Below, in pieces: positions 1 to 64,000 of a stretch of 64,000 bases of DNA. Under the pieces are notes generated by a model, which saw only the letters and a list, made by a program, of their open reading frames with translations, ran no database searches and was not told the DNA's origin. A program made the position numbers and the translations under genes. Origin of the DNA: Undibacterium umbellatum (lineage in GTDB: Bacteria > Pseudomonadota > Gammaproteobacteria > Burkholderiales > Burkholderiaceae_D); the NCBI RefSeq assembly GCF_014284125.1, contig NZ_JACOFX010000001.1, positions 868,001 through 932,000 of the forward strand, in the 5' to 3' direction. Position 1 is the stretch's first letter; every line of letters starts with the position of its first letter.

Positions 1-1
1 C

Positions 2-970
2 AATAAATGCGGCATGCCACGAGCTTATTTTGTCGAGCACTTCCGTCAGAATGCGACCAACCCTGAATGGCTGAACAAGGAGATCAATGGCACCTCCAGC
101 TACGCCGCCATCCTGGGCAGGAATATTCATGCTGCCCGCGAATTGCAACAAAAACTGATTGATCTGGAAATCAACGTCCGCTTGCCTTTGCATGATCTGC
201 GCGAAATCAACAAGCAGATGGTAGCTGGTGAAAAACGTTCCAGCGAAGCCAAGGCAGCCATGACCGAGGCCAACTTGCGCCTTGTCATTTCCATCGCCAA
301 GAAATATGTCAACCGTGGCCTGCAATTCCTGGATTTGATCCAGGAAGGCAATATTGGTTTGCTCAAGGCCGTGGACAAATTCGAATACCGTCGCGGTTAT
401 AAATTCTCCACTTATGCAACCTGGTGGATCAGGCAGGCAATTGCCCGTGCGATTGCCGACCAGGCACGTACGATACGCGTACCGGTGCACATGATAGAAA
501 CCATCAACAAGATGAACCGCGTACGCCGTCAGCTCTTGCAAACCACGGGCCTGGAACCTGAACCGGCAGCGATCGCCGAGAAGATGGGCCTGCCAGAAGT
601 TAAAGTTCGTGAAATCCTGAAGATCGCAAAGGAACCAGTTTCCCTTGATGTACCTATCGGCGACGATGGTGATTCACAACTGGGTGATTTCATTGAAGAC
701 AGCATGACTTTGTCGCCAATGGCTGCAGCGATGCAGGCTTCGGTACAAGAAAAATTGAAGGAAGCCCTGGATTCTTTGAGCCCACGCGAAGCCAAGGTCT
801 TGCGCATGCGCTTTGGCCTCGATACCAGCACAGAATTCACGCTGGAAGAAGTGGGCAAACAATTTGAAGTTACGCGCGAACGCATACGTCAGATTGAATC
901 CAAGGCTATGAAAAAATTGCGCCACCCTGCCCGTGCAGACCATTTGAAGAGCCTGATGGAAAGCAACTAA
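2..970 (+). CDS. rpoD: RNA polymerase sigma factor RpoD (sigma-70), C-terminal part
   Basis: This is the primary sigma factor, which directs core RNA polymerase to housekeeping promoters. The frame is open to the left edge, and the residues just before the first in-window Met (Lys-Cys-Gly) fit RpoD, so the gene is cut by the window rather than starting at position 14. About 320 residues remain. Region 2 has the near-invariant [14 protein letters not shown] and [12 protein letters not shown] motifs (about residues 85-145). Region 3 follows, and region 4.2 ends with the helix-turn-helix [20 protein letters not shown]. The N-terminal region 1.1 lies outside. The gene ends in a clear intrinsic terminator. 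The region 3/4 spacing and sequence match RpoD rather than the shorter RpoS or RpoH. Confidence 0.97.
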
Positions 971-1005
971 GTCAGGCGTACAAGTCAGGCCGGGTGTCAA
1001 ATAAG

Positions 1006-1039
1006 AAGCACTGCTTCCGCGAGGTTGCAGTGCTTTTTT
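1006..1039 (+). terminator. Intrinsic terminator after rpoD
   Basis: A 9-bp perfect stem (AAGCACTGC / GCAGTGCTT) with a 12-nt loop runs directly into a T tract, 36 bases after the rpoD stop. The gene to its right is on the opposite strand and ends at 1046, so the hairpin sits between convergent genes. Confidence 0.85.
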
Positions 1040-1045
1040 AATGAA

Positions 1046-1570
1046 TTAACTGAGCAAAAAAGACAGGGCAAACTGCACTTGCTCAAGCCGTGATTGCGTA
1101 CTACCCTCGACCAGCAAGAAAGGTATCTCCCTTTCATCCAGCACATTCAATACCTCTTCATGCACGCGGTCGCGCACATAGGCAGACTCGCGCTGCAAGC
1201 CATCGGCCTGCCACGGGAAATCTGGTGCGGTAACCAGGCAAAAATCATATTGATGGGAGAGTTCCAGTTCGGCCAGCTCGGCATCTGGCTCACCAAAATA
1301 ATGACGGCTATAGATAGCTGTCATGATGGGGCCAGTGTCACAAAACAGCCATTGCTTAGCCTGGCTCGATAGCTCTGCTTCGCGCTGCACCTGCGTCCTG
1401 GCAATCAGGATTTGCTCTTCCTGCCTTGGCACCCGCTGATGTTGCTCGACAAATTCACGCAGATACTCTGGCACCCACACAGTTTGATAATGTGCCGCTA
1501 AAGCCTCGGCCAATATGGATTTACCAGAAGACTCAGCTCCCAGTATGACGATACGATTTACTGAGGACAT
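1046..1570 (-). CDS. NadR-like ATPase / ribosylnicotinamide kinase
   Basis: A 174-residue P-loop protein resembling the C-terminal kinase domain of NadR, which phosphorylates nicotinamide riboside to NMN in NAD salvage. A Walker A motif, GAESSGKS, lies at about residues 10-17, followed by the family-like stretch VPEYLREFVEQ and a later DRVHEEVL segment. The NadR DNA-binding and adenylyltransferase domains are absent, so this is a stand-alone kinase. Its start overlaps the end of pnuC by 13 bases, which implies co-transcription and coupled translation. A transporter for nicotinamide riboside next to a kinase that traps it is strong context. It could instead be annotated only as an AAA-family ATPase. 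Confidence 0.82.
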   Translation of the reverse strand: MSSVNRIVILGAESSGKSILAEALAAHYQTVWVPEYLREFVEQHQRVPRQEEQILIARTQVQREAELSSQAKQWLFCDTGPIMTAIYSRHYFGEPDAELAELELSHQYDFCLVTAPDFPWQADGLQRESAYVRDRVHEEVLNVLDEREIPFLLVEGSTQSRLEQVQFALSFLLS

Positions 1571-2148
1571 GTTTTACTCCAGGCGCGCAAGCCCATGATA
1601 GCCATGAGGATGAAAATAGCGTACAACAGGGCTGTCAACATCAAGCCCTTGTAAACATACAGGCCAACATACAGGACATCAACGATAATCCAGACATGCC
1701 AGTTTTCCAGTTTTTTGCGGCTAAGTAAAACCTGGCCCAGCAAACTGCCTGCCGTCAGGAAGCCATCTGCATACGGCACATCTGTATCGGTAAAAGTCTT
1801 TAGAAACCAGGCCAGCAAGACAAAAACCAGCAGGGTCGCCCCTACAGACGCTAGCCTGCTTTGTGCATTCAAGCGCGTGACCTTGAGGCGCTCATGTGCA
1901 TCGTTACCACGCAACCAGTTCATCCAGCCCCAGATAGATACCAGGATGAAGACAAACTGCAAACCCATGTCCCCATATAACCTGGCGTCAAAAAAAACGC
2001 CCGCATACAAACCGGATGACAGGATAGAAAACAGCCAGGCCCAGTGTAACTGTCGTATATTCAAGGCGACCGTGATGACGGATAAAACAAAAGACATCAG
2101 CTCCAGCCAGGTGGTGCTAAAACCGAGTAAGGGGATAGGATCATTCAT
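1558..2148 (-). CDS. pnuC: Nicotinamide riboside transporter PnuC
   Basis: A 196-residue inner-membrane protein with about seven hydrophobic segments. It carries PnuC-family features: an aromatic patch WGWMNWLRG near residue 90 and the C-terminal block ENWHVWIIVDVLYVGLYV followed by a Gly-rich last helix. PnuC proteins move nicotinamide riboside by facilitated diffusion, and uptake is driven by intracellular phosphorylation. The neighbouring overlapping kinase would supply that step. The start is an ATG at 2148. About 195 bases separate it from the divergent pilin gene. No NAD-responsive riboswitch or NrtR-type operator was recognised upstream. Confidence 0.88.
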   Translation of the reverse strand: MNDPIPLLGFSTTWLELMSFVLSVITVALNIRQLHWAWLFSILSSGLYAGVFFDARLYGDMGLQFVFILVSIWGWMNWLRGNDAHERLKVTRLNAQSRLASVGATLLVFVLLAWFLKTFTDTDVPYADGFLTAGSLLGQVLLSRKKLENWHVWIIVDVLYVGLYVYKGLMLTALLYAIFILMAIMGLRAWSKTCPQ

Positions 2149-2343
2149 CGTGCATAAGATAATTGGCGTGCCCGCATTATCAACGATAGCACCCCTTGCT
2201 TCCTAACATATTGCGCGACATAGTGTAGTGCTAAACTGTCAAATGCTGTTTTAACCTACTCCGCTCTTGATATTTCGATTGTGACAAGCATGGCTTATCC
2301 GCTATATTGCTAGAAATCACACAATTTACAGAAAATCAGCTTC

Positions 2344-2841
2344 ATGAAAAAACACTCAGGATTCACGCTATTGGAAATGATGGCCGTCGTAGTGATTATT
2401 GCAATTTTATCATCCATAGCCATTCCCACCTTTCTGCTCAAAATCATCCGGGAACAGTTGGAAACCGGGATACGCTTTGCAGATATTGCACAAAAACCAG
2501 TTGCGGCTGCCTGGCTGGCAGAGCAGAAATTCCCGGCTGACAACCTCGCAGCCGGCCTGCCAGTCGCCGATAAAATTGTCAGCAATCTCGTCAGCTCAGT
2601 ATCTGTGCAAAATGGTGTGGTAAATATTACATTTGGGAATAGTGCAAATGGTGCGCTCAAGGGCAAGGTCATCAGTTTGCGTCCTGCTGTTGTTGAGGAT
2701 GCTCCCATGGTACCTGTTGCCTGGATTTGCTCCAATGGGCCAGTACCCAACAAGATGACCGTCAAGGGCATAGACAGCACGACAGTGGCGGCAGCCAATC
2801 TGCCGTCTTACTGTCGTTCTAAAACCGATGGGAAAAAGTAA
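2344..2841 (+). CDS. Type IV pilin (PilA-like major or minor pilin)
   Basis: A 165-residue prepilin. The N-terminus MKKHSG|FTLLEMM is a type III signal peptide: a short basic leader, Gly before the cleavage site and Glu at +5, followed by one hydrophobic helix (AVVVIIAILSSIAIPTF). PilD should cleave and N-methylate the Phe. The C-terminal domain has two cysteines about 30 residues apart (WICSN and SYCRS), positioned like the disulfide that closes the D-loop of PilA pilins. The Val-Lys-Gly and Thr-Thr-Val-Ala-Ala pattern between them is also PilA-like. It stands alone with no other pilus genes nearby and is followed by a terminator hairpin. The exact pilin subtype is uncertain. Confidence 0.85.
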   Translation: MKKHSGFTLLEMMAVVVIIAILSSIAIPTFLLKIIREQLETGIRFADIAQKPVAAAWLAEQKFPADNLAAGLPVADKIVSNLVSSVSVQNGVVNITFGNSANGALKGKVISLRPAVVEDAPMVPVAWICSNGPVPNKMTVKGIDSTTVAAANLPSYCRSKTDGKK

Positions 2842-2883
2842 GCTGCTCTTGGCCCGTTTTAACTCTGAACATGCAATACAAGA

Positions 2884-2911
2884 AAGGGCACTGCAAGAAT
2901 GAAGTGCCCTT
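2884..2911. terminator. Bidirectional terminator between pilin and TonB receptor genes
   Basis: A 9-bp perfect stem AAGGGCACT / AGTGCCCTT with a 10-nt loop lies between two convergent genes. The flanks are T-rich to the right and A-rich to the left, so it could serve both strands, but neither T tract is long. Confidence 0.65.
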
Positions 2912-2918
2912 CCTTATT

Positions 2919-5219
2919 TCAGAATTTATGTTCGAACATGACGCGTGCTGTCACTGTAGTTGGCGTGATATTGGTTTGAACTGAACCACTAGTGCCGGTA
3001 TAGCTGCTGGCACTGATATTGTCCTGATGCAGAAGATTACCCAGCGATACCCGCAAATTGGTCTTGGGATCAAATTTCCACAAGGCGTAGACATCCAGCA
3101 CGCGCTTGGGAACAGAATAAGAACTCTGTACTGCAGAAATATTGACAGGGCCACCACTCTGGAAACTGGCATTACCACCTACAGTTAGTGGTATTTTATC
3201 CATTTTGTAATCTATACCCAGATTGGCACTGATCGGCGTCTGTGAATCCAGGCGGTTATTCGGTCCAGGCACGCTACTCAGACTGGACCAGTTGAAAGAG
3301 AGATTCGCCCTGAAGTCAATTGCCGGCGCCCCTTCCATCATGGCGCGCAAAGGAAATTTGGCTTCCAATTCTATACCCCTGGTCGTTGCCTGACCATCAT
3401 TGGCTGGCATGCTGACAAAAACTTCTTTAGTGCCATCCATTTCCTTCACCAGAATTGTGCGCGTGATATCTTCAATCTTGCGCAAGAACACACTTGCACT
3501 CAACATGCCGCCACCAGGCAGATAATGCTCGTAGGCCACATCCAGGCCCCAGGCCAACTCTGGCTTGAGATTAGGATTACCCTGAGTATCTGGGTTGCTG
3601 GCGCTATTGTCGTTTGAATAGAAACGACGCGGTATCAAACGGCTCGCATCAGGTGCTTTATAGGTGCGGGTAATACCTAAGCGGACTTGGTCATTTTTAC
3701 TGTTTGGCAGCTTATACAAAGTCTGCAATATCGGACTCCACACACTGGACTTATTATGTATGCTATACGGAGTATTGTCGTAATTCAGACCAGAGGATTT
3801 GAAACTACCGCTGCTACGTGTATCAATACCCTCCCAGCGCAAACCACCATAGATAGACCATTGCTTGGTTACATTCCACTCATCCTGAGCAAACAATGCC
3901 AGACGAGTTACATCGGCATTAAAGTTTTCGTCAAGAGGTTTCGCTTTTAGGCCTTCCAGGGCATTGGCAGCGAAACTAACATTATCTTTTTGCGTGCGAG
4001 TCTCACTGCGTTTGCTGTACGCTCCATCCCAGCCAAAGACAAATGAGTGATCCTGAACAAATGGCGCACTGTATTTGCCACTCATGGTGAGACCTTTGTC
4101 AGTCGCACCGGAAATGCTCTGTCGATCCAGTATTTGGGCATTATTCTGGTTATAACCTGCAAATCCAACATCCGAATTACGCTTGTTATAATTCACACCC
4201 AATTTGAGATCCAGCTTGGCGCTGTCGGCCAGCTTGCGTATCCAGTTCAAATTGGTGCGCAACATGGAAAAGTCAGAGTGTATTTTTTGAAAATCACTCG
4301 CATAAATTGGCCTCAATCGATCCTTGAGATCGTCTGGCACTGCACCAAACTCAGGCGTCCTGACATTGCTGGAATAGCCATCAAAACGGCTAGCATTGAC
4401 AAAACTTTGCGTTGTCAGCGTATCACCATTTTCAAAATTCCAATTTATCCTCGGTGAAAACCCCACGTTGCTGAAAGTACCCCAGCCCAGGTTATAAGTG
4501 TGGGTGTTGACCAGTGAATTACCATTGGCATCCATACGAACTTCATCAGAATACGAAGGCCGTTCATATTTCCCATGATTCAGATTACCGGAGATAGAGT
4601 AAGACATGCGACCAGCCTTATCAGATACCTGGTAATTAATATTCTCGCCAAACTTGCCACCATCTTCAAACATGCCAAGCTTGAGTTCTTTCTGCGCTGT
4701 TTGCACTGATTTTTTCAAAACAATATTGATGGTACCAGCGATCGATTGGGTGCTCAGTTCTGCAGTCGCTGCGCGTATGACTTCGATGCGCTCTATCAAG
4801 TCAGGGGAAAGCGAATCGAGTGAAAAGCCCGGCGGGCTAGGTTCGCCATTGAGCATGACCTGAGTATAGCCAGCGCCCAAGCCACGCATGCGGATATCAC
4901 CACCACGACCCTGTACGCCACCAATAGTCACGCCAGGCAGGCGCTTGAGTACTTCACTGACCGTGGTATCACCATAGCGGACGATGTCCTCTTGGGTGAC
5001 CACGATCTTGGTCGCGGTGTCCTGGCGACGCTCGTCATAGTTGCGTGTGCCTTGTACTTCCACTTTTTGCATCTTGGGTTCTGCTGCTTTTGCATCGGTT
5101 TTTTCAGCCAGTTCAGCTTTGGGTGGCGTTGCAGTTTGTGCAAAGGAAGATTGGCTGAAAGCCGCCATAATGGCCAGAGATAAAATAGTCGGGCGCAAAG
5201 AAAAGCTGTTTACTTGCAT
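2919..5219 (-). CDS. TonB-dependent outer-membrane receptor
   Basis: A 766-residue TonB-dependent receptor, starting at the Met that opens a signal peptide (hydrophobic core ILSLAIMAAF, cleavage after SSFA). A longer frame exists upstream but lacks a signal-like start. The plug domain covers about residues 50-165 with TKIVVTQEDIVRYGDTTVSE, GVTIGGVQGRGGDIRMRGL and IERIEVIRAATAE, which are typical of FecA/CirA-type receptors. The beta-barrel occupies the rest and ends in the terminal Phe of MFEHKF. It would import a siderophore or another scarce ligand using TonB energy. The substrate cannot be read from sequence, since no uptake or siderophore genes are adjacent. No Fur box was identified. Confidence 0.9.
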   Translation of the reverse strand: MQVNSFSLRPTILSLAIMAAFSQSSFAQTATPPKAELAEKTDAKAAEPKMQKVEVQGTRNYDERRQDTATKIVVTQEDIVRYGDTTVSEVLKRLPGVTIGGVQGRGGDIRMRGLGAGYTQVMLNGEPSPPGFSLDSLSPDLIERIEVIRAATAELSTQSIAGTINIVLKKSVQTAQKELKLGMFEDGGKFGENINYQVSDKAGRMSYSISGNLNHGKYERPSYSDEVRMDANGNSLVNTHTYNLGWGTFSNVGFSPRINWNFENGDTLTTQSFVNASRFDGYSSNVRTPEFGAVPDDLKDRLRPIYASDFQKIHSDFSMLRTNLNWIRKLADSAKLDLKLGVNYNKRNSDVGFAGYNQNNAQILDRQSISGATDKGLTMSGKYSAPFVQDHSFVFGWDGAYSKRSETRTQKDNVSFAANALEGLKAKPLDENFNADVTRLALFAQDEWNVTKQWSIYGGLRWEGIDTRSSGSFKSSGLNYDNTPYSIHNKSSVWSPILQTLYKLPNSKNDQVRLGITRTYKAPDASRLIPRRFYSNDNSASNPDTQGNPNLKPELAWGLDVAYEHYLPGGGMLSASVFLRKIEDITRTILVKEMDGTKEVFVSMPANDGQATTRGIELEAKFPLRAMMEGAPAIDFRANLSFNWSSLSSVPGPNNRLDSQTPISANLGIDYKMDKIPLTVGGNASFQSGGPVNISAVQSSYSVPKRVLDVYALWKFDPKTNLRVSLGNLLHQDNISASSYTGTSGSVQTNITPTTVTARVMFEHKF

Positions 5220-5440
5220 ATAGATATTATTGTGGCAATAGATGTGGAGAATGAAGCTGAGACCATACCACATCAAGCCAAGTTCAATATCGCAACAATT
5301 CGTTACTTACTCCTGTACATCATTGCAACTGACTATGACCATATCATTCTTGAAACATTCATAAAAAGAATTACAATAAACTTGTCAACGCGAATACCAT
5401 CTCGCGCATTTAGAGTTGTGTAGTACAACAGGAGTACATC

Positions 5441-5653
5441 ATGCGTATCAACATCATCGCACTTGCGACAGTCGTGGCAGGCATGTTCAGTTTGTCTGGC
5501 TGCATAGTCGCACCAGCTCATGGGCATGGCTATGGACATAGGCACGGATATGGATCAGGGGTGTATGTCAGCCCACCACCCATCATTATCCACCGTGGTC
5601 ACAGTGGTCACAGTGGTTCGCGCTGGGGCGGCAGGCATTGGCGTCGCTGGTAG
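5441..5653 (+). CDS. Small His/Gly-rich lipoprotein
   Basis: A 70-residue putative lipoprotein. The lipobox LSGC places the lipidated Cys near residue 21, after a hydrophobic signal. The mature part is rich in His, Gly, Tyr and Arg (HGHGYGHRHGYG, later HRGHSGHSGS) and ends in a basic, Trp-containing tail. An AGGAG ribosome site precedes the ATG at good spacing. The composition suggests metal or polyanion binding, or simply a low-complexity surface peptide; the function is unknown. It is divergent from the TonB receptor, with about 220 bases between them. Confidence 0.7.
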   Translation: MRINIIALATVVAGMFSLSGCIVAPAHGHGYGHRHGYGSGVYVSPPPIIIHRGHSGHSGSRWGGRHWRRW

Positions 5654-5708
5654 GAAGCAGCAATATTGAATGGGACTGCAGCAATTACTTGCATATGATT
5701 GCTAGAAC

Positions 5709-6464
5709 TCATTCAAACAGTGGGGCTATAGCAATAGGGGGAAGTTGCACCAGCACTTGACTTTTTTCTGTCACATCTGCAAAGCGCAGGCTTGCGGTTT
5801 TATAAGCCTTGTTGCTCTCATCAGGAAAAGCACTATTCTCTTGCAAAGCCAGCGCATGCATTTGCATGTCTGCTCCCCTGAATTTTATCCCCGACTGCAA
5901 CAGATTTTTTGCATAAGAAAATCTGACCCCTACGCAGGATTTAGCATCTGCTTTGATGTCACCTACACTTTTCAAATACGTCAATGCCTGCTCACATGCC
6001 AGGCGCAAATCGGCAACTTCATACACACCGTCGGCCCTGGCCACTATCGATATCCTGCTTTGGAAATTGAGTTGTCCTGATGCCTGGTTCAAGACCAACT
6101 CTGCATTTTCATCATAAGCTGATTTCAGCAAAGGAAAACTGGCACGGCCAAGCGCATCCAAAGGCAGGTTAAGGCGCATGCTCTTGCTGACAAGATTTAA
6201 TTGCAAATTGTCCGGCAAAGGGGTGGTTGCCTTATTGAAAACCTGAAAATGACTTTGAATGAGATGTTTTGACTTGCCGTACTTCTCAAACTGTATCATC
6301 AGGCGATACGCATTCCGGTAGCTTATCCATTCAGCATCCGCCTGGCTTTCAGATACCTGTGCCGCCGCTTGCTTCGTGCCAGGCGTTGCGCTATTGGTTT
6401 GCGCAAAGGCCTGCATGGAAACAAACTGCATCAGGACAAAAATGGAGGCGTACTTAATGATCAT
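5709..6464 (-). CDS. Secreted protein of unknown function
   Basis: A 251-residue protein with an N-terminal signal peptide (IKYASIFVLMQFVSMQAFAQ, cleavage after AFA). The mature part has no motif I recognise. It contains one pair of cysteines in LRLACEQ and AKSCVGV that could form a periplasmic disulfide. It lies 12 bases downstream of another exported protein, so the two are probably co-transcribed and may act together at the envelope. Confidence 0.65.
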   Translation of the reverse strand: MIIKYASIFVLMQFVSMQAFAQTNSATPGTKQAAAQVSESQADAEWISYRNAYRLMIQFEKYGKSKHLIQSHFQVFNKATTPLPDNLQLNLVSKSMRLNLPLDALGRASFPLLKSAYDENAELVLNQASGQLNFQSRISIVARADGVYEVADLRLACEQALTYLKSVGDIKADAKSCVGVRFSYAKNLLQSGIKFRGADMQMHALALQENSAFPDESNKAYKTASLRFADVTEKSQVLVQLPPIAIAPLFE

Positions 6465-6476
6465 GCTTTTATAAAA

Positions 6477-7316
6477 TTAAAATCGATATGCCAAACCGGA
6501 ATACACCGTGACATAATTTCGCTTACCCAACCACAAGCTATCCTTGTCAATATCAAACTGGTGTGTTGCCGTCACATGCGAAGTAACTATCCAGGACGAA
6601 CTCAAGTCCCAGTTCCAGTTCAAACCCAGATAAATATTTCTGACATTGGCATTCTTGTTGAATACGGGTTTAGTCGATTTCCAGGTAAATCCCTCACTAC
6701 CTGAACCTGTCATAATATTTCCTGGCCCAGCAACTGATACATGGGAGCCATCAGCCAGGTTTGGGTCAAATCGCGAGTTGGCAGAATCGAAATAGCGCCT
6801 GCTCCACGTTACACCGGATGACAACACGAGCCCATGATGGGAAGCCAGTTTGTAATAACTCCGTCCTTCTATATTCAGGTAAGTGGTTTTTTTTCCTGCC
6901 CCTGTCCCGAGCAACAATTTGGTACCTACCCTCAGGTTAGCCAGTGGACGGAAGTTAAAAAAACCGCCAAGCTGAAAACTGCCATCCACATCGCCATAGC
7001 CTGCCAGTTTGCGTGCAGCTGATGCACTGCATCCCCGTTGATAAGAAAGCAGAGGGCCAACTTCATAGTCACTGGATGGACTCAAATGCATGCCAAGATT
7101 GGTATTACGTAAAAAAACACCATTGCTCCATTGCATTTGCACATTAGGCATGATCCGTGTAGTTTGCTCGCCGCCTACCTCACAACTTGGTTCAGAGAGC
7201 ACACCGAGGCCGACATACATATCGGAACTACCGTCCGGCATGATGCTTGATGCCGGGGTCTGGGCACAGGCAAGACGGGCGACACAAAAAAGGGATGCGA
7301 AGAGAATAGATTTCAT
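6477..7316 (-). CDS. Putative outer-membrane beta-barrel protein
   Basis: A 279-residue exported protein, unrecognised at family level. I start it at the Met at 7316, because MKSILFASLFCVARLACAQ is a good signal peptide, whereas the longer frame adds an unrelated leader. The mature part alternates short hydrophobic and polar stretches and ends in Tyr-Arg-Phe (SGLAYRF), the terminal aromatic signature of BAM-assembled outer-membrane barrels. Gly-rich segments recall small barrel channels. It precedes the second exported gene by 12 bases, so they form a two-gene envelope operon. Confidence 0.6.
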   Translation of the reverse strand: MKSILFASLFCVARLACAQTPASSIMPDGSSDMYVGLGVLSEPSCEVGGEQTTRIMPNVQMQWSNGVFLRNTNLGMHLSPSSDYEVGPLLSYQRGCSASAARKLAGYGDVDGSFQLGGFFNFRPLANLRVGTKLLLGTGAGKKTTYLNIEGRSYYKLASHHGLVLSSGVTWSRRYFDSANSRFDPNLADGSHVSVAGPGNIMTGSGSEGFTWKSTKPVFNKNANVRNIYLGLNWNWDLSSSWIVTSHVTATHQFDIDKDSLWLGKRNYVTVYSGLAYRF

Positions 7317-7455
7317 GCTGATCAATTGTAGTCGTGTATATACCCAGCCTATCGCCGATATCATCAAAAAAGCGAACCGGCGCCACAGGTACAAAGGCGT
7401 GAGAAATCCGCATCATAGACAGCTCTTTCTATTTTCGCAACGTCAATACTCATGC

Positions 7456-8271
7456 TCAAGGCTCTTTCGTATTTCCTGAAATCACATCTACATACAGGCG
7501 CACATAATTTTTCGCCATCATTTCGGCAGTGAATATCGTTTGGCAACGTTTTTGCGCAAAATTGCCCATCTGCGCTGCCAATCCCGGCTTATCCCATAAA
7601 CGGTTCATGGCGGCACGCAAGGCAAATACGTCTTCTGGTGGCACCACAAGACCAGTCTCATCGGCAATATTGACATAAGTACTGCCTATCTCTATCTCGC
7701 TGGAGATCATGGGTTTTGCATACATCGCTGCTTCCAATAGCGAAATACCAAAAGCCTCTGAACGCAAATGCGATGGAAACACTACACCATAACAAAGACT
7801 AAGCAAGGCTACTTTATCCGCTTCTGGCAAAGCTCCCAGAAAATGGACATTCCCCATTTGCAAGTCACTTGCTTGTTGCTTCAGGGCGGCCGCTTCAGGT
7901 CCGTCGCCCACGATGACAACCGACATATCAGTATCTGCCACAGCTTCCAGCAAAATATGCAAACCTTTGTAATAACGCAACACACCCACAAACAAAAAGA
8001 ATCGCCCGGTGAAACGCTCGCGCCATTTTGCCAGCAACTCGCTAGCTGGCTGAGGATAAATATCCTTGTCCAGACCATAGGTGACCGCTTCAGTTTTATC
8101 GGGAAATTGATTCAGGAGCGGGCTACCGGGCAAGTAATTGGGCGTAGTCACCACGATCCTTTCCACATCATTCAAAAACCAGTGGCGCAGCGGCTGATAC
8201 ACTTTGTCCAGAAATTTTTTCCGCACGATGTCTGAATGATAGGTCACGATTTTGGTTTCCTGATAACACAA
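7456..8271 (-). pseudogene. Glycosyltransferase family 4, 5'-truncated remnant
   Basis: About 270 residues of a GT4 (GT-B fold) glycosyltransferase. The surviving part includes TKIVTYHSDIVRK, the second Rossmann domain with FLFVGVLRYYKGLHILLEA, and the donor-binding block RSEAFGISLLEAAMYAKP ending in the EVGS-like EIEIGS region. Family members are about 370-380 residues, and roughly the first 90-100 residues (the acceptor-binding domain with the Gly-rich loop) are missing. The frame begins only with a TTG codon, runs upstream into sequence matching a repeat end at 8331-8352, then meets a stop at 8359. I infer that a mobile element or deletion removed the 5' end, so the product is probably non-functional. 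Confidence 0.7.
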
Positions 8272-8330
8272 AAATGCACAAGCAGCGACGAAGACAATAC
8301 GAAGAGTACGACCAGGAGTTGCAAGGCTTT

Positions 8331-8352
8331 GGGACGGTTTTGCGTAAGTCCT
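8331..8352 (-). repeat. Solo end of a repeat family (shared with 17641-17831)
   Basis: Read on the minus strand, these 22 bases (AGGACTTACGCAAAACCGTC followed by CC) match 20 of 22 bases at the left end of the element at 17641. They lie just upstream of the truncated glycosyltransferase and are the likely scar of the event that truncated it. No second end or transposase is visible near here. Confidence 0.55.
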
Positions 8353-8437
8353 AATGTACTAAGAATGATAGAGAGCGCGAGACAGCAAGTCTTCCCCAAC
8401 TTGTCTGGCAAATGTCATCAATTTGTAAGTCTGGGAC

Positions 8438-9763
8438 TTAGGGCGCTTGCAGCGGTAAGGAAATGATGAATCTGGCACCACCAAATTGCCCTTCTTGCAC
8501 GACAATTTGCCCGCCATGTGCCGCAATTGCTTTTCTGGTAATCGCCAGGCCCAGGCCAAAACCCCCTGTGTTGCGATCGCGGCTACGGTCCAACCTGTAA
8601 AAAGCCTCAAAGATGCGCTCTCTCTCGGCTGCGGGTATCCCTGGGCCATCATCTTCCAGCACAATTTCCACCGTACTGTCTGTTCTTTTTGCGACCAGCC
8701 AGATACGGCCACTGGTGTACTTGGCAGCATTGCGCAAAAGATTGCTGACAGCCCGCATCAGCAAGCGCTGGTCTGCCCGCAAGCTGCCAAGATCGGTTGC
8801 CAAATCCATCACCAGTTGATGCTCGGCCAGCACATGCTGCAAGCCCGCCACGCAATTCTTAAGGCTGTCGCTCAATTCAATTTCACTGCAGTTGTGCTTG
8901 GCGTCATGATCCAGCTGATCCAGCTTACCCAAATCCAGCAATTCACTGACCAGCGCATTCAGTTCAGCGACATCCGCTTCCATGGCTTGCATGCGCGGTT
9001 CAAGTTGCGGATTTTTTGCTGCATTTCTCAATAGTTCCAAAGCAAACTCCAGCCTGGCGATGGGCGTGCGCAACTCATGCGATACCGAATGCAAAAGATT
9101 TTTTTGCGCCTCCAGCAAAGCTTCTATGCGCGTCGCCATCTGGTTCATGCGCTGCGCCAGTGGGTAGATGCTGTCGCGCTCACTGGTCTGTGCCCTGACT
9201 TTCAAATGACCGGCACCAAATTCATCGGCAACTTTTTCCAGGGCCTGCAAACCGCGCCAGTGCGTGCTGGACCAGATCGCAATCGGGATCAGCAGGCACA
9301 ATGCAACGATGATGTAGCGCAGCGCTTCGGTTTTTAATACGGGGGCGACATTGATGGGTAATTCCTGGGCGTGGATGACTTCTTCATCACTGCCGATATA
9401 TCGTTCGCCCTTCAAATCGACACGACGGTAAAAAGACTTGCCTGCGACATCTATGACGACTTCACCGCGCATGAGTTGCGCCTGTTTTGCTGCCACCACT
9501 TTGGCTTGCGCAGACTGCAGGGGTATCAGTTCCAGTCTCGCGTGGGTGATTTCTCTGATCTTGTTGAGGCGAGTCAGCCATTCATCAGGCCCGGCCTGAT
9601 CGACATATTCCGTCAATAATAAAATTTGTCCTGATGCCTGTTGCTGCGCAACTTCATCCAGTGGGTCACCAAAAAACAGTGTGATGGAAGCGTAAATCGC
9701 CAGCGTGGCAACGCTAATGGACAGCATCACCAAGGCAAAAAAACGCAGGAACAGGCGATTCAT
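8438..9763 (-). CDS. Sensor histidine kinase, RstB-like
   Basis: A 441-residue membrane kinase. TM1 lies at about residues 7-30, followed by a periplasmic domain of about 110 residues, TM2 near 150-170 (YIIVALCLLIPIAIW), a HAMP linker, and a HisKA domain with the phospho-acceptor His in SVSHELRTPIARLEFALEL. The ATPase domain has N-box NLLRNAAKYT, G1 LEDDGPGIP and GFGLGLAI. The gene starts 3 bases after the response regulator stop, so they are one operon. The short sensor with TRLNKI and the PIARLEF H-box resembles RstB/CpxA-type kinases, which respond to envelope or ionic conditions. The signal is not determinable from sequence. Confidence 0.9.
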   Translation of the reverse strand: MNRLFLRFFALVMLSISVATLAIYASITLFFGDPLDEVAQQQASGQILLLTEYVDQAGPDEWLTRLNKIREITHARLELIPLQSAQAKVVAAKQAQLMRGEVVIDVAGKSFYRRVDLKGERYIGSDEEVIHAQELPINVAPVLKTEALRYIIVALCLLIPIAIWSSTHWRGLQALEKVADEFGAGHLKVRAQTSERDSIYPLAQRMNQMATRIEALLEAQKNLLHSVSHELRTPIARLEFALELLRNAAKNPQLEPRMQAMEADVAELNALVSELLDLGKLDQLDHDAKHNCSEIELSDSLKNCVAGLQHVLAEHQLVMDLATDLGSLRADQRLLMRAVSNLLRNAAKYTSGRIWLVAKRTDSTVEIVLEDDGPGIPAAERERIFEAFYRLDRSRDRNTGGFGLGLAITRKAIAAHGGQIVVQEGQFGGARFIISLPLQAP

Positions 9764-9766
9764 TTG

Positions 9767-10453
9767 CTAGTCCCAGGCAGACGGGCTGAACAGATAGCCC
9801 TCTCCCCAGACTGTCTTGATTTTATCGGCATGAGAGTCATCAAATTTGCGCCGCAAGCGGGATATTTTATTGTCGATGCTGCGGTCTAACCCATCAAATT
9901 CTATGCCGCGCATCTGTATCAGAATATCATTGCGCGACAAGACCTTCCCTGCTGCATCAGCCAGTACCAGCAGCAATTTGTATTCTGCACTATTCAAAGC
10001 AACCGGTTCATCGCGCCAGAACACGGTGCGGTCACCACGGCACAGGCGAAAAGCGCCAAATATCAGATCAGCATTTTCATCAACAGGCTCGTCCTTGACG
10101 CGCCTCAGCAAAGCGCGCAAACGCGCCAGCAATATCCTGGGCTGGACAGGTTTGTTGACATAATCATCGGCACCTTGTTCGAGACCAGAGACTTCATCAA
10201 AGGCATCTTCACGTGCAGTCAAAATCAAAATCGGCACGGCGCTGATGGCCCGCAACTGGCGACAAACCACCATGCCATCCATGCCTGGCAACATCAGATC
10301 CAGCACCACAATATCTGGCGAAGTTTGCTGAAAATGGCTCAGTGCCACATCGCCACGGCTGACGATATCTATCGTAAATTCATATTCACTCAGGTATTCG
10401 GCGACCAGTGCTGCGAGTTTTGCATCATCTTCCACCAGCATTACACGAAACAT
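9767..10453 (-). CDS. OmpR/RstA-family response regulator
   Basis: A 228-residue regulator. The receiver domain (1-120) has acidic pocket EDD at 8-10, phospho-acceptor Asp52 in VVLDLMLPGMDG, the Thr of LILTARED and the Lys of VNKPV. The C-terminal winged helix (about 135-225) contains LNSAEYKLLLVLADAAGKVLSR and the recognition helix region DRSIDNKISRLRRKF. GGAGG sits just before the ATG. It is first in the operon with the adjacent kinase and is likely its partner. The targets are unknown, although the divergently placed lipoprotein gene at 10738 is a candidate by position only. Confidence 0.92.
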   Translation of the reverse strand: MFRVMLVEDDAKLAALVAEYLSEYEFTIDIVSRGDVALSHFQQTSPDIVVLDLMLPGMDGMVVCRQLRAISAVPILILTAREDAFDEVSGLEQGADDYVNKPVQPRILLARLRALLRRVKDEPVDENADLIFGAFRLCRGDRTVFWRDEPVALNSAEYKLLLVLADAAGKVLSRNDILIQMRGIEFDGLDRSIDNKISRLRRKFDDSHADKIKTVWGEGYLFSPSAWD

Positions 10454-10737
10454 ACTTCCTCCTTTTTGCCCGCATTGTAGTCGAACAGGCCGCGATTTTA
10501 CGCAAAAAGCCCGCTCTGCTTGCGTGACTTACAATTTTCAGACAATTTCCCGGCAAGCCAGCCTCATCTGTCACGATCTACAAATTTGAGACAAATACTC
10601 TACATTTTGAGAACGTTTTCCTTTTCTGACGGCGCTATTCTCTGTCCCTATCAAGCCCTTATTAACTGATGACATCTTAAACTTGCAAGATCGCTATCTT
10701 ACTAGTTTAAGCCATGTCGCATCTTTAGGTTTTTCCC

Positions 10738-11463
10738 ATGAATTTGCCCAGACATCTATTTTTTGCAACTTTTGCAACCATTGCTGCGACTGTGCTGAGT
10801 GCCTGCGGAGGCAGCAGTGATTATATTCCCCAGCCCTTGCCTGCGCAGGTCAACATAGACTTCAGCACAGAACCGGCGGGCTGGATTTTTGGCACATCTG
10901 ACTTTACCAGCCAGACCAAGCCGACCGATATAGTCACGGAATACCGCAACCTGCCACTGCCATTTAGCGGCAAAGGTTTATACACTTATGGCACCAACCG
11001 CAGCGATGATTTATTTATCTATATCAAGAAAAAGTACGCGGGCTTCGCCCCCAATACCGAATATGCGTTGAGCTTTCAAACCACTGTAGTCAGCAATGTC
11101 GCTACTGGTTGCTATGGTGTGGGTGGTTCGCCTGGTGAAAGTGTCTGGCTATTCGGCGGAGTCTCCCCCACGGAACCATTGACGATACAAAAGGGAGATG
11201 ACTTTATCATGAACATAGACCGGGGCAACCAGGCTGGGCCGGGCAAGTATGCCACGGTGCTAGGCACCATAGGCAATGCCAGCACAGATTGTGGCAAAGC
11301 GCCCTATATGGAGAAAAAACTCAGCAATCAAACTCCTTTGAAGGTCAGGACCGAGGCAGATGGCAGCCTGTGGCTCTTGTTTGGCTTGGATTCCGGATTT
11401 GAATCAAGCAGCCACATCTATTACAAAAGCATCACAGTGAATGCCGTACCTGTCGTCAAATAA
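10738..11463 (+). CDS. Lipoprotein of unknown function
   Basis: A 241-residue protein with a lipoprotein signal peptide (FATFATIAATVLSACGG; Cys near residue 22). The mature domain has several aromatic and Asp-rich stretches and looks like a secreted beta-sandwich, for example a carbohydrate-binding-like fold, but I recognise no defined family. Two or three cysteines (GCYGVGG, TDCGKAP) may pair. It is divergent from the RstAB-like operon across 284 bases and is followed by a nested hairpin at 11473-11505. Confidence 0.6.
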   Translation: MNLPRHLFFATFATIAATVLSACGGSSDYIPQPLPAQVNIDFSTEPAGWIFGTSDFTSQTKPTDIVTEYRNLPLPFSGKGLYTYGTNRSDDLFIYIKKKYAGFAPNTEYALSFQTTVVSNVATGCYGVGGSPGESVWLFGGVSPTEPLTIQKGDDFIMNIDRGNQAGPGKYATVLGTIGNASTDCGKAPYMEKKLSNQTPLKVRTEADGSLWLLFGLDSGFESSSHIYYKSITVNAVPVVK

Positions 11464-11472
11464 GTGAATGCC

Positions 11473-11505
11473 GTGCCGTTTGCCTGTACGCCAGGCACGC
11501 GGCAC
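11473..11505 (+). other. Nested stem-loop after lipoprotein gene
   Basis: GTGCCG pairs with CGGCAC, and inside it TGCCTG pairs with CAGGCA. No T tract follows, so this is either a weak or Rho-linked 3' end or a processing structure. A second small hairpin (CTATTGT-GAAA-ACAATAG, 11517-11534) lies just before the next start codon and could occlude its ribosome site. Confidence 0.4.
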
Positions 11506-11544
11506 AGTAAAATTCTCTATTGTGAAAACAATAGATGAACCACC

Positions 11545-12210
11545 ATGTCAGCAGTTACACCTCCCACAGCAGATCAATCCGGCATTGCCGCCCAGATACA
11601 GACCAGCGCCCTGGAGGCAGGCATAGCTCAGCGCCTGGCACAACGGGACCAGGCAGTAGGGCCAGCATATCTTAAAGCAAAAAAAATTTTTGGCCACAAA
11701 CTGTCCATGCGCAATGCCACTGTAGCAGATGCAAGTTACATCGTCGCCTTGCGTACTGATGAACAAAAATCCAGGTTTATTTCCAGTACCTCAGCCAACG
11801 TAAAGCCACAAGAACAGTGGCTGGAAAAATATGCCCGCGATGACAAGCAAATCTACTTCATCATCCAGAATATGGAGGGAGAGAACATAGGTACTGTGCG
11901 CCTGTATGACCAGCAAGCAGACTCATTTTGTTGGGGTTCATGGATAATACAAGCAGGCTCAGCCAGCAGCAGCTCGATAGAATCGGCTTTGATGGTTTAC
12001 CACTATGCGCTGGCTTTGGGCTTCCAGCGCGCGCATTTTGATGTGAGAAAAGCCAATGAATCCGTCTGGAAATTCCATGAACGCTTTGGCGCAAAAAAAA
12101 CCGGCGAAACAGCAGAAGACTTGCACTACAGCATCGCAGCAAGCGATATCATCAGTTCCTTGAACAGGTATGCAAAATTCCTGCCCAAGGGAATACAAAT
12201 CCAGTTCTGA
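11545..12210 (+). CDS. GNAT-family N-acetyltransferase
   Basis: A 221-residue protein. Residues 1-50 are a variable leader, and the acetyltransferase fold (about 52-195) is of the RimJ/Acetyltransf_3 type: LSMRNATVADASYIVALR, IIQNMEGENIGTVRLYD, then ALALGFQRAHFDVRKANESVWKFHERFGA, in which the last block is the acetyl-CoA-binding helix and terminal strand. Enzymes of this subtype acetylate protein N-termini, amino sugars or small amines. The leader and isolated position give no substrate clue. It is separated from the upstream lipoprotein by about 80 bases containing two hairpins. Confidence 0.8.
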   Translation: MSAVTPPTADQSGIAAQIQTSALEAGIAQRLAQRDQAVGPAYLKAKKIFGHKLSMRNATVADASYIVALRTDEQKSRFISSTSANVKPQEQWLEKYARDDKQIYFIIQNMEGENIGTVRLYDQQADSFCWGSWIIQAGSASSSSIESALMVYHYALALGFQRAHFDVRKANESVWKFHERFGAKKTGETAEDLHYSIAASDIISSLNRYAKFLPKGIQIQF

Positions 12211-12236
12211 ATCAGCCGCGCAGGCGCTTCAGCTTA

Positions 12237-13181
12237 TCAGCCATCCTTGTTGATACGGCTGATCAGAGTCGCCAGAACCTGTTCAGCCTGGTCATTGGCA
12301 ACCTGGCAAGTACCCGCATTTTCATGACCACCGCCGCCAAACTCCAGCATCATTGGGCCAATATTGGTTTTCGAACTACGGTTCAAAATCGACTTGCCAG
12401 TGGCAAACACGGTATTCTGATTTTTCAAACCCCAAAGCACGTGGATGGAAATATTGGTCTCGGGGAATAGTGCATAGATCAGGAAGCGGTTACCGGCAAA
12501 AATGGTTTCCTCTTTGCGCAGATCAAGCACCACCAGGTTTTTATGCACGGTCGCACAGCGAAGTATCTGCTCCTTGCACTTATCTTCATGCTCAAAGTAC
12601 AGGTCCACCCTTTCCTTCACATCGGGGTTTTGCATTATTTCTGTGATGCTCTGCGTCTTGCACAGGTCTATCAATTCCATCATCAGATTGTAATTTGATA
12701 TCCTGAAATCGCGGAAACGCCCCAGGCCGGTACGCGCATCCATCAGGAAGTTCAGCAAATCCCAGTCTTGCGGATGCAAGACTTCCTGGCGATTGAATTG
12801 CGCAGAATCACCCTTATCGACCGCTGCCATCATGCTGTCCCAGGACGCCGGGAAAACTTTCAGTCCACCATAATAGTCATACACCACCCGCGCGGCTGAC
12901 GGTGCGTCTGGCATGATGACATGGTTTTTTCTGGTCCCACCATCAGCATTACGCAAGGTTTCTGACAAGTGATGGTCAAACGCCATATGTAGGCCATCTA
13001 CATAGGGCAAATTAGTGCTGATATCATTTTCAGTGACAACAATCTTGCCATCCTGCATATCTTTTGGATGCACAAAGAGTATGTCATCAATCAAATTCAG
13101 GTGCTTGAGCAAGACTGCACAAACCAGCCCGTCAAAGTCACTACGTGTAATCAAACGGAATTTCTTGGCATTATCAGACAT
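12237..13181 (-). CDS. DHH-family phosphoesterase
   Basis: A 314-residue cytosolic phosphoesterase of the DHH superfamily (RecJ, pApase, c-di-AMP/nanoRNA phosphodiesterases). Metal-binding motifs are RSDFDG (about residues 13-18) and FDHHLSE (about 68-74). The DHHA1 domain ends with the characteristic FGGGGHENAGTCQV. The substrate is likely a short oligonucleotide, a cyclic or bis-phosphorylated nucleotide, or polyphosphate. The moderate length without a CBS or DRTGG domain argues against a regulated pyrophosphatase. GGGGGAG precedes the ATG. It is monocistronic here. Confidence 0.85.
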   Translation of the reverse strand: MSDNAKKFRLITRSDFDGLVCAVLLKHLNLIDDILFVHPKDMQDGKIVVTENDISTNLPYVDGLHMAFDHHLSETLRNADGGTRKNHVIMPDAPSAARVVYDYYGGLKVFPASWDSMMAAVDKGDSAQFNRQEVLHPQDWDLLNFLMDARTGLGRFRDFRISNYNLMMELIDLCKTQSITEIMQNPDVKERVDLYFEHEDKCKEQILRCATVHKNLVVLDLRKEETIFAGNRFLIYALFPETNISIHVLWGLKNQNTVFATGKSILNRSSKTNIGPMMLEFGGGGHENAGTCQVANDQAEQVLATLISRINKDG

Positions 13182-13353
13182 GAATACTCCCCCAGTTTAG
13201 TGGTTTATTCCTGATACAACAAAACTCGCTTCGTAAAGGCTGGCACCTTTTGTTTAATGTAATCACTTTCCCTGCGCTTGTCCATAAAGTAAGTGAATAT
13301 GGAACAAGTCGTACCAATCACAAAGGGGCGCGCCCCTTTGTTGCACCTGAAAA

Positions 13354-13818
13354 CTAGCGCCTGCTGACCGTGTTATCATTGCCAGAAGTCTGCACTTGCG
13401 GCTCTTGGCCATTCAGCGCCTGCGCCCATTTGACCTGATTATCATTACCTACCACTTGCACCTTTCCGAGTTGTGCCACTGTGATCTGGTTATCGTTACC
13501 ATTCACCTTCACTTGCGGGCAAGTTCCACTCAGGTTAATCTGATTGCCATTGCCCTGTATGTACACAGGCTGGCCATTGCACTGCGTGCTTTTGCTCATG
13601 TCGTTACCATTCATCCGCAGGCCGTCTGCAGACGCAGCCTGCTTGCCGCTTACAGCGCCCACGCTGACACCTGGGGCTTTGACGTTGACATTCGTATTGG
13701 CCCCAGTATTCTGGTTCGTGTTCACGCTAATACCTGGCATGTTGATCGATACATCACCTGCATAGGCGCTTGCGCTTGCAAACATCACGACTGCCAATAA
13801 ATGCTTTTGAATCTTCAT
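13354..13818 (-). CDS. DUF3060-type periplasmic protein
   Basis: A 154-residue exported protein starting at MKIQKHLLAVVMF (signal peptide, cleavage after SAYA); an AAAGG site supports this Met over two upstream ones. The mature part has Asn-Gly-Asn/Asp repeats spaced about 18-20 residues apart (QGNGNQINLSG, NGNDNQITV, VGNDNQVKWA, SGNDNTVSRR), typical of DUF3060 beta-strand repeats that may stack like a small beta-solenoid. The function of the family is unknown. Two Cys (QCNG, TCPQ) flank the first repeats. It stands alone between stretches lacking genes. Confidence 0.75.
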   Translation of the reverse strand: MKIQKHLLAVVMFASASAYAGDVSINMPGISVNTNQNTGANTNVNVKAPGVSVGAVSGKQAASADGLRMNGNDMSKSTQCNGQPVYIQGNGNQINLSGTCPQVKVNGNDNQITVAQLGKVQVVGNDNQVKWAQALNGQEPQVQTSGNDNTVSRR

Positions 13819-13857
13819 TATTCTGCCTTTATTCATTTTAAGAAATTGATCAACCAA

Positions 13858-14186
13858 TTTATATATCTCATGAAGATGTGTCTCAAAACAACTTCATCAA
13901 AGCAAATGTGATGCATTGCTCGACAGTATTTGAGAAAACAATTGGGTTCCACCCATGAAGCAACAGTTGCTGAGCTTACAAGGGTGGGACAAGGCAGAAT
14001 GCTATCATAGTGCCGATAGCGACCCTGAAAATGGAAAATGCCGGCTTGCGCAAAGCAGAGAATCTGAGTGCTGTGCGTCCTGCGTTCTGAGCATGCTGCC
14101 TGGTAGCCCAGTTGCTAAGCGACCAAGAACTTGACAAACCTCTTGCTGCGATGTCACTCGGGTAAGTGTCCTCTGGCTGCGTTCAA
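13858..14186. other. Gap without a recognisable gene
   Basis: These 329 bases contain no convincing ORF or RNA. Part must hold the DUF3060 promoter. Nothing else stood out on either strand. Confidence 0.5.
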
Positions 14187-14597
14187 CTATTGATTGCGGC
14201 TTGGTTCATGGCCATCATATCGCGGTAAATTTGCATCCAGATCATCCCAGCTTGCTCTGGATGAGACAAAGTTATGAGAAATTGGCCTTTCAATTATCGC
14301 AGAGTCCAGAATACCCAACCTTAAGCGCAATTTTTCAGGAGCATGTTCATTGCTGCTAAAAATGGGGGAAGCACATACTTTGCAAAAATGTCGCTTTTTA
14401 CCCGGCGCTGTTTCGTAATGATGAATAGATTCCTGCCCGGTTTTTATCAGCATATCGCTGGTGCTGACAAAACCATTGGTCGCATATGCGGTTCCGCTAC
14501 TTTTCCTGCACTTTGAACAGTGACAATGAATAATAGCGTCTATCGCGCCGTGTACTTCCAATGTCACTGCGCCACAAAGACAACTACCTTGGTACAT
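14187..14597 (-). CDS. GFA-family (glutathione-dependent formaldehyde-activating-like) protein
   Basis: A 136-residue zinc protein of the GFA/CENP-V fold. The Cys pattern is complete: SCLCGAV near the N-terminus, HCHCSKCRKSSG for the second site, and FCKVCASPIF. The start at 14597 follows AAGGAG, whereas the longer frame adds 13 residues before the conserved MYQGSCLCGAV. GFA proteins bind two zinc ions; only some act on S-hydroxymethylglutathione, so a formaldehyde role should not be assumed. It is an isolated gene in an accessory stretch. Confidence 0.85.
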   Translation of the reverse strand: MYQGSCLCGAVTLEVHGAIDAIIHCHCSKCRKSSGTAYATNGFVSTSDMLIKTGQESIHHYETAPGKKRHFCKVCASPIFSSNEHAPEKLRLRLGILDSAIIERPISHNFVSSRASWDDLDANLPRYDGHEPSRNQ

Positions 14598-15043
14598 AGA
14601 TCTCCTTAACGCTAAGTTGATTGCGGTGGACCACATAGCCCGTCCAATTGTGGGCTATGGGTACAAAAAAAAATTTTGGTGTCGTGCTTAAAATTTGAGC
14701 GCAATTTCCGCATTTAAATGCCTGCAACGACTTTGCAATTTGCTTTTCGTCTAAGGTGGGCCTCGAATCGCGCTTCAGTTTTTTAAGTCGGACAGACTGC
14801 TAGAAGGATAAATAGTATCAAAGAACACCGTACCTAGTTACACACACCAACATTTATTCCCACAGTTGACATCAGTTTTTTACATTCAAGGCGGCACGGA
14901 TAGAAGGAACCCCTCAAGTATTTCGTTTCCTGCAAACTCGAACAACATTGAATTTACTTCATCATACGCTTGTCAGAGTTATATCCTTCTTACTGTCCCC
15001 TGCATATTCAAACAACACAATAAAAACGCTTTTCCATTTTCGG
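14598..15043. other. Gap without a recognisable gene
   Basis: This is 446 bases of noncoding-looking, partly AT-rich sequence. The only structure seen is an 8-bp inverted repeat, CATAGCCC / GGGCTATG, at 14634-14658 followed by an A-run, just upstream of the GFA gene. It could be an operator or a decayed terminator. Confidence 0.45.
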
Positions 15044-15463
15044 TTAGGCTGAGAATCCGTCTAATAGCTGTTGTATCTGGCTCAGCTCATAAGGCTTGGG
15101 TAACATATGGCAAGGAAAATTGACGTAAGAATGAATATGAGCACCATGACCTGATGAAATGATGATGTGCATGTCTGGTGCCTCGAGTATCGCTTGTTTC
15201 CCAAGAGCGATGCCGGACATGTTAGGTAAATTGATATCTGTTAGCAGCACTTGGTATCGTTGCTGCTGAAGCAACTCCAAGGCCTGCGCCCCACTCGCTG
15301 CTGCGGTGGGGATGTGCCCTATCATCGCCAGCATGTCGCAAAGCATTTCCAACAAATCCTGATTATCTTCAACAACCAGAATGCGCAAGCCAGTACACCT
15401 TTTATCTGCAGCGTCATTGGCGATGGCAGTGTGGAGTGCAGTAGCGGGAAACGGATTTAGCAT
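15044..15463 (-). CDS. Single-domain response regulator (CheY-like receiver)
   Basis: A 139-residue protein: an N-terminal leader of about 25 residues, then one receiver domain with VVEDN (acidic pocket), phospho-acceptor Asp76 in LLTDINLPNMSG, a Ser/Thr in IIISSGHG and the Lys of LPKPYE. There is no output domain, so it must act by protein contact or as a phosphate sink. Two kinases lie within 5 kb (16.4 and 17.9 kb), including one with its own receiver; the first is a plausible partner, by proximity only. Confidence 0.85.
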   Translation of the reverse strand: MLNPFPATALHTAIANDAADKRCTGLRILVVEDNQDLLEMLCDMLAMIGHIPTAAASGAQALELLQQQRYQVLLTDINLPNMSGIALGKQAILEAPDMHIIISSGHGAHIHSYVNFPCHMLPKPYELSQIQQLLDGFSA

Positions 15464-15934
15464 AATTACCTATCTGGACAAAAAATTGTCCTCACCAGTA
15501 GAGCATGGCAAGATCACAAGTGGGACAAGACCAAGCTGAATTAGTATTCGCCCCATTCGCCCCGCCTGACTAAGTCCCGTGCTGAACGAACATGATAGAT
15601 TAAGAAAAATAATCGACCAAATCTGTACGGTAGGTCACATGCGGTGTTACCAGTGGAGATATTCCATGCTGGAAGCATAGATTGCTCGGCACAAAATATG
15701 GAGACAATTTCAACTTAAACAAGGCCAGGTCAACCTGAAATTCCTGGTAAATTGAATATCAGTGCGTGGTAAGATTTTTCCTACAAATCAAGTCGCTGTT
15801 ATCCTGCATTCTACATCTGGAAATGTCACTATCATGGCAGGGCTATCGCGGCGTAGCTCTGACAAGTCATCTGTACTTCCTGCGCCGTTGTGGTCGAGAA
15901 AGTAAACAATCAGACTATTTTCAGAGGAGTCATC
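15464..15934. other. Intergenic region with a 13-bp motif repeated upstream of two genes
   Basis: These 471 bases lie between the divergent receiver and a small ORF, and no gene is seen in them. The motif CACTATCATGGCA at 15827-15839 recurs exactly at 16264-16276. Each copy ends 90-96 bases before a start codon (15935 and 16366). TATCAT within it is one base from a sigma-70 -10 hexamer. Confidence 0.45.
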
Positions 15935-16141
15935 ATGAGTGATTTTTTCAGTTTTCATTTTTCAACAAGAAATATAAACCTTGCTGCACGCCACGAACAG
16001 AGGATTACTCCAAGCATTACGGCAACGGATATGAGTCGTACACAGGAACCCAAAAATTTGACCCCCGCAAAGCAAAACATCCATTTGAAAAAAATGGAAG
16101 AGCGCAGTCGGCATTTGCGAACCATGTATTTCTCGAGTTAA
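15935..16141 (+). CDS. Small hypothetical protein (68 residues)
   Basis: An unrecognised basic small protein, MSDFFSFHFSTRNIN to RTMYFSS, with a strong AGAGGAG ribosome site seven bases before the ATG; that is the main reason to accept it. The C-terminal half is charged and probably helical (HLKKMEERSRHLR). No signal peptide or membrane segment is present. It carries the same 13-base upstream motif as the following kinase gene, suggesting shared control. Confidence 0.5.
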   Translation: MSDFFSFHFSTRNINLAARHEQRITPSITATDMSRTQEPKNLTPAKQNIHLKKMEERSRHLRTMYFSS

Positions 16142-16379
16142 ATTGAACAGCTTGCGCGATGACCTCACTCCGCCCAGCATTTGAGACTCGGAAGATTCTG
16201 TACCTGCCTGCTCCAGTCGAGATGAATGTGCTCTAGCGCACAGATTTGTTCAGTATCAGACTCCACTATCATGGCATGCGTCTGGCTTTATTGACGTAAC
16301 TCCCCATATCGGCATATCGCCGTAGACCTTCAATTGACAGGCATGGGATACACACGAGGCCTACCATGATGCACGATTT

Positions 16380-17549
16380 TTGATCGCCCATCGCGCAGAG
16401 CTTGAGCGTAGATGCCGCGAAAAAGTTTTAGCTCGATCAGGCAGATCGCCGAACAAGCAACAGCTGGAGCAAGGCATTCCCATGTTCCTGAATCAACTGA
16501 TACGCACGCTAGAGGCTGAACACCGGGGAACCACAGGTGAAGCACTGGCCATATCAGGTTCATCACTAGGCGAAGCTGATCAACAACCAGAACTTGGCGT
16601 AACTGCTGCAATTCATGGGGCTGATCTCTTGGCACTGGGTTACTCGATCAATGAAGTAGTTCATCATTACGGCGATCTTTGTCAGGCCGTATCAGATCTG
16701 TCGATCGATCTCAACGAAAAATTTGAACTCCATGAGTTCCGCACACTTAATCGTTGCCTTGACAACGGTATCGCCGACGCTGTGACAGGCTTTAGTGAAC
16801 ACCGAGACTTGGTGATTGCCGATGAACAGGCCTTGGAGGCGAACGAACGTTTAGGATTTTTTGCACATGAGCTTCGCAATTACTTGCACACCGCAATGCT
16901 GGCAATAGCGGCGATCAAGTCTGGCAATGTTGGTCTGAATGGTTCCACAGGAGGTGTGCTGGATCGCAGCATGGTGGGACTACGCGGCCTGATTGACCGT
17001 TCTCTCGCTGAAGTTCGAATAGGGCCTGGCATGATACTGCGCCGTGCAGTTTTCAATCTTGCAAATTTTATTGGAGAAGTGCAATATTCCTTTTCACTTG
17101 AAGCTGAACTGCTCAAGTGTAACTTTCACGTTGAACAAACTCCGGCCATACTAATGGTTGATGCCGACAAGGACCTGTTGTTCTCTGCGCTTGGCAATCT
17201 TCTACAAAATGCATTCAAATTTAGTGGCAAAGGAGGCGTGGTCACGCTTAGCGTTGGAACCAAAGATGACCGCATACGTATCAATGTCAAAGACAGTGGA
17301 CCTGGAATGAGCATGGAAGATACGCAGGGAATTTTCCTACCTTTCACACAGAGCGGCACCAACAAAAGCGGCCTGGGACTTGGGCTATCCATCGCACGAC
17401 GCAGTGTCGAAGCGAACGACGGATTACTGACTGTGGAAAGCCAGCCCGGACAAGGCTGTGTGTTCACGATTGATCTGCCTCGTCGATCAGTTACACAAGA
17501 AGACGTGCCGAATGCTGCGACAGTCAAGGGACGATGCGAAGACAGATGA
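16380..17549 (+). CDS. Sensor histidine kinase with RsbRD-like N-terminal domain; start frameshifted
   Basis: A 389-residue soluble kinase. Residues 1-150 form a helical, RsbR-like sensory domain (AELERRCREKVLARSGR, GIPMFLNQLIRTLE, GYSINEVVHHYGDLCQAV). The HisKA His lies in FFAHELRNYLHTAML, followed by an ATPase domain with NLLQNAFKFS, VKDSGPGMS and SGLGLGLSIARR. There is no membrane segment. The frame opens only with TTG at 16380. An ATG-ATG at 16366 is one base out of frame, and adding one T to the five-T run at 16377-16381 would give Met-Met-His-Asp-Phe-Leu-Ile-Ala-His, the usual start of this family as I recall it. So either a one-base deletion (real or sequencing) has damaged the start, or TTG is used. 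Confidence 0.75.
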   Translation: MIAHRAELERRCREKVLARSGRSPNKQQLEQGIPMFLNQLIRTLEAEHRGTTGEALAISGSSLGEADQQPELGVTAAIHGADLLALGYSINEVVHHYGDLCQAVSDLSIDLNEKFELHEFRTLNRCLDNGIADAVTGFSEHRDLVIADEQALEANERLGFFAHELRNYLHTAMLAIAAIKSGNVGLNGSTGGVLDRSMVGLRGLIDRSLAEVRIGPGMILRRAVFNLANFIGEVQYSFSLEAELLKCNFHVEQTPAILMVDADKDLLFSALGNLLQNAFKFSGKGGVVTLSVGTKDDRIRINVKDSGPGMSMEDTQGIFLPFTQSGTNKSGLGLGLSIARRSVEANDGLLTVESQPGQGCVFTIDLPRRSVTQEDVPNAATVKGRCEDR

Positions 17550-17640
17550 AAAGTGCCAGAGAGTCAGCAACGATACCTGTCAGTTTTCGCAGATTTTCAA
17601 TAATGAAATCTGGCGCAAATCACAGCTACCTCAGATTTAC

Positions 17641-17831
17641 AGGACTTACGCAAAATTGTCCCAGCGAGGCTATCGTTTGAGGAAACCTCTCTTGCAAGAG
17701 AGGTTCGTTACGTTAGTCGGTAACATGTTGCCTGAAACCCCAACTACACCGTAGCGACGGAGACTGTACTTTAATACGCGGCTACCAGAAGATGATCTGC
17801 AACGTAGCTGGTGCGGTTTTGTGCAAGTCCT
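17641..17831. repeat. MITE-like element with imperfect terminal inverted repeats
   Basis: A 191-base segment bounded by AGGACTTACGCAAAA on the left and, inverted on the right, AGGACTTGCACAAAA (13 of 15 match). There is no coding capacity. Inside is a perfect 22-base palindrome, AACCTCTCTTGCAAGAGAGG followed by TT (17684-17705). Its left end matches the solo end at 8331-8352. The short, non-coding, inverted-repeat-bounded form suggests a non-autonomous transposable element mobilised by an IS elsewhere; no transposase for it is in the window. Confidence 0.6.
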
Positions 17832-17888
17832 AGTAAATTATCCTGCAGTCTGTCGCTGAGTCAATACAATTTTCAGGCCACTGAGTTT

Positions 17889-19487
17889 CTACAAGGGATG
17901 TGAAGTTCTATGCAATTTGTTATTAGCCATTACAGACCTGATTTTAAGCGCTAGCGCTTCACGGCTATATGGCTTGCTCAACAATTCCACACCTGTATCA
18001 AGCCGGCCGACATGCAAGACTGCATTTTGCGTATAGCCCGAGGTAAACAATACCGCCAGGTCAGGCAGACGCTCGCGTGCCTTGAGCGCCAGCTCCGGGC
18101 TTCTCAATGGTCCGGGCATGACTACATCAGTAAACAACAAATCAATTTTGACACCAGTTTCAATAACAGACAGTGCACTCTCTGCGTCCGCAGCATGCAA
18201 TACTGTATATCCCAATGCAGTCAGTATCTCAATTGCGGTGGCACGAACCAGCTCATCATCTTCCGCAACCAGAACAGTTTCAGTCCCACCAACAACTTCT
18301 TCCTGCAACTGTACCTCCAGCTGGCCTTCCTGTCCTGTCGAACGGGGAAAATAAAGTTTAATGGTGGTGCCGCAATCTAATTCACTATGTATATTGACAT
18401 GCCCGCCTGACTGCTTGACAAAGCCGTACACCGTAGACAAACCTAAGCCTGTTGCCTTGCCTTCTGGTTTAGTCGAGAAAAAAGGATCAAATGCCTTGGA
18501 TACGACTTCTGACGGCATACCTGAACCCACGTCGGAGACTGACAGCATCACATATTCACCAGCGTTGACTTCAACATGCGTGCTTGCGTAATTTTCGTCC
18601 AGAACGGCATTGTTAATTTCTATGGTGAGTTTGCCAACTGACCCCATGGCATCTCGTGCATTGACAGCCAGATTCAGCAAGGCATTTTCGACTTGAGCAA
18701 CATCGACAAAGGTATTCCACAAGTCATCAGACAGAATAGTTTTGACTTCGATAGTCTCCCCCAGGCTGCGTTGCAGTATATCTTCCATATCAACCACAAA
18801 GTGACCAATGTTAGTGACTTTGGAATTGAGTGCCTGGCGCCGTCCAAAAGACAGTAAATTACTGGCCAGTTTGGCACCGCGCCTGACGCCCGCCAATGCA
18901 TTGGTAACCCGCCGCTCTGCATGCGTATTTCCTGCGATTTCGGCAGAAAGTAGTTGAAGGTTGCCTGAAATGATCTGTAACAGGTTATTGAAATCATGAG
19001 CTATACCACCAGTCAATTTACCTATTGTTTCTATCGTCTGCGCCTGCTGCAATGCTTGCTCGTTTTTTTTCAGTGCGACATCAGCTTCATGTTTTTTGGT
19101 AACGTCCCTGGTAATCTTTGCATAACCAAGGAATTCATTGAATGCATTGTAAATAGGATCAATCACGACATGAGCCCGGAACTGACTTCCGTCCTTCCTG
19201 ACGCGCCAGCCTTCCTGCTCAAAACGACCTTCGGTTCTGGCAATCAATAGAGCAAGCTGCGGCAGCTCGCTATGCTGATCCTCTTGAGTATAAAAGCGCG
19301 AAAAATGTGTACCGATAACCTCATCTTGTCGATATCCCTTGATACGTTGCGCACCCGCATTCCAGTTATTGACATAACCTTCTTCGTCCAGCATGCATAT
19401 CGCATAGTCAGTGATCGCGTCTACCAGCAACTGAAAGCGCTGGAGGTCCATCCATTTTTTATCATCCGGCAGATTTTGGCTGGTCAT
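17889..19487 (-). CDS. PAS-domain hybrid histidine kinase with C-terminal receiver
   Basis: A 532-residue soluble hybrid kinase. A PAS domain occupies about 15-140 (AICMLDEEGYVNNWNAGAQRIKGY, ending in the PAC-type GYAKITRDVTKKHEAD). The HisKA has its acceptor His in LTGGIAHDFNNLLQIISGN. The ATPase region has LLNLAVNARDAM, VSDVGSGMP and GKATGLGLSTVYGFVKQSGG. A receiver (about 415-525) contains VAEDDE and the acceptor Asp of LLFTDVVMPG. This layout fits cytosolic sensors that phosphorylate their own receiver. No transcription-factor partner is adjacent; the lone receiver at 15 kb is a candidate. The nearby gene on the right is a short unknown ORF on the same strand. Confidence 0.88.
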   Translation of the reverse strand: MTSQNLPDDKKWMDLQRFQLLVDAITDYAICMLDEEGYVNNWNAGAQRIKGYRQDEVIGTHFSRFYTQEDQHSELPQLALLIARTEGRFEQEGWRVRKDGSQFRAHVVIDPIYNAFNEFLGYAKITRDVTKKHEADVALKKNEQALQQAQTIETIGKLTGGIAHDFNNLLQIISGNLQLLSAEIAGNTHAERRVTNALAGVRRGAKLASNLLSFGRRQALNSKVTNIGHFVVDMEDILQRSLGETIEVKTILSDDLWNTFVDVAQVENALLNLAVNARDAMGSVGKLTIEINNAVLDENYASTHVEVNAGEYVMLSVSDVGSGMPSEVVSKAFDPFFSTKPEGKATGLGLSTVYGFVKQSGGHVNIHSELDCGTTIKLYFPRSTGQEGQLEVQLQEEVVGGTETVLVAEDDELVRATAIEILTALGYTVLHAADAESALSVIETGVKIDLLFTDVVMPGPLRSPELALKARERLPDLAVLFTSGYTQNAVLHVGRLDTGVELLSKPYSREALALKIRSVMANNKLHRTSHPL

Positions 19488-19671
19488 TGGCTATTTCCAC
19501 AGAAAAAATTTTGTTAGCTATTGCATCAATCAAATCTGCAGCCAATGAAAAAACCATGACTTCTACCAATGCATGCCCAATCAAGCTACCAAGAACATGT
19601 GCCCCCTGGCAGCCTCGGGGTACCAAGATCGTTTTTTGAATGCACAATGAATTCAATATGATGATTTTCAT
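19462..19671 (-). CDS. Possible small protein overlapping the hybrid kinase start
   Basis: A 69-residue frame from an ATG at 19671 that ends 26 bases inside the kinase gene. The middle is hydrophobic (VLGSLIGHALVEVMVFSLAADLIDAIAN), so it could be a one-helix membrane peptide. The ribosome site is weak (GGAATG) and I recognise no family. The overlap could couple its translation to the kinase, or it may be a chance frame. Confidence 0.3.
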   Translation of the reverse strand: MKIIILNSLCIQKTILVPRGCQGAHVLGSLIGHALVEVMVFSLAADLIDAIANKIFSVEIANDQPKSAG

Positions 19672-19810
19672 TTTTCATTCCAAGCACACCAGCTCTTAAA
19701 ACACCTTGATCCGAAATCTACGACCATCGAAGGTATAAAAGTGAAACTATCCATTTTTACGTTCTATACAGTTTCAATCTGTCCACAACAAGCGAACCTT
19801 TGCCTGCGCT

Positions 19811-20056
19811 TTATCGATCATCGCCGTTGTCGATATTGTTGACAATATCGACAACTATTGCCCGAACACCATGAGATTGCATGTCACCATCGTCATGTCC
19901 AACTTTTTCCAGCTCATCTCCAACTCTGATCGTTTGCGGATTTGGCTCTTCGGCTTGTGCTGGCTGTTTTAGGTCACCTTCAGCGAGAGAGCCCTCAGAG
20001 GTATCACATCGATCAGGCCCAGTGCTGTCCTTGCAATCGCTATTTTTCGGTTGCAA
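19811..20056 (-). CDS. Possible small acidic protein, start uncertain
   Basis: An 81-residue, Asp/Glu-rich frame (GDELEKVGHDDGDMQ, VVDIVNNIDNGDD). Only a TTG is available as start, yet the frame continues upstream with protein-like composition to a stop near 20135. An ATG at 20095-20097 preceded by GAGAGA is one base out of frame. Either it starts at TTG or a frameshift lies near the start. Function unknown. It shares its low-complexity polar style with the next small ORF. Confidence 0.3.
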   Translation of the reverse strand: MQPKNSDCKDSTGPDRCDTSEGSLAEGDLKQPAQAEEPNPQTIRVGDELEKVGHDDGDMQSHGVRAIVVDIVNNIDNGDDR

Positions 20057-20180
20057 AGTCGTCGCGCCAGCATCAGGTGTAGTGGCAGTGTCATTGATGT
20101 CTCTCTCAAGAATTAACGTTAGAACACATGTCCTGCAACGGACACCTCACGCAAATCTACCCGTTATTGACTGGCGATAA

Positions 20181-20414
20181 TTAACGCTTGCTAGAGCTGG
20201 AACCAGAGCATGATTTAAGCTCTGAGCGAGAAGCAGTCTTGGAACTACTGCGGCCTGGGTCGCCAGCGAATTTGCTGCTACCGAAACTATTGCCATCTTT
20301 TTTGTGGCTTTGTCGCCCGGCTTTCACGTGTTGTTCGTGCGTACCGCCCTGAGTATCTGCAGATTCGTTAGAATTAGTGGAACCTGATTTATTTCTGGCA
20401 GAATTAATAGACAT
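20181..20414 (-). CDS. Small disordered Ser/Gly/Lys-rich protein
   Basis: A 77-residue protein starting at MSINSARNKSG, with TGGAG before the ATG. It is almost entirely polar (SGSTNSNESADTQGG, GDPGRSSSKTASRS). A central KAGRQSHKKDGNSFG segment is reminiscent of the KGG repeat of bacterial stress proteins (EAGRKGG-like), but only one degenerate copy is present, so family membership is a guess. It is probably intrinsically disordered. Confidence 0.45.
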   Translation of the reverse strand: MSINSARNKSGSTNSNESADTQGGTHEQHVKAGRQSHKKDGNSFGSSKFAGDPGRSSSKTASRSELKSCSGSSSSKR

Positions 20415-20459
20415 GAGACACTCCAAAAATTCATGCAAAATCTTACGGTCACATTTCAC

Positions 20460-20918
20460 TGGCTATTCATAACCAATGACGACATCATAGTCACTGCGCA
20501 GGTAAGCGGTAGTCAGCAAAATCGAATTCACTCTGTAGGAGCTCAGGCTGTTTTCAACAGTCCCAAAGCCCACACCCCAGTAAGCGTCCTATGATTCGCC
20601 TTTGAATTTCTTCAATCCGTCAATATGCGTTCTCATCCTTGGATACGAGGTACGTATGTCAATGCGAGAAACTTTGAATTGGATATCTGGAAGTTCAGAT
20701 GCTACCGCACTTCCCATGCAAACCAATTTAGTCTCTGTTGCACTTCTTACTTGAGCTCGTGCAACAAAATAAGACCCACAACATCGGCTTTGTTTTTGTT
20801 TTTGGAAATTCAACTTTAATTACAAGTCTGTGCAAAGTCAGATGCAACCTTACAAGTTGTTTTGCGAGGAATTACAGGAGTTTCCAATGCATGAGCCCGT
20901 CCACGCGGGGACGCAAAG
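20460..20918. other. Gap without a supported gene
   Basis: The only notable frame is a minus-strand 74-codon ORF (20589-20813) opening with TTG and lacking a ribosome site. Its second half is protein-like (PDIQFKVSRIDIRTSYPRMR), so it could be a gene fragment, but I cannot support it. Confidence 0.4.
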
Positions 20919-20948
20919 AAAAAGCCCCTGGTTACCCAGGGGCTTTTT
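20919..20948 (-). terminator. Intrinsic terminator after tRNA-Ser
   Basis: A 13-bp stem (AAAAAGCCCCTGG / CCAGGGGCTTTTT) with a 4-base loop lies ten bases beyond the tRNA 3' end. Read from the tRNA strand it ends in a T tract. Symmetry means it could also act on the plus strand. Confidence 0.85.
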
Positions 20949-20957
20949 CAGTATTGC

Positions 20958-21049
20958 TGGCGGAGATGGTGAGATTCGAACTCACGATTCAGGTTACCCC
21001 AAATGCTTCCTTAGCAGGGAAGTGCCTTCGGCCACTCGGCCACATCTCC
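20958..21049 (-). tRNA. tRNA-Ser (GCT anticodon)
   Basis: A 92-base class II tRNA including an encoded CCA. The acceptor stem GGAGATG pairs with CATCTCC, the D arm has the usual GGCCGAGTGGCCGAAGGC form, and the anticodon stem CTTCC / GGAAG carries loop CTGCTAA, giving anticodon GCT (reads AGC/AGU). A long variable arm is followed by GTGAGTTCGAATCTCAC as the T arm. It lies about 90 bases downstream of lysC on the same strand and ends in a strong terminator. No duplicated 3' end was seen that would mark an integrated element. Confidence 0.97.
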
Positions 21050-21142
21050 ACACTATTGCAACCGCCAAAAGCTCAGCTGCAATTGAGACCGTGATAATAG
21101 CTGCTTGTAAGACTTTGGTCAACAGTCAGGCCAGAAAAATTT

Positions 21143-22393
21143 TTAAGCGTTTTCCAGACCAAATGCTTTATGCAGGGAACGAACTGCCAGTTCCATGTAT
21201 TTTTCATCAATCAGGACCGAGATCTTGATTTCTGACGTGGAGATCATCTGGATGTTGATTCCCTCCTCCGACAAGGTGCGGAACATCTGGGATGCGATAC
21301 CAACGTGGCTGCGCATGCCTACACCAACGACGGATACCTTGGAGACCTTGGAGTCACCAACGATGCTGCCAGCGCCGATATGCGCCTTGACGCTGGTTTC
21401 CAGCACGTCCATGGCCTTGGCATATTCACCACGTGGCACGGTGAAGGTAAAGTCAGTCTTGCCTTCGACGGACTGGTTCTGGATGATCATATCGACTTCG
21501 ATATTGGCATCAGCAACCGGGCCCAGGATTTGATAGGCAATGCCTGGCCTGTCTGGCACACCCAGAACTGTGATTTTTGCTTCATCACGGTTAAACGCGA
21601 TGCCGGTGATGGTAGCTTGTTCCATGTGTGTATCTTCCTCAAACGAAATCAGGGTGCCGGAATTCGCTTCTTCTTCCAGCGGTATTAATGGGTCGGTCAG
21701 TGATGACAAAACGCGGGTAGGCATGCGGTAGTTACCGGCAAATTCAACGGAGCGGATTTGCAGTACTTTGGAACCCAGCGAAGCCATTTCCAGCATTTCT
21801 TCAAAGGTAACGGTGTTCAGGCGGCGTGCATCAGACACGACACGCGGATCGGTCGTGTAGACACCGTCAACGTCAGTATAAATCAGGCATTCTTGCGCCT
21901 TGAGTGCTGCAGCAACAGCAACGGCAGAAGTATCAGAGCCACCACGACCCAGGGTCGTGATATTACCCAGTTCATCAACACCCTGGAAACCGGTAATGAT
22001 GACGATCTTGCCTGCATCAAGGTCAGCCTTGACCTTGGCTTCATCAATCGAGGCTATTCTGGCCTTGGTGTGGGCAGAATCAGTCTTGATGGCAACTTGC
22101 CAGCCAGCATAAGACACTGCCTGCTTGCCTATGGCTTGCAGGGCAATAGCCAGCAAACCGACAGAGACTTGTTCGCCGGTGGAGGCAATCATGTCGAGTT
22201 CACGGGGATCAGGCTGGGCAGAAATTTCTTTTGCCAGGCCAATGATACGATTTGTTTCACCAGACATTGCTGAAGGCACCACGACTATCTGGTGACCGGC
22301 ATCATGCCATTTGGCGACGCGCTTGGCGACGTTCTTGATGCGTTCTGTCGAACCCATCGAAGTACCGCCGTATTTGTGGACGATTAAAGCCAT
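21143..22393 (-). CDS. lysC: Aspartate kinase
   Basis: A 416-residue aspartokinase, catalysing ATP-dependent phosphorylation of L-aspartate, the first step to Lys, Met, Thr and diaminopimelate. The kinase domain begins with VHKYGGTSMGS (residues 4-14) and includes VVPSAMSGETNRI and GRGGSDTSAVAVAAALKA. Two C-terminal ACT domains (about 265-410) include ITVLGVPDRPGIAYQIL and KVSVVGVGMRSHVGIA, followed by ISTSEIKISVLI, the sites of feedback control by Lys/Thr. The length and the single-function form match the monofunctional class. I saw no lysine riboswitch upstream. Confidence 0.97.
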   Translation of the reverse strand: MALIVHKYGGTSMGSTERIKNVAKRVAKWHDAGHQIVVVPSAMSGETNRIIGLAKEISAQPDPRELDMIASTGEQVSVGLLAIALQAIGKQAVSYAGWQVAIKTDSAHTKARIASIDEAKVKADLDAGKIVIITGFQGVDELGNITTLGRGGSDTSAVAVAAALKAQECLIYTDVDGVYTTDPRVVSDARRLNTVTFEEMLEMASLGSKVLQIRSVEFAGNYRMPTRVLSSLTDPLIPLEEEANSGTLISFEEDTHMEQATITGIAFNRDEAKITVLGVPDRPGIAYQILGPVADANIEVDMIIQNQSVEGKTDFTFTVPRGEYAKAMDVLETSVKAHIGAGSIVGDSKVSKVSVVGVGMRSHVGIASQMFRTLSEEGINIQMISTSEIKISVLIDEKYMELAVRSLHKAFGLENA

Positions 22394-22431
22394 AGATATA
22401 GAAACTGAGATAGAAGACTAAAGGGTGAAAA

Positions 22432-22659
22432 ATGCGGAAAATCAGCCTCTTACTGTACATGTTGCTCTGCAAAATAACAAGGCACTTGAATCCAGAAAAA
22501 CGGAAGAAACGCTGGCCTGGGATTTGGTGCAAGCAGATTTTTTACAGAAAGATGGCAATAGAAGTAAGGCATTTGCAGGAAAACCGGCTGGAACAGTACG
22601 ATATGCGGTACACAAGCCAGCCATTATTTGCCAGGTGGCGGCAAATAGAAGGGAAGTAA
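22432..22659 (+). CDS. Possible small basic protein with its own terminator
   Basis: A 75-codon frame, MRKISLLLYMLLCKITRHL followed by a Lys/Arg-rich body, between lysC and the DUF1415 gene on the opposite strand. It has an AAAGGG ribosome site six bases before the ATG, and its TAA is directly followed by a terminator hairpin (22661-22687), an arrangement unlikely for a chance frame. I recognise no family. The hydrophobic N-terminus could be a signal anchor. Confidence 0.35.
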   Translation: MRKISLLLYMLLCKITRHLNPEKRKKRWPGIWCKQIFYRKMAIEVRHLQENRLEQYDMRYTSQPLFARWRQIEGK

Positions 22660-22660
22660 C

Positions 22661-22687
22661 AAGGAAATATTGGCTTATTTCCTTTTA
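22661..22687 (+). terminator. Terminator-like hairpin
   Basis: A perfect 9-bp stem, AAGGAAATA / TATTTCCTT, with a 6-base loop is followed by TT on the plus strand. It immediately follows a small plus-strand ORF. The stem is AT-rich, so strength is moderate. Confidence 0.5.
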
Positions 22688-22782
22688 AAATCAAAAACTT
22701 AAAAAAATATACTCCCTATCAGTATATTCATTTCTAATGATTTACACTGATTAGCGATAAAAAGTAAATTGTAAATTACTTA

Positions 22783-22823
22783 TTTGCATATCAATATAAG
22801 AATTCAATTGATTGATATGCAAA
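22783..22823. repeat. 13-bp perfect inverted repeat
   Basis: TTTGCATATCAAT and its exact complement ATTGATATGCAAA, separated by 15 bases, lie 31 bases after the DUF1415 stop. There is no T tract. It could be a 3' stem-loop of that transcript or a protein-binding site. Confidence 0.5.
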
Positions 22824-22853
22824 CCGCTTTTGTTTGATTTTGCTGATCCAGAC

Positions 22854-23429
22854 TTACTTTTTTTCGTATTTGGAAAACAGGCGACGCCAGCCTTCATGGC
22901 CGAGCTCGCGCATGGTCTCCATGTTCTTTTCATAGATTTGTTCAGCCTCAGGAAAAGCCTCTACTGCCTTGTCTATGCTTTCTTCACGCAACAAATGCAA
23001 GGTGGGGTATGGAGAGCGATTGGTATAGTTTTCTATATCGTCTTGCTCGGTACCAGCAAACTGATAATCAGGGTGGAAGCTGGCAACTTGCAGGATACCA
23101 TCGAGCTCCATTTCTTCCAGCATGCCATCGGCGACATCCAGGAAATCATTGAAGTCAAGAAAGTCATTCAATGCCAGAGGATGAATCAGCAAGGTGGTTT
23201 CTATCTTCTCTGGATTAGCTTCGGCCAGTAATTCAAGCTCGCGCTCCAGGTCTTCCAGCAAGGCTTCTGGAGTTTTGGCCTGGCTGACAACATAACGCAC
23301 TTGCTGTTTGACCTGCACAGCCTTGGCAAATGGACAGAGGTTCAAGCCGATGACGGCCTTGTCCAGCCAGGCTGCGGTTGAAGAGATAACGTCGTCGGTA
23401 TCGATGAGATTGCTGGGCATGATATGCAT
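22854..23429 (-). CDS. DUF1415 family protein
   Basis: A 191-residue cytosolic protein of the DUF1415 family, widespread in proteobacteria and without an established function. Recognisable features are WLDKAVIGLNLCPFAKAV near the N-terminus, LLIHPLALNDFLDFNDFLD at mid-length, QVASFHPDYQFAGT, and NRSPYPTLHLLREESID. The conserved Cys, His and Asp residues suggest an enzyme or metal-binding protein, which is inference. Neither possible ATG (23429 or 23420) has a good ribosome site; I used the longer. Confidence 0.88.
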   Translation of the reverse strand: MHIMPSNLIDTDDVISSTAAWLDKAVIGLNLCPFAKAVQVKQQVRYVVSQAKTPEALLEDLERELELLAEANPEKIETTLLIHPLALNDFLDFNDFLDVADGMLEEMELDGILQVASFHPDYQFAGTEQDDIENYTNRSPYPTLHLLREESIDKAVEAFPEAEQIYEKNMETMRELGHEGWRRLFSKYEKK

Positions 23430-23538
23430 AAAAAGGGGGAAGGCCCGAGGATACCATGCCAGATTTTCAGATGCATGACATCCGACAAATTTGCATGAGA
23501 TTGAGGAGCCTTCAGTGCTAGCGCCCTGCCCTCAGATT

Positions 23539-24228
23539 TTACTTGGACTCACCAGCGATTGCCTTGTAGCTGACAGCACCCAGCACTGCACCGACAATAG
23601 GAGCAAGCCAGAACAGCCACAATTGCTGCAGAGCCCAACCACCCACATAGATGGCGACACCAGTACTACGTGCAGGATTGACCGATGTATTGGTGACGGG
23701 AATGCTGATCAGATGGATCAGCGTCAAACCCAGGCCAATCGCGATAGGTGCAAAGCCTTGTGGTGCCCGGCTGTCTGTCGCGCCAAGGATGATGACCAAG
23801 AACATCATGGTCATCACCACTTCTGTGACCAGTGCTGCCACCATGGAATAACCACCAGGCGAATGCTCGGCAAAACCGTTTGAAGCAAAACCAGCAGATA
23901 CGTCAAAACCAGCCTTGCCACTCGCGATCAGGTACAAGACCCCACCAGCAACGATGCCTCCCGAAACCTGAGCAATAATGTAAGGCAGTAATTTATTGGC
24001 TGGAAAACGACCACCTGCCCACAGGCCGATAGAGACGGCGGGGTTTAGGTGGCAGCCAGAGATATGGCCTATCGCATATGCCATGGTCAGCACGGTCAAA
24101 CCAAAAGCCAGTGACACACCGTGCAAGCCTATGCCTACACCAGGAAAAGCCGCCGCCAGCACGGCACTGCCACAGCCACCCAGCACCAGCCAGAATGTTC
24201 CCAAAAATTCAGCACCATATTGTTTCAT
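23539..24228 (-). CDS. aqpZ: Aquaporin Z
   Basis: A 229-residue inner-membrane water channel with six membrane helices and two half-helices. The first NPA motif is in [13 protein letters not shown] (62-64) and the second in [11 protein letters not shown] (about 185). The Arg after the second NPA and the His in the SIPVTN region match the narrow selectivity filter of orthodox aquaporins rather than glycerol facilitators. The N-terminus [22 protein letters not shown] is typical of AqpZ. It is monocistronic and helps balance osmotic water flux. Confidence 0.95.
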
Positions 24229-24394
24229 TTTTTACGCTCACTTTTCTAAGGTATGAGATTGCCCGGGTTCTGTGCAAGGAATTTGCAAGTACCCAGCACA
24301 GTGAACAACAATATAACAAAGCTATATTGCTGCATTGTTAAAATATGTAATGAATTAAACATGTTTTTCAAAAACAATACACTTTCCCTGCAAA

Positions 24395-24424
24395 ATAAAA
24401 AAGCGAACACCTTAGTGTTCGCTT
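24395..24424 (-). terminator. Intrinsic terminator after aceB
   Basis: A 10-bp stem AAGCGAACAC / GTGTTCGCTT with loop CTTA is followed on the minus strand by a T-rich run, 47 bases downstream of the malate synthase stop. Confidence 0.85.
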
Positions 24425-24470
24425 CTTCAATCATCTGCAAGCCGGTCAAACTTGCAATGTATCTAACGCA

Positions 24471-26057
24471 TCAGATTTCTTCGTACAGAGGCAAAGTCAG
24501 GAATTCGGCAAAGTCTTCAGAAGTCGACATTTCTTCAAAAATTTGCGCAGCGCGGTCATAGGTAACACCTGTACCAGCCACTTCTTTGACCTTGGCCAAT
24601 TCTTCAGGGATCATGGCGCGTACCATCTCGGCTGTGACCTTGCGGCCATCTTCCAGGTTGCCCTTGGCAGAGCGTATCCATTGCCAGACTTGGGAGCGGC
24701 TGATTTCTGCGGTAGCTGCATCTTCCATCAGATTATGGATAGGTACGCAACCATTGCCAGCCAGCCATGCGCCCAGGTAATGGATGCCGACGTTGATGTT
24801 GTAACGCAGGCCAGCTTCAGTGATCGGGGCTTCTGGCTGGAAGTTCAGCAAATCCTTGGCACTGACTTCGATATCTGGGCGCTGCTTGGAAATCTGGTTA
24901 GGGGCATCGCCCAATACTTTCTTGAATTCTGTCATCGCCAGTTCTACCAGGCCTGGGTGAGCTACCCAGCCGCCATCGTAGCCATCTGTTGCATCACGGG
25001 CTTTGTCATTGCGCACGCCGCCCATGGCGATCTCGTTTTTCTCAGGATCATTCTTGATAGGAATGAGTGCTGCCATACCGCCAATAGCTGGTGCATTGCG
25101 CTTGTGGCAGGTTTTCAACAACAGCAGAGCATAGGAACGCATGAAAGGCGCAGTCATCGTGACCTTGGCACGGTCAGCCAGGCAGAAATCTTTGTCGTTC
25201 TTGAATTTTTTGATGCAAGAGAAAATATAATCCCAGCGACCAGCATTTAGGCCAGAGCTGTGTTCGCGCAGTTCATACAAAATCTCATCCATCTCGAATG
25301 CAGCAACAATGGTTTCGATCAATACTGTCGCTTTGATGGTTCCTTGTGCCAGGCCGATTTCATTTTGTGCCATCACGAAAATATCGTTCCACAGGCGTGC
25401 TTCCAGATGGGACTCCATCTTTGGCAAATAGAAGTAAGGGCCAGCGCCACGTGCCAGTTGTTCTTTGGCGTTATGGAACAGGAACAGGGCAAAATCAAAG
25501 ATGCCGCCAGAGATACGTTTGCCATCGACCAGCACATGTTTTTCATCCAGGTGCCAGCCACGTGGACGTACAACAAGTGTTGCGATCTTGTCATTCAGCT
25601 TGTAGGATTTGCCGTTTTGTTCCAGGCTGATGGTGCGGCGCACGGCGTCGCGCATATTGATCTGGCCTGTGATCTGGTTATCCCAATTTGGTGTATTGGA
25701 ATCTTCAAAGTCAGTCATGTAACTGTCAGCGCCAGAGTTGAAGGCATTGATGACCATCTTGCGCTCTACCGGGCCAGTGATTTCTACACGGCGGCATTCG
25801 AGTGCTTTGGGGATAGGTGCAATCTTCCAATCGCCTTCGCGGATATGCAGGGTTTCTGGCAAGAAGTCTGGCGTCTCACCGGCATCCAGGCGTTTCACAC
25901 GTTCTACGCGGGCAGCCAGCAATTCCTGACGGCGTGGCTCGAACGCACGGCTCAGTTTGGCAACCAGTGCCAGGGCTTCTGGTGTCAGAATCTCGGCAAA
26001 GCCTGGCTTGATTTCGCCGCTGATTTGCATGCCTTCAGGTAAAGTCAGTTGTGTCAT
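24471..26057 (-). CDS. aceB: Malate synthase A
   Basis: A 528-residue malate synthase, condensing glyoxylate with acetyl-CoA to malate in the glyoxylate shunt. The start at 26057 follows TTGGAGACC; the longer frame upstream runs into the neighbouring gene. Family signatures include [20 protein letters not shown], the block [29 protein letters not shown] and [20 protein letters not shown]. The length fits the A isoform (about 530) and not G (about 720). A haloacid-dehalogenase-like gene lies 32 bases upstream on the same strand. The LysR gene beyond it is divergent and a plausible regulator. Isocitrate lyase is not in the window. Confidence 0.96.
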
Positions 26058-26089
26058 TGTGGTCTCCAAAAAAATGAAATAAAACGAAA

Positions 26090-26770
26090 TCAGTTGCGGT
26101 GTTTTGCTATAAAGGGAATCAGGTCTTGCAGCATGCGCCCTTCGCCATGTGGCGTGACGCCCAGTTGTTCCAGTGGTGCGTTTTGCCGGTTGACCCAGAA
26201 TGTCGTGTAGCCAAACCAGGTGGCACAGCAGGCATCCCAGCAATTGCTGGATACGAACAGGATATTCTTGGCAGGCACACCAAATACATCAGGTGCCATT
26301 TGATAGGCTTCAGGTGCAGTCTTGAATTTCTTGACGACTTCGACAGACAGCAAATGGCTGAATATGCCCTGCATGCCAGCCGCATCGACAGCAGACTGTA
26401 GCATGTGCAGATTACCGTTCGATAAAATCGACATTTTTATGTCTTGCGTCTGCAAGGCTTGCAGGACAGGCAGGTTTTCAGGAAAAGCTTTCAGTTTTGC
26501 GTACTGGCCCATCAGGCTATTTTGCGCATTCAGCGTCAATTCCAAGCCCAGCTTCTGGCAGCAAAATATCAATGCGTCCTGCGTCACTTCCCAGAATGGT
26601 TTGTACATGCTGCACATGGTACGCAGACGTGTGTATTCAATTTGCTTGTCGCGCCAGAGTTCAGCCAACGCCCGTCCCTTGCCGGGAAATAGCTTGTCTG
26701 CCTGTTCACTGATGGAATACACATCGAACAGGGTACCGTAGGCGTCAAAGGCGATGGCAGAGATGGTCAT
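26090..26770 (-). CDS. Haloacid dehalogenase type II-like hydrolase
   Basis: A 226-residue HAD-superfamily protein of the L-2-haloacid dehalogenase group. Motif [10 protein letters not shown] carries the nucleophile Asp9, motif II is SILSNGN, the conserved Lys lies in [11 protein letters not shown], and motif III is VSSNCWDAC. The cap helices ([22 protein letters not shown]) match the class. These enzymes replace halogen with hydroxyl at C2. Substitution of the usual small residues after the motif III Trp-Asp by two Cys is a mild oddity. It is immediately upstream of aceB; glycolate from a haloacetate could feed glyoxylate to malate synthase, which would explain the pairing, but this is inferred. 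Confidence 0.85.
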
Positions 26771-26936
26771 GGTTTTCTTTAACGACTGAACGACATGCAG
26801 TAATTGTAAATGTAGAAAATTGAATAGTAATCATCATGGAAGCAGTATATTCAATATAAAATACTATAATCATCGCATTTCATCACTACATCTTTTTATT
26901 TTAGTTGCAAATGAAAGATTAAGAAGCCAAGCTGCT

Positions 26937-27842
26937 ATGGATCAATTCAAACAAATTTCTACCTTTGCTGAAGTGGCAACACGTGGCAGCCTGTCGGCAG
27001 CGGCGCGTGCTGAAGGTGTGGCTCCCGCCATGATAGGCCGCCGTCTTGATGCTCTCGAAGAACGCCTGGGCGTCAAGCTTTTGCAACGCACTACCCGCAA
27101 GCTGGCGCTGACCAATGAGGGCGAAGCATTTCTGGAAGATTGCCAGCGCATACTGGCTGACCTGGAAGCGGCGGAAGGTGCGGTATCAGAACGCAGCGCA
27201 CGTGCCAGCGGTACGCTGACGATTTCTGCACCCGCTGGTTTTGGCCGCCAACATGTCGCGCCTTTGATGCCCTCCTTTCTGAGTGAGCACCGAGATGTGA
27301 AACTGACACTAAGCCTGAATGACCGCGTGGTAGACCTGATTGGTGAAGGCATAGACGTGGCGATACGCATCGCCGCATTGACCGACTCCAACCTCATCGG
27401 CGTCAAGCTGGCGGATAACAAACGTGTGGTGGTCGCCTCGCCCACCTATCTCAAGCGTCATGGCACACCGCAAACCCTGGATGAACTCAGCAAGCACAAT
27501 TGCCTGGCTTTCAGCTCTGACGGCAGCCAGCGCGGCTGGACTTTTCGCCAGAACGGCAAGAATGTGACGCTAAAAGTGGAAGGCAATATGGTCTGCAATG
27601 ACGGTGAAGTTTTGCATGACTGGGCGCTATCCGGCAAAGGACTGGCTTGGCGGTCGATGTGGGAAGTGGGGGCAGAAATTGAATCAGGCAAGCTGATTAC
27701 TGTACTGGATGAATTCAATGCGCCGGGCAATGATATCTATGCGATATTTGCCCAACGCCGTCACCTGCCCTTGCGCATACGTGCCTTCATCGACTTTCTG
27801 CGCCATGCCTATAGCCAGCCAAATTACTGGAAAAAATCCTGA
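26937..27842 (+). CDS. LysR-family transcriptional regulator
   Basis: A 301-residue LysR regulator. The N-terminal winged helix-turn-helix reads FAEVATRGSLSAAARAEGVA and ALEERLGVKLLQRTTRKLALT (residues 8-58), followed by a linker and a periplasmic-binding-like effector domain (90-295). The CrgA/DhcR-like subgroup is suggested by GTLTISAPAGFGRQHVAPLMP and KGLAWRSMWEVG. I start it at MDQFKQISTFAEV rather than at an upstream Met because this is where LysR similarity begins. It is divergent from the dehalogenase-aceB pair across about 165 bases, the classic arrangement for a regulator and its target. Confidence 0.88.
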   Translation: MDQFKQISTFAEVATRGSLSAAARAEGVAPAMIGRRLDALEERLGVKLLQRTTRKLALTNEGEAFLEDCQRILADLEAAEGAVSERSARASGTLTISAPAGFGRQHVAPLMPSFLSEHRDVKLTLSLNDRVVDLIGEGIDVAIRIAALTDSNLIGVKLADNKRVVVASPTYLKRHGTPQTLDELSKHNCLAFSSDGSQRGWTFRQNGKNVTLKVEGNMVCNDGEVLHDWALSGKGLAWRSMWEVGAEIESGKLITVLDEFNAPGNDIYAIFAQRRHLPLRIRAFIDFLRHAYSQPNYWKKS

Positions 27843-27925
27843 GCAGGATTTTCTGAATTTTTCTGAGTCCCTGCTCCGCATCAAGCACGCTCCGGAAGCG
27901 GAGGGAAGTTGCCAAACGCTCTTAC

Positions 27926-28019
27926 ACCCTGTTCACGATCTGTAGCGAGCGGGCGTCACGAGGTGAAGAGCAGCACATGAGCCCCCATCACGCACGCGCA
28001 GTAAGATCGTGCACAGGTT
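27926..28019. repeat. Long-inverted-repeat element, copy 1
   Basis: A 94-base unit with ends ACCCTGTTCACGATCT and AGATCGTGCACAGGTT, which are near-complementary over 16 bases. It shares its ends, the adjoining TGTAGC-AGCG-GCGTCA block, an internal CAGCACATG and the right-hand CGCACGCGCAGTAAGATCG with the element at 34901. It lies between lysR and the chemoreceptor stop and abuts the latter, so it could also act as a 3' hairpin. Confidence 0.6.
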
Positions 28020-28020
28020 C

Positions 28021-29757
28021 TTAAAATTCTTCCCAGTCATCCTGCGCAGCTGACGGGGCTCCTTTAGTCGTCTTATTTTGTGCTGTCGCTGCTGCTGCGG
28101 GCAGCGAATTGACCGTCGCACGTTTGGCAGCAGGGGTTTTTTTGATCACGGCTTTTGCTGGCGATACCACAGATGCATTGCCGCGATTATTACCACCATT
28201 AGTGCCGCCATCATTGGCATCAATCTTGAAAATACTGACAGCATGATTCAGATTATTCGCCTGATCCCGCATACTGCTTGCTGCCGCTGCTGCCTGTTCC
28301 ACTAAGGCGGCATTTTGCTGGGTTGCCTCATCCATCTTGCCTATGGCCAGGCTTACCTGGTTGATACCATCTCTTTGCTCAGCGCTGGCAGAAGTGATTT
28401 CTGCCATGATGTCGGCCACATTCTTGATCGAGACGACGATTTCATCCATGGTTTTGCCTGCATCATCCACCAGTCGTGAACCGACCTCCACCTTATCAAC
28501 AGAATTGCTGATAAGTTCTTTGATTTCTTTTGCTGCATTGGCAGAACGCTGCGCAAGATTACGCACCTCGGTTGCCACTACAGCAAAGCCTCTGCCCTGC
28601 TCACCAGCGCGCGCCGCTTCAACTGCCGCATTCAAGGCAAGAATATTGGTCTGGAAAGCGATGCCATCAATAACACCAATAATATCGACAATCTTCTTTG
28701 AGCTTTCTTTGATCGATGACATGGTATGCACCACATCGCCGACCACTTGACCACCTTTGCTCGCAACTTCAGAAGCATTTGACGCCAGCGTATTTGCCTG
28801 ACGGGCATTATCGGCATTTTGCTGTACGGTCGAAGTCAACTCTTCCATGGAAGAAGCAGTTTCTTCAAGGCTGGCAGCCTGCTGCTCAGTACGGCTGGAC
28901 AAGTCCATATTGCCACTGGCAATTTCCTCAGAAGAGATGGCAATAGACCCGCTTGAATTACGCACCATGGTGACGGTTTGCATCAGGCTTTGGCGCATGT
29001 TTTCCAGAGCAGAAACCAGTTGTCCCATTTCGTCCCGGGACGTTGGCTTCAGTTGCTGCGTCAAATCACCATTACCTATGGCTTCAAACTGGGAAATTGC
29101 CAATTTTAATGGATGAGAAATGGCGGCGAGTAAAAAGTAAGCCGAAATAAAGACCGCAACCAAGCCACCTATCACTCCGAGAACATCAACCCAAACGAAG
29201 GTTGTAAATGCGCTTTCGCTGAGCTTTAATGAATTGGCTGCACCAGTAAATTGATACTCACTGAGCATTGCCATTTTGTCAGAGTAGGCGCTATAGGCGG
29301 GTGGCACTATCTTCATATTGATATTATCCGCCTCCTCCTTATTACCTGCCTTAATGGCATTCACCATTGGAAGATGTGCATCCTTGATGTATTTTTCACG
29401 CAAGACAGAAACCTCATCGGAGATTTTTTTCTCTCCTGCGTCTTGCGGTAAAGCCAGGTATTTTTTCCAATATACTTCTGACTGATTGAAGAAATCTTCG
29501 GAACGCTTGATGGTCTCCGCAGTATCAGGGAATTCCGGATGGGCGATAGCCCGGTCAAGGGCTGTGCGCGCCCGCAGGATAAGGACCCGTGACTGCCCGA
29601 GTGACTCGACAGAGGGCAATTGATTGGAAAAAATTTCCTTGATGACGGCGTTACTGTTTCTGACACCATAAATCCCCATCAATCCACCTATGACCAACAT
29701 AATTGCCATGAAAGCCATTACGCCTATCAGTCTTAACCTGATTGTCAGATTAAACAT
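28021..29757 (-). CDS. Methyl-accepting chemotaxis protein
   Basis: A 578-residue Tsr-type chemoreceptor. TM1 lies at about 8-30, followed by a periplasmic four-helix-bundle ligand domain (about 31-190, 4HB_MCP type), TM2 near 190-212, a HAMP domain (QFEAIGNGDLTQQLKPTSRDEMGQLV) and a long signalling coiled coil. The hairpin tip region is [27 protein letters not shown]. Methylation helices have typical Glu/Gln pairs ([15 protein letters not shown]). The C-terminus ends after a flexible Ala/Thr/Lys linker in DDWEEF, a tether like the E. coli NWETF pentapeptide that binds CheR/CheB. The ligand is unknown. No che genes are nearby. Confidence 0.95.
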   Translation of the reverse strand: MFNLTIRLRLIGVMAFMAIMLVIGGLMGIYGVRNSNAVIKEIFSNQLPSVESLGQSRVLILRARTALDRAIAHPEFPDTAETIKRSEDFFNQSEVYWKKYLALPQDAGEKKISDEVSVLREKYIKDAHLPMVNAIKAGNKEEADNINMKIVPPAYSAYSDKMAMLSEYQFTGAANSLKLSESAFTTFVWVDVLGVIGGLVAVFISAYFLLAAISHPLKLAISQFEAIGNGDLTQQLKPTSRDEMGQLVSALENMRQSLMQTVTMVRNSSGSIAISSEEIASGNMDLSSRTEQQAASLEETASSMEELTSTVQQNADNARQANTLASNASEVASKGGQVVGDVVHTMSSIKESSKKIVDIIGVIDGIAFQTNILALNAAVEAARAGEQGRGFAVVATEVRNLAQRSANAAKEIKELISNSVDKVEVGSRLVDDAGKTMDEIVVSIKNVADIMAEITSASAEQRDGINQVSLAIGKMDEATQQNAALVEQAAAAASSMRDQANNLNHAVSIFKIDANDGGTNGGNNRGNASVVSPAKAVIKKTPAAKRATVNSLPAAAATAQNKTTKGAPSAAQDDWEEF

Positions 29758-29913
29758 CTTTACTTCCCCTTTTTAAGGTTCCTAGCCAATTTGAAGCAAG
29801 AATACAAAAATTCTTAATGAAAGTATTGATCCGAGACAACTTTAGTAGAAATGTCGCAAAACTAGTATAAATACGTTTGCAATTATTGGGGGAAGAAAAT
29901 TTTGTATTTTTAT

Positions 29914-29943
29914 AAAAAAAAATCCCCGACATGTCGGGGATTT
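29914..29943 (-). terminator. Intrinsic terminator after cold-shock gene
   Basis: The perfect palindrome AAATCCCCGACATGTCGGGG followed by ATTT ends, on the minus strand, in an eight-plus T run. It lies 44 bases after the cspA-type stop and separates it from the chemoreceptor promoter. Confidence 0.9.
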
Positions 29944-29986
29944 CTTAGAGCAAATCTGGCGTTACACCAGACTAACAAAGAAGCAA

Positions 29987-30190
29987 TTAGATTGCTTGGA
30001 TGTTAGAAGCTTGCTTGCCTTTAGGGCCTGTCGTTACTTCAAAAGAAACGCGTTGGTTTTCTTTCAAAGATTTGAAGCCGTTAGATTGGATAGCGGAGAA
30101 ATGAGCAAACAGATCTTCACCGCCTTCATCTGGAGTGATGAAGCCGAAACCTTTTGAATCATTGAACCATTTAACAATACCTGTTGCCAT
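29987..30190 (-). CDS. Cold-shock protein, CspA family
   Basis: A 67-residue single cold-shock domain. RNP1 is [11 protein letters not shown] and RNP2 is DLFAHFSAI; both aromatic patches that stack on single-stranded RNA are present, and [13 protein letters not shown] at the N-terminus is canonical. It binds RNA or ssDNA, acting as an RNA chaperone and antiterminator. Length and sequence match housekeeping or cold-induced Csps, and which of these cannot be told. Upstream, 375 bases free of ORFs leave room for the long 5' leader common in cspA-type genes. Confidence 0.95.
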
Positions 30191-30565
30191 TACAATTTCC
30201 TATTTCAGTTAATGTGGGCATGTGCCCGATAGATCGTTTCAACCAAGTAAGAAATGACAGACTGATACTGCACTACCACTTTGAATCTCAACGACTGAAC
30301 GATTATACGCAGAATTTCGGGAAAAAGTAAAATAAAACACTACACACTCGATTAATCTTACACTTTCGGAGGGAAAAGTCGCCTTTCTGACGCAAAATCC
30401 ATCGCAATTTGTCATGCGATTGTCACATTTCTCACCTAGCCTGAATATTGCATAAATCTTCGGAGCGTCAATTGATCGCGGCCGTTTCCGTCATCGGAGG
30501 GCCTTTTGTTTCAGGTGCAGGGTGATGAGGTAAATTCTTCCCCTGGTTGTAAAGTCCATTACCCC
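30191..30565. other. Long leader region of the cold-shock gene; no ORF
   Basis: 375 bases between the cold-shock gene and the GGDEF gene stop. It presumably contains the cold-shock promoter and leader on the minus strand. A plus-strand terminator-like hairpin occurs at 30478-30511. No coding potential seen. Confidence 0.5.
30478..30511 (+). terminator. Plus-strand terminator-like hairpin without a gene
   Basis: GGCC and TCCG pair with CGGA and GGCC around a TCAT loop, followed by CTTTTGTTT. No plus-strand gene precedes it, so it could end a small RNA antisense to the cold-shock leader, or be coincidence. Confidence 0.3.
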
Positions 30566-32254
30566 CTAATTTGAATCTGAAAATACAAAAATATTTTTCC
30601 CAGACTTTTTTGCTTTATACATAGCATCGTCAGCAAGTTTGAGCAATTGATCAGGTGTCTGCCCTTCATTTTGGAATAATGCTATGCCGATAGATGTACC
30701 TACCCGTGCGTCTTTTCCTAAGTTGAGGATAGGCTCGTTGACAACCGCGATTAATCGCGAGGCAATGATGGAGATACTTTCACGACTATCAGGATTGTCT
30801 AGCAATATGACAAATTCATCCCCGCCCAAACGAGCCACAGTATCGGAGCCACGCAGTTGCCCTTCAAGTCTTGTTGCAATTGTCTTGAGAACATGATCGC
30901 CCATGTCATGTCCCAATATATCGTTAACTAATTTAAAGCCATCCAGGTCTAAAAATAACAACGCGATTTGGCGCTTTTCACGTTCGGCCATAGTAATAAG
31001 CTGCCCGAGGCGCTCGACCAGCAATAACCTGTTTGGCAAGCCCGTTAAACTATCGTGAAAAGCCATGTGATGAACCAACTGTTCTTTGTCCCACTGTACT
31101 GTTATGTCATCGAATACACCAACGTATGTCGTGATTTCACCAGCGTCGTTTTTTACAGCTGAAATTGAGAGTTTTTCAAGGAAAACCGTGTCGTCTTTGC
31201 GCTTACTCCAAACATCACCTTTCCATTTTCCAGAAAGATTCAATTCTTTGTAAAGATTGTTAAAAAACTCTGGACTATGGCGAGAAGAACTGAGTAAATT
31301 TGCATTTCTTCCGACTGCTTCTTCCTGGGTGTAGCCAGTAAGCCGTGTAAACGCCTGGTTCACCGACAAGATAATCGATTGCGGGTCGGTAACCATGATC
31401 CCTTCTGACGTCGCTTCAAACACGCTAGCAGAAAGACGAATGGCTGCATCTGCCTCCCGTACTTTCGTGATGTTTGTAACAAGCGCGAAGAAACCCATTA
31501 TCTCGCCGCTTGAATCTCTATCAGGGATGTAGTTGGCAAGCGTATAACCTATACTACCGTCCGGTCTCTTTATTTCGCGCTCAAATTCCTGTGGCTCCCC
31601 CGCAAGTGCGCGCTGCATATACGGAAAATTCAGCGAAAATAGCTGCTCTCCCAGCAAGTCTTTTATGGACATGCCTAATATCTCTGAAGGAGTGAACCCG
31701 AACCATCTCAAATATACAGAATTTGCAAACTTGCAAATCAAATTTTTATCCCAATACGCAATCATGCTCGGCAAGCCGTCTGCAATGGTACGGATGAACC
31801 TTTCCCTATTGATACTCTCAACCGACATCTCATCTGCTTTTTGTCTGGCCTGCAACAAATCATGTTCAAAACGGGTGCGCTCCACCGTGACATAAAAAAT
31901 CCAGGTCAGGCTTTCCACATCGATCGATGATGTTTTCTGACAATTGACGTAGACTGGAGTCCTGGTTCCAGTACTGCTGATCAATTGCAAGCGAATTTCA
32001 CGTATTTGCCCCTCACGCAATATCATGGGGATCACATGCGTTTGCAGAAAAATCCTGCTTGCCATTGGCAATAGCACATCCATCGATTTATCAATAAGGG
32101 ATTCCGGATCTTGCTCAGTAAGACTAAGCAGACTTTGGTTGACTGATAGAATTTTGCCTGCCCAATCGGTCACCAGAATCGGGCAAGGTATTTGATCAAA
32201 ATTTTGCACTAAATTTCTATCAACTGGGATGACTGAGATATTCACGAATGGCAT
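30566..32254 (-). CDS. RsbP-type PAS - PAS - PAS - GGDEF diguanylate cyclase
   Basis: A 562-residue soluble signalling protein. PAS1 (about 18-125) closely resembles the sensory PAS of Bacillus RsbP: MDVLLPMASRIFLQTHVIP, QIREIRLQL and RTPVYVNC. It is followed by a short coiled coil, PAS2 (about 150-265) and PAS3 (272-390, ending in the PAC-type YVGVFDDIT). The GGDEF domain (394-560) has DSLTGLPNRL, LFLDLDGFKLVND and an intact GGDEF at 477-481. An RGSD inhibitory site lies five residues before it, so it should make c-di-GMP with product inhibition. The ATG at 32254 overlaps the rsbQ-like gene by 35 bases. I infer that the hydrolase supplies a ligand or signal to PAS1. Confidence 0.9.
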   Translation of the reverse strand: MPFVNISVIPVDRNLVQNFDQIPCPILVTDWAGKILSVNQSLLSLTEQDPESLIDKSMDVLLPMASRIFLQTHVIPMILREGQIREIRLQLISSTGTRTPVYVNCQKTSSIDVESLTWIFYVTVERTRFEHDLLQARQKADEMSVESINRERFIRTIADGLPSMIAYWDKNLICKFANSVYLRWFGFTPSEILGMSIKDLLGEQLFSLNFPYMQRALAGEPQEFEREIKRPDGSIGYTLANYIPDRDSSGEIMGFFALVTNITKVREADAAIRLSASVFEATSEGIMVTDPQSIILSVNQAFTRLTGYTQEEAVGRNANLLSSSRHSPEFFNNLYKELNLSGKWKGDVWSKRKDDTVFLEKLSISAVKNDAGEITTYVGVFDDITVQWDKEQLVHHMAFHDSLTGLPNRLLLVERLGQLITMAEREKRQIALLFLDLDGFKLVNDILGHDMGDHVLKTIATRLEGQLRGSDTVARLGGDEFVILLDNPDSRESISIIASRLIAVVNEPILNLGKDARVGTSIGIALFQNEGQTPDQLLKLADDAMYKAKKSGKNIFVFSDSN

Positions 32255-33047
32255 CAACGACGAGCGAGGGTTCGCTCATGTGCGCGCAATGGCCTTGCAC
32301 TTCCAGCACTTTAAGAGTACTGCCAGCCAGATGATTGTGAACGTATTCACCGACCTGAACCGGTGCCAGCGTATCTGTTCTGTGCTGAATAACCAGGCAA
32401 GGTCGGTTCACTTTGGGAAGGTCGGCTCTGTTATCAGAGAAAAAAGTGGTTCTCGCAAACACCTTTGTCGTCGTTGGGTCGGTAGAACAAAAACTGTCCG
32501 ATAGTTCAGCAGTTACAGAACCGGCCTCACCTTGTGCAGAAACAACCGGGGCAAGATAGTTAGCCCACCCAATATAATTCTGCTCCATGAGATCTAGCAG
32601 ACCTTCAAGATCCTCCTTCTCAAATCCACCAAAGTATTCGGGTGGGTCATTGACAAAGCATGGGTTTGGCCCTACCAAAATCAACTTATCAAACAATTCT
32701 GGTCTTGCAATCGAAGCCAAGATTCCGGCACTGCAACTGACAGAGTGTCCAATGAATGTAATACCACTTGCCAAACCAAGTGCATCGCAGACGTCGAGTA
32801 TGTCTTGGGCATAGCCGTTAAGACTGGCGTACCGATGCGGGTCAAAAGCCTTTAAATCCGACCTTCCTGAACCCACATAATCAAACAGTACTTGTTTGTG
32901 AGTCCCAATAAACGCAGGCGTTACCCTGTCCCACATATTTTGATTGCATCCAAAACCATGGGCATACAGCAGCACTGGACCAGACTCGCCAATGACTTTT
33001 ACGTTATTACGATGAAGAACATTCAAGTCTATCTTTTCTGCAGACAT
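32220..33047 (-). CDS. RsbQ-like alpha/beta hydrolase
   Basis: A 275-residue alpha/beta hydrolase very similar along its length to Bacillus subtilis RsbQ, the hydrolase needed for energy-stress activation of the PAS phosphatase RsbP. Shared blocks include HGFGCNQNMWDRVTPAF, VLFDYVGSGRSDL, GYAQDILDVCDAL, NDPPEYFGGFE and FCSTDP. The catalytic triad is complete: Ser102 in IGHSVS, Asp225 in HRTDTLAP and His253 in QGHCAHMS. CCGGAG precedes the ATG. It is the first gene of a two-gene operon with the GGDEF protein. Strigolactone-receptor-like proteins share this fold, but the RsbQ-specific blocks make this assignment firm. Confidence 0.92.
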   Translation of the reverse strand: MSAEKIDLNVLHRNNVKVIGESGPVLLYAHGFGCNQNMWDRVTPAFIGTHKQVLFDYVGSGRSDLKAFDPHRYASLNGYAQDILDVCDALGLASGITFIGHSVSCSAGILASIARPELFDKLILVGPNPCFVNDPPEYFGGFEKEDLEGLLDLMEQNYIGWANYLAPVVSAQGEAGSVTAELSDSFCSTDPTTTKVFARTTFFSDNRADLPKVNRPCLVIQHRTDTLAPVQVGEYVHNHLAGSTLKVLEVQGHCAHMSEPSLVVDAIREYLSHPS

Positions 33048-33097
33048 GGGTTAACTCCGGTGCTGGTTAGGTTGACGTAGCTTACAGTAAGGTCGAT

Positions 33098-33114
33098 GGA
33101 TGTGAGGCACATCC
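33098..33114. promoter_or_regulatory. Small inverted repeat in the rsbQ leader
   Basis: GGATGTG-AGG-CACATCC is a 7-bp perfect stem about 50 bases upstream of the rsbQ-like start. It could be an operator or a leader hairpin. Confidence 0.35.
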
Positions 33115-33176
33115 TTCAATATTCAAATTTTGTGAACAATTGACGTCCAAGTAGCTTAAAGCAGCAGCTTGGCTCA

Positions 33177-33204
33177 AGTATATGTTTATTGAGCAAATAC
33201 GCAA
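33177..33204 (-). promoter_or_regulatory. Possible sigma-70 promoter for the rsbQ-GGDEF operon
   Basis: On the minus strand TTGCGT and TATACT are separated by 16 bases. The -10 has one mismatch to consensus and the -35 has two. It would give a leader of about 120 bases. Chance occurrence is quite possible. Confidence 0.25.
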
Positions 33205-33339
33205 ATTGAACTAGCCGCCGAACTGCGTATTCTATCTACTTCGCAAAACAATGTTGCGCGGATGCAATAGACGTTTCAGAATCACTTTCAAACGCAAGGA
33301 GTTTATAAATTTGTGAGATGCTGATGCTGGTTTTGTACG

Positions 33340-33793
33340 CACTGGCGAGGGTGGTTTCTAACCTGGCCAGGACTTGCCCAGCTTTGACGCCGGCACCTTC
33401 TTATACCAGTTTTTCTTTGAGTAAACCTGCTTCTCCTGGTTGCACGATCTTGAGCAGGGTCTTGGGAGTGAGTTTGCCTTCAGCCGTGGCGATGATGTCT
33501 AGCCTACCGATGGCAGCGCGGGGCAGCGGGATGAAGACGAGGATGCGGACTACCCACAGGAAGATGCGGTCTATGTGACTGGGGTTGCAGTTGCTTTTAT
33601 TTGTCTTGCTGGTGCCGGAGGCATTGGCTGGGCGCCGTTCTGTCAAACGATAGATGGCATCAACCTTAAGGCATTTGGGCAAGCCATGGGCAATGACGAG
33701 CATGGTGACTTTGCCTTTGAGGGCGTTGATCGTGTGGGCGAAACGTTCTGCGGTGGTGTCGAGCGCGCTGGTTGTAAAGTATTCCTCATTTAA
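33340..33793 (-). pseudogene. Type I secretion remnant: ABC transporter C-terminus plus HlyD-like N-terminus
   Basis: Decayed fragments of two adjacent T1SS genes, in one open frame for part of the way. The first piece is the end of an HlyB/LapB-type ATPase: TSALDTTAERFAHTINALKG, then TMLVIAHGLPKCLKVD, covering the D-loop and switch His. It is followed by a HlyD adaptor N-terminus: FIPLPRAAIGRLDIIATAEG and KIVQPGEAGLLKEKLV. A TAA then interrupts the lipoyl-like continuation EGAGVKAGQVLARLETTLA. The ATPase is missing its Walker A half and the adaptor everything after the first lipoyl half. It abuts an IS630-type remnant. Confidence 0.7.
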
Positions 33794-34027
33794 GACAAGC
33801 TGCGTGTGCATCACTTCAAGCCAGTAAAGGCAAGCTTAGCCGTACATGCCAATGAAGTAGATGTGTTTTATTTGCCCAGTTACAGCCCTGAAATCTATCC
33901 CGAAGAACGCCTCAACGCAGATATTATGTAAGCGATTCGGAGCAAGGTTTTGGTGTGCATAAAAGAAAAACTACGTACAACCACTGAGTGGCGCATGAAC
34001 GACATTGCGATCAAACTGGGGCGCTGA
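33794..34027 (+). mobile_element. IS630-family transposase C-terminal remnant
   Basis: Plus-strand reading gives DKLRVHHFKPVKASLAVHAN, then VDVFYLPSYSPEIYPEERLN, the DDE_3 block that carries the last catalytic acidic residue of IS630-type transposases (the Glu of Pro-Glu-Glu-Arg). A TAA stop interrupts it seven codons later, and the frame resumes with KVLVCIKEKLRTTTEW to a final stop. The N-terminal two thirds are absent, so it cannot be active. Its left end lies exactly where the secretion remnant loses similarity, pointing to insertion or IS-mediated deletion. Confidence 0.65.
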
Positions 34028-34089
34028 CATACTTACTAACAGGATGCCTTGGTGAAATACGCAGCTTTATCTATTTGAATGTCGAATCA

Positions 34090-34875
34090 CTAATTCAGCT
34101 TGCAACCAAAATGAGCGGTGCGTTTATCCAGGAAGGCTGATACCCCTTCAGCAAAGTCCGGTGTCATCGTGACCGTTGCAAAAGCCTCGATCTCGTCATT
34201 GACCTGCTGTTCAAGCGAAGTCGCGTCTGACTGATAGATCAAGCGTTTTATTCTGGCATAAGTTTCTTGAGGACCACGCAGTAGCTTCAGCGCCAGCTTC
34301 TCAGTCACATCTTTTAATTGCTCTGGAGGTACGACAAGATTAATGAGACCAAAGGCCAGGGCTTCATCGGCATCGAAATTCTCTGAAAACAATAGCCATT
34401 CCAGCGCCTTGCGGTTACCGACCAGGCGCGGCAAGAACCAGGTATTGCCGACATCAGGGCTTGCACCTATCTTGGCGTAGGCCATATTGAAACGCGTGCC
34501 CTTGGCAGCCACGACCAGATCAGCCGCATTCATAGTGCCCATGCTGCCACCGGCAACCGCTCCGTGTACAGAGGCAATGACAATCGCAGGCAATTTATGC
34601 AGGCGCAATATCGCCTGATTCAGTTCAGCACCAATTTCACGTATGGCTTCAGGAGATGCCGGGTCGCCAGGCTTGAAGCTGGCAATGTCGCCGCCAGCGC
34701 CAAATACCTTGCCCTCGGCACGAACAATCACGACGCGTATGCTGTGGTCTTCTGCAAGCAACTGTGTCAACTCGTTCAGGGAACGTATCTCGGCTGCCCC
34801 CATCACGTTCATGCAACTCGGATTATCAAAGATGATGGTGGCCAGTCCATTGGCTTTTTCAAGACGTATGCTCAT
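34090..34875 (-). CDS. Enoyl-CoA hydratase/isomerase family protein
   Basis: A 261-residue crotonase-fold protein that hydrates or isomerises acyl-CoA double bonds. The start at MSIRLEKANGLATI follows AAGGGA; the upstream extension is unlike the family. The oxyanion-hole segments are GKVFGAGGDIASF and VHGAVAGGSMGTM. The first catalytic Glu position is replaced by Met or nearby residues (GGSMGTMNAADLVV), whereas the second acidic region SPDVGNTWFLPRLVG has Asp rather than Glu. This may mean an isomerase or specialised hydratase rather than a classical short-chain enoyl-CoA hydratase. It is flanked by the thioesterase and FadB-like genes. Confidence 0.85.
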   Translation of the reverse strand: MSIRLEKANGLATIIFDNPSCMNVMGAAEIRSLNELTQLLAEDHSIRVVIVRAEGKVFGAGGDIASFKPGDPASPEAIREIGAELNQAILRLHKLPAIVIASVHGAVAGGSMGTMNAADLVVAAKGTRFNMAYAKIGASPDVGNTWFLPRLVGNRKALEWLLFSENFDADEALAFGLINLVVPPEQLKDVTEKLALKLLRGPQETYARIKRLIYQSDATSLEQQVNDEIEAFATVTMTPDFAEGVSAFLDKRTAHFGCKLN

Positions 34876-34900
34876 GTCAGTCTCCCTTGTTTTGGCTTGG

Positions 34901-35060
34901 AACCTGTTTGCGATCTGTAGCAAGCGTGCGTCAGCGGGGTCAGGGTAACAAAAACGCAGCGCAAAAAGCGGAATGTACTCCAGTACATGAGCATTTTGAA
35001 CAGCACATGCGCCCCGCGTGGACTCCGATTGCGCACGCGCAGTAAGATCGCAAACAGGTT
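34901..35060. repeat. Long-inverted-repeat element, copy 2
   Basis: A 160-base unit bounded by AACCTGTTTGCGATCT and its exact complement AGATCGCAAACAGGTT (16 of 16). It contains a small hairpin ATGTACT-CC-AGTACAT (34973-34988) and a GCGCACGCGCAGTAAGATCG right shoulder shared with copy 1. It is non-coding and sits between the hydratase and thioesterase genes, which run the same way. Repeat-with-hairpin structure and a second copy 7 kb away suggest a dispersed REP- or MITE-like family. Confidence 0.65.
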
Positions 35061-35100
35061 CTTACATCTACTATCCTAGTACAAGTAGGCAAAAAGGCAA

Positions 35101-35580
35101 TCAAGCACGTCCATGTAACATGAATGCGGCTGCACCTGTCGCAATTCTGTCACCTTTTTCATTACGCAAATCCATCAGGACATTGGCGACGCGCTTGCCC
35201 AGACGGGTGACTTCAGCGGTAGCGACAAAGTGCTTGCCACGCCCTGGCTGCAGATAGTCGATGCGTAAATCTATGGTACTCATCTTGCCAAATTCCTTGA
35301 GCTGCGAGATCACATCATCTTGCGGGCTTTGCTGTGCCATTTTGAGCAAGATGGCAAAACCCGCCACGCTGTCCAATACAGAGGCAATCACACCGCCATG
35401 CAGCATGCCTTGGGCAAAATTGCCTAATAACTCGTCCCGCATGCCTATGCTGAGGCGCGGTGCATCCGGGTCAAAACTGTCCAGCTTCATGCCGAGCAAA
35501 TGGCAAAACGGGATTTTTTCCTCTATCACCATTTTGAGCATGCCTTGAAATTCGGGGTTGTTTATGATGTTTTGTGTCAT
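35101..35580 (-). CDS. Hotdog-fold acyl-CoA thioesterase (YigI/PaaI-like)
   Basis: A 159-residue single hotdog domain. The catalytic segment is GMLHGGVIASVLDSVAGFAI, with the HGG of the PaaI/YigI class and an Asp on the long helix, followed by TIDLRIDYLQPGRGKHFVAT and VANVLMDLRNEKG. Such enzymes hydrolyse acyl-CoAs to free acid and CoA. Its position between an enoyl-CoA hydratase and the divergent thiolase-FadB pair suggests it relieves acyl-CoA build-up during fatty-acid degradation. It is likely YigI-like by length and sequence, but I give no symbol. Confidence 0.87.
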   Translation of the reverse strand: MTQNIINNPEFQGMLKMVIEEKIPFCHLLGMKLDSFDPDAPRLSIGMRDELLGNFAQGMLHGGVIASVLDSVAGFAILLKMAQQSPQDDVISQLKEFGKMSTIDLRIDYLQPGRGKHFVATAEVTRLGKRVANVLMDLRNEKGDRIATGAAAFMLHGRA

Positions 35581-35724
35581 TGCGTATTTTCCTTATGTCC
35601 TGTGGCAAAACCTGACTCACAGCATTTAATCAAGCATTTGCTTTATTAATTGTATCATCATACACTTGAGCACTTACAAAGCCATATATCCCTTCCAGTA
35701 CAGACCAACAGACAGGAGAATGAA

Positions 35725-36927
35725 ATGACCGAAGCCTATCTTTTTGATGCACCACGCACACCGCGCGGCAAGGGCAAGAAAGATGGTTCACTGCATAGCG
35801 TCAAACCTATCTCCCTGCTGTCTGGCCTGATGCAGGATATGCAAGAACGTCTGTCGCTTGATACTGCACTGATCGATGATGTCGTGCTTGGCTGTGTCAC
35901 CCCCATTGGTGACCAGGGCGCAGACATTGCCAAGACGGCGGCGCTGGCTGCAGGCTGGGACTGGCAAGTGGCAGGCGTGCAACTGAACCGCTTTTGCGCA
36001 TCCGGCCTGGAAGCAGTCAACCTGGCAGCTCAAAAAGTACGTTCAGGCTGGGAAGACCTGGTGGTCGCTGGCGGTGTCGAATCCATGTCACGCGTGACCA
36101 TGGGATCAGATGGTGGCGCCTGGGCAGCCGACCCGCAAACCAGCATGCAAACTGACTTTTTGCCGCAAGGCATAGGGGCAGACCTGATCGCCACGCTGGA
36201 AGGATTCAGCCGTGAAGATGTTGATGCCTTTGCCCTGCGTTCGCAAGAAAAAGCCACTGCAGCGCGCGCGGCTGGCCGCTTCAAATCCCTGCGTCCGGTG
36301 CGGGACATGAATGGCCTTGTGATACTGGCTGAAGACGAATTCATCAAGCCACAATCCAGCATGGCCGCGCTGGCCTCGCTCAAGGCTTCATTTGAAATGC
36401 CGGGCAAGATGGGATTTGATAGCGTTGCCATACGCAAGTATCCGCACATTGAACGCATCAACCATGTGCATACAGCCGGCAATTCTTCCGGCATCGTTGA
36501 TGGTGCCGCTCTTGCCCTGATAGGCACCGAAGCCATGGGCAAACGCCTGGGCCTGAACCCGCGTGCCCGCATTGTCGCTACAGCAGTGACGGGCACTGAC
36601 CCGACCATCATGCTGACTGGCCCCGGCCCTGCCACGTTGAAAGCCTTGAGCACAGCCGGTCTGCGTATAGAAGATATCGATCTGTTTGAAGTCAATGAAG
36701 CCTTTTCAGCGGTCGTTATGAAATTCATGAAAGACCTCAAGGTGCCGGAAGAAAAAGTGAATGTGAATGGTGGCTCAATTGCGCTGGGCCACCCACTGGG
36801 GGCAACTGGCTGCATGTTACTGGGCAATCTGATAGACGAACTGGAAGCGCGTCAGTTAAAACGTGGCCTCATTACCCTGTGTGTGGGTGGCGGCATGGGC
36901 ATCGCCACCATCATAGAGCGCGTTTAA
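35725..36927 (+). CDS. Acetyl-CoA acyltransferase (thiolase)
   Basis: A 400-residue thiolase that cleaves 3-ketoacyl-CoA, or condenses acetyl-CoA, through an acyl-Cys. The nucleophile is Cys91 in [12 protein letters not shown]. The His region is [18 protein letters not shown], and the second Cys lies in [10 protein letters not shown]. The start at [15 protein letters not shown] follows CAGGAG. It is 27 bases upstream of the FadB-like gene, so it should form the beta subunit of a fatty-acid oxidation complex or work with it. Sequence alone does not separate FadA/FadI from an acetoacetyl-CoA thiolase; the operon favours beta-oxidation. Confidence 0.93.
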
Positions 36928-36954
36928 ACCAGAAATATAAGCGAAAAAAACATC

Positions 36955-39087
36955 ATGATCAATTACAGCAAAGACGAACACAACATAGTCACTCTCAGCA
37001 TAGATATGCCGGGTTTGTCAGTGAATATCATGAACGCAGCATTTCGTGATGCACTGGCATCTGCCGTCGCCAGACTGGAAGAAGAAAAAGAACAACTCAG
37101 CGGCGTCATCCTGACTTCAGGCAAGGACAGTTTTTTTTCTGGTGGCGACTTGCGCGAACTCATCAGCATACAAGATGCAAAGTCCTGTCTGGACATGGTA
37201 GAGAAAAACAAGGCTGTGTTGCGTCGTCTGGAAAAACTCAGCAAGCCCGTGGTGGTCGCCATCAATGGCAGCGCCCTTGGCGGTGGACTGGAGTTGGCGC
37301 TGGCCTGCCATTACCGCATTGCACTGGATAATCCCAAAGCAAAAATCGGTTTCCCCGAAGTGACGCTGGGATTATTACCCGGTGCGGGTGGCGTGGTACG
37401 CAGTGTACGTCTGCTGGGATTGCAGGAAGTCATGCCTTATCTGCTTGAAGGCAAGCAGGTTTCTCCGGCAGCCGCTGTAAAGGCTGGTCTGGTACATGCC
37501 CTCGCCAGCAGCCATGAAGACATGTTGCAACAGGCTACAACATGGATACTGGCTAACCCACAGGGGCAACAGCCATGGGATGATGCAGCCTATAAACTGC
37601 CCGGTGGCGCAGCCAATTCTGCCAAGCTGCTGCCCATGATCATGGTAGCACCTGCCATGTTGCGCGAAAAAACCCGTGGCAATTATCCCGCGCCAGAAGC
37701 CATATTGGCAGCGATGGTTGAAGGCGCACAAGTTGATTTTGACAATGCCCTGAAAATTGAAGGCCGTTACTTCACCCACCTGGCGACTGGGCAGGTCGCC
37801 AAGAATATGATAGGCACCCTGTTCTTCCAGATGCAGGAAATCAGCTCTGGCAAAAGCCGCCCGCAACATATCCCGAAATCCAATGTAAGCAAACTCGGTA
37901 TCATTGGTGCTGGCATGATGGGCGCAGGCATAGCCGCTGTCAGTGCGGCGCGAGGCATCACTACCATATTGAAAGAGCATACACTGGAAAAAGCTGAGCA
38001 AGGCAAAACCAATATTGCCAACAGTCTGCATAAAAAAGTCGCGCAAGGTCGCCTGCCAGCAGAAACAGCAGCACGCCAACTGGAGTTGATACTGCCAACA
38101 GCACATACCAGTGATTTTTCTGGATGCGACCTCATCATCGAAGCCGTGTTTGAAAACCGTGAACTCAAGGCCACGGTCAGCAGTGAAGCTGAAAGCATGC
38201 TGGCAGCAGATGGCATCATGGCAAGCAACACCTCTACCCTGCCGATCAACGGCCTGGCAAAGGCTATCAGCCATCCCGAACGTTTCATAGGTATACACTT
38301 CTTTTCACCTGTTGACAAAATGCAACTAGTGGAAATCATCAAGGGTAAACTAACGAGTGAGGTAACACTGGCCCGCGCATATGACTACGTCCTGCAGATA
38401 GGAAAGACGCCCATTGTCGTCAATGACTCACGCGGTTTTTTCACCAGCAGAGTGTTTGCCAGTTTTGTCAACGAGGGTTTGAGCATGCTGGCAGAGGGTT
38501 TGCCAGCAGCACTCATAGAAAACGCAGCACTCTCAGTCGGCATGCCGGTTGGTCCACTGGCAGTGCAGGACGAAGTATCGCTGAGCCTGTCGCGCCATGT
38601 CGCAGCGCAAACCAAAGCCGATCTGGAAGCGGAAGGCAAGAGCTGGCAAGCCCCGGCGTCTGCAGCCATTATCAATGCCATGCTTGATGAGCATCAGCGT
38701 GCAGGTAAAGCTGCTGGTGCAGGGTTTTATGAATACCCGAAAGATGGTAGCAAGAAGTATCTGTGGCCAGAGTTGAGTAAATTGTTTGGCAAACCCGGAG
38801 TCAGCCTGCCCTATACCGATTTGCAAGACAGATTCCTCTATATTCAATCCATAGAGACTCTGCGTTGCATGGCTGAAGGCGTACTCGAATCCAGCCGCGA
38901 TGCCAATATAGGTTCTATTTTTGGCATAGGCTTCCCAGCCTGGACTGGCGGTGCAGTGCAATTTATTAATCATGTAGGCGCAGAACGGTTTGCCGTGCGT
39001 GCAGCAGGATTACAAGCGCAATTTGGGGAGCGTTTCGCCTTGCCAGAAAATTACCTGGCACTTACCCAGCCCCGTGCGAATGATTGA
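36955..39087 (+). CDS. FadB/FadJ-like fatty-acid oxidation multifunctional enzyme
   Basis: A 710-residue fusion. Residues 1-200 are an enoyl-CoA hydratase domain with oxyanion loops KDSFFSGGDLREL and NGSALGGGLELALACHYR and catalytic Glu in GFPEVTLGLLPGAGG. The NAD-binding domain (about 308-485) starts KLGIIGAGMMGAGIAAVSAA and includes the His/Glu segment ERFIGIHFFSPVDKMQLVEI. The C-terminal 3-hydroxyacyl-CoA dehydrogenase domains (490-705) include SRGFFTSRVFASF and GAGFYEYPKDG. It performs hydration and dehydrogenation steps of beta-oxidation. Downstream of the thiolase gene by 27 bases, it is transcribed with it. Confidence 0.95.
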   Translation: MINYSKDEHNIVTLSIDMPGLSVNIMNAAFRDALASAVARLEEEKEQLSGVILTSGKDSFFSGGDLRELISIQDAKSCLDMVEKNKAVLRRLEKLSKPVVVAINGSALGGGLELALACHYRIALDNPKAKIGFPEVTLGLLPGAGGVVRSVRLLGLQEVMPYLLEGKQVSPAAAVKAGLVHALASSHEDMLQQATTWILANPQGQQPWDDAAYKLPGGAANSAKLLPMIMVAPAMLREKTRGNYPAPEAILAAMVEGAQVDFDNALKIEGRYFTHLATGQVAKNMIGTLFFQMQEISSGKSRPQHIPKSNVSKLGIIGAGMMGAGIAAVSAARGITTILKEHTLEKAEQGKTNIANSLHKKVAQGRLPAETAARQLELILPTAHTSDFSGCDLIIEAVFENRELKATVSSEAESMLAADGIMASNTSTLPINGLAKAISHPERFIGIHFFSPVDKMQLVEIIKGKLTSEVTLARAYDYVLQIGKTPIVVNDSRGFFTSRVFASFVNEGLSMLAEGLPAALIENAALSVGMPVGPLAVQDEVSLSLSRHVAAQTKADLEAEGKSWQAPASAAIINAMLDEHQRAGKAAGAGFYEYPKDGSKKYLWPELSKLFGKPGVSLPYTDLQDRFLYIQSIETLRCMAEGVLESSRDANIGSIFGIGFPAWTGGAVQFINHVGAERFAVRAAGLQAQFGERFALPENYLALTQPRAND

Positions 39088-39238
39088 GTTAGCACAAACA
39101 AGTTGAATCTAATGGTAGCCTGCAATTGATTTGCAATTGACTCCAGTATGCCTGCGCGTGTTCAATAGTGTTTGAGTTCTTTGGACTTGCCTGACGACAG
39201 GGTAAGTTGAAAACACTACCCCTGACTGGAGGTGTATT

Positions 39239-40636
39239 TTGATCAAACTGCATTTCTTGGGTGCCGCTGGCACAGTAACCGGATCACGTTATCTGCTGAT
39301 TTCTGATCAAAGCAGAATTATGGTGGATTGTGGTCTGTTTCAGGGCTACAAACAATTGCGTTTGCGCAATTGGGAAGAGCCGCCCTTTGATCCATCAAAA
39401 GTCGATGCCATTTTGTTGACCCATGCCCATCTTGACCATTCTGGCTACCTGCCACTGATGGTAAAACTCGGGTTCAAGGGCAAGATTTACTGCAGCAAAG
39501 CCACTTTCGCGCTATGTAAATTATTGCTGCGCGATTCTGCGCATCTTTTTGAAGAAGAAGCGGCCTACCTTAATCGACACCATCTGTCCAAGCATCAGCA
39601 AGCCCTGCCTTTGTATGACAGCAAAGATGTCGAGAAGGCACTCAAGCACTTTCATTACGTAGATGAACACACCAGCATTACGATTGCCGATGATGTGCAG
39701 GCAAAGTGGATACCAAATGGGCATATCCTTGGGTCTTGCAGTATCTCTTTGAAAATGGAGCAGACCAGCCTGTTATTTTCTGGCGATGTAGGGCGGCCGC
39801 GTGACTACATCATGAAGGCACCGGAATTCCCGGAAAAAACTGACTACCTGATCGTTGAATCAACTTACGGTGATCGACTACATAGCACGAACATTCCAGA
39901 AAATGATTTGCGTGATGTCATCAACAGTACTGTGCAACACGGTGGCTCAGTACTGATACCCTCCTTTGCTGTTGGGCGCGCGCAAACCTTGCTGTATTTG
40001 TTGTATCAGTTGCGCAAGAATAAGCAGATACATGATTTCCCCATTTATATGGACAGTCCCATGTCTGAAAGTGCGACGGGTATCTATAGTCACTATGCCG
40101 ATTCTTTGAAACTCTCTGCTGAGGATGTCGCAGGTATGGTGGCCATGACCACCTATGTCAAAACGCCAGAAGAATCGCAGCGCCTCAATAATGAACGCTG
40201 GCCCAAGGTCATCATCTCCGCCAGCGGCATGGCAACAGGTGGCCGGGTGCTACATCACATGAAATACATGGCATCTGACGACAGAAATACCATCGTCTTT
40301 TGTGGTCATCAGGCTGGTGGAACTCGCGGCGAATCGATGGTTAATGGCGCAAACACGGTACGCATACATGGCCAGGATGTCAGGATACGCGCCAAAGTTG
40401 TACAAATTGATGGCTTGTCGGCCCATGCAGACTACCTAGAATTATTGGGGTGGCTCAAACATCTGAAGCAAGCACCACTGCGCACTTTTATCACACATGG
40501 TGAGCCTGCGGCGGCTGACCATCTGCGCCAGAAAATAGAGCGTGAATTGGGCTGGCGCTGTGAAGTTCCTGAACATTTATCCTGTTACAAGATCGAAGCT
40601 AAAACTCTGACTTCCCTGCATCCCCAAATACTGTGA
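39239..40636 (+). CDS. MBL-fold beta-CASP ribonuclease/hydrolase
   Basis: A 465-residue metallo-beta-lactamase-fold protein with beta-CASP and C-terminal RMMBL (Zn-dependent RNA specificity) segments, like YSH1/CPSF73-type and bacterial MBL exonucleases. Metal ligands: LTHAHLDHSG (about 58-67), a His in PNGHILGSCSI, and the Asp of LLFSGDVGR. The beta-CASP motif ISASGMATGGRVLHHM and the final DGLSAHADYLELL are present. The start is TTG at 39239 behind a strong GGAGG site, since no ATG is in frame. It is probably RNA-processing; the substrate is unknown. It is 151 bases after the beta-oxidation operon and independent of it. Confidence 0.88.
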   Translation: MIKLHFLGAAGTVTGSRYLLISDQSRIMVDCGLFQGYKQLRLRNWEEPPFDPSKVDAILLTHAHLDHSGYLPLMVKLGFKGKIYCSKATFALCKLLLRDSAHLFEEEAAYLNRHHLSKHQQALPLYDSKDVEKALKHFHYVDEHTSITIADDVQAKWIPNGHILGSCSISLKMEQTSLLFSGDVGRPRDYIMKAPEFPEKTDYLIVESTYGDRLHSTNIPENDLRDVINSTVQHGGSVLIPSFAVGRAQTLLYLLYQLRKNKQIHDFPIYMDSPMSESATGIYSHYADSLKLSAEDVAGMVAMTTYVKTPEESQRLNNERWPKVIISASGMATGGRVLHHMKYMASDDRNTIVFCGHQAGGTRGESMVNGANTVRIHGQDVRIRAKVVQIDGLSAHADYLELLGWLKHLKQAPLRTFITHGEPAAADHLRQKIERELGWRCEVPEHLSCYKIEAKTLTSLHPQIL

Positions 40637-40672
40637 TAATCGCTGCTCGTATAAACGAACATCGGTGAACCT

Positions 40673-41110
40673 ATGCAGGCACTCGCAGTGACGAAGAAAA
40701 AGTATCGTGTATCGCAATTGGTTGGTGGTGTTTTTTTGATGGCAAGCTGCCTGAGCGCAGCCAGCCATGCAAAACCCGTGTTGCGCTGTTATGTCAGCTA
40801 TGCTGGCAGCATGCAAACGATAGAAAGTCAGATGGTGCAAGACCCCTATGATGTGAAGGCGACGGACATCGGTGAGCGCTTCACTTTCAAGGCGGTCATG
40901 GTAGGCAAGGTGCAGCAGATAGACTATGTCAAACTATACGCCTATTTCCAGACACGTCGCGGCGACATACCTGTCCATCAGGCGACCTACCACCCACCGT
41001 TCAGAGTGACGTCCAAAGAAACTCGGTTAACGCCGCAAAATTCTGTCTATGCTGGCGATGTCGAGCGTGAATTGCAGTATCGTTGCACCCTGCAAGAGGT
41101 GCAACAATGA
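40673..41110 (+). CDS. Exported protein of unknown function, coupled to CapA-like gene
   Basis: A 145-residue protein with a long N-region, then a signal-like segment (GGVFLMASCLSAASHA). The mature part has paired Cys (LRCYVSY and YRCTLQE), suggesting a disulfide in the periplasm, and otherwise beta-rich sequence. I recognise no family. Its TGA overlaps the ATG of the CapA-like gene (ATGA), so translation is coupled and the two probably function together. Confidence 0.65.
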   Translation: MQALAVTKKKYRVSQLVGGVFLMASCLSAASHAKPVLRCYVSYAGSMQTIESQMVQDPYDVKATDIGERFTFKAVMVGKVQQIDYVKLYAYFQTRRGDIPVHQATYHPPFRVTSKETRLTPQNSVYAGDVERELQYRCTLQEVQQ

Positions 41111-42105
41111 AAACCTTCAAACAAACTCTGGGTCATTTGTTGACCACCTGTGCCTTGTCAGTAATGGCTACGGGTACAAGCCTGGCGCAAGACAATAGCG
41201 TCAGCATACTCTTTGCCGGCGATGTGGTGTTGGATGGCAAGCCAGGAAAAATGATCGCTGAGGGTAAAGATCCGTTTTTTGCCTTCGCCAAATTATTCAA
41301 GAACGCCGACATCCGCGTCGTCAACCTGGAATGCGTCGTCGCCACGACGGGTGACGCTGCCGACAAGAATTTTACTTTCCGCGCCCATCCTCGGACATTA
41401 GCTACTCTGAAGCAACATGTAGATGCAGTATCAATAGCGAACAATCATTCCGGTGATTTTGGACGTGCAGCTTTCCAGGAAATGCTGGGCTTACTGGATC
41501 AGCAGCACATCAAACGCTTTGGTGGTGGCAATAATCTGCGTGAAGCGCATACGCCACTGATCATTGAAAAGAAGGGTTTGCGCATCGCCCTGCTGGGCTA
41601 TAACGAATACATGCCACGCAGTTTTGAAGCAGAAGCACAGGCTGCAGGTGTCGCCTGGAGTGAAGACGAACAAGTGGTACTAGATATACGCAAGGCACGC
41701 CAGCAATACCACGCAGACCTGGTCATCCCGTATATGCACTGGGGCTGGGAGAATGACAAACTGGCCGTCGACAGACAGCGTCAGTTAGCCAAAGTCATGA
41801 TCGACGCGGGTGCCGATGCCATCATAGGCGGCCATCCCCATGTGATACAGGATGTAGAACATTACAAGGGAAAACCTATCATTTACAGCCTGGGTAATTT
41901 TGTCATGGATGAACTCGACAATGAACCGCAAACCCGTGGCTGGGTGATACGCCTGCAACTGGACAAGAAAGGCGTGAAAGCCTGGGATACCCGTTTGGCC
42001 AAGATAGATGATGATGGCGTGCCACACCCTGTGCCTGAAGCCAGCACTGCCTGCTGGAATCGCAAGGATGGGCAACTCATGCAGTGCAGTAATACGGCTG
42101 ACTAA
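41107..42105 (+). CDS. CapA-family (PGA_cap) metallophosphatase-like protein, exported
   Basis: A 333-residue protein with a signal peptide (LLTTCALSVMATGTSLA). It has the CapA/PgsA-like calcineurin-fold motifs FAGDVVLD near the mature N-terminus, VVNLECVVATTG, the SIANNHSGDFG block (usual form A-N-N-H-x-x-D), VIPYMHWGWEN and IIGGHPHVIQDVEHY ending in IYSLGNFVMD. CapA takes part in poly-gamma-glutamate export in Bacillus; no pgs/cap synthase genes are here, so an envelope phosphatase or hydrolase role is as likely. Coupled by ATGA overlap to the preceding exported protein. Confidence 0.88.
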   Translation: MKTFKQTLGHLLTTCALSVMATGTSLAQDNSVSILFAGDVVLDGKPGKMIAEGKDPFFAFAKLFKNADIRVVNLECVVATTGDAADKNFTFRAHPRTLATLKQHVDAVSIANNHSGDFGRAAFQEMLGLLDQQHIKRFGGGNNLREAHTPLIIEKKGLRIALLGYNEYMPRSFEAEAQAAGVAWSEDEQVVLDIRKARQQYHADLVIPYMHWGWENDKLAVDRQRQLAKVMIDAGADAIIGGHPHVIQDVEHYKGKPIIYSLGNFVMDELDNEPQTRGWVIRLQLDKKGVKAWDTRLAKIDDDGVPHPVPEASTACWNRKDGQLMQCSNTAD

Positions 42106-42428
42106 ATTTCCTTATTAAACACGGTCGTTGCTGCTGGCACGTCCAGCACCACATCCGAGCGGGCCTGGGCGACACAAGGCAGTATCCAGCCCTCCTGCTT
42201 TTCTTCCAGGCTCAGGCCGGGCCAGTCTATCTTGTAATTAATTTTCCCTGCCAGCATCTTGCATATGCAAGTGCGGCAGGTGCCATTGCGACATGAATTG
42301 GGGATGCGTATACCTTCCAGCAAGGCGGCCTCCAGCAAGCTGAGTTCGGCCACAGTTTCGCAGGCCCAGCCATGCGGCTGCACAGTCAGCGTCCATACTG
42401 TATTGGCTAATGCATCCTGCTTACTCAT
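42102..42428 (-). CDS. Plant-type [2Fe-2S] ferredoxin
   Basis: A 108-residue single-domain ferredoxin. The four cluster cysteines fit Cys-x4-Cys-x2-Cys and a later Cys: NSCRNGTCRTCICK (the first, second and third) and ILPCVAQ. It would shuttle electrons to an oxygenase or reductase, but none is adjacent. It ends four bases inside the last codons of the convergent CapA-like gene. The region before the cluster (HGWACETVAELSLLEAALL) is typical of the fold. Confidence 0.9.
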   Translation of the reverse strand: MSKQDALANTVWTLTVQPHGWACETVAELSLLEAALLEGIRIPNSCRNGTCRTCICKMLAGKINYKIDWPGLSLEEKQEGWILPCVAQARSDVVLDVPAATTVFNKEI

Positions 42429-42533
42429 TTTTTCTCGCTATCGTCCTTGTCTTCACGTCTGAATTTTACTAGATTGAAAGCCTGCCCTCCTGTTGACTGT
42501 CAGCAGCGGCAGAAGTCACTCCAGGAGCTAAAC

Positions 42534-42872
42534 ATGATGACAGCCAGTGCACATCTACTTTCCCAACAGCAAGATAGCTATTCAGAAAGGCGTAATGCCC
42601 GCGCACCAGATTTTATCCTGATGCAGCTTGATCCCCGCGACGTCATAGAAGGAGTAATGTTAGAAGGAGGTTTTCAATCCGAAGATGCGCCGTCGGCAGG
42701 TAATATGCGTGAGCATTGCCCCCACTGCAGCGGCGTGCAATTACAACTGATACTGCGCTATAAATTCGTCAAGCGCTCCCACCTGTTTTGCAGCAGTTGC
42801 ACACGCTGCTATGATGCCCTGTATCCAGACGGTACTTCGGCACTGGCATTGAGTGCGATGTCGCTGGTGTGA
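42534..42872 (+). CDS. Zinc-ribbon hypothetical protein
   Basis: A 112-residue protein from the ATG after a CAGGAG site. A C-terminal pair of CxxC-type motifs (EHCPHCSGVQ and LFCSSCTRCYD) forms a likely zinc ribbon. The N-terminal half is polar. No family recognised; such small ribbons often bind nucleic acid or a partner protein. It is divergent from the ferredoxin gene by about 105 bases and ends at the terminator at 42900. Confidence 0.6.
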   Translation: MMTASAHLLSQQQDSYSERRNARAPDFILMQLDPRDVIEGVMLEGGFQSEDAPSAGNMREHCPHCSGVQLQLILRYKFVKRSHLFCSSCTRCYDALYPDGTSALALSAMSLV

Positions 42873-42899
42873 GGGAAACGATATGGCAAGCCCCAGATA

Positions 42900-42932
42900 A
42901 AAACGGCATTTCCTCACAAAAGGAAATGCCGC
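42900..42932 (-). terminator. Terminator between zinc-ribbon and SCP2 genes
   Basis: An 11-bp perfect stem CGGCATTTCCT / AGGAAATGCCG with a 6-base loop. On the minus strand it is followed by a T-rich run, which suits the SCP2 gene ending 30 bases away; the plus strand also has a T-rich flank. Confidence 0.8.
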
Positions 42933-42961
42933 TCTATTTAAGTTGGCCTTTCAGACCAGAC

Positions 42962-43258
42962 TTACACCACCGTCTGCAAGCGCATGGCAACGCTCATGTC
43001 GCCTGTTACCTTAAGTTTGCCCATCATGAAACCATTCATAGGATTCAATTGACCAGTCAGCAAGGCTGCCAGGTTTTCCAGAGAAATTGTGATGGTGCAG
43101 CCAGCTTCGTTGTTTTCATTACTGACTGTATTTGGTGTCACCAGCGCATCAACAAATACCACGCCTTCATCACCGCAATCAAATTTCAGGGTGGCATTCA
43201 AACCACTATCATCACCAACTTTAGCGCGTATCGCTTCTGTGCAAGCTTGCAGATCCAT
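42962..43258 (-). CDS. SCP2 sterol-binding-domain protein
   Basis: A 98-residue single SCP2-like domain that holds hydrophobic lipids in a tunnel. The features are NATLKFDCGDEGVVFVDAL at the N-terminal sheet, the segment CTITISLENLAALLTGQ and the final NPMNGFMMGKLKVTGDMSVAM, a strongly conserved block. In bacteria these small SCP2 proteins are often near fatty-acid metabolism, but the fatty-acid genes here are 4 kb away. It is a single gene ending at a terminator. Confidence 0.9.
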   Translation of the reverse strand: MDLQACTEAIRAKVGDDSGLNATLKFDCGDEGVVFVDALVTPNTVSNENNEAGCTITISLENLAALLTGQLNPMNGFMMGKLKVTGDMSVAMRLQTVV

Positions 43259-43329
43259 GAATTACTCCAGAAAAAATATAAACGACTTGCAATGTATCAC
43301 GGCAGGCTTTCGAGGGACAATACTAGAAC

Positions 43330-43983
43330 TCATTTCAAGATACAAGTCAGCATCCAGTAGTAAGTATTTCTGAAAATACGGATATCGCGCACGGCAGGGC
43401 CAAATTTCTTGCGCAGTGCACTATCAGTAGGGAAATTCTTGAGTATCTCCACCCTGCTGCCATCTTCCTGCTTGCGTAACTGGAAGGTATTGCCTTCGAG
43501 GTCAGTGCGGGCGACTACCGTGCTACTGCCTTCTACATAATTATTGTCGATCAGGACCAGGGTAGTGCCTTTACCCGTCACCTTGCTCAGGTGGCCTAGC
43601 AAACTGGTTTGATCATCACGCATGACATGTGACCAGAAAAAACCGGCAAAGCAAGTTGTGTATTGGTCTGCCGTGGCTGCGGGCAAGTCATGCAAGTCAG
43701 CCAGGGCAAATTGCACTTTACCTTCAGGGTAAGTCTTGGCCAGCGCCACATCCAGCATAGGCTGGTTATAGTCAGTCGCAACAACGCTTGCTGCCACAGG
43801 CGCAAAACGCTCAGTCCAGTAGCCAGTACCGCAAGCCACTTCCAGCACGCGCTTGTCTTTCAATACATCGAGGACTTTGCCCTGAATTTCACGCAAGTCT
43901 TGCTGACGCTCGGGTTTTTGGTAAACCTTTTCCAGGGTCTGTGCACGTTGCGCATAGTATTCGCGCATTTTATTTTCACTCAT
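43330..43983 (-). CDS. Class I SAM-dependent methyltransferase
   Basis: A 217-residue methyltransferase. SAM-binding motif I is VLEVACGTGYWTERFAP (about 58-74), with acidic VVATDYNQPMLDVA after it and the motif-IV-like LADLHDLP. The substrate is unknown. It is last in a CysB-HAD-methyltransferase string: its start overlaps the HAD gene by 8 bases. A role in sulfur or thiol metabolism is only a suggestion from the CysB neighbour. Confidence 0.88.
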   Translation of the reverse strand: MSENKMREYYAQRAQTLEKVYQKPERQQDLREIQGKVLDVLKDKRVLEVACGTGYWTERFAPVAASVVATDYNQPMLDVALAKTYPEGKVQFALADLHDLPAATADQYTTCFAGFFWSHVMRDDQTSLLGHLSKVTGKGTTLVLIDNNYVEGSSTVVARTDLEGNTFQLRKQEDGSRVEILKNFPTDSALRKKFGPAVRDIRIFRNTYYWMLTCILK

Positions 43984-44779
43984 TTTTATCTTTCAACAGA
44001 AAATCAACCAGCTCAACAAATCCCTCGCCGTATTGGGCCTGACAAACATAAGCCGGGTGGGCTTCAAATCTGTCCAGATATTTGTAGATATTTGCCACGC
44101 CAACTGAAAGCGGGTAATGGGCAAACATACTGGCATCATTGGCAGAATCACCAATAAATACATAAGTCGTTTTTGCGACATCATCGCTGACGCCAAATAC
44201 TTCATGCAGCACCCGCTGGCTCATGCTTTGCTTGCTGAAGGGCGCAACCGAGGCATGGGCATGGATGCTACTGGTGGTGGCATGCAAACCATGTTCATGG
44301 ATCAGGGCCACGACCTCATTCAATTGTGACAGCGGTATCGCAGGAATATTTTCCGCTATATCAAAAGCCAGATCACCTATACGTTGCGAGGCATCGGCAG
44401 CTGGCAATACATTCGGAAAATGCCTTTGCATGATGTCGGCAAAGTCCAGCAAACGTTGTCTGTGTTGCTGACGGGTTTGGGCATCAGCATAGAACATGGA
44501 CTGCTGCCTGCCATCCCCGCCCAGCCAAAACGCACTTGCACCATTCTCAGCAATAACAGCATCAAAATCACATAGGCGTAACAAAGGCAAGGTCCAGTAA
44601 GTTGGCCGCCCTGTCACGGCTATTCGCCGCAAACCCGCAGTTTTTGCCCGGTCAAGTGCGGCCAGAGCTGCTACTGTCAGCTTGCCGTGGCTACTGAAGG
44701 TATCGTCAATATCCGTCAATATGCCGCGCACTTGCCTGCGATGCGCTGCAGGCAAGGCACTCAGTGCCTGCATGCTCAT
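43976..44779 (-). CDS. HAD-superfamily hydrolase (subfamily IIB)
   Basis: A 267-residue phosphatase-like protein. Motif I is ILTDIDDTFSS with nucleophile Asp and acid Asp, motif II is IAVTGRPTYW, and motif IV is FIGDSANDASMFAHY. The cap sits between motifs II and III, as in Cof/MPGP-type (IIB) HADs, with a conserved ENGASAFW. The substrate is a sugar or polyol phosphate in relatives. The ATG overlaps the CysB stop as ATGA, and its own end overlaps the methyltransferase, so all three are translationally linked. Confidence 0.87.
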   Translation of the reverse strand: MSMQALSALPAAHRRQVRGILTDIDDTFSSHGKLTVAALAALDRAKTAGLRRIAVTGRPTYWTLPLLRLCDFDAVIAENGASAFWLGGDGRQQSMFYADAQTRQQHRQRLLDFADIMQRHFPNVLPAADASQRIGDLAFDIAENIPAIPLSQLNEVVALIHEHGLHATTSSIHAHASVAPFSKQSMSQRVLHEVFGVSDDVAKTTYVFIGDSANDASMFAHYPLSVGVANIYKYLDRFEAHPAYVCQAQYGEGFVELVDFLLKDKNE

Positions 44780-45717
44780 AAATCGTAGGTATCCTTATTG
44801 CCCTGCATGACATTGTCTATCATTTTACGGTTCAGGGTAGGATTCAGTAATTCTATAAAAGTATAAATATAACTGCGCAGGTAAGCACCCTGCTTGATCG
44901 CTACCCGTGAAATGTTCATGCCAAACAAATGACCAACCGGTATGGCACGTAAATTCTTGTCGCGTTCGGCATCAAAGGCCATACCTGCAATAATACCAAC
45001 GCCCATGCCTAGCTCCACATAAGTCTTGATGACGTCGGCATCAATGGCTTCCAGCAAGATATCTGGCTTGAGATTCCGGATCTGGAAGGCATGATCTATC
45101 TTGCTGCGGCCAGCAAAGGCAGCATCATAGGTAATCAATGAATAATTGGCAACTTCTTCCAGGCTGATATTCTTTAACTTCAGCAAGGGGTGCTCGACCG
45201 GAACAACGACGACATGCTCCCATTGATAACATGGCAAGGAAATCAGACCATCAAAGCCAGCGATGGCTTCCGTTGCAATGGCAATATCAGCCTGGTCACG
45301 CATGACCATTTCGGCAATTTGCTTGGGATTGCCCTGCAACAGTGACAACCTTACCTTGGGATACTTTTGCATGAAGGCCTGCACTACCTTGGGCAAGGCA
45401 TAGCGCGCCTGGGTATGGGTGGTGGCAATGGTAAAGCTGCCACTGTCCTGAGCTGCAAATTCCTTGCCTATGCGTTTAAGTCCGTCAATTTCTTGCATGA
45501 TGAGTTCAACTGACTTCAACACTGCCCTGCCCGGCTCGGTGAGACCACGTATGCGCTTGCCATGACGGGTGAAAATATCGACGCCCAACTCTTCTTCAAG
45601 TTCAATAATTGCCTTGGAAACACCGGGCTGCGACGTAAATAAGGCCTTGGCAGCCTCAGTCAGATTAAAATTCTGTCTTACAGCTTCGCGTACAAAGCGC
45701 AATTGATGTAGGTTCAT
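44776..45717 (-). CDS. cysB: CysB-family transcriptional regulator
   Basis: A 313-residue LysR-type regulator of sulfur assimilation. The HTH domain MNLHQLRFVREAVRQNFNLT and EAAKALFTSQPGVSKAIIEL (residues 1-40) is diagnostic of CysB/Cbl. The effector domain includes TTHTQARYALPKVVQAFM and PLLKLKNISLEEVANY, which bind O-acetylserine or related signals in CysB. I use ATG at 45717; an alternative 13 residues upstream lacks similarity. Cbl is possible instead of CysB. It heads a three-gene operon with a HAD hydrolase and methyltransferase, unusual for cysB. Confidence 0.9.
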   Translation of the reverse strand: MNLHQLRFVREAVRQNFNLTEAAKALFTSQPGVSKAIIELEEELGVDIFTRHGKRIRGLTEPGRAVLKSVELIMQEIDGLKRIGKEFAAQDSGSFTIATTHTQARYALPKVVQAFMQKYPKVRLSLLQGNPKQIAEMVMRDQADIAIATEAIAGFDGLISLPCYQWEHVVVVPVEHPLLKLKNISLEEVANYSLITYDAAFAGRSKIDHAFQIRNLKPDILLEAIDADVIKTYVELGMGVGIIAGMAFDAERDKNLRAIPVGHLFGMNISRVAIKQGAYLRSYIYTFIELLNPTLNRKMIDNVMQGNKDTYDL

Positions 45718-45841
45718 GGGTAGTTTTTGTAATAGCGAGGATAATCTCTTATGCAATTAGACCTAGGTTAGCATCGTTTGATATGCATACGCTAGTATAT
45801 AGACCCTGAACCAAGAATTCCATGTTTCCACCAATTACCAC

Positions 45842-48103
45842 ATGCTTAAATCACTTTTACTGCTAGTTTTTAGTCTTGTCAGTTGTTTGCTGACCCCTAC
45901 CCTCTCGTATGCAGAGAGCATTACCGTACAAGCAACACATGTAAAGCAGCCCAAAATTTGCCTTGCATTGTCGGGCGGCGGCGCACGTGGCTTTGCCCAC
46001 TTGGGCGTACTTAAGGTGCTGGAAGAACTACGCATCCCAATAGACTGCATTGCTGGCACCAGCATGGGTGCAGTAGTAGGAGGCCTGTATGCAGCAGGTT
46101 TCTCGGCCAGCGAAATCGAAGCCAGGCTGGATACTCTGAAACTCAATGACATCGCCCTCGACAGAGTAGAGCGACGTTTCCTGCCGCAAAGCGTCAGGGA
46201 GGAGGACGAGCAATATCCTTTGGGAGCTACCCTGGGCCTGAGTTCCAACGGTGTAAGATTACCCGCAGGCGTCGTCCAGGCCAGCCAGTTTCTTGAAATA
46301 TTACAGAACTGGACTGCCCATCTACAGCCGGACATAGAATTTGACAGCCTGCCCATCCCCTTCCGCACTCTGGCGACCGATATGGAAACCGGTAAAATGG
46401 TCGTCTTTACCAAGGGGCATCTGCATAAAGCCATACGGGCCAGCATGGCAGCACCAGGAGTATTTGCCCCTATTGAGATAGATGGCAAATTATTATCAGA
46501 TGGCGGCCTGGTCAGAAACTTGCCCGTGGATATTGCAAAGAAAATGGGCGCTGATGTAGTGATCGCCGTGAATATAGGCACACCGCTGATGCCTCGCGAT
46601 CAGTTACTGACCTTGTTCAATGTCAGCCAGCAAATGGTTAATATCCTGACCGAGCAAAATGTGGAAGCGCAAAAGGCTTTGCTTGGTCCGAATGATTTGC
46701 TGATAGAACCCAGCATGGGCAATATCAGTTTCATGGATTTCGCCAGGTCAAAAGAAGCTGTGCTGATCGGTGAAAAAGCCACCCGCTCCATGGATGCCAA
46801 GCTGGCAGCCTATAGCCTGCCAGCAGAAATCTATGCCATCAGACATGAGATACGCCTGAACCCACGACTACCGCCAATCAAAATACAATTTGTCGATGTG
46901 GCTACCAATGGCGCAGTTCCTGAGAGCGATATCCGGCGTCAATTGGATATACGCACAGGCCTTGAATACAAGGCTGAAGACATCAACCGTAAGCTGGCCA
47001 TACTCAACAATGCCCGTGAATTTGACAGTGTCAATCATGAACTGGTGGAGCGCGATGGCGAGTACGGCATACGCGTGAATGCCTATGGCCGTAACTGGGG
47101 CCCGCACTTCCTGCGCTTTGGTCTGGCACTGTCAAGCGGATTTGCAGGCACAGGCGGCTTCAAGCTACAGGTTGGACATAGACGCCCCTGGTTGACTGAG
47201 GGCGGACTTGAGTGGCGCAACGATCTTGAATTTGGCAACAGCATCAAGTTCCATACAGAATTACGACAGCCCTTGTTTGAACGCGAAGGTATGTACCTTG
47301 CACCATTTGCACAAGTCGGGCAAAACAACCGAAACTTATATAATGGCGATACCCGAATTGCCGAATACAATGTCCGCAGCGACAAACTGGGCCTGGATGT
47401 AGGTTTTCGCCTAGGCGAACAAAGCATACTAGGCGAAGCCAAGGTAGGTTTGAATTTCAACCACTATCGTGTACGCCCCAAGATTGGCGGGCTATTGTAT
47501 GCCAATGGGGATGGTAGTGTGGTTGCGGATTCCTTGCCCAGCGCTGACCTGCAGCAATTCGGCGTCAAGACGGCAATCGTAATTGACCAGCTTAGCGATA
47601 CCAGCTTTCCTCGTTATGGCTATAAATTCGATGCCAACGCTTTTCTGGGAACCAATCGCGCACGCAAAAATTACCAGGAAGTCGCTGTCAATACAACCTG
47701 GGCGAATAGCTTCAATAATCACAGCATCAACCTGAAACTGAATGCGGCTGGGCTACTACAGACAGACACCGAAATACGTGGCGTCGGGTCAACGCTGGGC
47801 GGCTTCCAGCAATTGTCAGCCTATCAGCCAGACCAGTTCACTGGCAACTATATGCTCTACGGCAGCGTGACATATTTGCTGCGTGCCGTGAAGTTTGACC
47901 TGGCTGGGCAAAGCCTGTTCTTGGGCACATCGCTGGAGGCAGGCAATGTCTGGAACAAGAGTGGAGATGTTTCCTTGCAGTCGTTACGCAAAAGCGCCAG
48001 TCTGTTTGCTGGCTTCAATAGTTTTATGGGACCTATATACCTGGGCTTTGCCCTTGGTCAGGGTGGTGCCAGAAATGTCTTTTTCCAGCTAGGCAGACAA
48101 TAG
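45842..48103 (+). CDS. Patatin-like phospholipase of the PlpD (type Vd) type
   Basis: A 753-residue exported lipase-autotransporter. The signal peptide ends near residue 24 (TPTLSYA). A patatin domain (about 38-300) has ALSGGGARGFAHLGVL (oxyanion), AGTSMGAVVGG with Ser74 and DGGLVRNLPV with Asp220, the Ser-Asp dyad. A POTRA-like segment (about 310-390: PPIKIQFVDVATNGAVPES) leads to a C-terminal 16-strand-type barrel of about 350 residues ending in FFQLGRQ. This matches PlpD of Pseudomonas, a type Vd secreted phospholipase A. It is divergent from cysB. The last residue Gln rather than Phe is a small departure from barrel endings. Confidence 0.88.
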   Translation: MLKSLLLLVFSLVSCLLTPTLSYAESITVQATHVKQPKICLALSGGGARGFAHLGVLKVLEELRIPIDCIAGTSMGAVVGGLYAAGFSASEIEARLDTLKLNDIALDRVERRFLPQSVREEDEQYPLGATLGLSSNGVRLPAGVVQASQFLEILQNWTAHLQPDIEFDSLPIPFRTLATDMETGKMVVFTKGHLHKAIRASMAAPGVFAPIEIDGKLLSDGGLVRNLPVDIAKKMGADVVIAVNIGTPLMPRDQLLTLFNVSQQMVNILTEQNVEAQKALLGPNDLLIEPSMGNISFMDFARSKEAVLIGEKATRSMDAKLAAYSLPAEIYAIRHEIRLNPRLPPIKIQFVDVATNGAVPESDIRRQLDIRTGLEYKAEDINRKLAILNNAREFDSVNHELVERDGEYGIRVNAYGRNWGPHFLRFGLALSSGFAGTGGFKLQVGHRRPWLTEGGLEWRNDLEFGNSIKFHTELRQPLFEREGMYLAPFAQVGQNNRNLYNGDTRIAEYNVRSDKLGLDVGFRLGEQSILGEAKVGLNFNHYRVRPKIGGLLYANGDGSVVADSLPSADLQQFGVKTAIVIDQLSDTSFPRYGYKFDANAFLGTNRARKNYQEVAVNTTWANSFNNHSINLKLNAAGLLQTDTEIRGVGSTLGGFQQLSAYQPDQFTGNYMLYGSVTYLLRAVKFDLAGQSLFLGTSLEAGNVWNKSGDVSLQSLRKSASLFAGFNSFMGPIYLGFALGQGGARNVFFQLGRQ

Positions 48104-48168
48104 AAAAGCTAGCTCATTTCTTCCGAAGTGAGCGCGTCCTTCTTATTTCTTAAAGCTGGAAACAGGTT

Positions 48169-49335
48169 TCAACCACCATACGCATAGACAAATTTCCCGC
48201 CCTGGATCTTGCCCATGACACGCGAGCGCTGGTCCAGTCCTACATGGTCAGTCGCACTCATATTGATCACCCCCTGAGGCACGACCAGGTCTTTGGTATT
48301 TTCCAGCGCAGTGCGCAAGGCGAGTCGAAATGCCTTGCTGCCCGGCTGTGCAGTTTTCAAGGCAAGGGGAATTGCATTCGCCAGCAACGTGTATGCACCC
48401 CAGGCATCACCAGCAAACTGCGTTGCGCTGCCAGCACCATAGGCGGCCTCATATTGCCGCACAAAATCAGTAGAGACTTTTTTCACCACATGTTTTTCAG
48501 GCAATTGCCAAGCTACCACGGCTGGCCCGGTAGGGAATAAAGTACCCTCGACATCCTTGCCGCCCAGCTTTAAAAACTCAAGACTGGCGATACCATGAGT
48601 CTGGTAAATCTGTGACTTGTAACCACGCTCTATCAGGGTCTTTTGTGGCAAGACTGCAGGCGTGCCTGAACCAGCAATGAGCACCGCATCCGGCTTGGCT
48701 GCCATCATCTTCAAAACCTGCCCTGTAACGCTGGTATCGGTACGGGCGAAACGTTCATTAGCCACGACCTTGATATGACGCAGCTCAGCCAGTTTGGAAA
48801 ATTCACGCCACCAGCCTTCACCATACGCGTCAGCAAAACCGATGAAGGCTACCGTCTTTACGCCATGGTCAGCCATATGTTGCGTCAATATGGTAGTCAT
48901 GTGAGTATCATTCTGTGGCATCTTGAAAGCCCAGGCACGCTTGGCATCCATGGGTTCAACAATACTGGCCGATGCTGCCAGGGTAATCATGGGCGTTTCG
49001 TTTTCTGCCACTGTTTCCAGCATTGCCAATGCGCTGGGCGTCGTATTTGGGCCAACGATGACATCAACCTTTTCTTCTGTGATGAGCTTGCGCGCATTCT
49101 TTACTGCAATGCCGGGATCGCTGGCGTCATCCAGCAGGATGTACTCCACTTTCTTGCCGCCAATCTCTTTCGGCCACAGCATGATGGCATTTTTGGATGA
49201 AGCACCGATAGCTGCTGCCGGACCCGTCGTTGACAGATTAATGCCCACCCGTATTTGCGCCTGCGCTGCCAGGCTACTCAGGCTCAAAGCGGTGACAACA
49301 GCAGTACGCAAGGAATAAGAAAAGATCAAAGACAT
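48169..49335 (-). CDS. Branched-chain-amino-acid-type ABC substrate-binding protein
   Basis: A 388-residue periplasmic binding protein of the LivK/Peripla_BP_6 type. Starts at MSLIFSYSLRTAVV, where TGGAG precedes and a signal peptide (VTALSLSSLAAQAQ) follows; an earlier in-frame Met has no signal. Conserved parts: IRVGINLSTTGPAAAIGA, LITEEKVDVIVGP, TTPSALAMLETVAENETP and AFIGFADAYGEGWWREF. No permease or ATPase gene is adjacent, so it is an orphan binding protein which may serve a distant transporter or act as a chemoreceptor ligand binder. It lies 52 bases after the fumarylacetoacetase-type gene and may share its transcript. Confidence 0.9.
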   Translation of the reverse strand: MSLIFSYSLRTAVVTALSLSSLAAQAQIRVGINLSTTGPAAAIGASSKNAIMLWPKEIGGKKVEYILLDDASDPGIAVKNARKLITEEKVDVIVGPNTTPSALAMLETVAENETPMITLAASASIVEPMDAKRAWAFKMPQNDTHMTTILTQHMADHGVKTVAFIGFADAYGEGWWREFSKLAELRHIKVVANERFARTDTSVTGQVLKMMAAKPDAVLIAGSGTPAVLPQKTLIERGYKSQIYQTHGIASLEFLKLGGKDVEGTLFPTGPAVVAWQLPEKHVVKKVSTDFVRQYEAAYGAGSATQFAGDAWGAYTLLANAIPLALKTAQPGSKAFRLALRTALENTKDLVVPQGVINMSATDHVGLDQRSRVMGKIQGGKFVYAYGG

Positions 49336-49387
49336 GCTGTGCTCCAGAACAGGTTTTTCAGGAAATTGGATTGATTTCAACCCATGC

Positions 49388-50374
49388 TTACAAGTCAGGT
49401 TCAGCCACGCTCTGATCTATCGCCCCGAAGATGGATTTACCATTTTTATCCAGCATTTCTATCTTGATGCTGTCACCATATTTCATAAAAGGAGTAACAG
49501 GCTCGCCGACAGCGATCATTTCCAATGCGCGTTTTTCAGCGATGCAGCTATAGCCTTTGCTTGCATCCTTGTTCGAGACTGTGCCAGAACCGATGATGGT
49601 GCCTGCTCTCGCATTCCTGGTTTTGCACAAATGCGTGATCAATTGCGGGAAGGAAAACACCATATCCACACCTGCATTGGGTTGCCCGACCAGCATGCCG
49701 TTGACACTGGAGCGGAGTGCCAGATTGACTTTACCACCTTTCCAGGCCTCACCCAACTCGTCTGGCGTCACTGCCACTGGTGAAAAACTAGACGCCGGTT
49801 TGGACTGAAAAAAGCCAAAGCCTTTCGCCAATTCTGCCGGGATCAGGTTGCGCAGGGACACATCATTCACCAGCATCAGCAGGCGTATGTAGTCACCTGC
49901 ATGCTGCACCTTGACACCCATGGGCACGTCCCCAGTCACAACAGCAATTTCACTTTCAAAATCGATGCCCCACTCCTCAGAACCCGTAACAATATCGTCA
50001 CATGGGCCGATGAAGTCATCGCTACCGCCCTGATACATCAGAGGGTCATGCCAGAAACTGTCAGGCATCTCGGCATTCCTGGCCTTTCGCACCAACTCCA
50101 CATGATTGACATAGGAAGAGCCATCTGCCCACTGATAGGCACGCGGCAATGGGGCCATGCAGTTTTTTGGTTCAAAATCAAAACTATAGGCTGCACGCCC
50201 TGCATTGAGGCGGTTATATAATTCTTCTAGCTGTGGCTGGATAAAATTCCAGTCATCCAGCGCGCGCTGCAAGGTCGGCGCTATGCCGTCAGCGATGGCC
50301 GCAGTCTTTAAATCACGGGCCACAACTACCAGTTGCCCATCCCGCGAACCGTCTTTGAGTGTTGCAAGCTTCAT
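49388..50374 (-). CDS. Fumarylacetoacetate hydrolase family protein
   Basis: A 328-residue FAH-fold enzyme. The N-terminal SH3-like part begins MKLATLKDGSRDGQLVVVAR. The catalytic core has DWGIDFESEIAVVTGDVP-like metal ligands (Glu/Asp around GIDFESEIAV), NDVSLRNLIPAELAKGFGF and a late GTIIGSGTVSNKD. Relatives cleave C-C bonds of acylpyruvates in aromatic degradation (fumarylacetoacetate, homogentisate pathway). No other aromatic genes are near, so the substrate remains open. The next gene downstream, a LivK-like binding protein, may import a related acid. Confidence 0.88.
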   Translation of the reverse strand: MKLATLKDGSRDGQLVVVARDLKTAAIADGIAPTLQRALDDWNFIQPQLEELYNRLNAGRAAYSFDFEPKNCMAPLPRAYQWADGSSYVNHVELVRKARNAEMPDSFWHDPLMYQGGSDDFIGPCDDIVTGSEEWGIDFESEIAVVTGDVPMGVKVQHAGDYIRLLMLVNDVSLRNLIPAELAKGFGFFQSKPASSFSPVAVTPDELGEAWKGGKVNLALRSSVNGMLVGQPNAGVDMVFSFPQLITHLCKTRNARAGTIIGSGTVSNKDASKGYSCIAEKRALEMIAVGEPVTPFMKYGDSIKIEMLDKNGKSIFGAIDQSVAEPDL

Positions 50375-50561
50375 AAATCCTCTGTATTGATCAGGTATTT
50401 TGCGATTTTACCTGAAGGGCTCATCTAATTTGTCAGGAAACTGACAGCCACAACGACCAATGACCAATTTACTTAGCAGAACGGCGCGATTTTAGGTATG
50501 CTAAAACTTGGAACCGCTGTTGCCCGCCTCCCTCAATCTGATCTGTACAGGAATTGCAGCC

Positions 50562-52298
50562 ATGAACTTTAATAATCTTAAAATCAGGGTACGTCTCAGC
50601 TTTGGCTTTGGTATGACTTTGCTAACCATGTTGTTCATGGTCGTCATCAGCGTAGTGAGATTGAATGACATTGCCGATCACAATAAACAAATCCTGGAAA
50701 ATGATGCGGTCGGTGTCGCCAGTGCACTAGAGATCTCTGCCCTGATACAGGAAAACGGCAGCCGTACTCTGGAGTTGTTTATTACACCAGACCAGAATGC
50801 CCGCACTGGCCAATATACTGCTATTGATGCGAACAAGAAAAAAATAAGTGCTCTGATTGAAACATTAAAGAGACTTGCCTTGACCCCAACAGAAAAAGAG
50901 GCTGTTGAAAAACTGACCGCATCCAATGCAGCATTTGTCACGGCTTTCAGTAAGACTGGGGATCTGATCGAGCTGGATCAAAAAGATGAAGCCGTCGCCA
51001 TGATGGGGAAATCCACCTTCCCTGCATTAAAGCAATCCCTGATCGATATAGACAAGCTCAGCACCATAAAAAAAACGGACATGAATGCCAAAGGCGAGGA
51101 GATCAAAAATATCATCATGTTCTCGCGCAATCTGATGATTGTTCTGGGTATCATCGCCCTGCTTCTCAGCGCCGCTTTCGGTGCCTGGATAGCGCGCTCG
51201 ATCACTGGCCCACTGGATGACGCTGTCAAAGTTGCTACCAAGGTTGCCAATGGGGATTTGACAGGCCGTATAGAAGTACGCTCGCGTGATGAAACCGGGC
51301 AATTGCTGAGTGCCCTGGCAGATATGAATAATAGCCTGGTCATGACCATCAGTCAGGTGCATAACAGTACAGAGATGATCTCTACTGCATCAGGCGAAAT
51401 TGCTTCTGGCAATGCAGATTTGTCCAGCAGGACAGAATCCCAGGCCAGCTCACTGGAAGAAACCGCATCCTCGATGGAAGAATTGACTTCTACTGTCAAA
51501 CAAAACGCAGACAATGCACGTCAGGCTAATCAACTGGCGATCTCTGCCACAGAAGTTGCCACCAAGGGTGGTCATATCGTCAGCCAGGTCGTCAATACCA
51601 TGGGCTCTATCAAGGATAGCTCGGGCAAAATTGTCGACATCATCGGGGTGATTGACGGCATCGCCTTCCAGACCAATATCCTGGCTTTGAATGCGGCGGT
51701 AGAAGCCGCCCGCGCAGGTGAACAAGGCCGTGGCTTTGCAGTGGTTGCGGCCGAAGTCAGGAACCTGGCACAGCGCAGCGCCAGCGCTGCCAAGGAAATC
51801 AAGACTCTGATTGATGACTCTGTTGAGAAAGTCAATCTGGGAAACAAGCTGGTTGAAGATGCTGGCATGACCATGGATGAAATCGTCACATCCATCAAAC
51901 ATGTAGCCGACATCATGAGTGAAATCACCGCTGCCAGCCAGGAACAAAGTGCAGGCATAGAACAAGTCAATCTTGCCATCGCTCAAATGGATGAAATGAC
52001 ACAGCAAAACTCAGCCCTGGTTGAGCAGGCAGCGGCAGCAGCCGAGAGCATGCAAGAACAAGCTGGCGCTCTTGCGCAGGCCGTCAGCGTTTTCAAGCTT
52101 GACAGTGTAGTCAATAGCAAAAATGCTTCTCAGCCCGCCCTTGCCGTCAATAAGGTCCGCAGCAAACCGCCAACAACGACCACCTTAAAAATCAGCAAGG
52201 CACCTATAGCAAGCAAATCCGCACAAAAACCGGCTGCAAAAACGTCGAGCATGGAAAAGCCACCTGCTGGCGGCAACGATGATTGGGAAGAGTTTTAA
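50562..52298 (+). CDS. Methyl-accepting chemotaxis protein
   Basis: A 578-residue chemoreceptor, starting at [20 protein letters not shown] after CAGGAA. TM1 lies at about 10-32, the periplasmic four-helix bundle at 33-190, TM2 at about 190-212 ([16 protein letters not shown]), then a HAMP ([20 protein letters not shown]). The signalling hairpin tip is [20 protein letters not shown]. Methylation helices read [16 protein letters not shown]. The C-terminus after an Ala/Pro/Lys linker is NDDWEEF, the same tether as in the receptor at 28 kb. Same length and layout suggest the two are paralogues with different ligand domains. A terminator follows. Confidence 0.95.
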
Positions 52299-52323
52299 TC
52301 TCAAGTACGATTGGTTATGGTCA

Positions 52324-52361
52324 AAAAAAGCACAATTTCCTAAAGAGACTGTGCTTTTTTT
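52324..52361 (+). terminator. Terminator after the second chemoreceptor gene
   Basis: An 11-bp stem AAAAAAGCACA / TGTGCTTTTTT with a 15-base loop and T tract, 26 bases after the stop. The opposite gene ends at 52378, so it could serve both strands. Confidence 0.8.
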
Positions 52362-52377
52362 GAAAATTGCAGGCAGA

Positions 52378-53526
52378 TCATACCGACAAATCAACCTGCT
52401 GCAAGCTATGCGCCCTGCCATCCTCACTCAGCCAGATACCAGAAGAACGAAGCTGTCCATCAGATTGATTTTGCGTATTATTCAAAGCGAACTCTGTGCT
52501 CACATTGCCCAGATACAGCGCCCCCACATTGGCTTGTTTCAAGCTTTGCAACTGATCTTTGCCGCTACCATCCTTGGTCCAAACTTTTAATTTGTCAAAG
52601 ACCGCATCGTTTTCATCTATCCAGTGATTGCCATCGCTATCATAGGCGGACAGCTCAGAAAACCCATTACCCGTGCCGGGTCCAAACAACTCACTGCCAT
52701 TATTGATCTTGCCATCATTGTTTTTGTCCAGCGCAAGAAAGCCAGCACCTTTAACAAAAGATATGTTCTCTTTTTTACCATCGCCATTTAAATCAAAGGA
52801 AAATTTCTGCGATGTTAATTGCGCAGAATGACCATCAAAATTGATTACCAGAGGATCAACTTTCTTGCCATCACCCAGCCTGATATTCGTGCTGCTTTCT
52901 TCGTGATAGCTACGGTTGAGCTGGAATGACAGATCAAAACTGATTTCTCTATTGTCCGCCGTCACGATCTTTCCACTGGCCTGAAAAGAGGTTTGCTCGG
53001 TTTCGGTATAAGAATGATGTGTGTCTATTTCCACACCCCACCCGGCTTGTTTAGGCCCGGTCGCCTGGGCGGGCGTTACCGCCTCAGTTGGCACTGGCCG
53101 CGCGGCCGCTGGTGCTGGCGCATCACTCTGCTGTATATCCGAACTGCTCAAGAGATTGATTTTCTTACCTGTCATCAATTCCACGAGATATCTGATCAGG
53201 CGTATGCGGGGATCATTCTCTGCTTCATCACTGGCTTGCTGAACTGCGTCAGCCGCAGATGCAGCGGAAGCGGAAGCGGAAGCGGAAGCGGAAGCGGAAG
53301 CGGAAGCGGTAGCGGTTCCTGTCGGCGCGGCCTGCGCAGCCCAGCCCGCATCTGAGATTCTTACATTCGTCGAAGCGTCCCTCGTATTGGCTGGCAATCT
53401 GATACTGCTGCCTTCAAAATCCGGGCGCTTATTGCCGACCCAGGCACGCAATCTTTCTTGCGTCTCCATTGTCGTTGTCGCTGCATGTTGTGATGACAGA
53501 GAAATATCCGACGATGCAATTTTCAT
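52378..53526 (-). CDS. Calcium-loop protein with Ala-Ser repeat
   Basis: A 382-residue protein beginning at MKIASSDISLSSQ behind TGGAG; no signal peptide. Near residues 72-88 an Ala-Ser repeat (SASASASASASASA) is encoded by GCTTCC-type hexamers. After a Pro/Ala linker, Ca-binding loops follow: FDLNGDGKKENIS, LDKNNDGKINNGSELFG and YDSDGNHWIDENDAVF, the dockerin/EF-hand-like pattern found in RTX-associated large secreted proteins. It probably binds calcium extracellularly. Without a signal peptide it may be a type I substrate, but the only T1SS genes in view are ruined (33 kb). The function is unknown. Confidence 0.7.
   Translation of the reverse strand: MKIASSDISLSSQHAATTTMETQERLRAWVGNKRPDFEGSSIRLPANTRDASTNVRISDAGWAAQAAPTGTATASASASASASASASAASAADAVQQASDEAENDPRIRLIRYLVELMTGKKINLLSSSDIQQSDAPAPAAARPVPTEAVTPAQATGPKQAGWGVEIDTHHSYTETEQTSFQASGKIVTADNREISFDLSFQLNRSYHEESSTNIRLGDGKKVDPLVINFDGHSAQLTSQKFSFDLNGDGKKENISFVKGAGFLALDKNNDGKINNGSELFGPGTGNGFSELSAYDSDGNHWIDENDAVFDKLKVWTKDGSGKDQLQSLKQANVGALYLGNVSTEFALNNTQNQSDGQLRSSGIWLSEDGRAHSLQQVDLSV
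53264..53305. repeat. Hexanucleotide tandem repeat (7 x GCGGAA)
   Basis: Seven perfect GCGGAA units, followed by GCGGTA, lie in the coding sequence of the calcium-loop protein and encode alternating Ala and Ser. Slippage in six-base steps keeps the frame, so copy-number change would only lengthen or shorten the linker. Confidence 0.9.
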
Positions 53527-53904
53527 GATGCGCTCCAGCCATGGGCCGTTAAACCAACAAAAACCTGGAACACATACCAGCAAACATTGCATTTTCAAGA
53601 CACGACAACGGTCCTCGCGGCTTCTGTGACAGGACGCGATCACGCATGGCTTGTCTGCCCAATATCTGTTCCATCCGCACGCATTTCGAAAGCCTTGAAC
53701 ATTCAAATGGAATATGCGTGATCTACACAGGTAACGGTAAAAGAACAAAAAGCTTTATGAAAAAAACGGCAATATGCCATTTTTTTTTGACTCGTTTCTG
53801 CCCGCTCGGGAACTGGTACACGTTGTCCAGAGTCAAAGCAAACTTGTGCGCGCATAGTGGTATGCTTGCAAACTATTTTATTTTTTCATTTTCTGGAAAG
53901 TCTT
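53527..53904. other. Divergent promoter region; no gene
   Basis: 378 bases between the divergent calcium-loop and DUF885 genes. No ORF is supported. A short GGCA-ATA-TGCC hairpin flanked by A and T runs (about 53757-53791) looks like a weak terminator or an AT-rich operator. Confidence 0.45.
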
Positions 53905-55749
53905 ATGCTCAAGTTGCGCCTTTTAACTAGTGTCCTGATTTCTGCTGGCGTACTTAGTTGCACCAGCGTTATGGCGGCGAGTGACACTGCCTCAGCTAAA
54001 GACAAACATGCTGTAGTTGCACAATCGGGGCTGCAAGGAAATCTGAAACAAAGCCAGCAACTGAGTAAGCTTGCAGATGAATACTATGACAAGCAGGCTG
54101 CTTACGATCCCCTGGAGGCGACCTATAACGGTGACACTCGCTATGATGACAAGCTGCCCATGAACTTGTCGCAAGCAGTCCGCGCCAAACAAGTCGCTAT
54201 ATGGAAGGATATTTCCAGCAAATTGGCACGTATCAAACGTGAGCAATTATCGGCAACAGATGCTGTCACCTATGACTGCCTGGACTACGAACTCAAAGCC
54301 AATCTGGACATGGCAAAATTTGATGATCATCTTTTACCGATCAATCAGATGGAAAACGTGCCAGTGACCCTGGCCCACTTTGCCTCGGGACAAAGCGCGC
54401 AGCCCATGAAAACGGTGAAACACTACGAAGTCTTTCTGCGTCGTCTGGTGCAATTGCCAACATGGATGGGACAGGCCACCAGCAATATGCGGGAAGGTGT
54501 GAAGCGCGGCATCGTCCTGCCAAAGGCATTGGTCAGCTCGGTCCTGCCCCAGTTTGCGCAACTGGTCACTGATAAAGTCGAAGATCATGCCTATTTTGCA
54601 CCAATCAAGAATTTCCCCAATGGCTTCAGAGAGGCTGAAAAGCAACGTCTGAGCAAGGAATACAAACAGGTTCTGACAAAGAAAGTCTTGCCTGCCTTGC
54701 GTCAGTTTAACCAATTCCTGACCCAGGATTATCTTGCTGCCAGCCGCAACAGCAGTGGTTTCAGCGCCTTGCCAGGGGGTGATGTCTGGTATCGTGCCCT
54801 GGTACGCGACCAGACCACAACCAGTCTGGACCCTGAAACCATTCATGCCCTGGGCTTGAAAGAAGTGGCACGCATACAAAGTGAATTTGTCGCCCTTGGC
54901 CCCAAGTTGGGTTACAGCGGTGAACCGGCAGGTTTGCCTGCCTGGATAGATACACAAAAACAGTATCGCCCCTACAAGACTGAAGCTGAGGTGCTTGATG
55001 GTTATCGACAAATAGAAAAGATGGTCAATGCCAAGTTGCCTGAACTGTTTAACAAGGTGCCCAAGGCCGCACTGGATATCCGTGCAGAACCAGAAATCAG
55101 CCGCGAGACTGCATCTGACCATTACACTCAGCCTGCCATAGATGGTTCGCGCCCAGGCGTATTCTGGGCCGTCATCAACAATCCGGCCGACTATAGCACC
55201 GTCGGTATGAAAACCCTGTACTTGCATGAGGGCCAGCCTGGCCACCATTTCCACTTGGCAACATTACAGGAATTGGACATCCCCAAGTTCCGCAAGTTTG
55301 GTGGCAATAATGCCTATACCGAAGGCTGGGCACTGTATGCTGAAACCCTTGGTAAAGAGATGGGTTTGTTTGAAAATGATCCTGCTGCTTACCTGGGTCA
55401 TCTGACGGATGAACTATTGCGCGCCACGCGCCTGGTGGTTGACACTGGCCTGCATACCAAGGGCTGGACACGTGAACAAGCTATCCAGTATCAACAGACA
55501 ACACTGGGTTACAGCGAAGCCGTTTCCCGCCAGGCAACGGAACGCTATATGGCTTGGCCAGGGCAAGCCCTCGGTTACAAGATAGGCTCATTGAAAATCG
55601 TTGAACTCAGACAAAAAGCGAGTAGCATCCTGGGCAAGCGCTTTGATCTGCGTCAATTCCATGATGTCATACTCAGCGATGGCACACTGCCCCTGGCATT
55701 ATTGGAAGCTAAAGTAAATAAGTGGATAGACAGCCAAAAGACAAATTGA
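53905..55749 (+). CDS. DUF885 family exported metallopeptidase-like protein
   Basis: A 614-residue protein of the DUF885 (M-cluster) family. The start at 53905 precedes a signal peptide (LTSVLISAGVLSCTSVMAAS); VLSC could be a weak lipobox. The Zn site is HEGQPGHHFH (His441-Glu442 and His447/448), followed by a Glu-bearing segment YTEGWALYAETLGKEMG. The HE-x-x-x-H-like order and TEGWALY helix resemble gluzincin-type peptidases such as thermolysin-like and M3 families. Proteolytic activity is likely but unproven. The following gene is independent. Confidence 0.85.
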   Translation: MLKLRLLTSVLISAGVLSCTSVMAASDTASAKDKHAVVAQSGLQGNLKQSQQLSKLADEYYDKQAAYDPLEATYNGDTRYDDKLPMNLSQAVRAKQVAIWKDISSKLARIKREQLSATDAVTYDCLDYELKANLDMAKFDDHLLPINQMENVPVTLAHFASGQSAQPMKTVKHYEVFLRRLVQLPTWMGQATSNMREGVKRGIVLPKALVSSVLPQFAQLVTDKVEDHAYFAPIKNFPNGFREAEKQRLSKEYKQVLTKKVLPALRQFNQFLTQDYLAASRNSSGFSALPGGDVWYRALVRDQTTTSLDPETIHALGLKEVARIQSEFVALGPKLGYSGEPAGLPAWIDTQKQYRPYKTEAEVLDGYRQIEKMVNAKLPELFNKVPKAALDIRAEPEISRETASDHYTQPAIDGSRPGVFWAVINNPADYSTVGMKTLYLHEGQPGHHFHLATLQELDIPKFRKFGGNNAYTEGWALYAETLGKEMGLFENDPAAYLGHLTDELLRATRLVVDTGLHTKGWTREQAIQYQQTTLGYSEAVSRQATERYMAWPGQALGYKIGSLKIVELRQKASSILGKRFDLRQFHDVILSDGTLPLALLEAKVNKWIDSQKTN

Positions 55750-55960
55750 GCAAGTTTGGATTTATTTTCTATCGCTTGATTGACCTGCAACACTATCTGA
55801 AGCAGAATGAAATCATGTGAATTCATTCTGCAAAAACAGGCAATGAATAGAACCCAGGACTGGACTTGTTAAGCAAAAGACAAGATAAGCCCTTTGCTGA
55901 CCGACTGGGTGTTCATTGCACCCACCATATGTTTGTTTAACGTGTGCAAAAGACATAGCG

Positions 55961-56845
55961 ATGAATAAAATCGATGCGCTCAACAGCATAGCTGAACAAG
56001 CCAAACGGGGAGAACTGATTTTCCCGACGAATGTTGCGGCTTCCCTCAAGATACAACAAACCCTGGACGACCCTGAGTGCAGTATCGAAACTGCAAGCAA
56101 GCTGGTTCTGAATGAGCCCTTCCTGGCTGCCCGCATGGTTGCCATTGCCAATTCGGCAGCTTACAACCGTGGCAATGATGTCACCAACGTCAAGGCAGCC
56201 ATTAGCCGCTTGGGCTTCCGCACGCTGCGTGCCGTGGTCGCCTCGTTGGTAGTACGGCAGTTGGCTGGCACCAGCAAAAACAAGCAATTGCTGGCCATGA
56301 CCAATAAGTTGTGGGAGCATACCGCCCAGGTTGCGGCGCTATCGCGCGTGATAGCGCGACGCATCACCAAGCTGGACCCGGACACTGCCATGTTTGCCGG
56401 TATTGTGCATGAAGTAGGCAATTTTTACTTGCTGTCACGTGTCGATGAGTTTCCATCCCTGCTGGAACGTGACGAGCCTGCACCAGACTCCAGCCTTGAT
56501 GATTTGCCTTCTTTCACTGATACCATCATCGACCGCGAATCAACCGAATCGCAGATAGGCGCAGCCGTCATCAAGAGCCTGATGCTGCCACAAGCCGTGG
56601 TTGAGGCGGTTGAAGCCCTGTGGTTCGGCTTGCGTGCCATGCCGCCAGAAACTCTTGGAGATACCTTGTTGTTGGCGAATGAACTGGCAACTACGCATTC
56701 ACCTATGGATATCCATTCGTATGCGGAAGAGTCTGAACAGTGTTCTTCAGAAATTGATTTCGTTGTCGGCGATGGCACACTCAATAGCATCCTGGAAGAG
56801 TCGGAAGAAGAAGTGAAAACCCTGGCAGCAGCCCTGCAACTCTGA
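55961..56845 (+). CDS. HDOD domain protein
   Basis: A 294-residue protein, mostly a HDOD domain (about 15-205), a catalytically inactive relative of HD phosphodiesterases that acts in signal transduction. Visible blocks: PTNVAASLKIQQTLDDPECS, VAIANSAAYNRGNDVTNVKA, AISRLGFRTLRAVVASLVV, and DPDTAMFAGIVHEVGNFYLL (the place of the HD motif, here retaining His-Glu rather than His-Asp). A C-terminal helical tail is acidic. HDOD proteins often connect chemotaxis and c-di-GMP circuits; a chemoreceptor lies 4 kb upstream. Confidence 0.87.
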   Translation: MNKIDALNSIAEQAKRGELIFPTNVAASLKIQQTLDDPECSIETASKLVLNEPFLAARMVAIANSAAYNRGNDVTNVKAAISRLGFRTLRAVVASLVVRQLAGTSKNKQLLAMTNKLWEHTAQVAALSRVIARRITKLDPDTAMFAGIVHEVGNFYLLSRVDEFPSLLERDEPAPDSSLDDLPSFTDTIIDRESTESQIGAAVIKSLMLPQAVVEAVEALWFGLRAMPPETLGDTLLLANELATTHSPMDIHSYAEESEQCSSEIDFVVGDGTLNSILEESEEEVKTLAAALQL

Positions 56846-56870
56846 ACTTGCTCTGAACCTGTCTGTGTGC

Positions 56871-56904
56871 AAAACCAAAGGGAGCAAATGCTCCCTTTGG
56901 TTTT
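56871..56904. terminator. Bidirectional terminator
   Basis: A 16-bp perfect stem AAAACCAAAGGGAGCA / TGCTCCCTTTGGTTTT around AA between the convergent HDOD and prpE genes. Both flanks end in T on their own strand, so both transcripts should stop here. Confidence 0.9.
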
Positions 56905-56922
56905 GTGCCTAATTGTTAATAC

Positions 56923-58812
56923 TCAAGCCGTCAGCGCTGCCTGAATTTGCTGCAAGGAAGAAGGGTCTTCTATCGTCGTCAAATCCCCAGCTTCACGTCC
57001 TTCGCAAATCGCCTGTATGGATCGGCGCAGCAACTTACCGGAGCGGGTTTTCGGCAACATGCTGACAAAATGCACACGTGACGGTCTTGCAACTGCCCCT
57101 AGCTGCTTGTCAACCACACTCATGACCTCGGCTTCCAGCGCCCGCTTTTGTTCTGGCGTTTCAGCCAGTTCAGGATTTTTGAGTATGGCAAAAGCCACAG
57201 CCACTTGGCCCTTTAGCTTATCTTCCACACCCACCACCGCCACTTCAGAAATTTGTGGATGGCTGGAAATGCTCTCTTCTATCTCACGGGTACCCAGCCT
57301 GTGCCCTGCAACATTGATGACATCATCGGTGCGGCCAAGGATGAAGTAATAGCCATCAGCATCCCTGATGCCCCAGTCAAAGGTTGAATATAATTGCTCA
57401 TGCGAGAAATTGGACCAGTAGGTATTTACAAAACGCTGGTCGTCGCCATACACGGTTTGCATGCAACCTGGTGGCAACGGTCCTTTGATAGCAACTACAC
57501 CTTTTTCATTGGCTGCACATTCTGCACCCGTGTTTTCATTGATGATGCGTACGTCATAACCGTACATGGCTACACCTGGACTACCGAGGCGGGTGGCGGT
57601 CTGCTCAACGCCACGCGCGACCGACAATATGGGCCAGCCAGTCTCGGTTTGCCAGTAATTGTCGACAATGGGCACGCCAAGTTCGGTTGCTATCCAGCTT
57701 GAAGTAGTTTCATCAAGCGGCTCACCTGCCAGGTAAAGAGCTTTGAGCGAGGACAAATCATATTTGCGCATTAGCTCAAGCGGATGCTTTTTCAAGACGC
57801 GCACTGCAGTCGGCGCCGAGAACATACGCGTGACCTTGTATTTCTCGACGATGCTCCACCAGATGCCAGCATCAGGGCGTATAGGCGTACCTTCATACAT
57901 GATGGTGGCCATACCAGCAATTAACGGACCATAGACGATGTACGAGTGGCCCACCACCCAGCCTATGTCCGAAGTCGCAAAATAGGTTTCTCCCGGCTTG
58001 CCGCAGAAAATATGCTTCATCGACGACGCCAGCGCCACTGCATAACCACCGACATCACGCTGCACACCTTTGGGCTTGCCCGTCGTACCCGAGGTGTACA
58101 AGACGTAGGACATGGCGTTTGATTCCAGCCAGGTTACAGGTACTTGTGCATCCAGATGCTGCGCTCTGGCTGTCGCATAATCAACATCACGCCCGGCCAC
58201 CAACTTCATTTCGTCCAGACCGCGATTCACCAGCAAGACATGTGCAGGTTTGTGCTCAGCCAAGGCTATGGCCTCATCCAGCAAGGGTTTATATGGCACA
58301 GCTTTACCACCTCGCATGCCTGCATCAGCCGATACCACCAGTACAGGCTTCGCATCATCAATCCGCGTACCCAGGCTCTTTGAAGCAAAACCACCAAACA
58401 CGACGGAATGCACGGCACCTATGCGGGCGCAGGCGAGCATGGCAAACGCCGCTTCGGCAATCATGGGCATGTAGATCAACACCCTGTCGCCCTGCTTGAC
58501 ACCCAGGCTAAGCATGATGGCAGCCATGCGCTGCACTTCTGCATGCAACTCGGCAAAACTATAAGTTTTTTCGATATTGGTTTCAGTAGAAATGGCGATC
58601 AGCGCGGGCTGGTCTGCCTGGGTAGCCAGCCAGCGATCGACAGCGTTATGGCAGAGATTGGTTTCACCGCCGACATACCATTTGGCAAATGGTGGTTTGC
58701 TATGATCCAACACCTGATCATAAGGCTTGTGCCAGTCTATCAGTTTGGCTTCCTGGTCCCAGAAAGCTTCGGGCGCTTGTATGGATTTTTGATAAAAAGC
58801 AGCATAAGACAT
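56923..58812 (-). CDS. prpE: Propionate-CoA ligase (propionyl-CoA synthetase)
   Basis: A 629-residue acyl-CoA synthetase. The N-terminal Acs-type segment SYAAFYQKSIQAPEAFWDQEA, the phosphate loop YTSGTTGKPKGVQRDVGG (the Arg-Asp-Val-Gly-Gly extension fits PrpE rather than Acs), and DIGWVVGHSYIVYGPL are present. The C-terminal domain has LGRTDDVINVAGHRLGTREIE and the catalytic Lys in KTRSGKLLRRSIQ. It activates propionate for the methylcitrate cycle, and prpF and acnD follow upstream on the same strand. AAGGAGATACC precedes the ATG. A PQ-loop-like gene separates it from prpF, so the transcript linkage is uncertain. Confidence 0.92.
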   Translation of the reverse strand: MSYAAFYQKSIQAPEAFWDQEAKLIDWHKPYDQVLDHSKPPFAKWYVGGETNLCHNAVDRWLATQADQPALIAISTETNIEKTYSFAELHAEVQRMAAIMLSLGVKQGDRVLIYMPMIAEAAFAMLACARIGAVHSVVFGGFASKSLGTRIDDAKPVLVVSADAGMRGGKAVPYKPLLDEAIALAEHKPAHVLLVNRGLDEMKLVAGRDVDYATARAQHLDAQVPVTWLESNAMSYVLYTSGTTGKPKGVQRDVGGYAVALASSMKHIFCGKPGETYFATSDIGWVVGHSYIVYGPLIAGMATIMYEGTPIRPDAGIWWSIVEKYKVTRMFSAPTAVRVLKKHPLELMRKYDLSSLKALYLAGEPLDETTSSWIATELGVPIVDNYWQTETGWPILSVARGVEQTATRLGSPGVAMYGYDVRIINENTGAECAANEKGVVAIKGPLPPGCMQTVYGDDQRFVNTYWSNFSHEQLYSTFDWGIRDADGYYFILGRTDDVINVAGHRLGTREIEESISSHPQISEVAVVGVEDKLKGQVAVAFAILKNPELAETPEQKRALEAEVMSVVDKQLGAVARPSRVHFVSMLPKTRSGKLLRRSIQAICEGREAGDLTTIEDPSSLQQIQAALTA

Positions 58813-58871
58813 GGTATCTCCTTCATTTTATTATCACTGGAACCGCATTTTTTACAATTTACAATCAGGAC

Positions 58872-59597
58872 TCAGGCAAAGCCGCTCCTGCGCTGTCGCG
58901 CCCGAGGACTGAATTCCACCCATGTAAACAAGTACATGATCGCCATCTTGGTGATGGCACTGACCGTCGCCAAAAACAATAAAGGCCAACCAGTCTGCAA
59001 GCCCATGGCAAAGGCAAACAAGATCGTCGTCACATCCATGGCCAAAATGAACTGGCTCATATTCAACGAGGCCGCACCGGTTTTACCAGACTTCCAGATC
59101 AGACTGATCTGATGCGCATATCCCTGGGCCAAAAACAGGGTAACCAGCACGATCAGGCTTTGAGAAACCTTGCGACCTTCATCTATAAAAGTTCCATCGA
59201 AAACCCTGCTGATCATCAGCCCCGACAAGGCCAGGAACATGATGACTGCCGCCATCATGGAAGAAGCAAAAGCAAGTTTGGTCTTGCGGTCTGTATAAAT
59301 TTCCCACAATAAAACCAGTATCAGCATCGCTGCTATCATCCTCGGCCAGACAATGAAATGATTGAATGGCCGTATGGAATAACCATAAACAAAGAATGAG
59401 CAATACGCCAGGAAGCTGACAGTGAACTGGTTTAAGGACAGCAAGTCAGTCGGCTTTTCGCTCTCACTACCATTCACTCCTAGCGCTGTCCGTGCCGCAG
59501 CCTTTCTATCCCAAACCATCTTCACCTGTGACCAGATCCCGTACAGGCTGATCAGTATAAAGATGGAGTTCAAACTGCCGGCGAGGGTGTACCACAT
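58872..59597 (-). CDS. PQ-loop-like seven-helix membrane protein
   Basis: A 241-residue inner-membrane protein with about seven hydrophobic helices. Two related segments, GIWSQVKMVWDRKAAARTAL with LNQFTVSFLAYCSFFVYGY, and GYAHQISLIWKSGKTGAASL with MSQFILAMDVTTILFAFAMG, look like an internal duplication of a SWEET/PQ-loop unit: aromatic-x-x-Gln, W(D/K)-x-x-K and a following Ser/Leu-Asn-x-x-Gln-Phe. The classical Pro-Gln is absent (His-Gln and Ser-Gln). It may be a transporter of a small metabolite. It lies between prpE and prpF on the same strand. The family call is tentative. Confidence 0.55.
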   Translation of the reverse strand: MWYTLAGSLNSIFILISLYGIWSQVKMVWDRKAAARTALGVNGSESEKPTDLLSLNQFTVSFLAYCSFFVYGYSIRPFNHFIVWPRMIAAMLILVLLWEIYTDRKTKLAFASSMMAAVIMFLALSGLMISRVFDGTFIDEGRKVSQSLIVLVTLFLAQGYAHQISLIWKSGKTGAASLNMSQFILAMDVTTILFAFAMGLQTGWPLLFLATVSAITKMAIMYLFTWVEFSPRARQRRSGFA

Positions 59598-59654
59598 GCT
59601 TATCCTTCATTTCACAGTTTTTTTGCACAAAAATCCGGGCGCAAACCTGCCATG

Positions 59655-59678
59655 CACTCAGGTGCTTCCACCTGAGTG
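59655..59678. other. Stem-loop between prpF and the PQ-loop-like gene
   Basis: A 9-bp stem CACTCAGGT / ACCTGAGTG with a 6-base loop lies about 70 bases after the prpF stop. There is no T tract, so it could be a processing or attenuation hairpin that separates acnD-prpF from the genes downstream. Confidence 0.45.
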
Positions 59679-59748
59679 TTGGTTATGTTTATCTTGAATT
59701 ACTTTGCTTGCTGCAGGCTTACCAGGCACGCCAACAGCCAAAAAAGAA

Positions 59749-60939
59749 TCAGAAGCCGCCGCCGGGTATGCGTACCCAACCTTCCATGAGCACACGTGCG
59801 CTGCGGCTCATGATGGCCTTGGTGACACTCCATTCGCCGTTGACTTGCGTCGCTTCTGCGCCCACCCGCAAAGTGCCGGATGGGTGACCAAAACGCACCG
59901 CAGTGCGTGTACCACCGCCAGCAGCCAAATTCACGAGGGTGCCGGGGATTGCTGCCGCAGTACCGATAGCCACGGCTGCTGTCCCCATCATCGCATGATG
60001 CAGCTTGCCCATGGATAGGGCGCGTACCAGCAAATCGATATCCGCTGTCTGGACTTGTTTGCCGCTGGACGAAGTGTAGTCAGCAGCCTTGGCAACAAAA
60101 GCTACCTTGGGGGTATGCTGGCGTTGTGCCGCTTCAGAGATATCCTTGATCAGGCCCATACGCAATGCGCCATGCGCACGTATAGTCTCAAACATGGCAA
60201 GAGCCTTGGCATCACCATTGATGGCGTCCTGCAATTCAGTACCTGTATAGCCTATCGCTTCTGCATTGATGAAGATGGTGGGAATACCGGCGTTGATCAT
60301 GGTTGCCTTCAGCATACCGACACCCGGTACGTCCAGGTCATCGACCAGATTGCCAGTCGGGAACATCGAGCCGCCTGCACCCTCTTCATCGGCTGCCGGG
60401 TCCATGAATTCAAGCTGTACTTCTGCCGCCGGAAAGGTGACTCCATCAAGTTCAAAATCACCAGTTTCCTGTACTGCCCCATCAGTCATAGGCACATGAG
60501 CAATGATGGTCTTGCTGATATTTGCCTGCCATACGCGGATAGTGGCGATACCGTTTTGCGGAATACGCTCAGCATCCACCAGGCCAGCACTGATGGCGAA
60601 AGCGCCGACTGCCGCAGACAGGTTACCGCAATTGCCGCTCCAGTCTACAAAGGCCTTGTCTATCGCCACTTGGCCAAATAGATAGTCGACATCATGGTCA
60701 GGCTTGCTGCTTTTTGAGAGTATGACAGTCTTGCTGGTACTTGAAGTTGCACCGCCCATGCCGTCAATCTGTTTGCCATAAGGGTCGGGGCTGCCTATCA
60801 CGCGCAATAGCAAGGCATCGCGTGCTGCACCTGATTGTTGTGCAGCTACTGGCAAATCCTGCAGGCGAAAAAACACGCCCTTGCTGGTGCCGCCACGCAT
60901 ATAGGTTGCAGGAACTTTGATCTGTGGAAGATGTGCCAT
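59749..60939 (-). CDS. prpF: 2-methylaconitate cis-trans isomerase PrpF
   Basis: A 396-residue enzyme of the PrpF family (diaminopimelate-epimerase fold). It carries the family start KVPATYMRGGTSKGVFF with the Arg-Gly-Gly-Thr-Ser-Lys block, GGATSSTSKTVILS, and WSGNCGNLSAAVGAFA, with the catalytic-type Cys. In the AcnD pathway PrpF isomerises the product of AcnD so that hydratase can complete conversion of 2-methylcitrate to 2-methylisocitrate. acnD is directly upstream with 78 bases between. Members of the PrpF family act on other tricarboxylates too, but the acnD neighbour settles this. Confidence 0.95.
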   Translation of the reverse strand: MAHLPQIKVPATYMRGGTSKGVFFRLQDLPVAAQQSGAARDALLLRVIGSPDPYGKQIDGMGGATSSTSKTVILSKSSKPDHDVDYLFGQVAIDKAFVDWSGNCGNLSAAVGAFAISAGLVDAERIPQNGIATIRVWQANISKTIIAHVPMTDGAVQETGDFELDGVTFPAAEVQLEFMDPAADEEGAGGSMFPTGNLVDDLDVPGVGMLKATMINAGIPTIFINAEAIGYTGTELQDAINGDAKALAMFETIRAHGALRMGLIKDISEAAQRQHTPKVAFVAKAADYTSSSGKQVQTADIDLLVRALSMGKLHHAMMGTAAVAIGTAAAIPGTLVNLAAGGGTRTAVRFGHPSGTLRVGAEATQVNGEWSVTKAIMSRSARVLMEGWVRIPGGGF

Positions 60940-61017
60940 GTATTTACTCTTTTAAATTTGACTCAGAGGCAGCACTACTCCGTCAAGAGTAGTGCTTGCA
61001 AACCGTATCAGTAGAAC

Positions 61018-63612
61018 TTATGCAGCTTTGACAGATTCCAGGAAGTCTTGCGCAAAACGCTGCAAGACACCACCAGCTTCATAAATCGACACTTCTTCTG
61101 CCGTATCGAGGCGGCACAGCACAGGCACTGCCACAGATTCACCATTCTTGCGGTTGATGATCAGGGTCAGGGTTGCGCGTGGCATACGCTCACCTATGAC
61201 ATCAAAGGTTTCTGTGCCATCGATGTTCAGGGTCAGACGGTTCACGCCTGGCAAGAATTCCAGCGGCAAAACGCCCATACCAACCAGATTAGTGCGGTGG
61301 ATGCGCTCGAAACCCTCAGCAACAATTACTTCCACACCCGCCAGTCTCACACCCTTGGCTGCCCAATCACGGGAAGAGCCCTGCCCATAATCGGCACCTG
61401 CAATCACAATCAATGGCTGCTTGCGTTCCATATAGGTTTCTATGGCTTCCCACATACGGGTGATCGTGCCTTCTGGTTCTATGCGGGCGAGTGAGCCTGC
61501 CTTGACCTTGCCATCAACCACGACCATTTCATTCTTCAGGGTCGGGTTGGCAAAGGTGGCGCGCTGGGCAGTCAGATGGTCACCGCGGTGAGTCGCGTAA
61601 GAATTGAAATCTTCCTCTGGCAAACCCATCTTGGCGAGGTATTCACCAGCGGCACTATCGAGCATGATGGCATTTGATGGTGACAGATGATCAGTCGTGA
61701 TGTTGTCACCCAATACTGCCAGCGCACGCATGCCTTTCATGCTGCGCGTCCCTGCCAATGCACCTTCCCAATATGGTGGGCGGCGGATGTAGGTAGTCTG
61801 TGGACGCCAGTCATAAAGGGGACTGACTTTTTCGCCGTCATCAGCCTGTTTGGCAAACATCGGAATATAAACTTTACGGAATTGTTCAGGCTTGACGCTG
61901 GCAGCAACCACTGCATCAATTTCTTCGTCAGTTGGCCAGATATCTTTCAAAGTTACTGGCTTGCCTGCAGCATCCAGACCCAGCACATCTTTCTCGATAT
62001 CAAACCGGATAGTGCCCGCAATGGCGTACGCCACGACCAGCGGTGGCGAAGCGAGGAAAGCTTGTTGCGCATACGGATGAATACGACCATCAAAATTGCG
62101 GTTACCAGACAATACTGCCGTTGCATACAGATCGCGGTCGATGATTTCTTTCTGGATCACAGGGTCAAGCGCGCCCGACATGCCATTGCAGGATGTGCAG
62201 GCATAAGCGACAACACCAAAGCCTAACTGCTCCAACTCAGGCATCAAATTGGCTTCTTCCAGATACAGGGTCACAGCCTTGGAACCAGGAGCAAGTGAAC
62301 TCTTAACCCAGGGTTTGCGGGTCAGGCCCAATTTATTGGCGTTGCGCGCCAGCAAACCGGCAGCCACCATATTGCGTGGATTATTGGTGTTAGTGCAACT
62401 GGTGATAGCAGCGATGATGACGGCACCGTCAGGCATCAGGCCAGGTTCGTTTTCGACCGTGCCGCTGATGCCACGCGCCGCCAGTTCTGAGGTTGGTACA
62501 CGCTTGTGAGGGTTCGACGGACCAGCGATATTGCGCACGACAGAAGACAGATCAAACTTCAATACGCGTTCATATTCAGCATTCTTCAGGGTATCTGCCC
62601 ACAAGCCAGTTTCCTTGGCATAGGTTTCTACCAGCTTGACCAGTTCATCATCACGGCCAGTGAGTTTCAGGTATTTGATGGTTTGTTCATCAATATAGAA
62701 CATCGCAGCAGTGGAACCGAATTCTGGTGCCATGTTAGAAATCGTGGCGCGGTCACCCAGGGTCAGGTGGGATGCACCTTCACCATAAAATTCCAGATAT
62801 GACGACACGACTTTTTGATTGCGCAAAAATTCTGTCAATGCCAGCACCGTGTCTGTTGCCGTGATACCTTCCTGCGGTTTGCCTGCCAGCTCGACACCGA
62901 TGATGTCTGGCAAACGCATCCAGGATGCGCGACCCAGCATGACGCTTTCTGCTTCCAGACCACCGACACCAATCGCAATCACTCCCAGCGCATCCACCAT
63001 GGGTGTATGGCTGTCAGTACCGACCAGGGTATCCGGATAAGCCACACCATCTGTCACTTGCACGACTGGTGACATGCGTTCCAGATTAATCTGGTGCAAG
63101 ATGCCATTGCCGGGCGGGATCACATCGACATTCTTGAATGCCTTTTTCGTCCAGTTGATGAAGTCAAAACGGTCTTCGTTCCGCCTGTCTTCAATTGCAC
63201 GGTTTTTGTTGAAGGCATCCGGATCAAAACCGCCGCACTCAACAGCCAGCGAATGATCCACCACCAGTTGCGTAGGCACCACAGGATTGACCAAGGCAGG
63301 ATCCCCACCTTGCAGGGCAATCGCATCGCGCAGACCTGCCAGATCAACCAGCGCAGTCTGACCGAGGATATCGTGGCATACTACACGCGCCGGGAACCAG
63401 GGAAAATCAAGGTCGCGCTTGCGTTCAATGAACTGGCGCAGAGAATCGGTGAGCGTAGCCGGGTCACAGCGGCGCACCAGGTTTTCTGCCAGTACGCGTG
63501 AGGTGTATGGCAGCTTGTTATAGGCACCTGGCACGATCGCATCGACTGCTTCGCGTGTATCAAAATAGTCCAGTGTAGTGCCTGGTAGTGGCTTGCGGAA
63601 TTGAGTATTCAT
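61018..63612 (-). CDS. acnD: Fe/S-dependent 2-methylcitrate dehydratase AcnD
   Basis: An 864-residue aconitase-superfamily enzyme, the AcnD form, which dehydrates 2-methylcitrate in the propionate-catabolising methylcitrate cycle. Fe-S ligands are the Cys of AITSCTNTNNPRNM and the two in YACTSCNGMSG. Other blocks: GDSHTPMVDALGVIAIGVGG, the swivel domain with GDNITTDHLSPSNAI, and AGADYGQGSSRDWAAKG. The presence of prpF confirms the AcnD branch over the Fe-free PrpD branch. prpB and prpC, normally beside it, are not seen; the upstream gene is an acetyltransferase on the same strand. Confidence 0.95.
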   Translation of the reverse strand: MNTQFRKPLPGTTLDYFDTREAVDAIVPGAYNKLPYTSRVLAENLVRRCDPATLTDSLRQFIERKRDLDFPWFPARVVCHDILGQTALVDLAGLRDAIALQGGDPALVNPVVPTQLVVDHSLAVECGGFDPDAFNKNRAIEDRRNEDRFDFINWTKKAFKNVDVIPPGNGILHQINLERMSPVVQVTDGVAYPDTLVGTDSHTPMVDALGVIAIGVGGLEAESVMLGRASWMRLPDIIGVELAGKPQEGITATDTVLALTEFLRNQKVVSSYLEFYGEGASHLTLGDRATISNMAPEFGSTAAMFYIDEQTIKYLKLTGRDDELVKLVETYAKETGLWADTLKNAEYERVLKFDLSSVVRNIAGPSNPHKRVPTSELAARGISGTVENEPGLMPDGAVIIAAITSCTNTNNPRNMVAAGLLARNANKLGLTRKPWVKSSLAPGSKAVTLYLEEANLMPELEQLGFGVVAYACTSCNGMSGALDPVIQKEIIDRDLYATAVLSGNRNFDGRIHPYAQQAFLASPPLVVAYAIAGTIRFDIEKDVLGLDAAGKPVTLKDIWPTDEEIDAVVAASVKPEQFRKVYIPMFAKQADDGEKVSPLYDWRPQTTYIRRPPYWEGALAGTRSMKGMRALAVLGDNITTDHLSPSNAIMLDSAAGEYLAKMGLPEEDFNSYATHRGDHLTAQRATFANPTLKNEMVVVDGKVKAGSLARIEPEGTITRMWEAIETYMERKQPLIVIAGADYGQGSSRDWAAKGVRLAGVEVIVAEGFERIHRTNLVGMGVLPLEFLPGVNRLTLNIDGTETFDVIGERMPRATLTLIINRKNGESVAVPVLCRLDTAEEVSIYEAGGVLQRFAQDFLESVKAA

Positions 63613-63654
63613 GGCTCGCTATTGTCAATATTAGTATTCGATATTCAAGGCAGC

Positions 63655-63999
63655 TCAGAGTTGTAACTTGAAACCTTCATGTGATGCGGTGAAGCCCAAA
63701 CTTCCATAGAACCTGTGCGCCTGTATGCGCTTCTTGTCACTGGTCAGTTGAACCAATTGGCAACCACGTTCGCTTGCCAGTTGTATCGCCTGCTTTATGA
63801 ACCAGTGACCTATGCCCTGGCCACGCAAGTAGCCATCGACCCGCACGCTTTCTATCATGGTGCGGGTAGCGCCTTTCCTGCTCAGGCCAGGGATGAACGT
63901 CACCTGCTGCATGGCAATGATGCGGCCATCCAGCTCAGCTACCATCAAGAACTGATTATCGTCGGTTGTTATGCGGTCAAAGGCTTCTGAATAACATGC
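63655..63999 (-). CDS. GNAT-family N-acetyltransferase (5' end outside window)
   Basis: A partial acetyltransferase of 115 codons, open to the right edge; the residues before the first Met (EAFDRITTDDNQFLMV) continue the family pattern, so the start is outside. Visible: VAELDGRIIAMQQVTFIP, RTMIESVRVDGYLRGQGIGH (with the acetyl-CoA-binding Arg-Gly-Gln-Gly-Ile-Gly motif) and the terminal HRFYGSLGFTASHEGFKLQL. The substrate is unknown. It lies 42 bases upstream of acnD on the same strand and may be co-transcribed. Confidence 0.88.
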   Translation of the reverse strand, partial: ACYSEAFDRITTDDNQFLMVAELDGRIIAMQQVTFIPGLSRKGATRTMIESVRVDGYLRGQGIGHWFIKQAIQLASERGCQLVQLTSDKKRIQAHRFYGSLGFTASHEGFKLQL

Positions 64000-64000
64000 A

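What the first reader, a model, noticed from the sequence alone, without database searches (positions are those of the whole stretch)
30566..33047. RsbQ-like hydrolase overlapping an RsbP-type PAS diguanylate cyclase
The hydrolase matches Bacillus RsbQ block for block with an intact Ser102-Asp225-His253 triad, and the N-terminal PAS of the overlapping GGDEF protein resembles the PAS of RsbP, the phosphatase RsbQ activates under energy stress. The output differs: instead of a PP2C phosphatase, it is a GGDEF with an intact active site and I-site. I infer an energy-stress or metabolite signal produced by the hydrolase controlling c-di-GMP. The RsbQ-RsbP part is established in Bacillus; its coupling to GGDEF here is inference.
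Basis: partly seen in the sequence, partly recalled or inferred. Interest (0 to 1): 0.75.

Follow-up and report, generated by a model that had tools for sequence, protein, structure and literature searches.

The report
RsbQ hydrolase–PAS sensor driving diguanylate cyclase
Two neighbouring bacterial genes encode a small hydrolase sensor and a signalling enzyme that it probably controls; this pairing of sensor and output was already described in 2011, so the locus is a clean but ordinary new example.

Summary
The 275-aa protein is a close RsbQ relative (53% identical; triad Ser102-Asp225-His253 intact). The next gene encodes PAS1-PAS2-PAS3-GGDEF, and PAS1 is a true RsbP-type PAS: a profile made only from Bacillales RsbP PAS domains hits it at 60.6 bits, the next place in the 6.46-Mb genome at 19.9. 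GGDEF motif and I-site are intact. Two corrections: the genes probably do not overlap (relatives put the cyclase start at GTG 32209, 10 nt after the hydrolase stop), and "energy stress" lacks support even for the module in general. The coupling itself was published in 2011 (PMC3183031): RsbQ-PAS modules feed phosphatase, histidine kinase or diguanylate cyclase outputs, some with extra PAS domains. Here an RsbP-PAS gene adjoins the hydrolase in 78 of 78 usable named loci of the 80 nearest; 27 have GGDEF or GGDEF-EAL outputs. PAS1 divergence tracks the separately encoded hydrolase better than the GGDEF of its own chain. Most likely the hydrolase contacts PAS1 and controls c-di-GMP synthesis; ligand and sign of control are unknown. 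Verdict: new member of a known kind.

The parts
32220..33047 (-). RsbQ-type alpha/beta hydrolase gene, 275 aa; triad codons S102 (32744-32742), D225 (32375-32373), H253 (32291-32289)
   Evidence: E 2.7e-95 to RsbQ 1wom, 53% identity, triad invariant in 16 of 16
30566..32209 (-). RsbP-PAS / PAS / PAS / GGDEF diguanylate cyclase gene with the most likely GTG start (547 aa); alternative starts ATG 32254 and TTG 32257 would make it overlap the hydrolase gene
31883..32209 (-). PAS1, RsbP-type PAS (C10, L13, L48, F55, P62, E72, P86 of RsbP identical; Q53 to R, C56 to L, Y59 to H); no DIT motif at its end
   Evidence: residue list from PMC3183031 section 6
31457..31780 (-). PAS2, PF08448-type PAS, followed by a TNIT motif
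31100..31405 (-). PAS3, PF13426/PF00989-type PAS, ends in a DDIT motif
30593..31063 (-). GGDEF domain; GGDEF motif 30826-30812, I-site RGSD 30853-30842
33048..33283 (-). upstream non-coding stretch kept with the pair in one sister genome; the likely place of its promoter (the consensus scan found no sigma-70-type site there)

Best explanation
This is an RsbQ-PAS sensing module with a diguanylate cyclase output. The soluble alpha/beta hydrolase binds, and probably turns over, an unknown small molecule, and touches the F-alpha face of PAS1. Either it passes its product into the PAS1 pocket, or it signals its own occupancy by contact. The change is relayed through the helix after PAS1 and through PAS2 and PAS3 to the GGDEF dimer, which makes c-di-GMP; an I-site would give product inhibition. 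Shown here by sequence: family membership of both parts, intact catalytic and I-site residues, linkage, co-occurrence, and covariation of hydrolase and PAS1. Shown elsewhere, in B. subtilis only: RsbQ-PAS contact and the need for the triad. Inferred: that contact occurs here, the direction of control, the ligand, and the physiological cue.
For: RsbQ match E 2.7e-95, triad intact. A PAS profile built only from ten Bacillales RsbP proteins picks PAS1 at 60.6 bits against 19.9 for the next place in the genome, where PF00989 finds 82 PAS matches. PAS1 carries Phe and His at RsbP positions 55 and 59, the F-alpha positions whose alanine changes were null and disrupted RsbQ interaction in B. subtilis, and lacks the DIT motif, as the paper reports for the class. 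In 78 of 78 named loci not cut before the neighbour, an RsbP-PAS gene lies next to the hydrolase: 76 downstream, 1 upstream, 1 divergent. For 32 thinned GGDEF loci, r(PAS1,hydrolase)=0.81 exceeds r(PAS1,GGDEF)=0.65, resampling interval of the difference 0.04-0.28. The two genes form one block, 89% identical over 2718 bp, in sister genome G042, with no matching flank beside it. Within 43 genomes of the genus the PAS1-bearing cyclase occurs in 5, the same 5 that hold the hydrolase at 70% identity or more.
Against: No biochemistry is known to me for this pair, and no test of a GGDEF-type RsbQ-PAS module showed in the listings and passages seen. The relay is longer than in RsbP: two other PAS domains stand between PAS1 and GGDEF, so other signals may dominate. 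PAS2 also shares 4 of the 10 listed RsbP residues in a rough alignment. The AlphaFold2 model of the cyclase is weak (mean pLDDT 69.2, pTM 0.38; residues 109-148 under 50). The covariation test has no species-tree control. The genome has 60 GGDEF matches, so the effect on the global c-di-GMP pool may be small.
Confidence: 0.8

Rival explanations
1. The hydrolase is a metabolic enzyme that only happens to sit beside the cyclase gene; PAS1 senses something unrelated to it.
For: Alpha/beta hydrolases are common and varied (general knowledge); the catalytic triad is intact; no interaction data for this pair.
Against: RsbP-PAS gene adjacent in 78 of 78 usable named loci, across several phyla and three output types; PAS1 covaries with the hydrolase more than with its own GGDEF; in B. 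subtilis the corresponding PAS interacts with RsbQ (PMC3183031).
Confidence: 0.07
2. Energy-stress sensor: the module reports falling energy and changes c-di-GMP (a version of the best explanation, differing in the cue).
For: RsbQ and RsbP are needed for sigma-B activation on energy limitation in B. subtilis (PMC3183031 abstract).
Against: [quoted passage not shown] I made no test of the cue here.
Confidence: 0.25
3. The hydrolase acts as an occupied receptor, as KAI2/D14 do in plants, rather than as producer of a ligand for PAS1; catalysis only resets it (also a version of the best explanation: Model 2 of the 2011 paper).
For: Below RsbQ (1wom) and Olei00960 (3qvm), nearly all PDB matches stronger than 1e-39 are named as plant D14/DAD2/KAI2-type proteins; Model 2 of the 2011 paper.
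Against: No ligand data; the triad is needed for signalling in B. subtilis, which the paper fits to both models.
Confidence: 0.45

Closest known systems
RsbQ-PAS modules with diguanylate cyclase output (Nadezhdin, Brody and Price 2011, PMC3183031), e.g. Psychromonas ingrahamii A1SVT3 and A1SX34
   Same: Hydrolase gene directly upstream; RsbP-type PAS most N-terminal; GGDEF output; additional PAS domains in five of their 45 proteins; no DIT motif in the RsbP-type PAS
   Different: Here two extra PAS domains and a GGDEF without EAL.
B. subtilis RsbQ-RsbP
   Same: Hydrolase 53% identical with the same triad; PAS1 has 6 of the paper's nine signature residues, plus P62, identical
   Different: Output is GGDEF, not a PPM phosphatase; two further PAS domains stand before the output
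Plant strigolactone/karrikin receptors D14, DAD2, KAI2
   Same: Same hydrolase family by sequence (about 1e-59 to 5e-40)
   Different: They signal through F-box and SMXL/D53-type partners (recalled), not through PAS and c-di-GMP
GGDEF-EAL RsbQ-PAS modules in the same genus (L024, L025, L026, L028)
   Same: Same genus, hydrolase upstream, RsbP-type PAS first
   Different: A separate hydrolase clade (47-48% identical) and a GGDEF-EAL output

Membership tests
RsbQ hydrolase family | Close similarity to RsbQ over nearly the full length | tested here: met
   E 2.7e-95 over query residues 9-272; 53% identity
RsbQ hydrolase family | Ser-Asp-His triad (RsbQ Ser96 and Asp219 numbers recalled; His247) | tested here: met
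   S102, D225, H253 invariant in 16 of 16
RsbP-PAS class | PAS closer to RsbP PAS than to generic PAS | tested here: met
   60.6 bits against 19.9 for the next place; 30.4 bits with generic PF00989
RsbP-PAS class | Nine signature residues of the 2011 paper (plus P62) | tested here: met
   6 of 9 identical to RsbP, plus P62; R53, L56, H59 fall in residue classes (basic, hydrophobic, neutral aromatic) named in the Fig. 3 legend; which class belongs to which position is my reading. PAS2 has 4 of the 10 identical, PAS3 none
RsbP-PAS class | No DIT motif at the end of the PAS | tested here: met
   PAS1 ends YVTVERTRF; PAS2 has TNIT; PAS3 has DDIT
RsbQ-PAS module | RsbQ gene immediately upstream, RsbP-PAS most N-terminal | tested here: met
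   10 nt apart with the favoured start, PAS1 first
RsbQ-PAS module | Potential coiled coil of at least 21 residues between RsbP-PAS and output (36 of their 45) | tested here: inconclusive
   two PAS domains intervene, which the paper lists among the exceptions; a helix 113-129 after PAS1 is predicted at low confidence; no coiled-coil program was run
RsbQ-PAS module | Direct hydrolase-PAS contact and triad-dependent signalling | not testable with these tools
   needs interaction and mutant assays
Active diguanylate cyclase | GG(D/E)EF motif (and RxxD I-site, which not all active cyclases have; recalled) | tested here: met
   RGSDTVARLGGDEF; RxxD-5-GG(D/E)EF in 38 of 39 GGDEF-labelled proteins; the exception, L064, runs off its contig
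Active diguanylate cyclase | Makes c-di-GMP | not testable with these tools
   enzyme assay needed

The most novel reading that the evidence does not exclude
The hydrolase is a bacterial counterpart of the plant KAI2/D14 receptors: it perceives a diffusible butenolide-like or other lactone signal, perhaps from plants, algae or neighbouring bacteria, and converts it into a c-di-GMP lifestyle switch through PAS1.
Probability: 0.12. Interest if true: 0.7.

Novelty: new member of a known kind. Interest (0 to 1): 0.22.

Why it matters
The cue of the RsbQ-PAS module was called mysterious in 2011, and I saw no later answer in the listings and passages I looked at. A compact two-gene unit with a cyclase output offers a direct enzymatic readout (c-di-GMP) for testing candidate ligands and the two published models (product delivery versus receptor occupancy), and it could be reconstituted from two proteins in a laboratory strain. 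As a discovery the locus itself adds one more example.

Tried and rejected
Overlap of the two genes: rejected as a probable start-codon artefact. PAS1 as a generic PAS: rejected. A new kind of output coupling: rejected, published in 2011. A new output domain among relatives: none recognised. Outputs in the 80 named loci: HK 33, GGDEF 24, GGDEF-EAL 3, PPM 12, unassigned 6, no PAS seen 2. Of the 6, L094 clusters with HK, L035 runs off its contig, L055 changes frame before HK-like sequence, and L044, L089 and L091 are short PAS proteins in which I saw no output domain. The last 2 (L047, L052) end before the neighbour. Only the four output types for which I built profiles were looked for, and six of the ten intended HK seeds failed, so that profile rests on four sequences and scores Bacteroidota kinases low. 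Structured RNA at 29700-34200: none reached an Rfam gathering score. A sigma-70 consensus before the hydrolase: none. A PDB relative of the RsbP PAS profile: none at E 0.01. Structure model of the cyclase: too weak to use beyond secondary structure; no fold search was made.

Limits. The PAS profile used for that count was built from PAS domains matched by the window's PAS1 and is partly circular; the test of the window's own PAS1 is not.

Full report
What is there. On the minus strand a 275-aa alpha/beta hydrolase (33047-32220) is followed by a protein with three PAS domains and a GGDEF domain ending at 30566. Pfam reports GGDEF and PAS stretches for the second protein and only general hydrolase families for the first. 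NCBIfam lists 18 families for the hydrolase, none above its cut-off. The window lies in contig C15 of a 6.46-Mb genome of 103 contigs, in which a search with the hydrolase finds itself and one remote relative (25% identical, E 4.5e-5).

The hydrolase. The best PDB match is RsbQ of B. subtilis (1wom, E 2.7e-95), then Olei00960 (3qvm), then almost only plant DAD2, D14 and KAI2-type proteins down to about 5e-40 (best 60 of 146 shown). Identity to RsbQ is 53%, and the triad S102, D225, H253 is invariant in all 16 aligned sequences. Where KAI2 has Ser119, DAD2 Gly119 and RsbQ Gly120 near the catalytic His (passages of PMC3548789), the window has Gly126, as in RsbQ.

The PAS. I built a profile from ten Bacillales RsbP PAS domains, all from proteins in the phosphatase cluster, and searched the window's whole genome. 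PAS1 scored 60.6 bits (E 7.4e-16); the next place scored 19.9. The generic PF00989 model finds 82 places in that genome and gives PAS1 30.4 bits. Against L080 (Bacillus inaquosorum), whose residues fit the B. subtilis RsbP numbering of the paper except position 56, PAS1 has C10, L13, L48, F55, P62, E72 and P86; positions 53, 56 and 59 are R, L and H. In the same rough alignment PAS2 shares L48, Q53, F55 and E72, PAS3 none. PAS1 lacks the DIT motif, whereas PAS2 and PAS3 carry TNIT and DDIT; the paper reports that none of its RsbP-PAS sequences has DIT.

Start codon. The overlap depends on starting at TTG 32257 or ATG 32254. Of 13 relatives printed, 10 have ATG or GTG exactly 8 codons before the PAS1 Cys (L019, L020, L021, L022, L035, L036, L037, L039, L042, L044); L043 has TTG there, and L038 (ATG) and L040 (TTG) have a start codon one codon earlier. 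The window has GTG 32209 at that place. In L020 the codon at the place of ATG 32254 is ATT. I therefore favour GTG 32209: 547 aa, 10 nt after the hydrolase stop. True overlap does occur in the wider family: in nine loci (L043, L044, L046, L050, L051, L053, L054, L085, L098) the PAS match itself begins 1 to 8 nt before the end of the hydrolase stop codon.

The output. The GGDEF motif is intact, with RGSD as I-site. Of 39 GGDEF-labelled proteins, window included, 38 show RxxD-5-GG(D/E)EF; the other, L064, runs off its contig. The genome holds 60 GGDEF matches.

Relatives. Two end before the neighbouring gene. In the other 78 an RsbP-PAS gene adjoins the hydrolase: downstream in 76, upstream on the same strand in L083 (Marinobacter), divergent in L096 (Bacillus). 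Outputs over the 80: HK 33, GGDEF 24, GGDEF-EAL 3, PPM 12, unassigned 6, no PAS seen 2. RsbQ-type hydrolases are patchy: 15 of 118 relatives at E 1e-30 and, with a profile, 20 of 398 genomes drawn from the phylum at E 1e-60. A quick hydrolase tree of 94 rows (L032, L047 and L052 left out) puts the window in a starred set of 7 rows, 6 GGDEF and 1 unassigned, and needs 12 changes among the three output types; 36 of its 91 inner branches are weakly supported, and starred branches alone force at least 4 changes for GGDEF. Outputs have thus been swapped repeatedly.

Do the parts belong together? Of 39 GGDEF loci, 37 had usable domains and 32 remained after dropping near-duplicates, among them the window itself in favour of L019. 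PAS1 distances correlate with hydrolase distances at r 0.81 (Spearman 0.63) and with the GGDEF of the same chain at 0.65 (0.38); partial correlations are 0.69 and 0.37; the interval of the difference over 500 resamplings is 0.04 to 0.28. There is no species-tree control, so this is suggestive only. Sister genome G042 carries the pair plus 236 bp upstream as one block, 89% identical over 2718 bp (30567-33283). In the 19.5 kb compared no flank matches, apart from two short hits at the far end of that stretch to other parts of the window; in G017 and G005 too only the pair matches. In 43 genomes of the genus, 6 match the cyclase profile; in G007 the match omits PAS1 and lies on another contig than its hydrolase, and the other five are the ones holding the hydrolase at 70% identity or more.

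What is known. PMC3183031 (abstract, sections 5 and 6, part 1 of section 11 and search passages read) reports 45 RsbQ/RsbP-PAS pairs, with PPM phosphatase, histidine kinase or diguanylate cyclase outputs, five with additional PAS domains and three cyclases with a phosphodiesterase domain. It reports two-hybrid and pull-down interaction of RsbP with RsbQ, disrupted by F55A, and states that the cue is unknown and that energy sensing by the module lacks experimental support. Searches for RsbQ with GGDEF and with c-di-GMP gave two papers each; only this one links them as far as I saw. The second paper (PMC10950880) was checked by passages, the second (PMC12143880) by its listing only. Searches for RsbQ with hydrolase (39 papers), for RsbQ-PAS-like terms (25 papers), for KAI2 with PAS domain and diguanylate cyclase (none) and for RsbQ, RsbP and strigolactone (one) showed no experimental study of a GGDEF-type module in their listings. 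The library lacks most subscription journals.

Mechanism and its limits. I infer that the hydrolase controls the cyclase through PAS1. Which of the two published models holds, whether c-di-GMP rises or falls, and what the ligand is, cannot be told from sequence. The AlphaFold2 model (7 sequences, mean pLDDT 69.2, pTM 0.38) gives PAS-like elements, a long helix at residues 49-66 of PAS1 and a low-confidence helix at 113-129 after it, in line with a helical linker but no proof.

Verdict. A real, well-defined two-gene unit and a clean new member of a class described in 2011. Interest is low as novelty, moderate as a test bed for the unknown RsbQ ligand.

Noticed in passing
window 33284-34080, minus strand: The stretch upstream of the pair looks like gene debris: ORF 33401-33814 has no Pfam match, and its end plus the following frame reads like a broken type I secretion adaptor of the HlyD kind (label recalled, not tested).
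   Followed up: partly
L089 and L091 (Paenibacillus), downstream of the hydrolase; L044 (Massilia eurypsychrophila): Short RsbP-PAS proteins in which I saw no output domain: possible stand-alone PAS partners, or decayed or frameshifted genes.
   Followed up: partly
L083 (Marinobacter) and L096 (Bacillus): The RsbP-PAS gene lies upstream of the hydrolase (L083) or divergent from it (L096), unlike the fixed order reported in 2011.
   Followed up: partly
G065 (same family), loci L023, L032, L033: One genome carries three RsbQ-type hydrolase loci with different partners (HK, none seen, GGDEF-EAL).
   Followed up: no
window about 29990-30190, minus strand: A short ORF reading like a cold-shock (CspA-type) protein lies between the cyclase and a methyl-accepting chemotaxis gene at 28021-29757 (MCP by Pfam; the cold-shock label is recalled from the sequence).
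   Followed up: no
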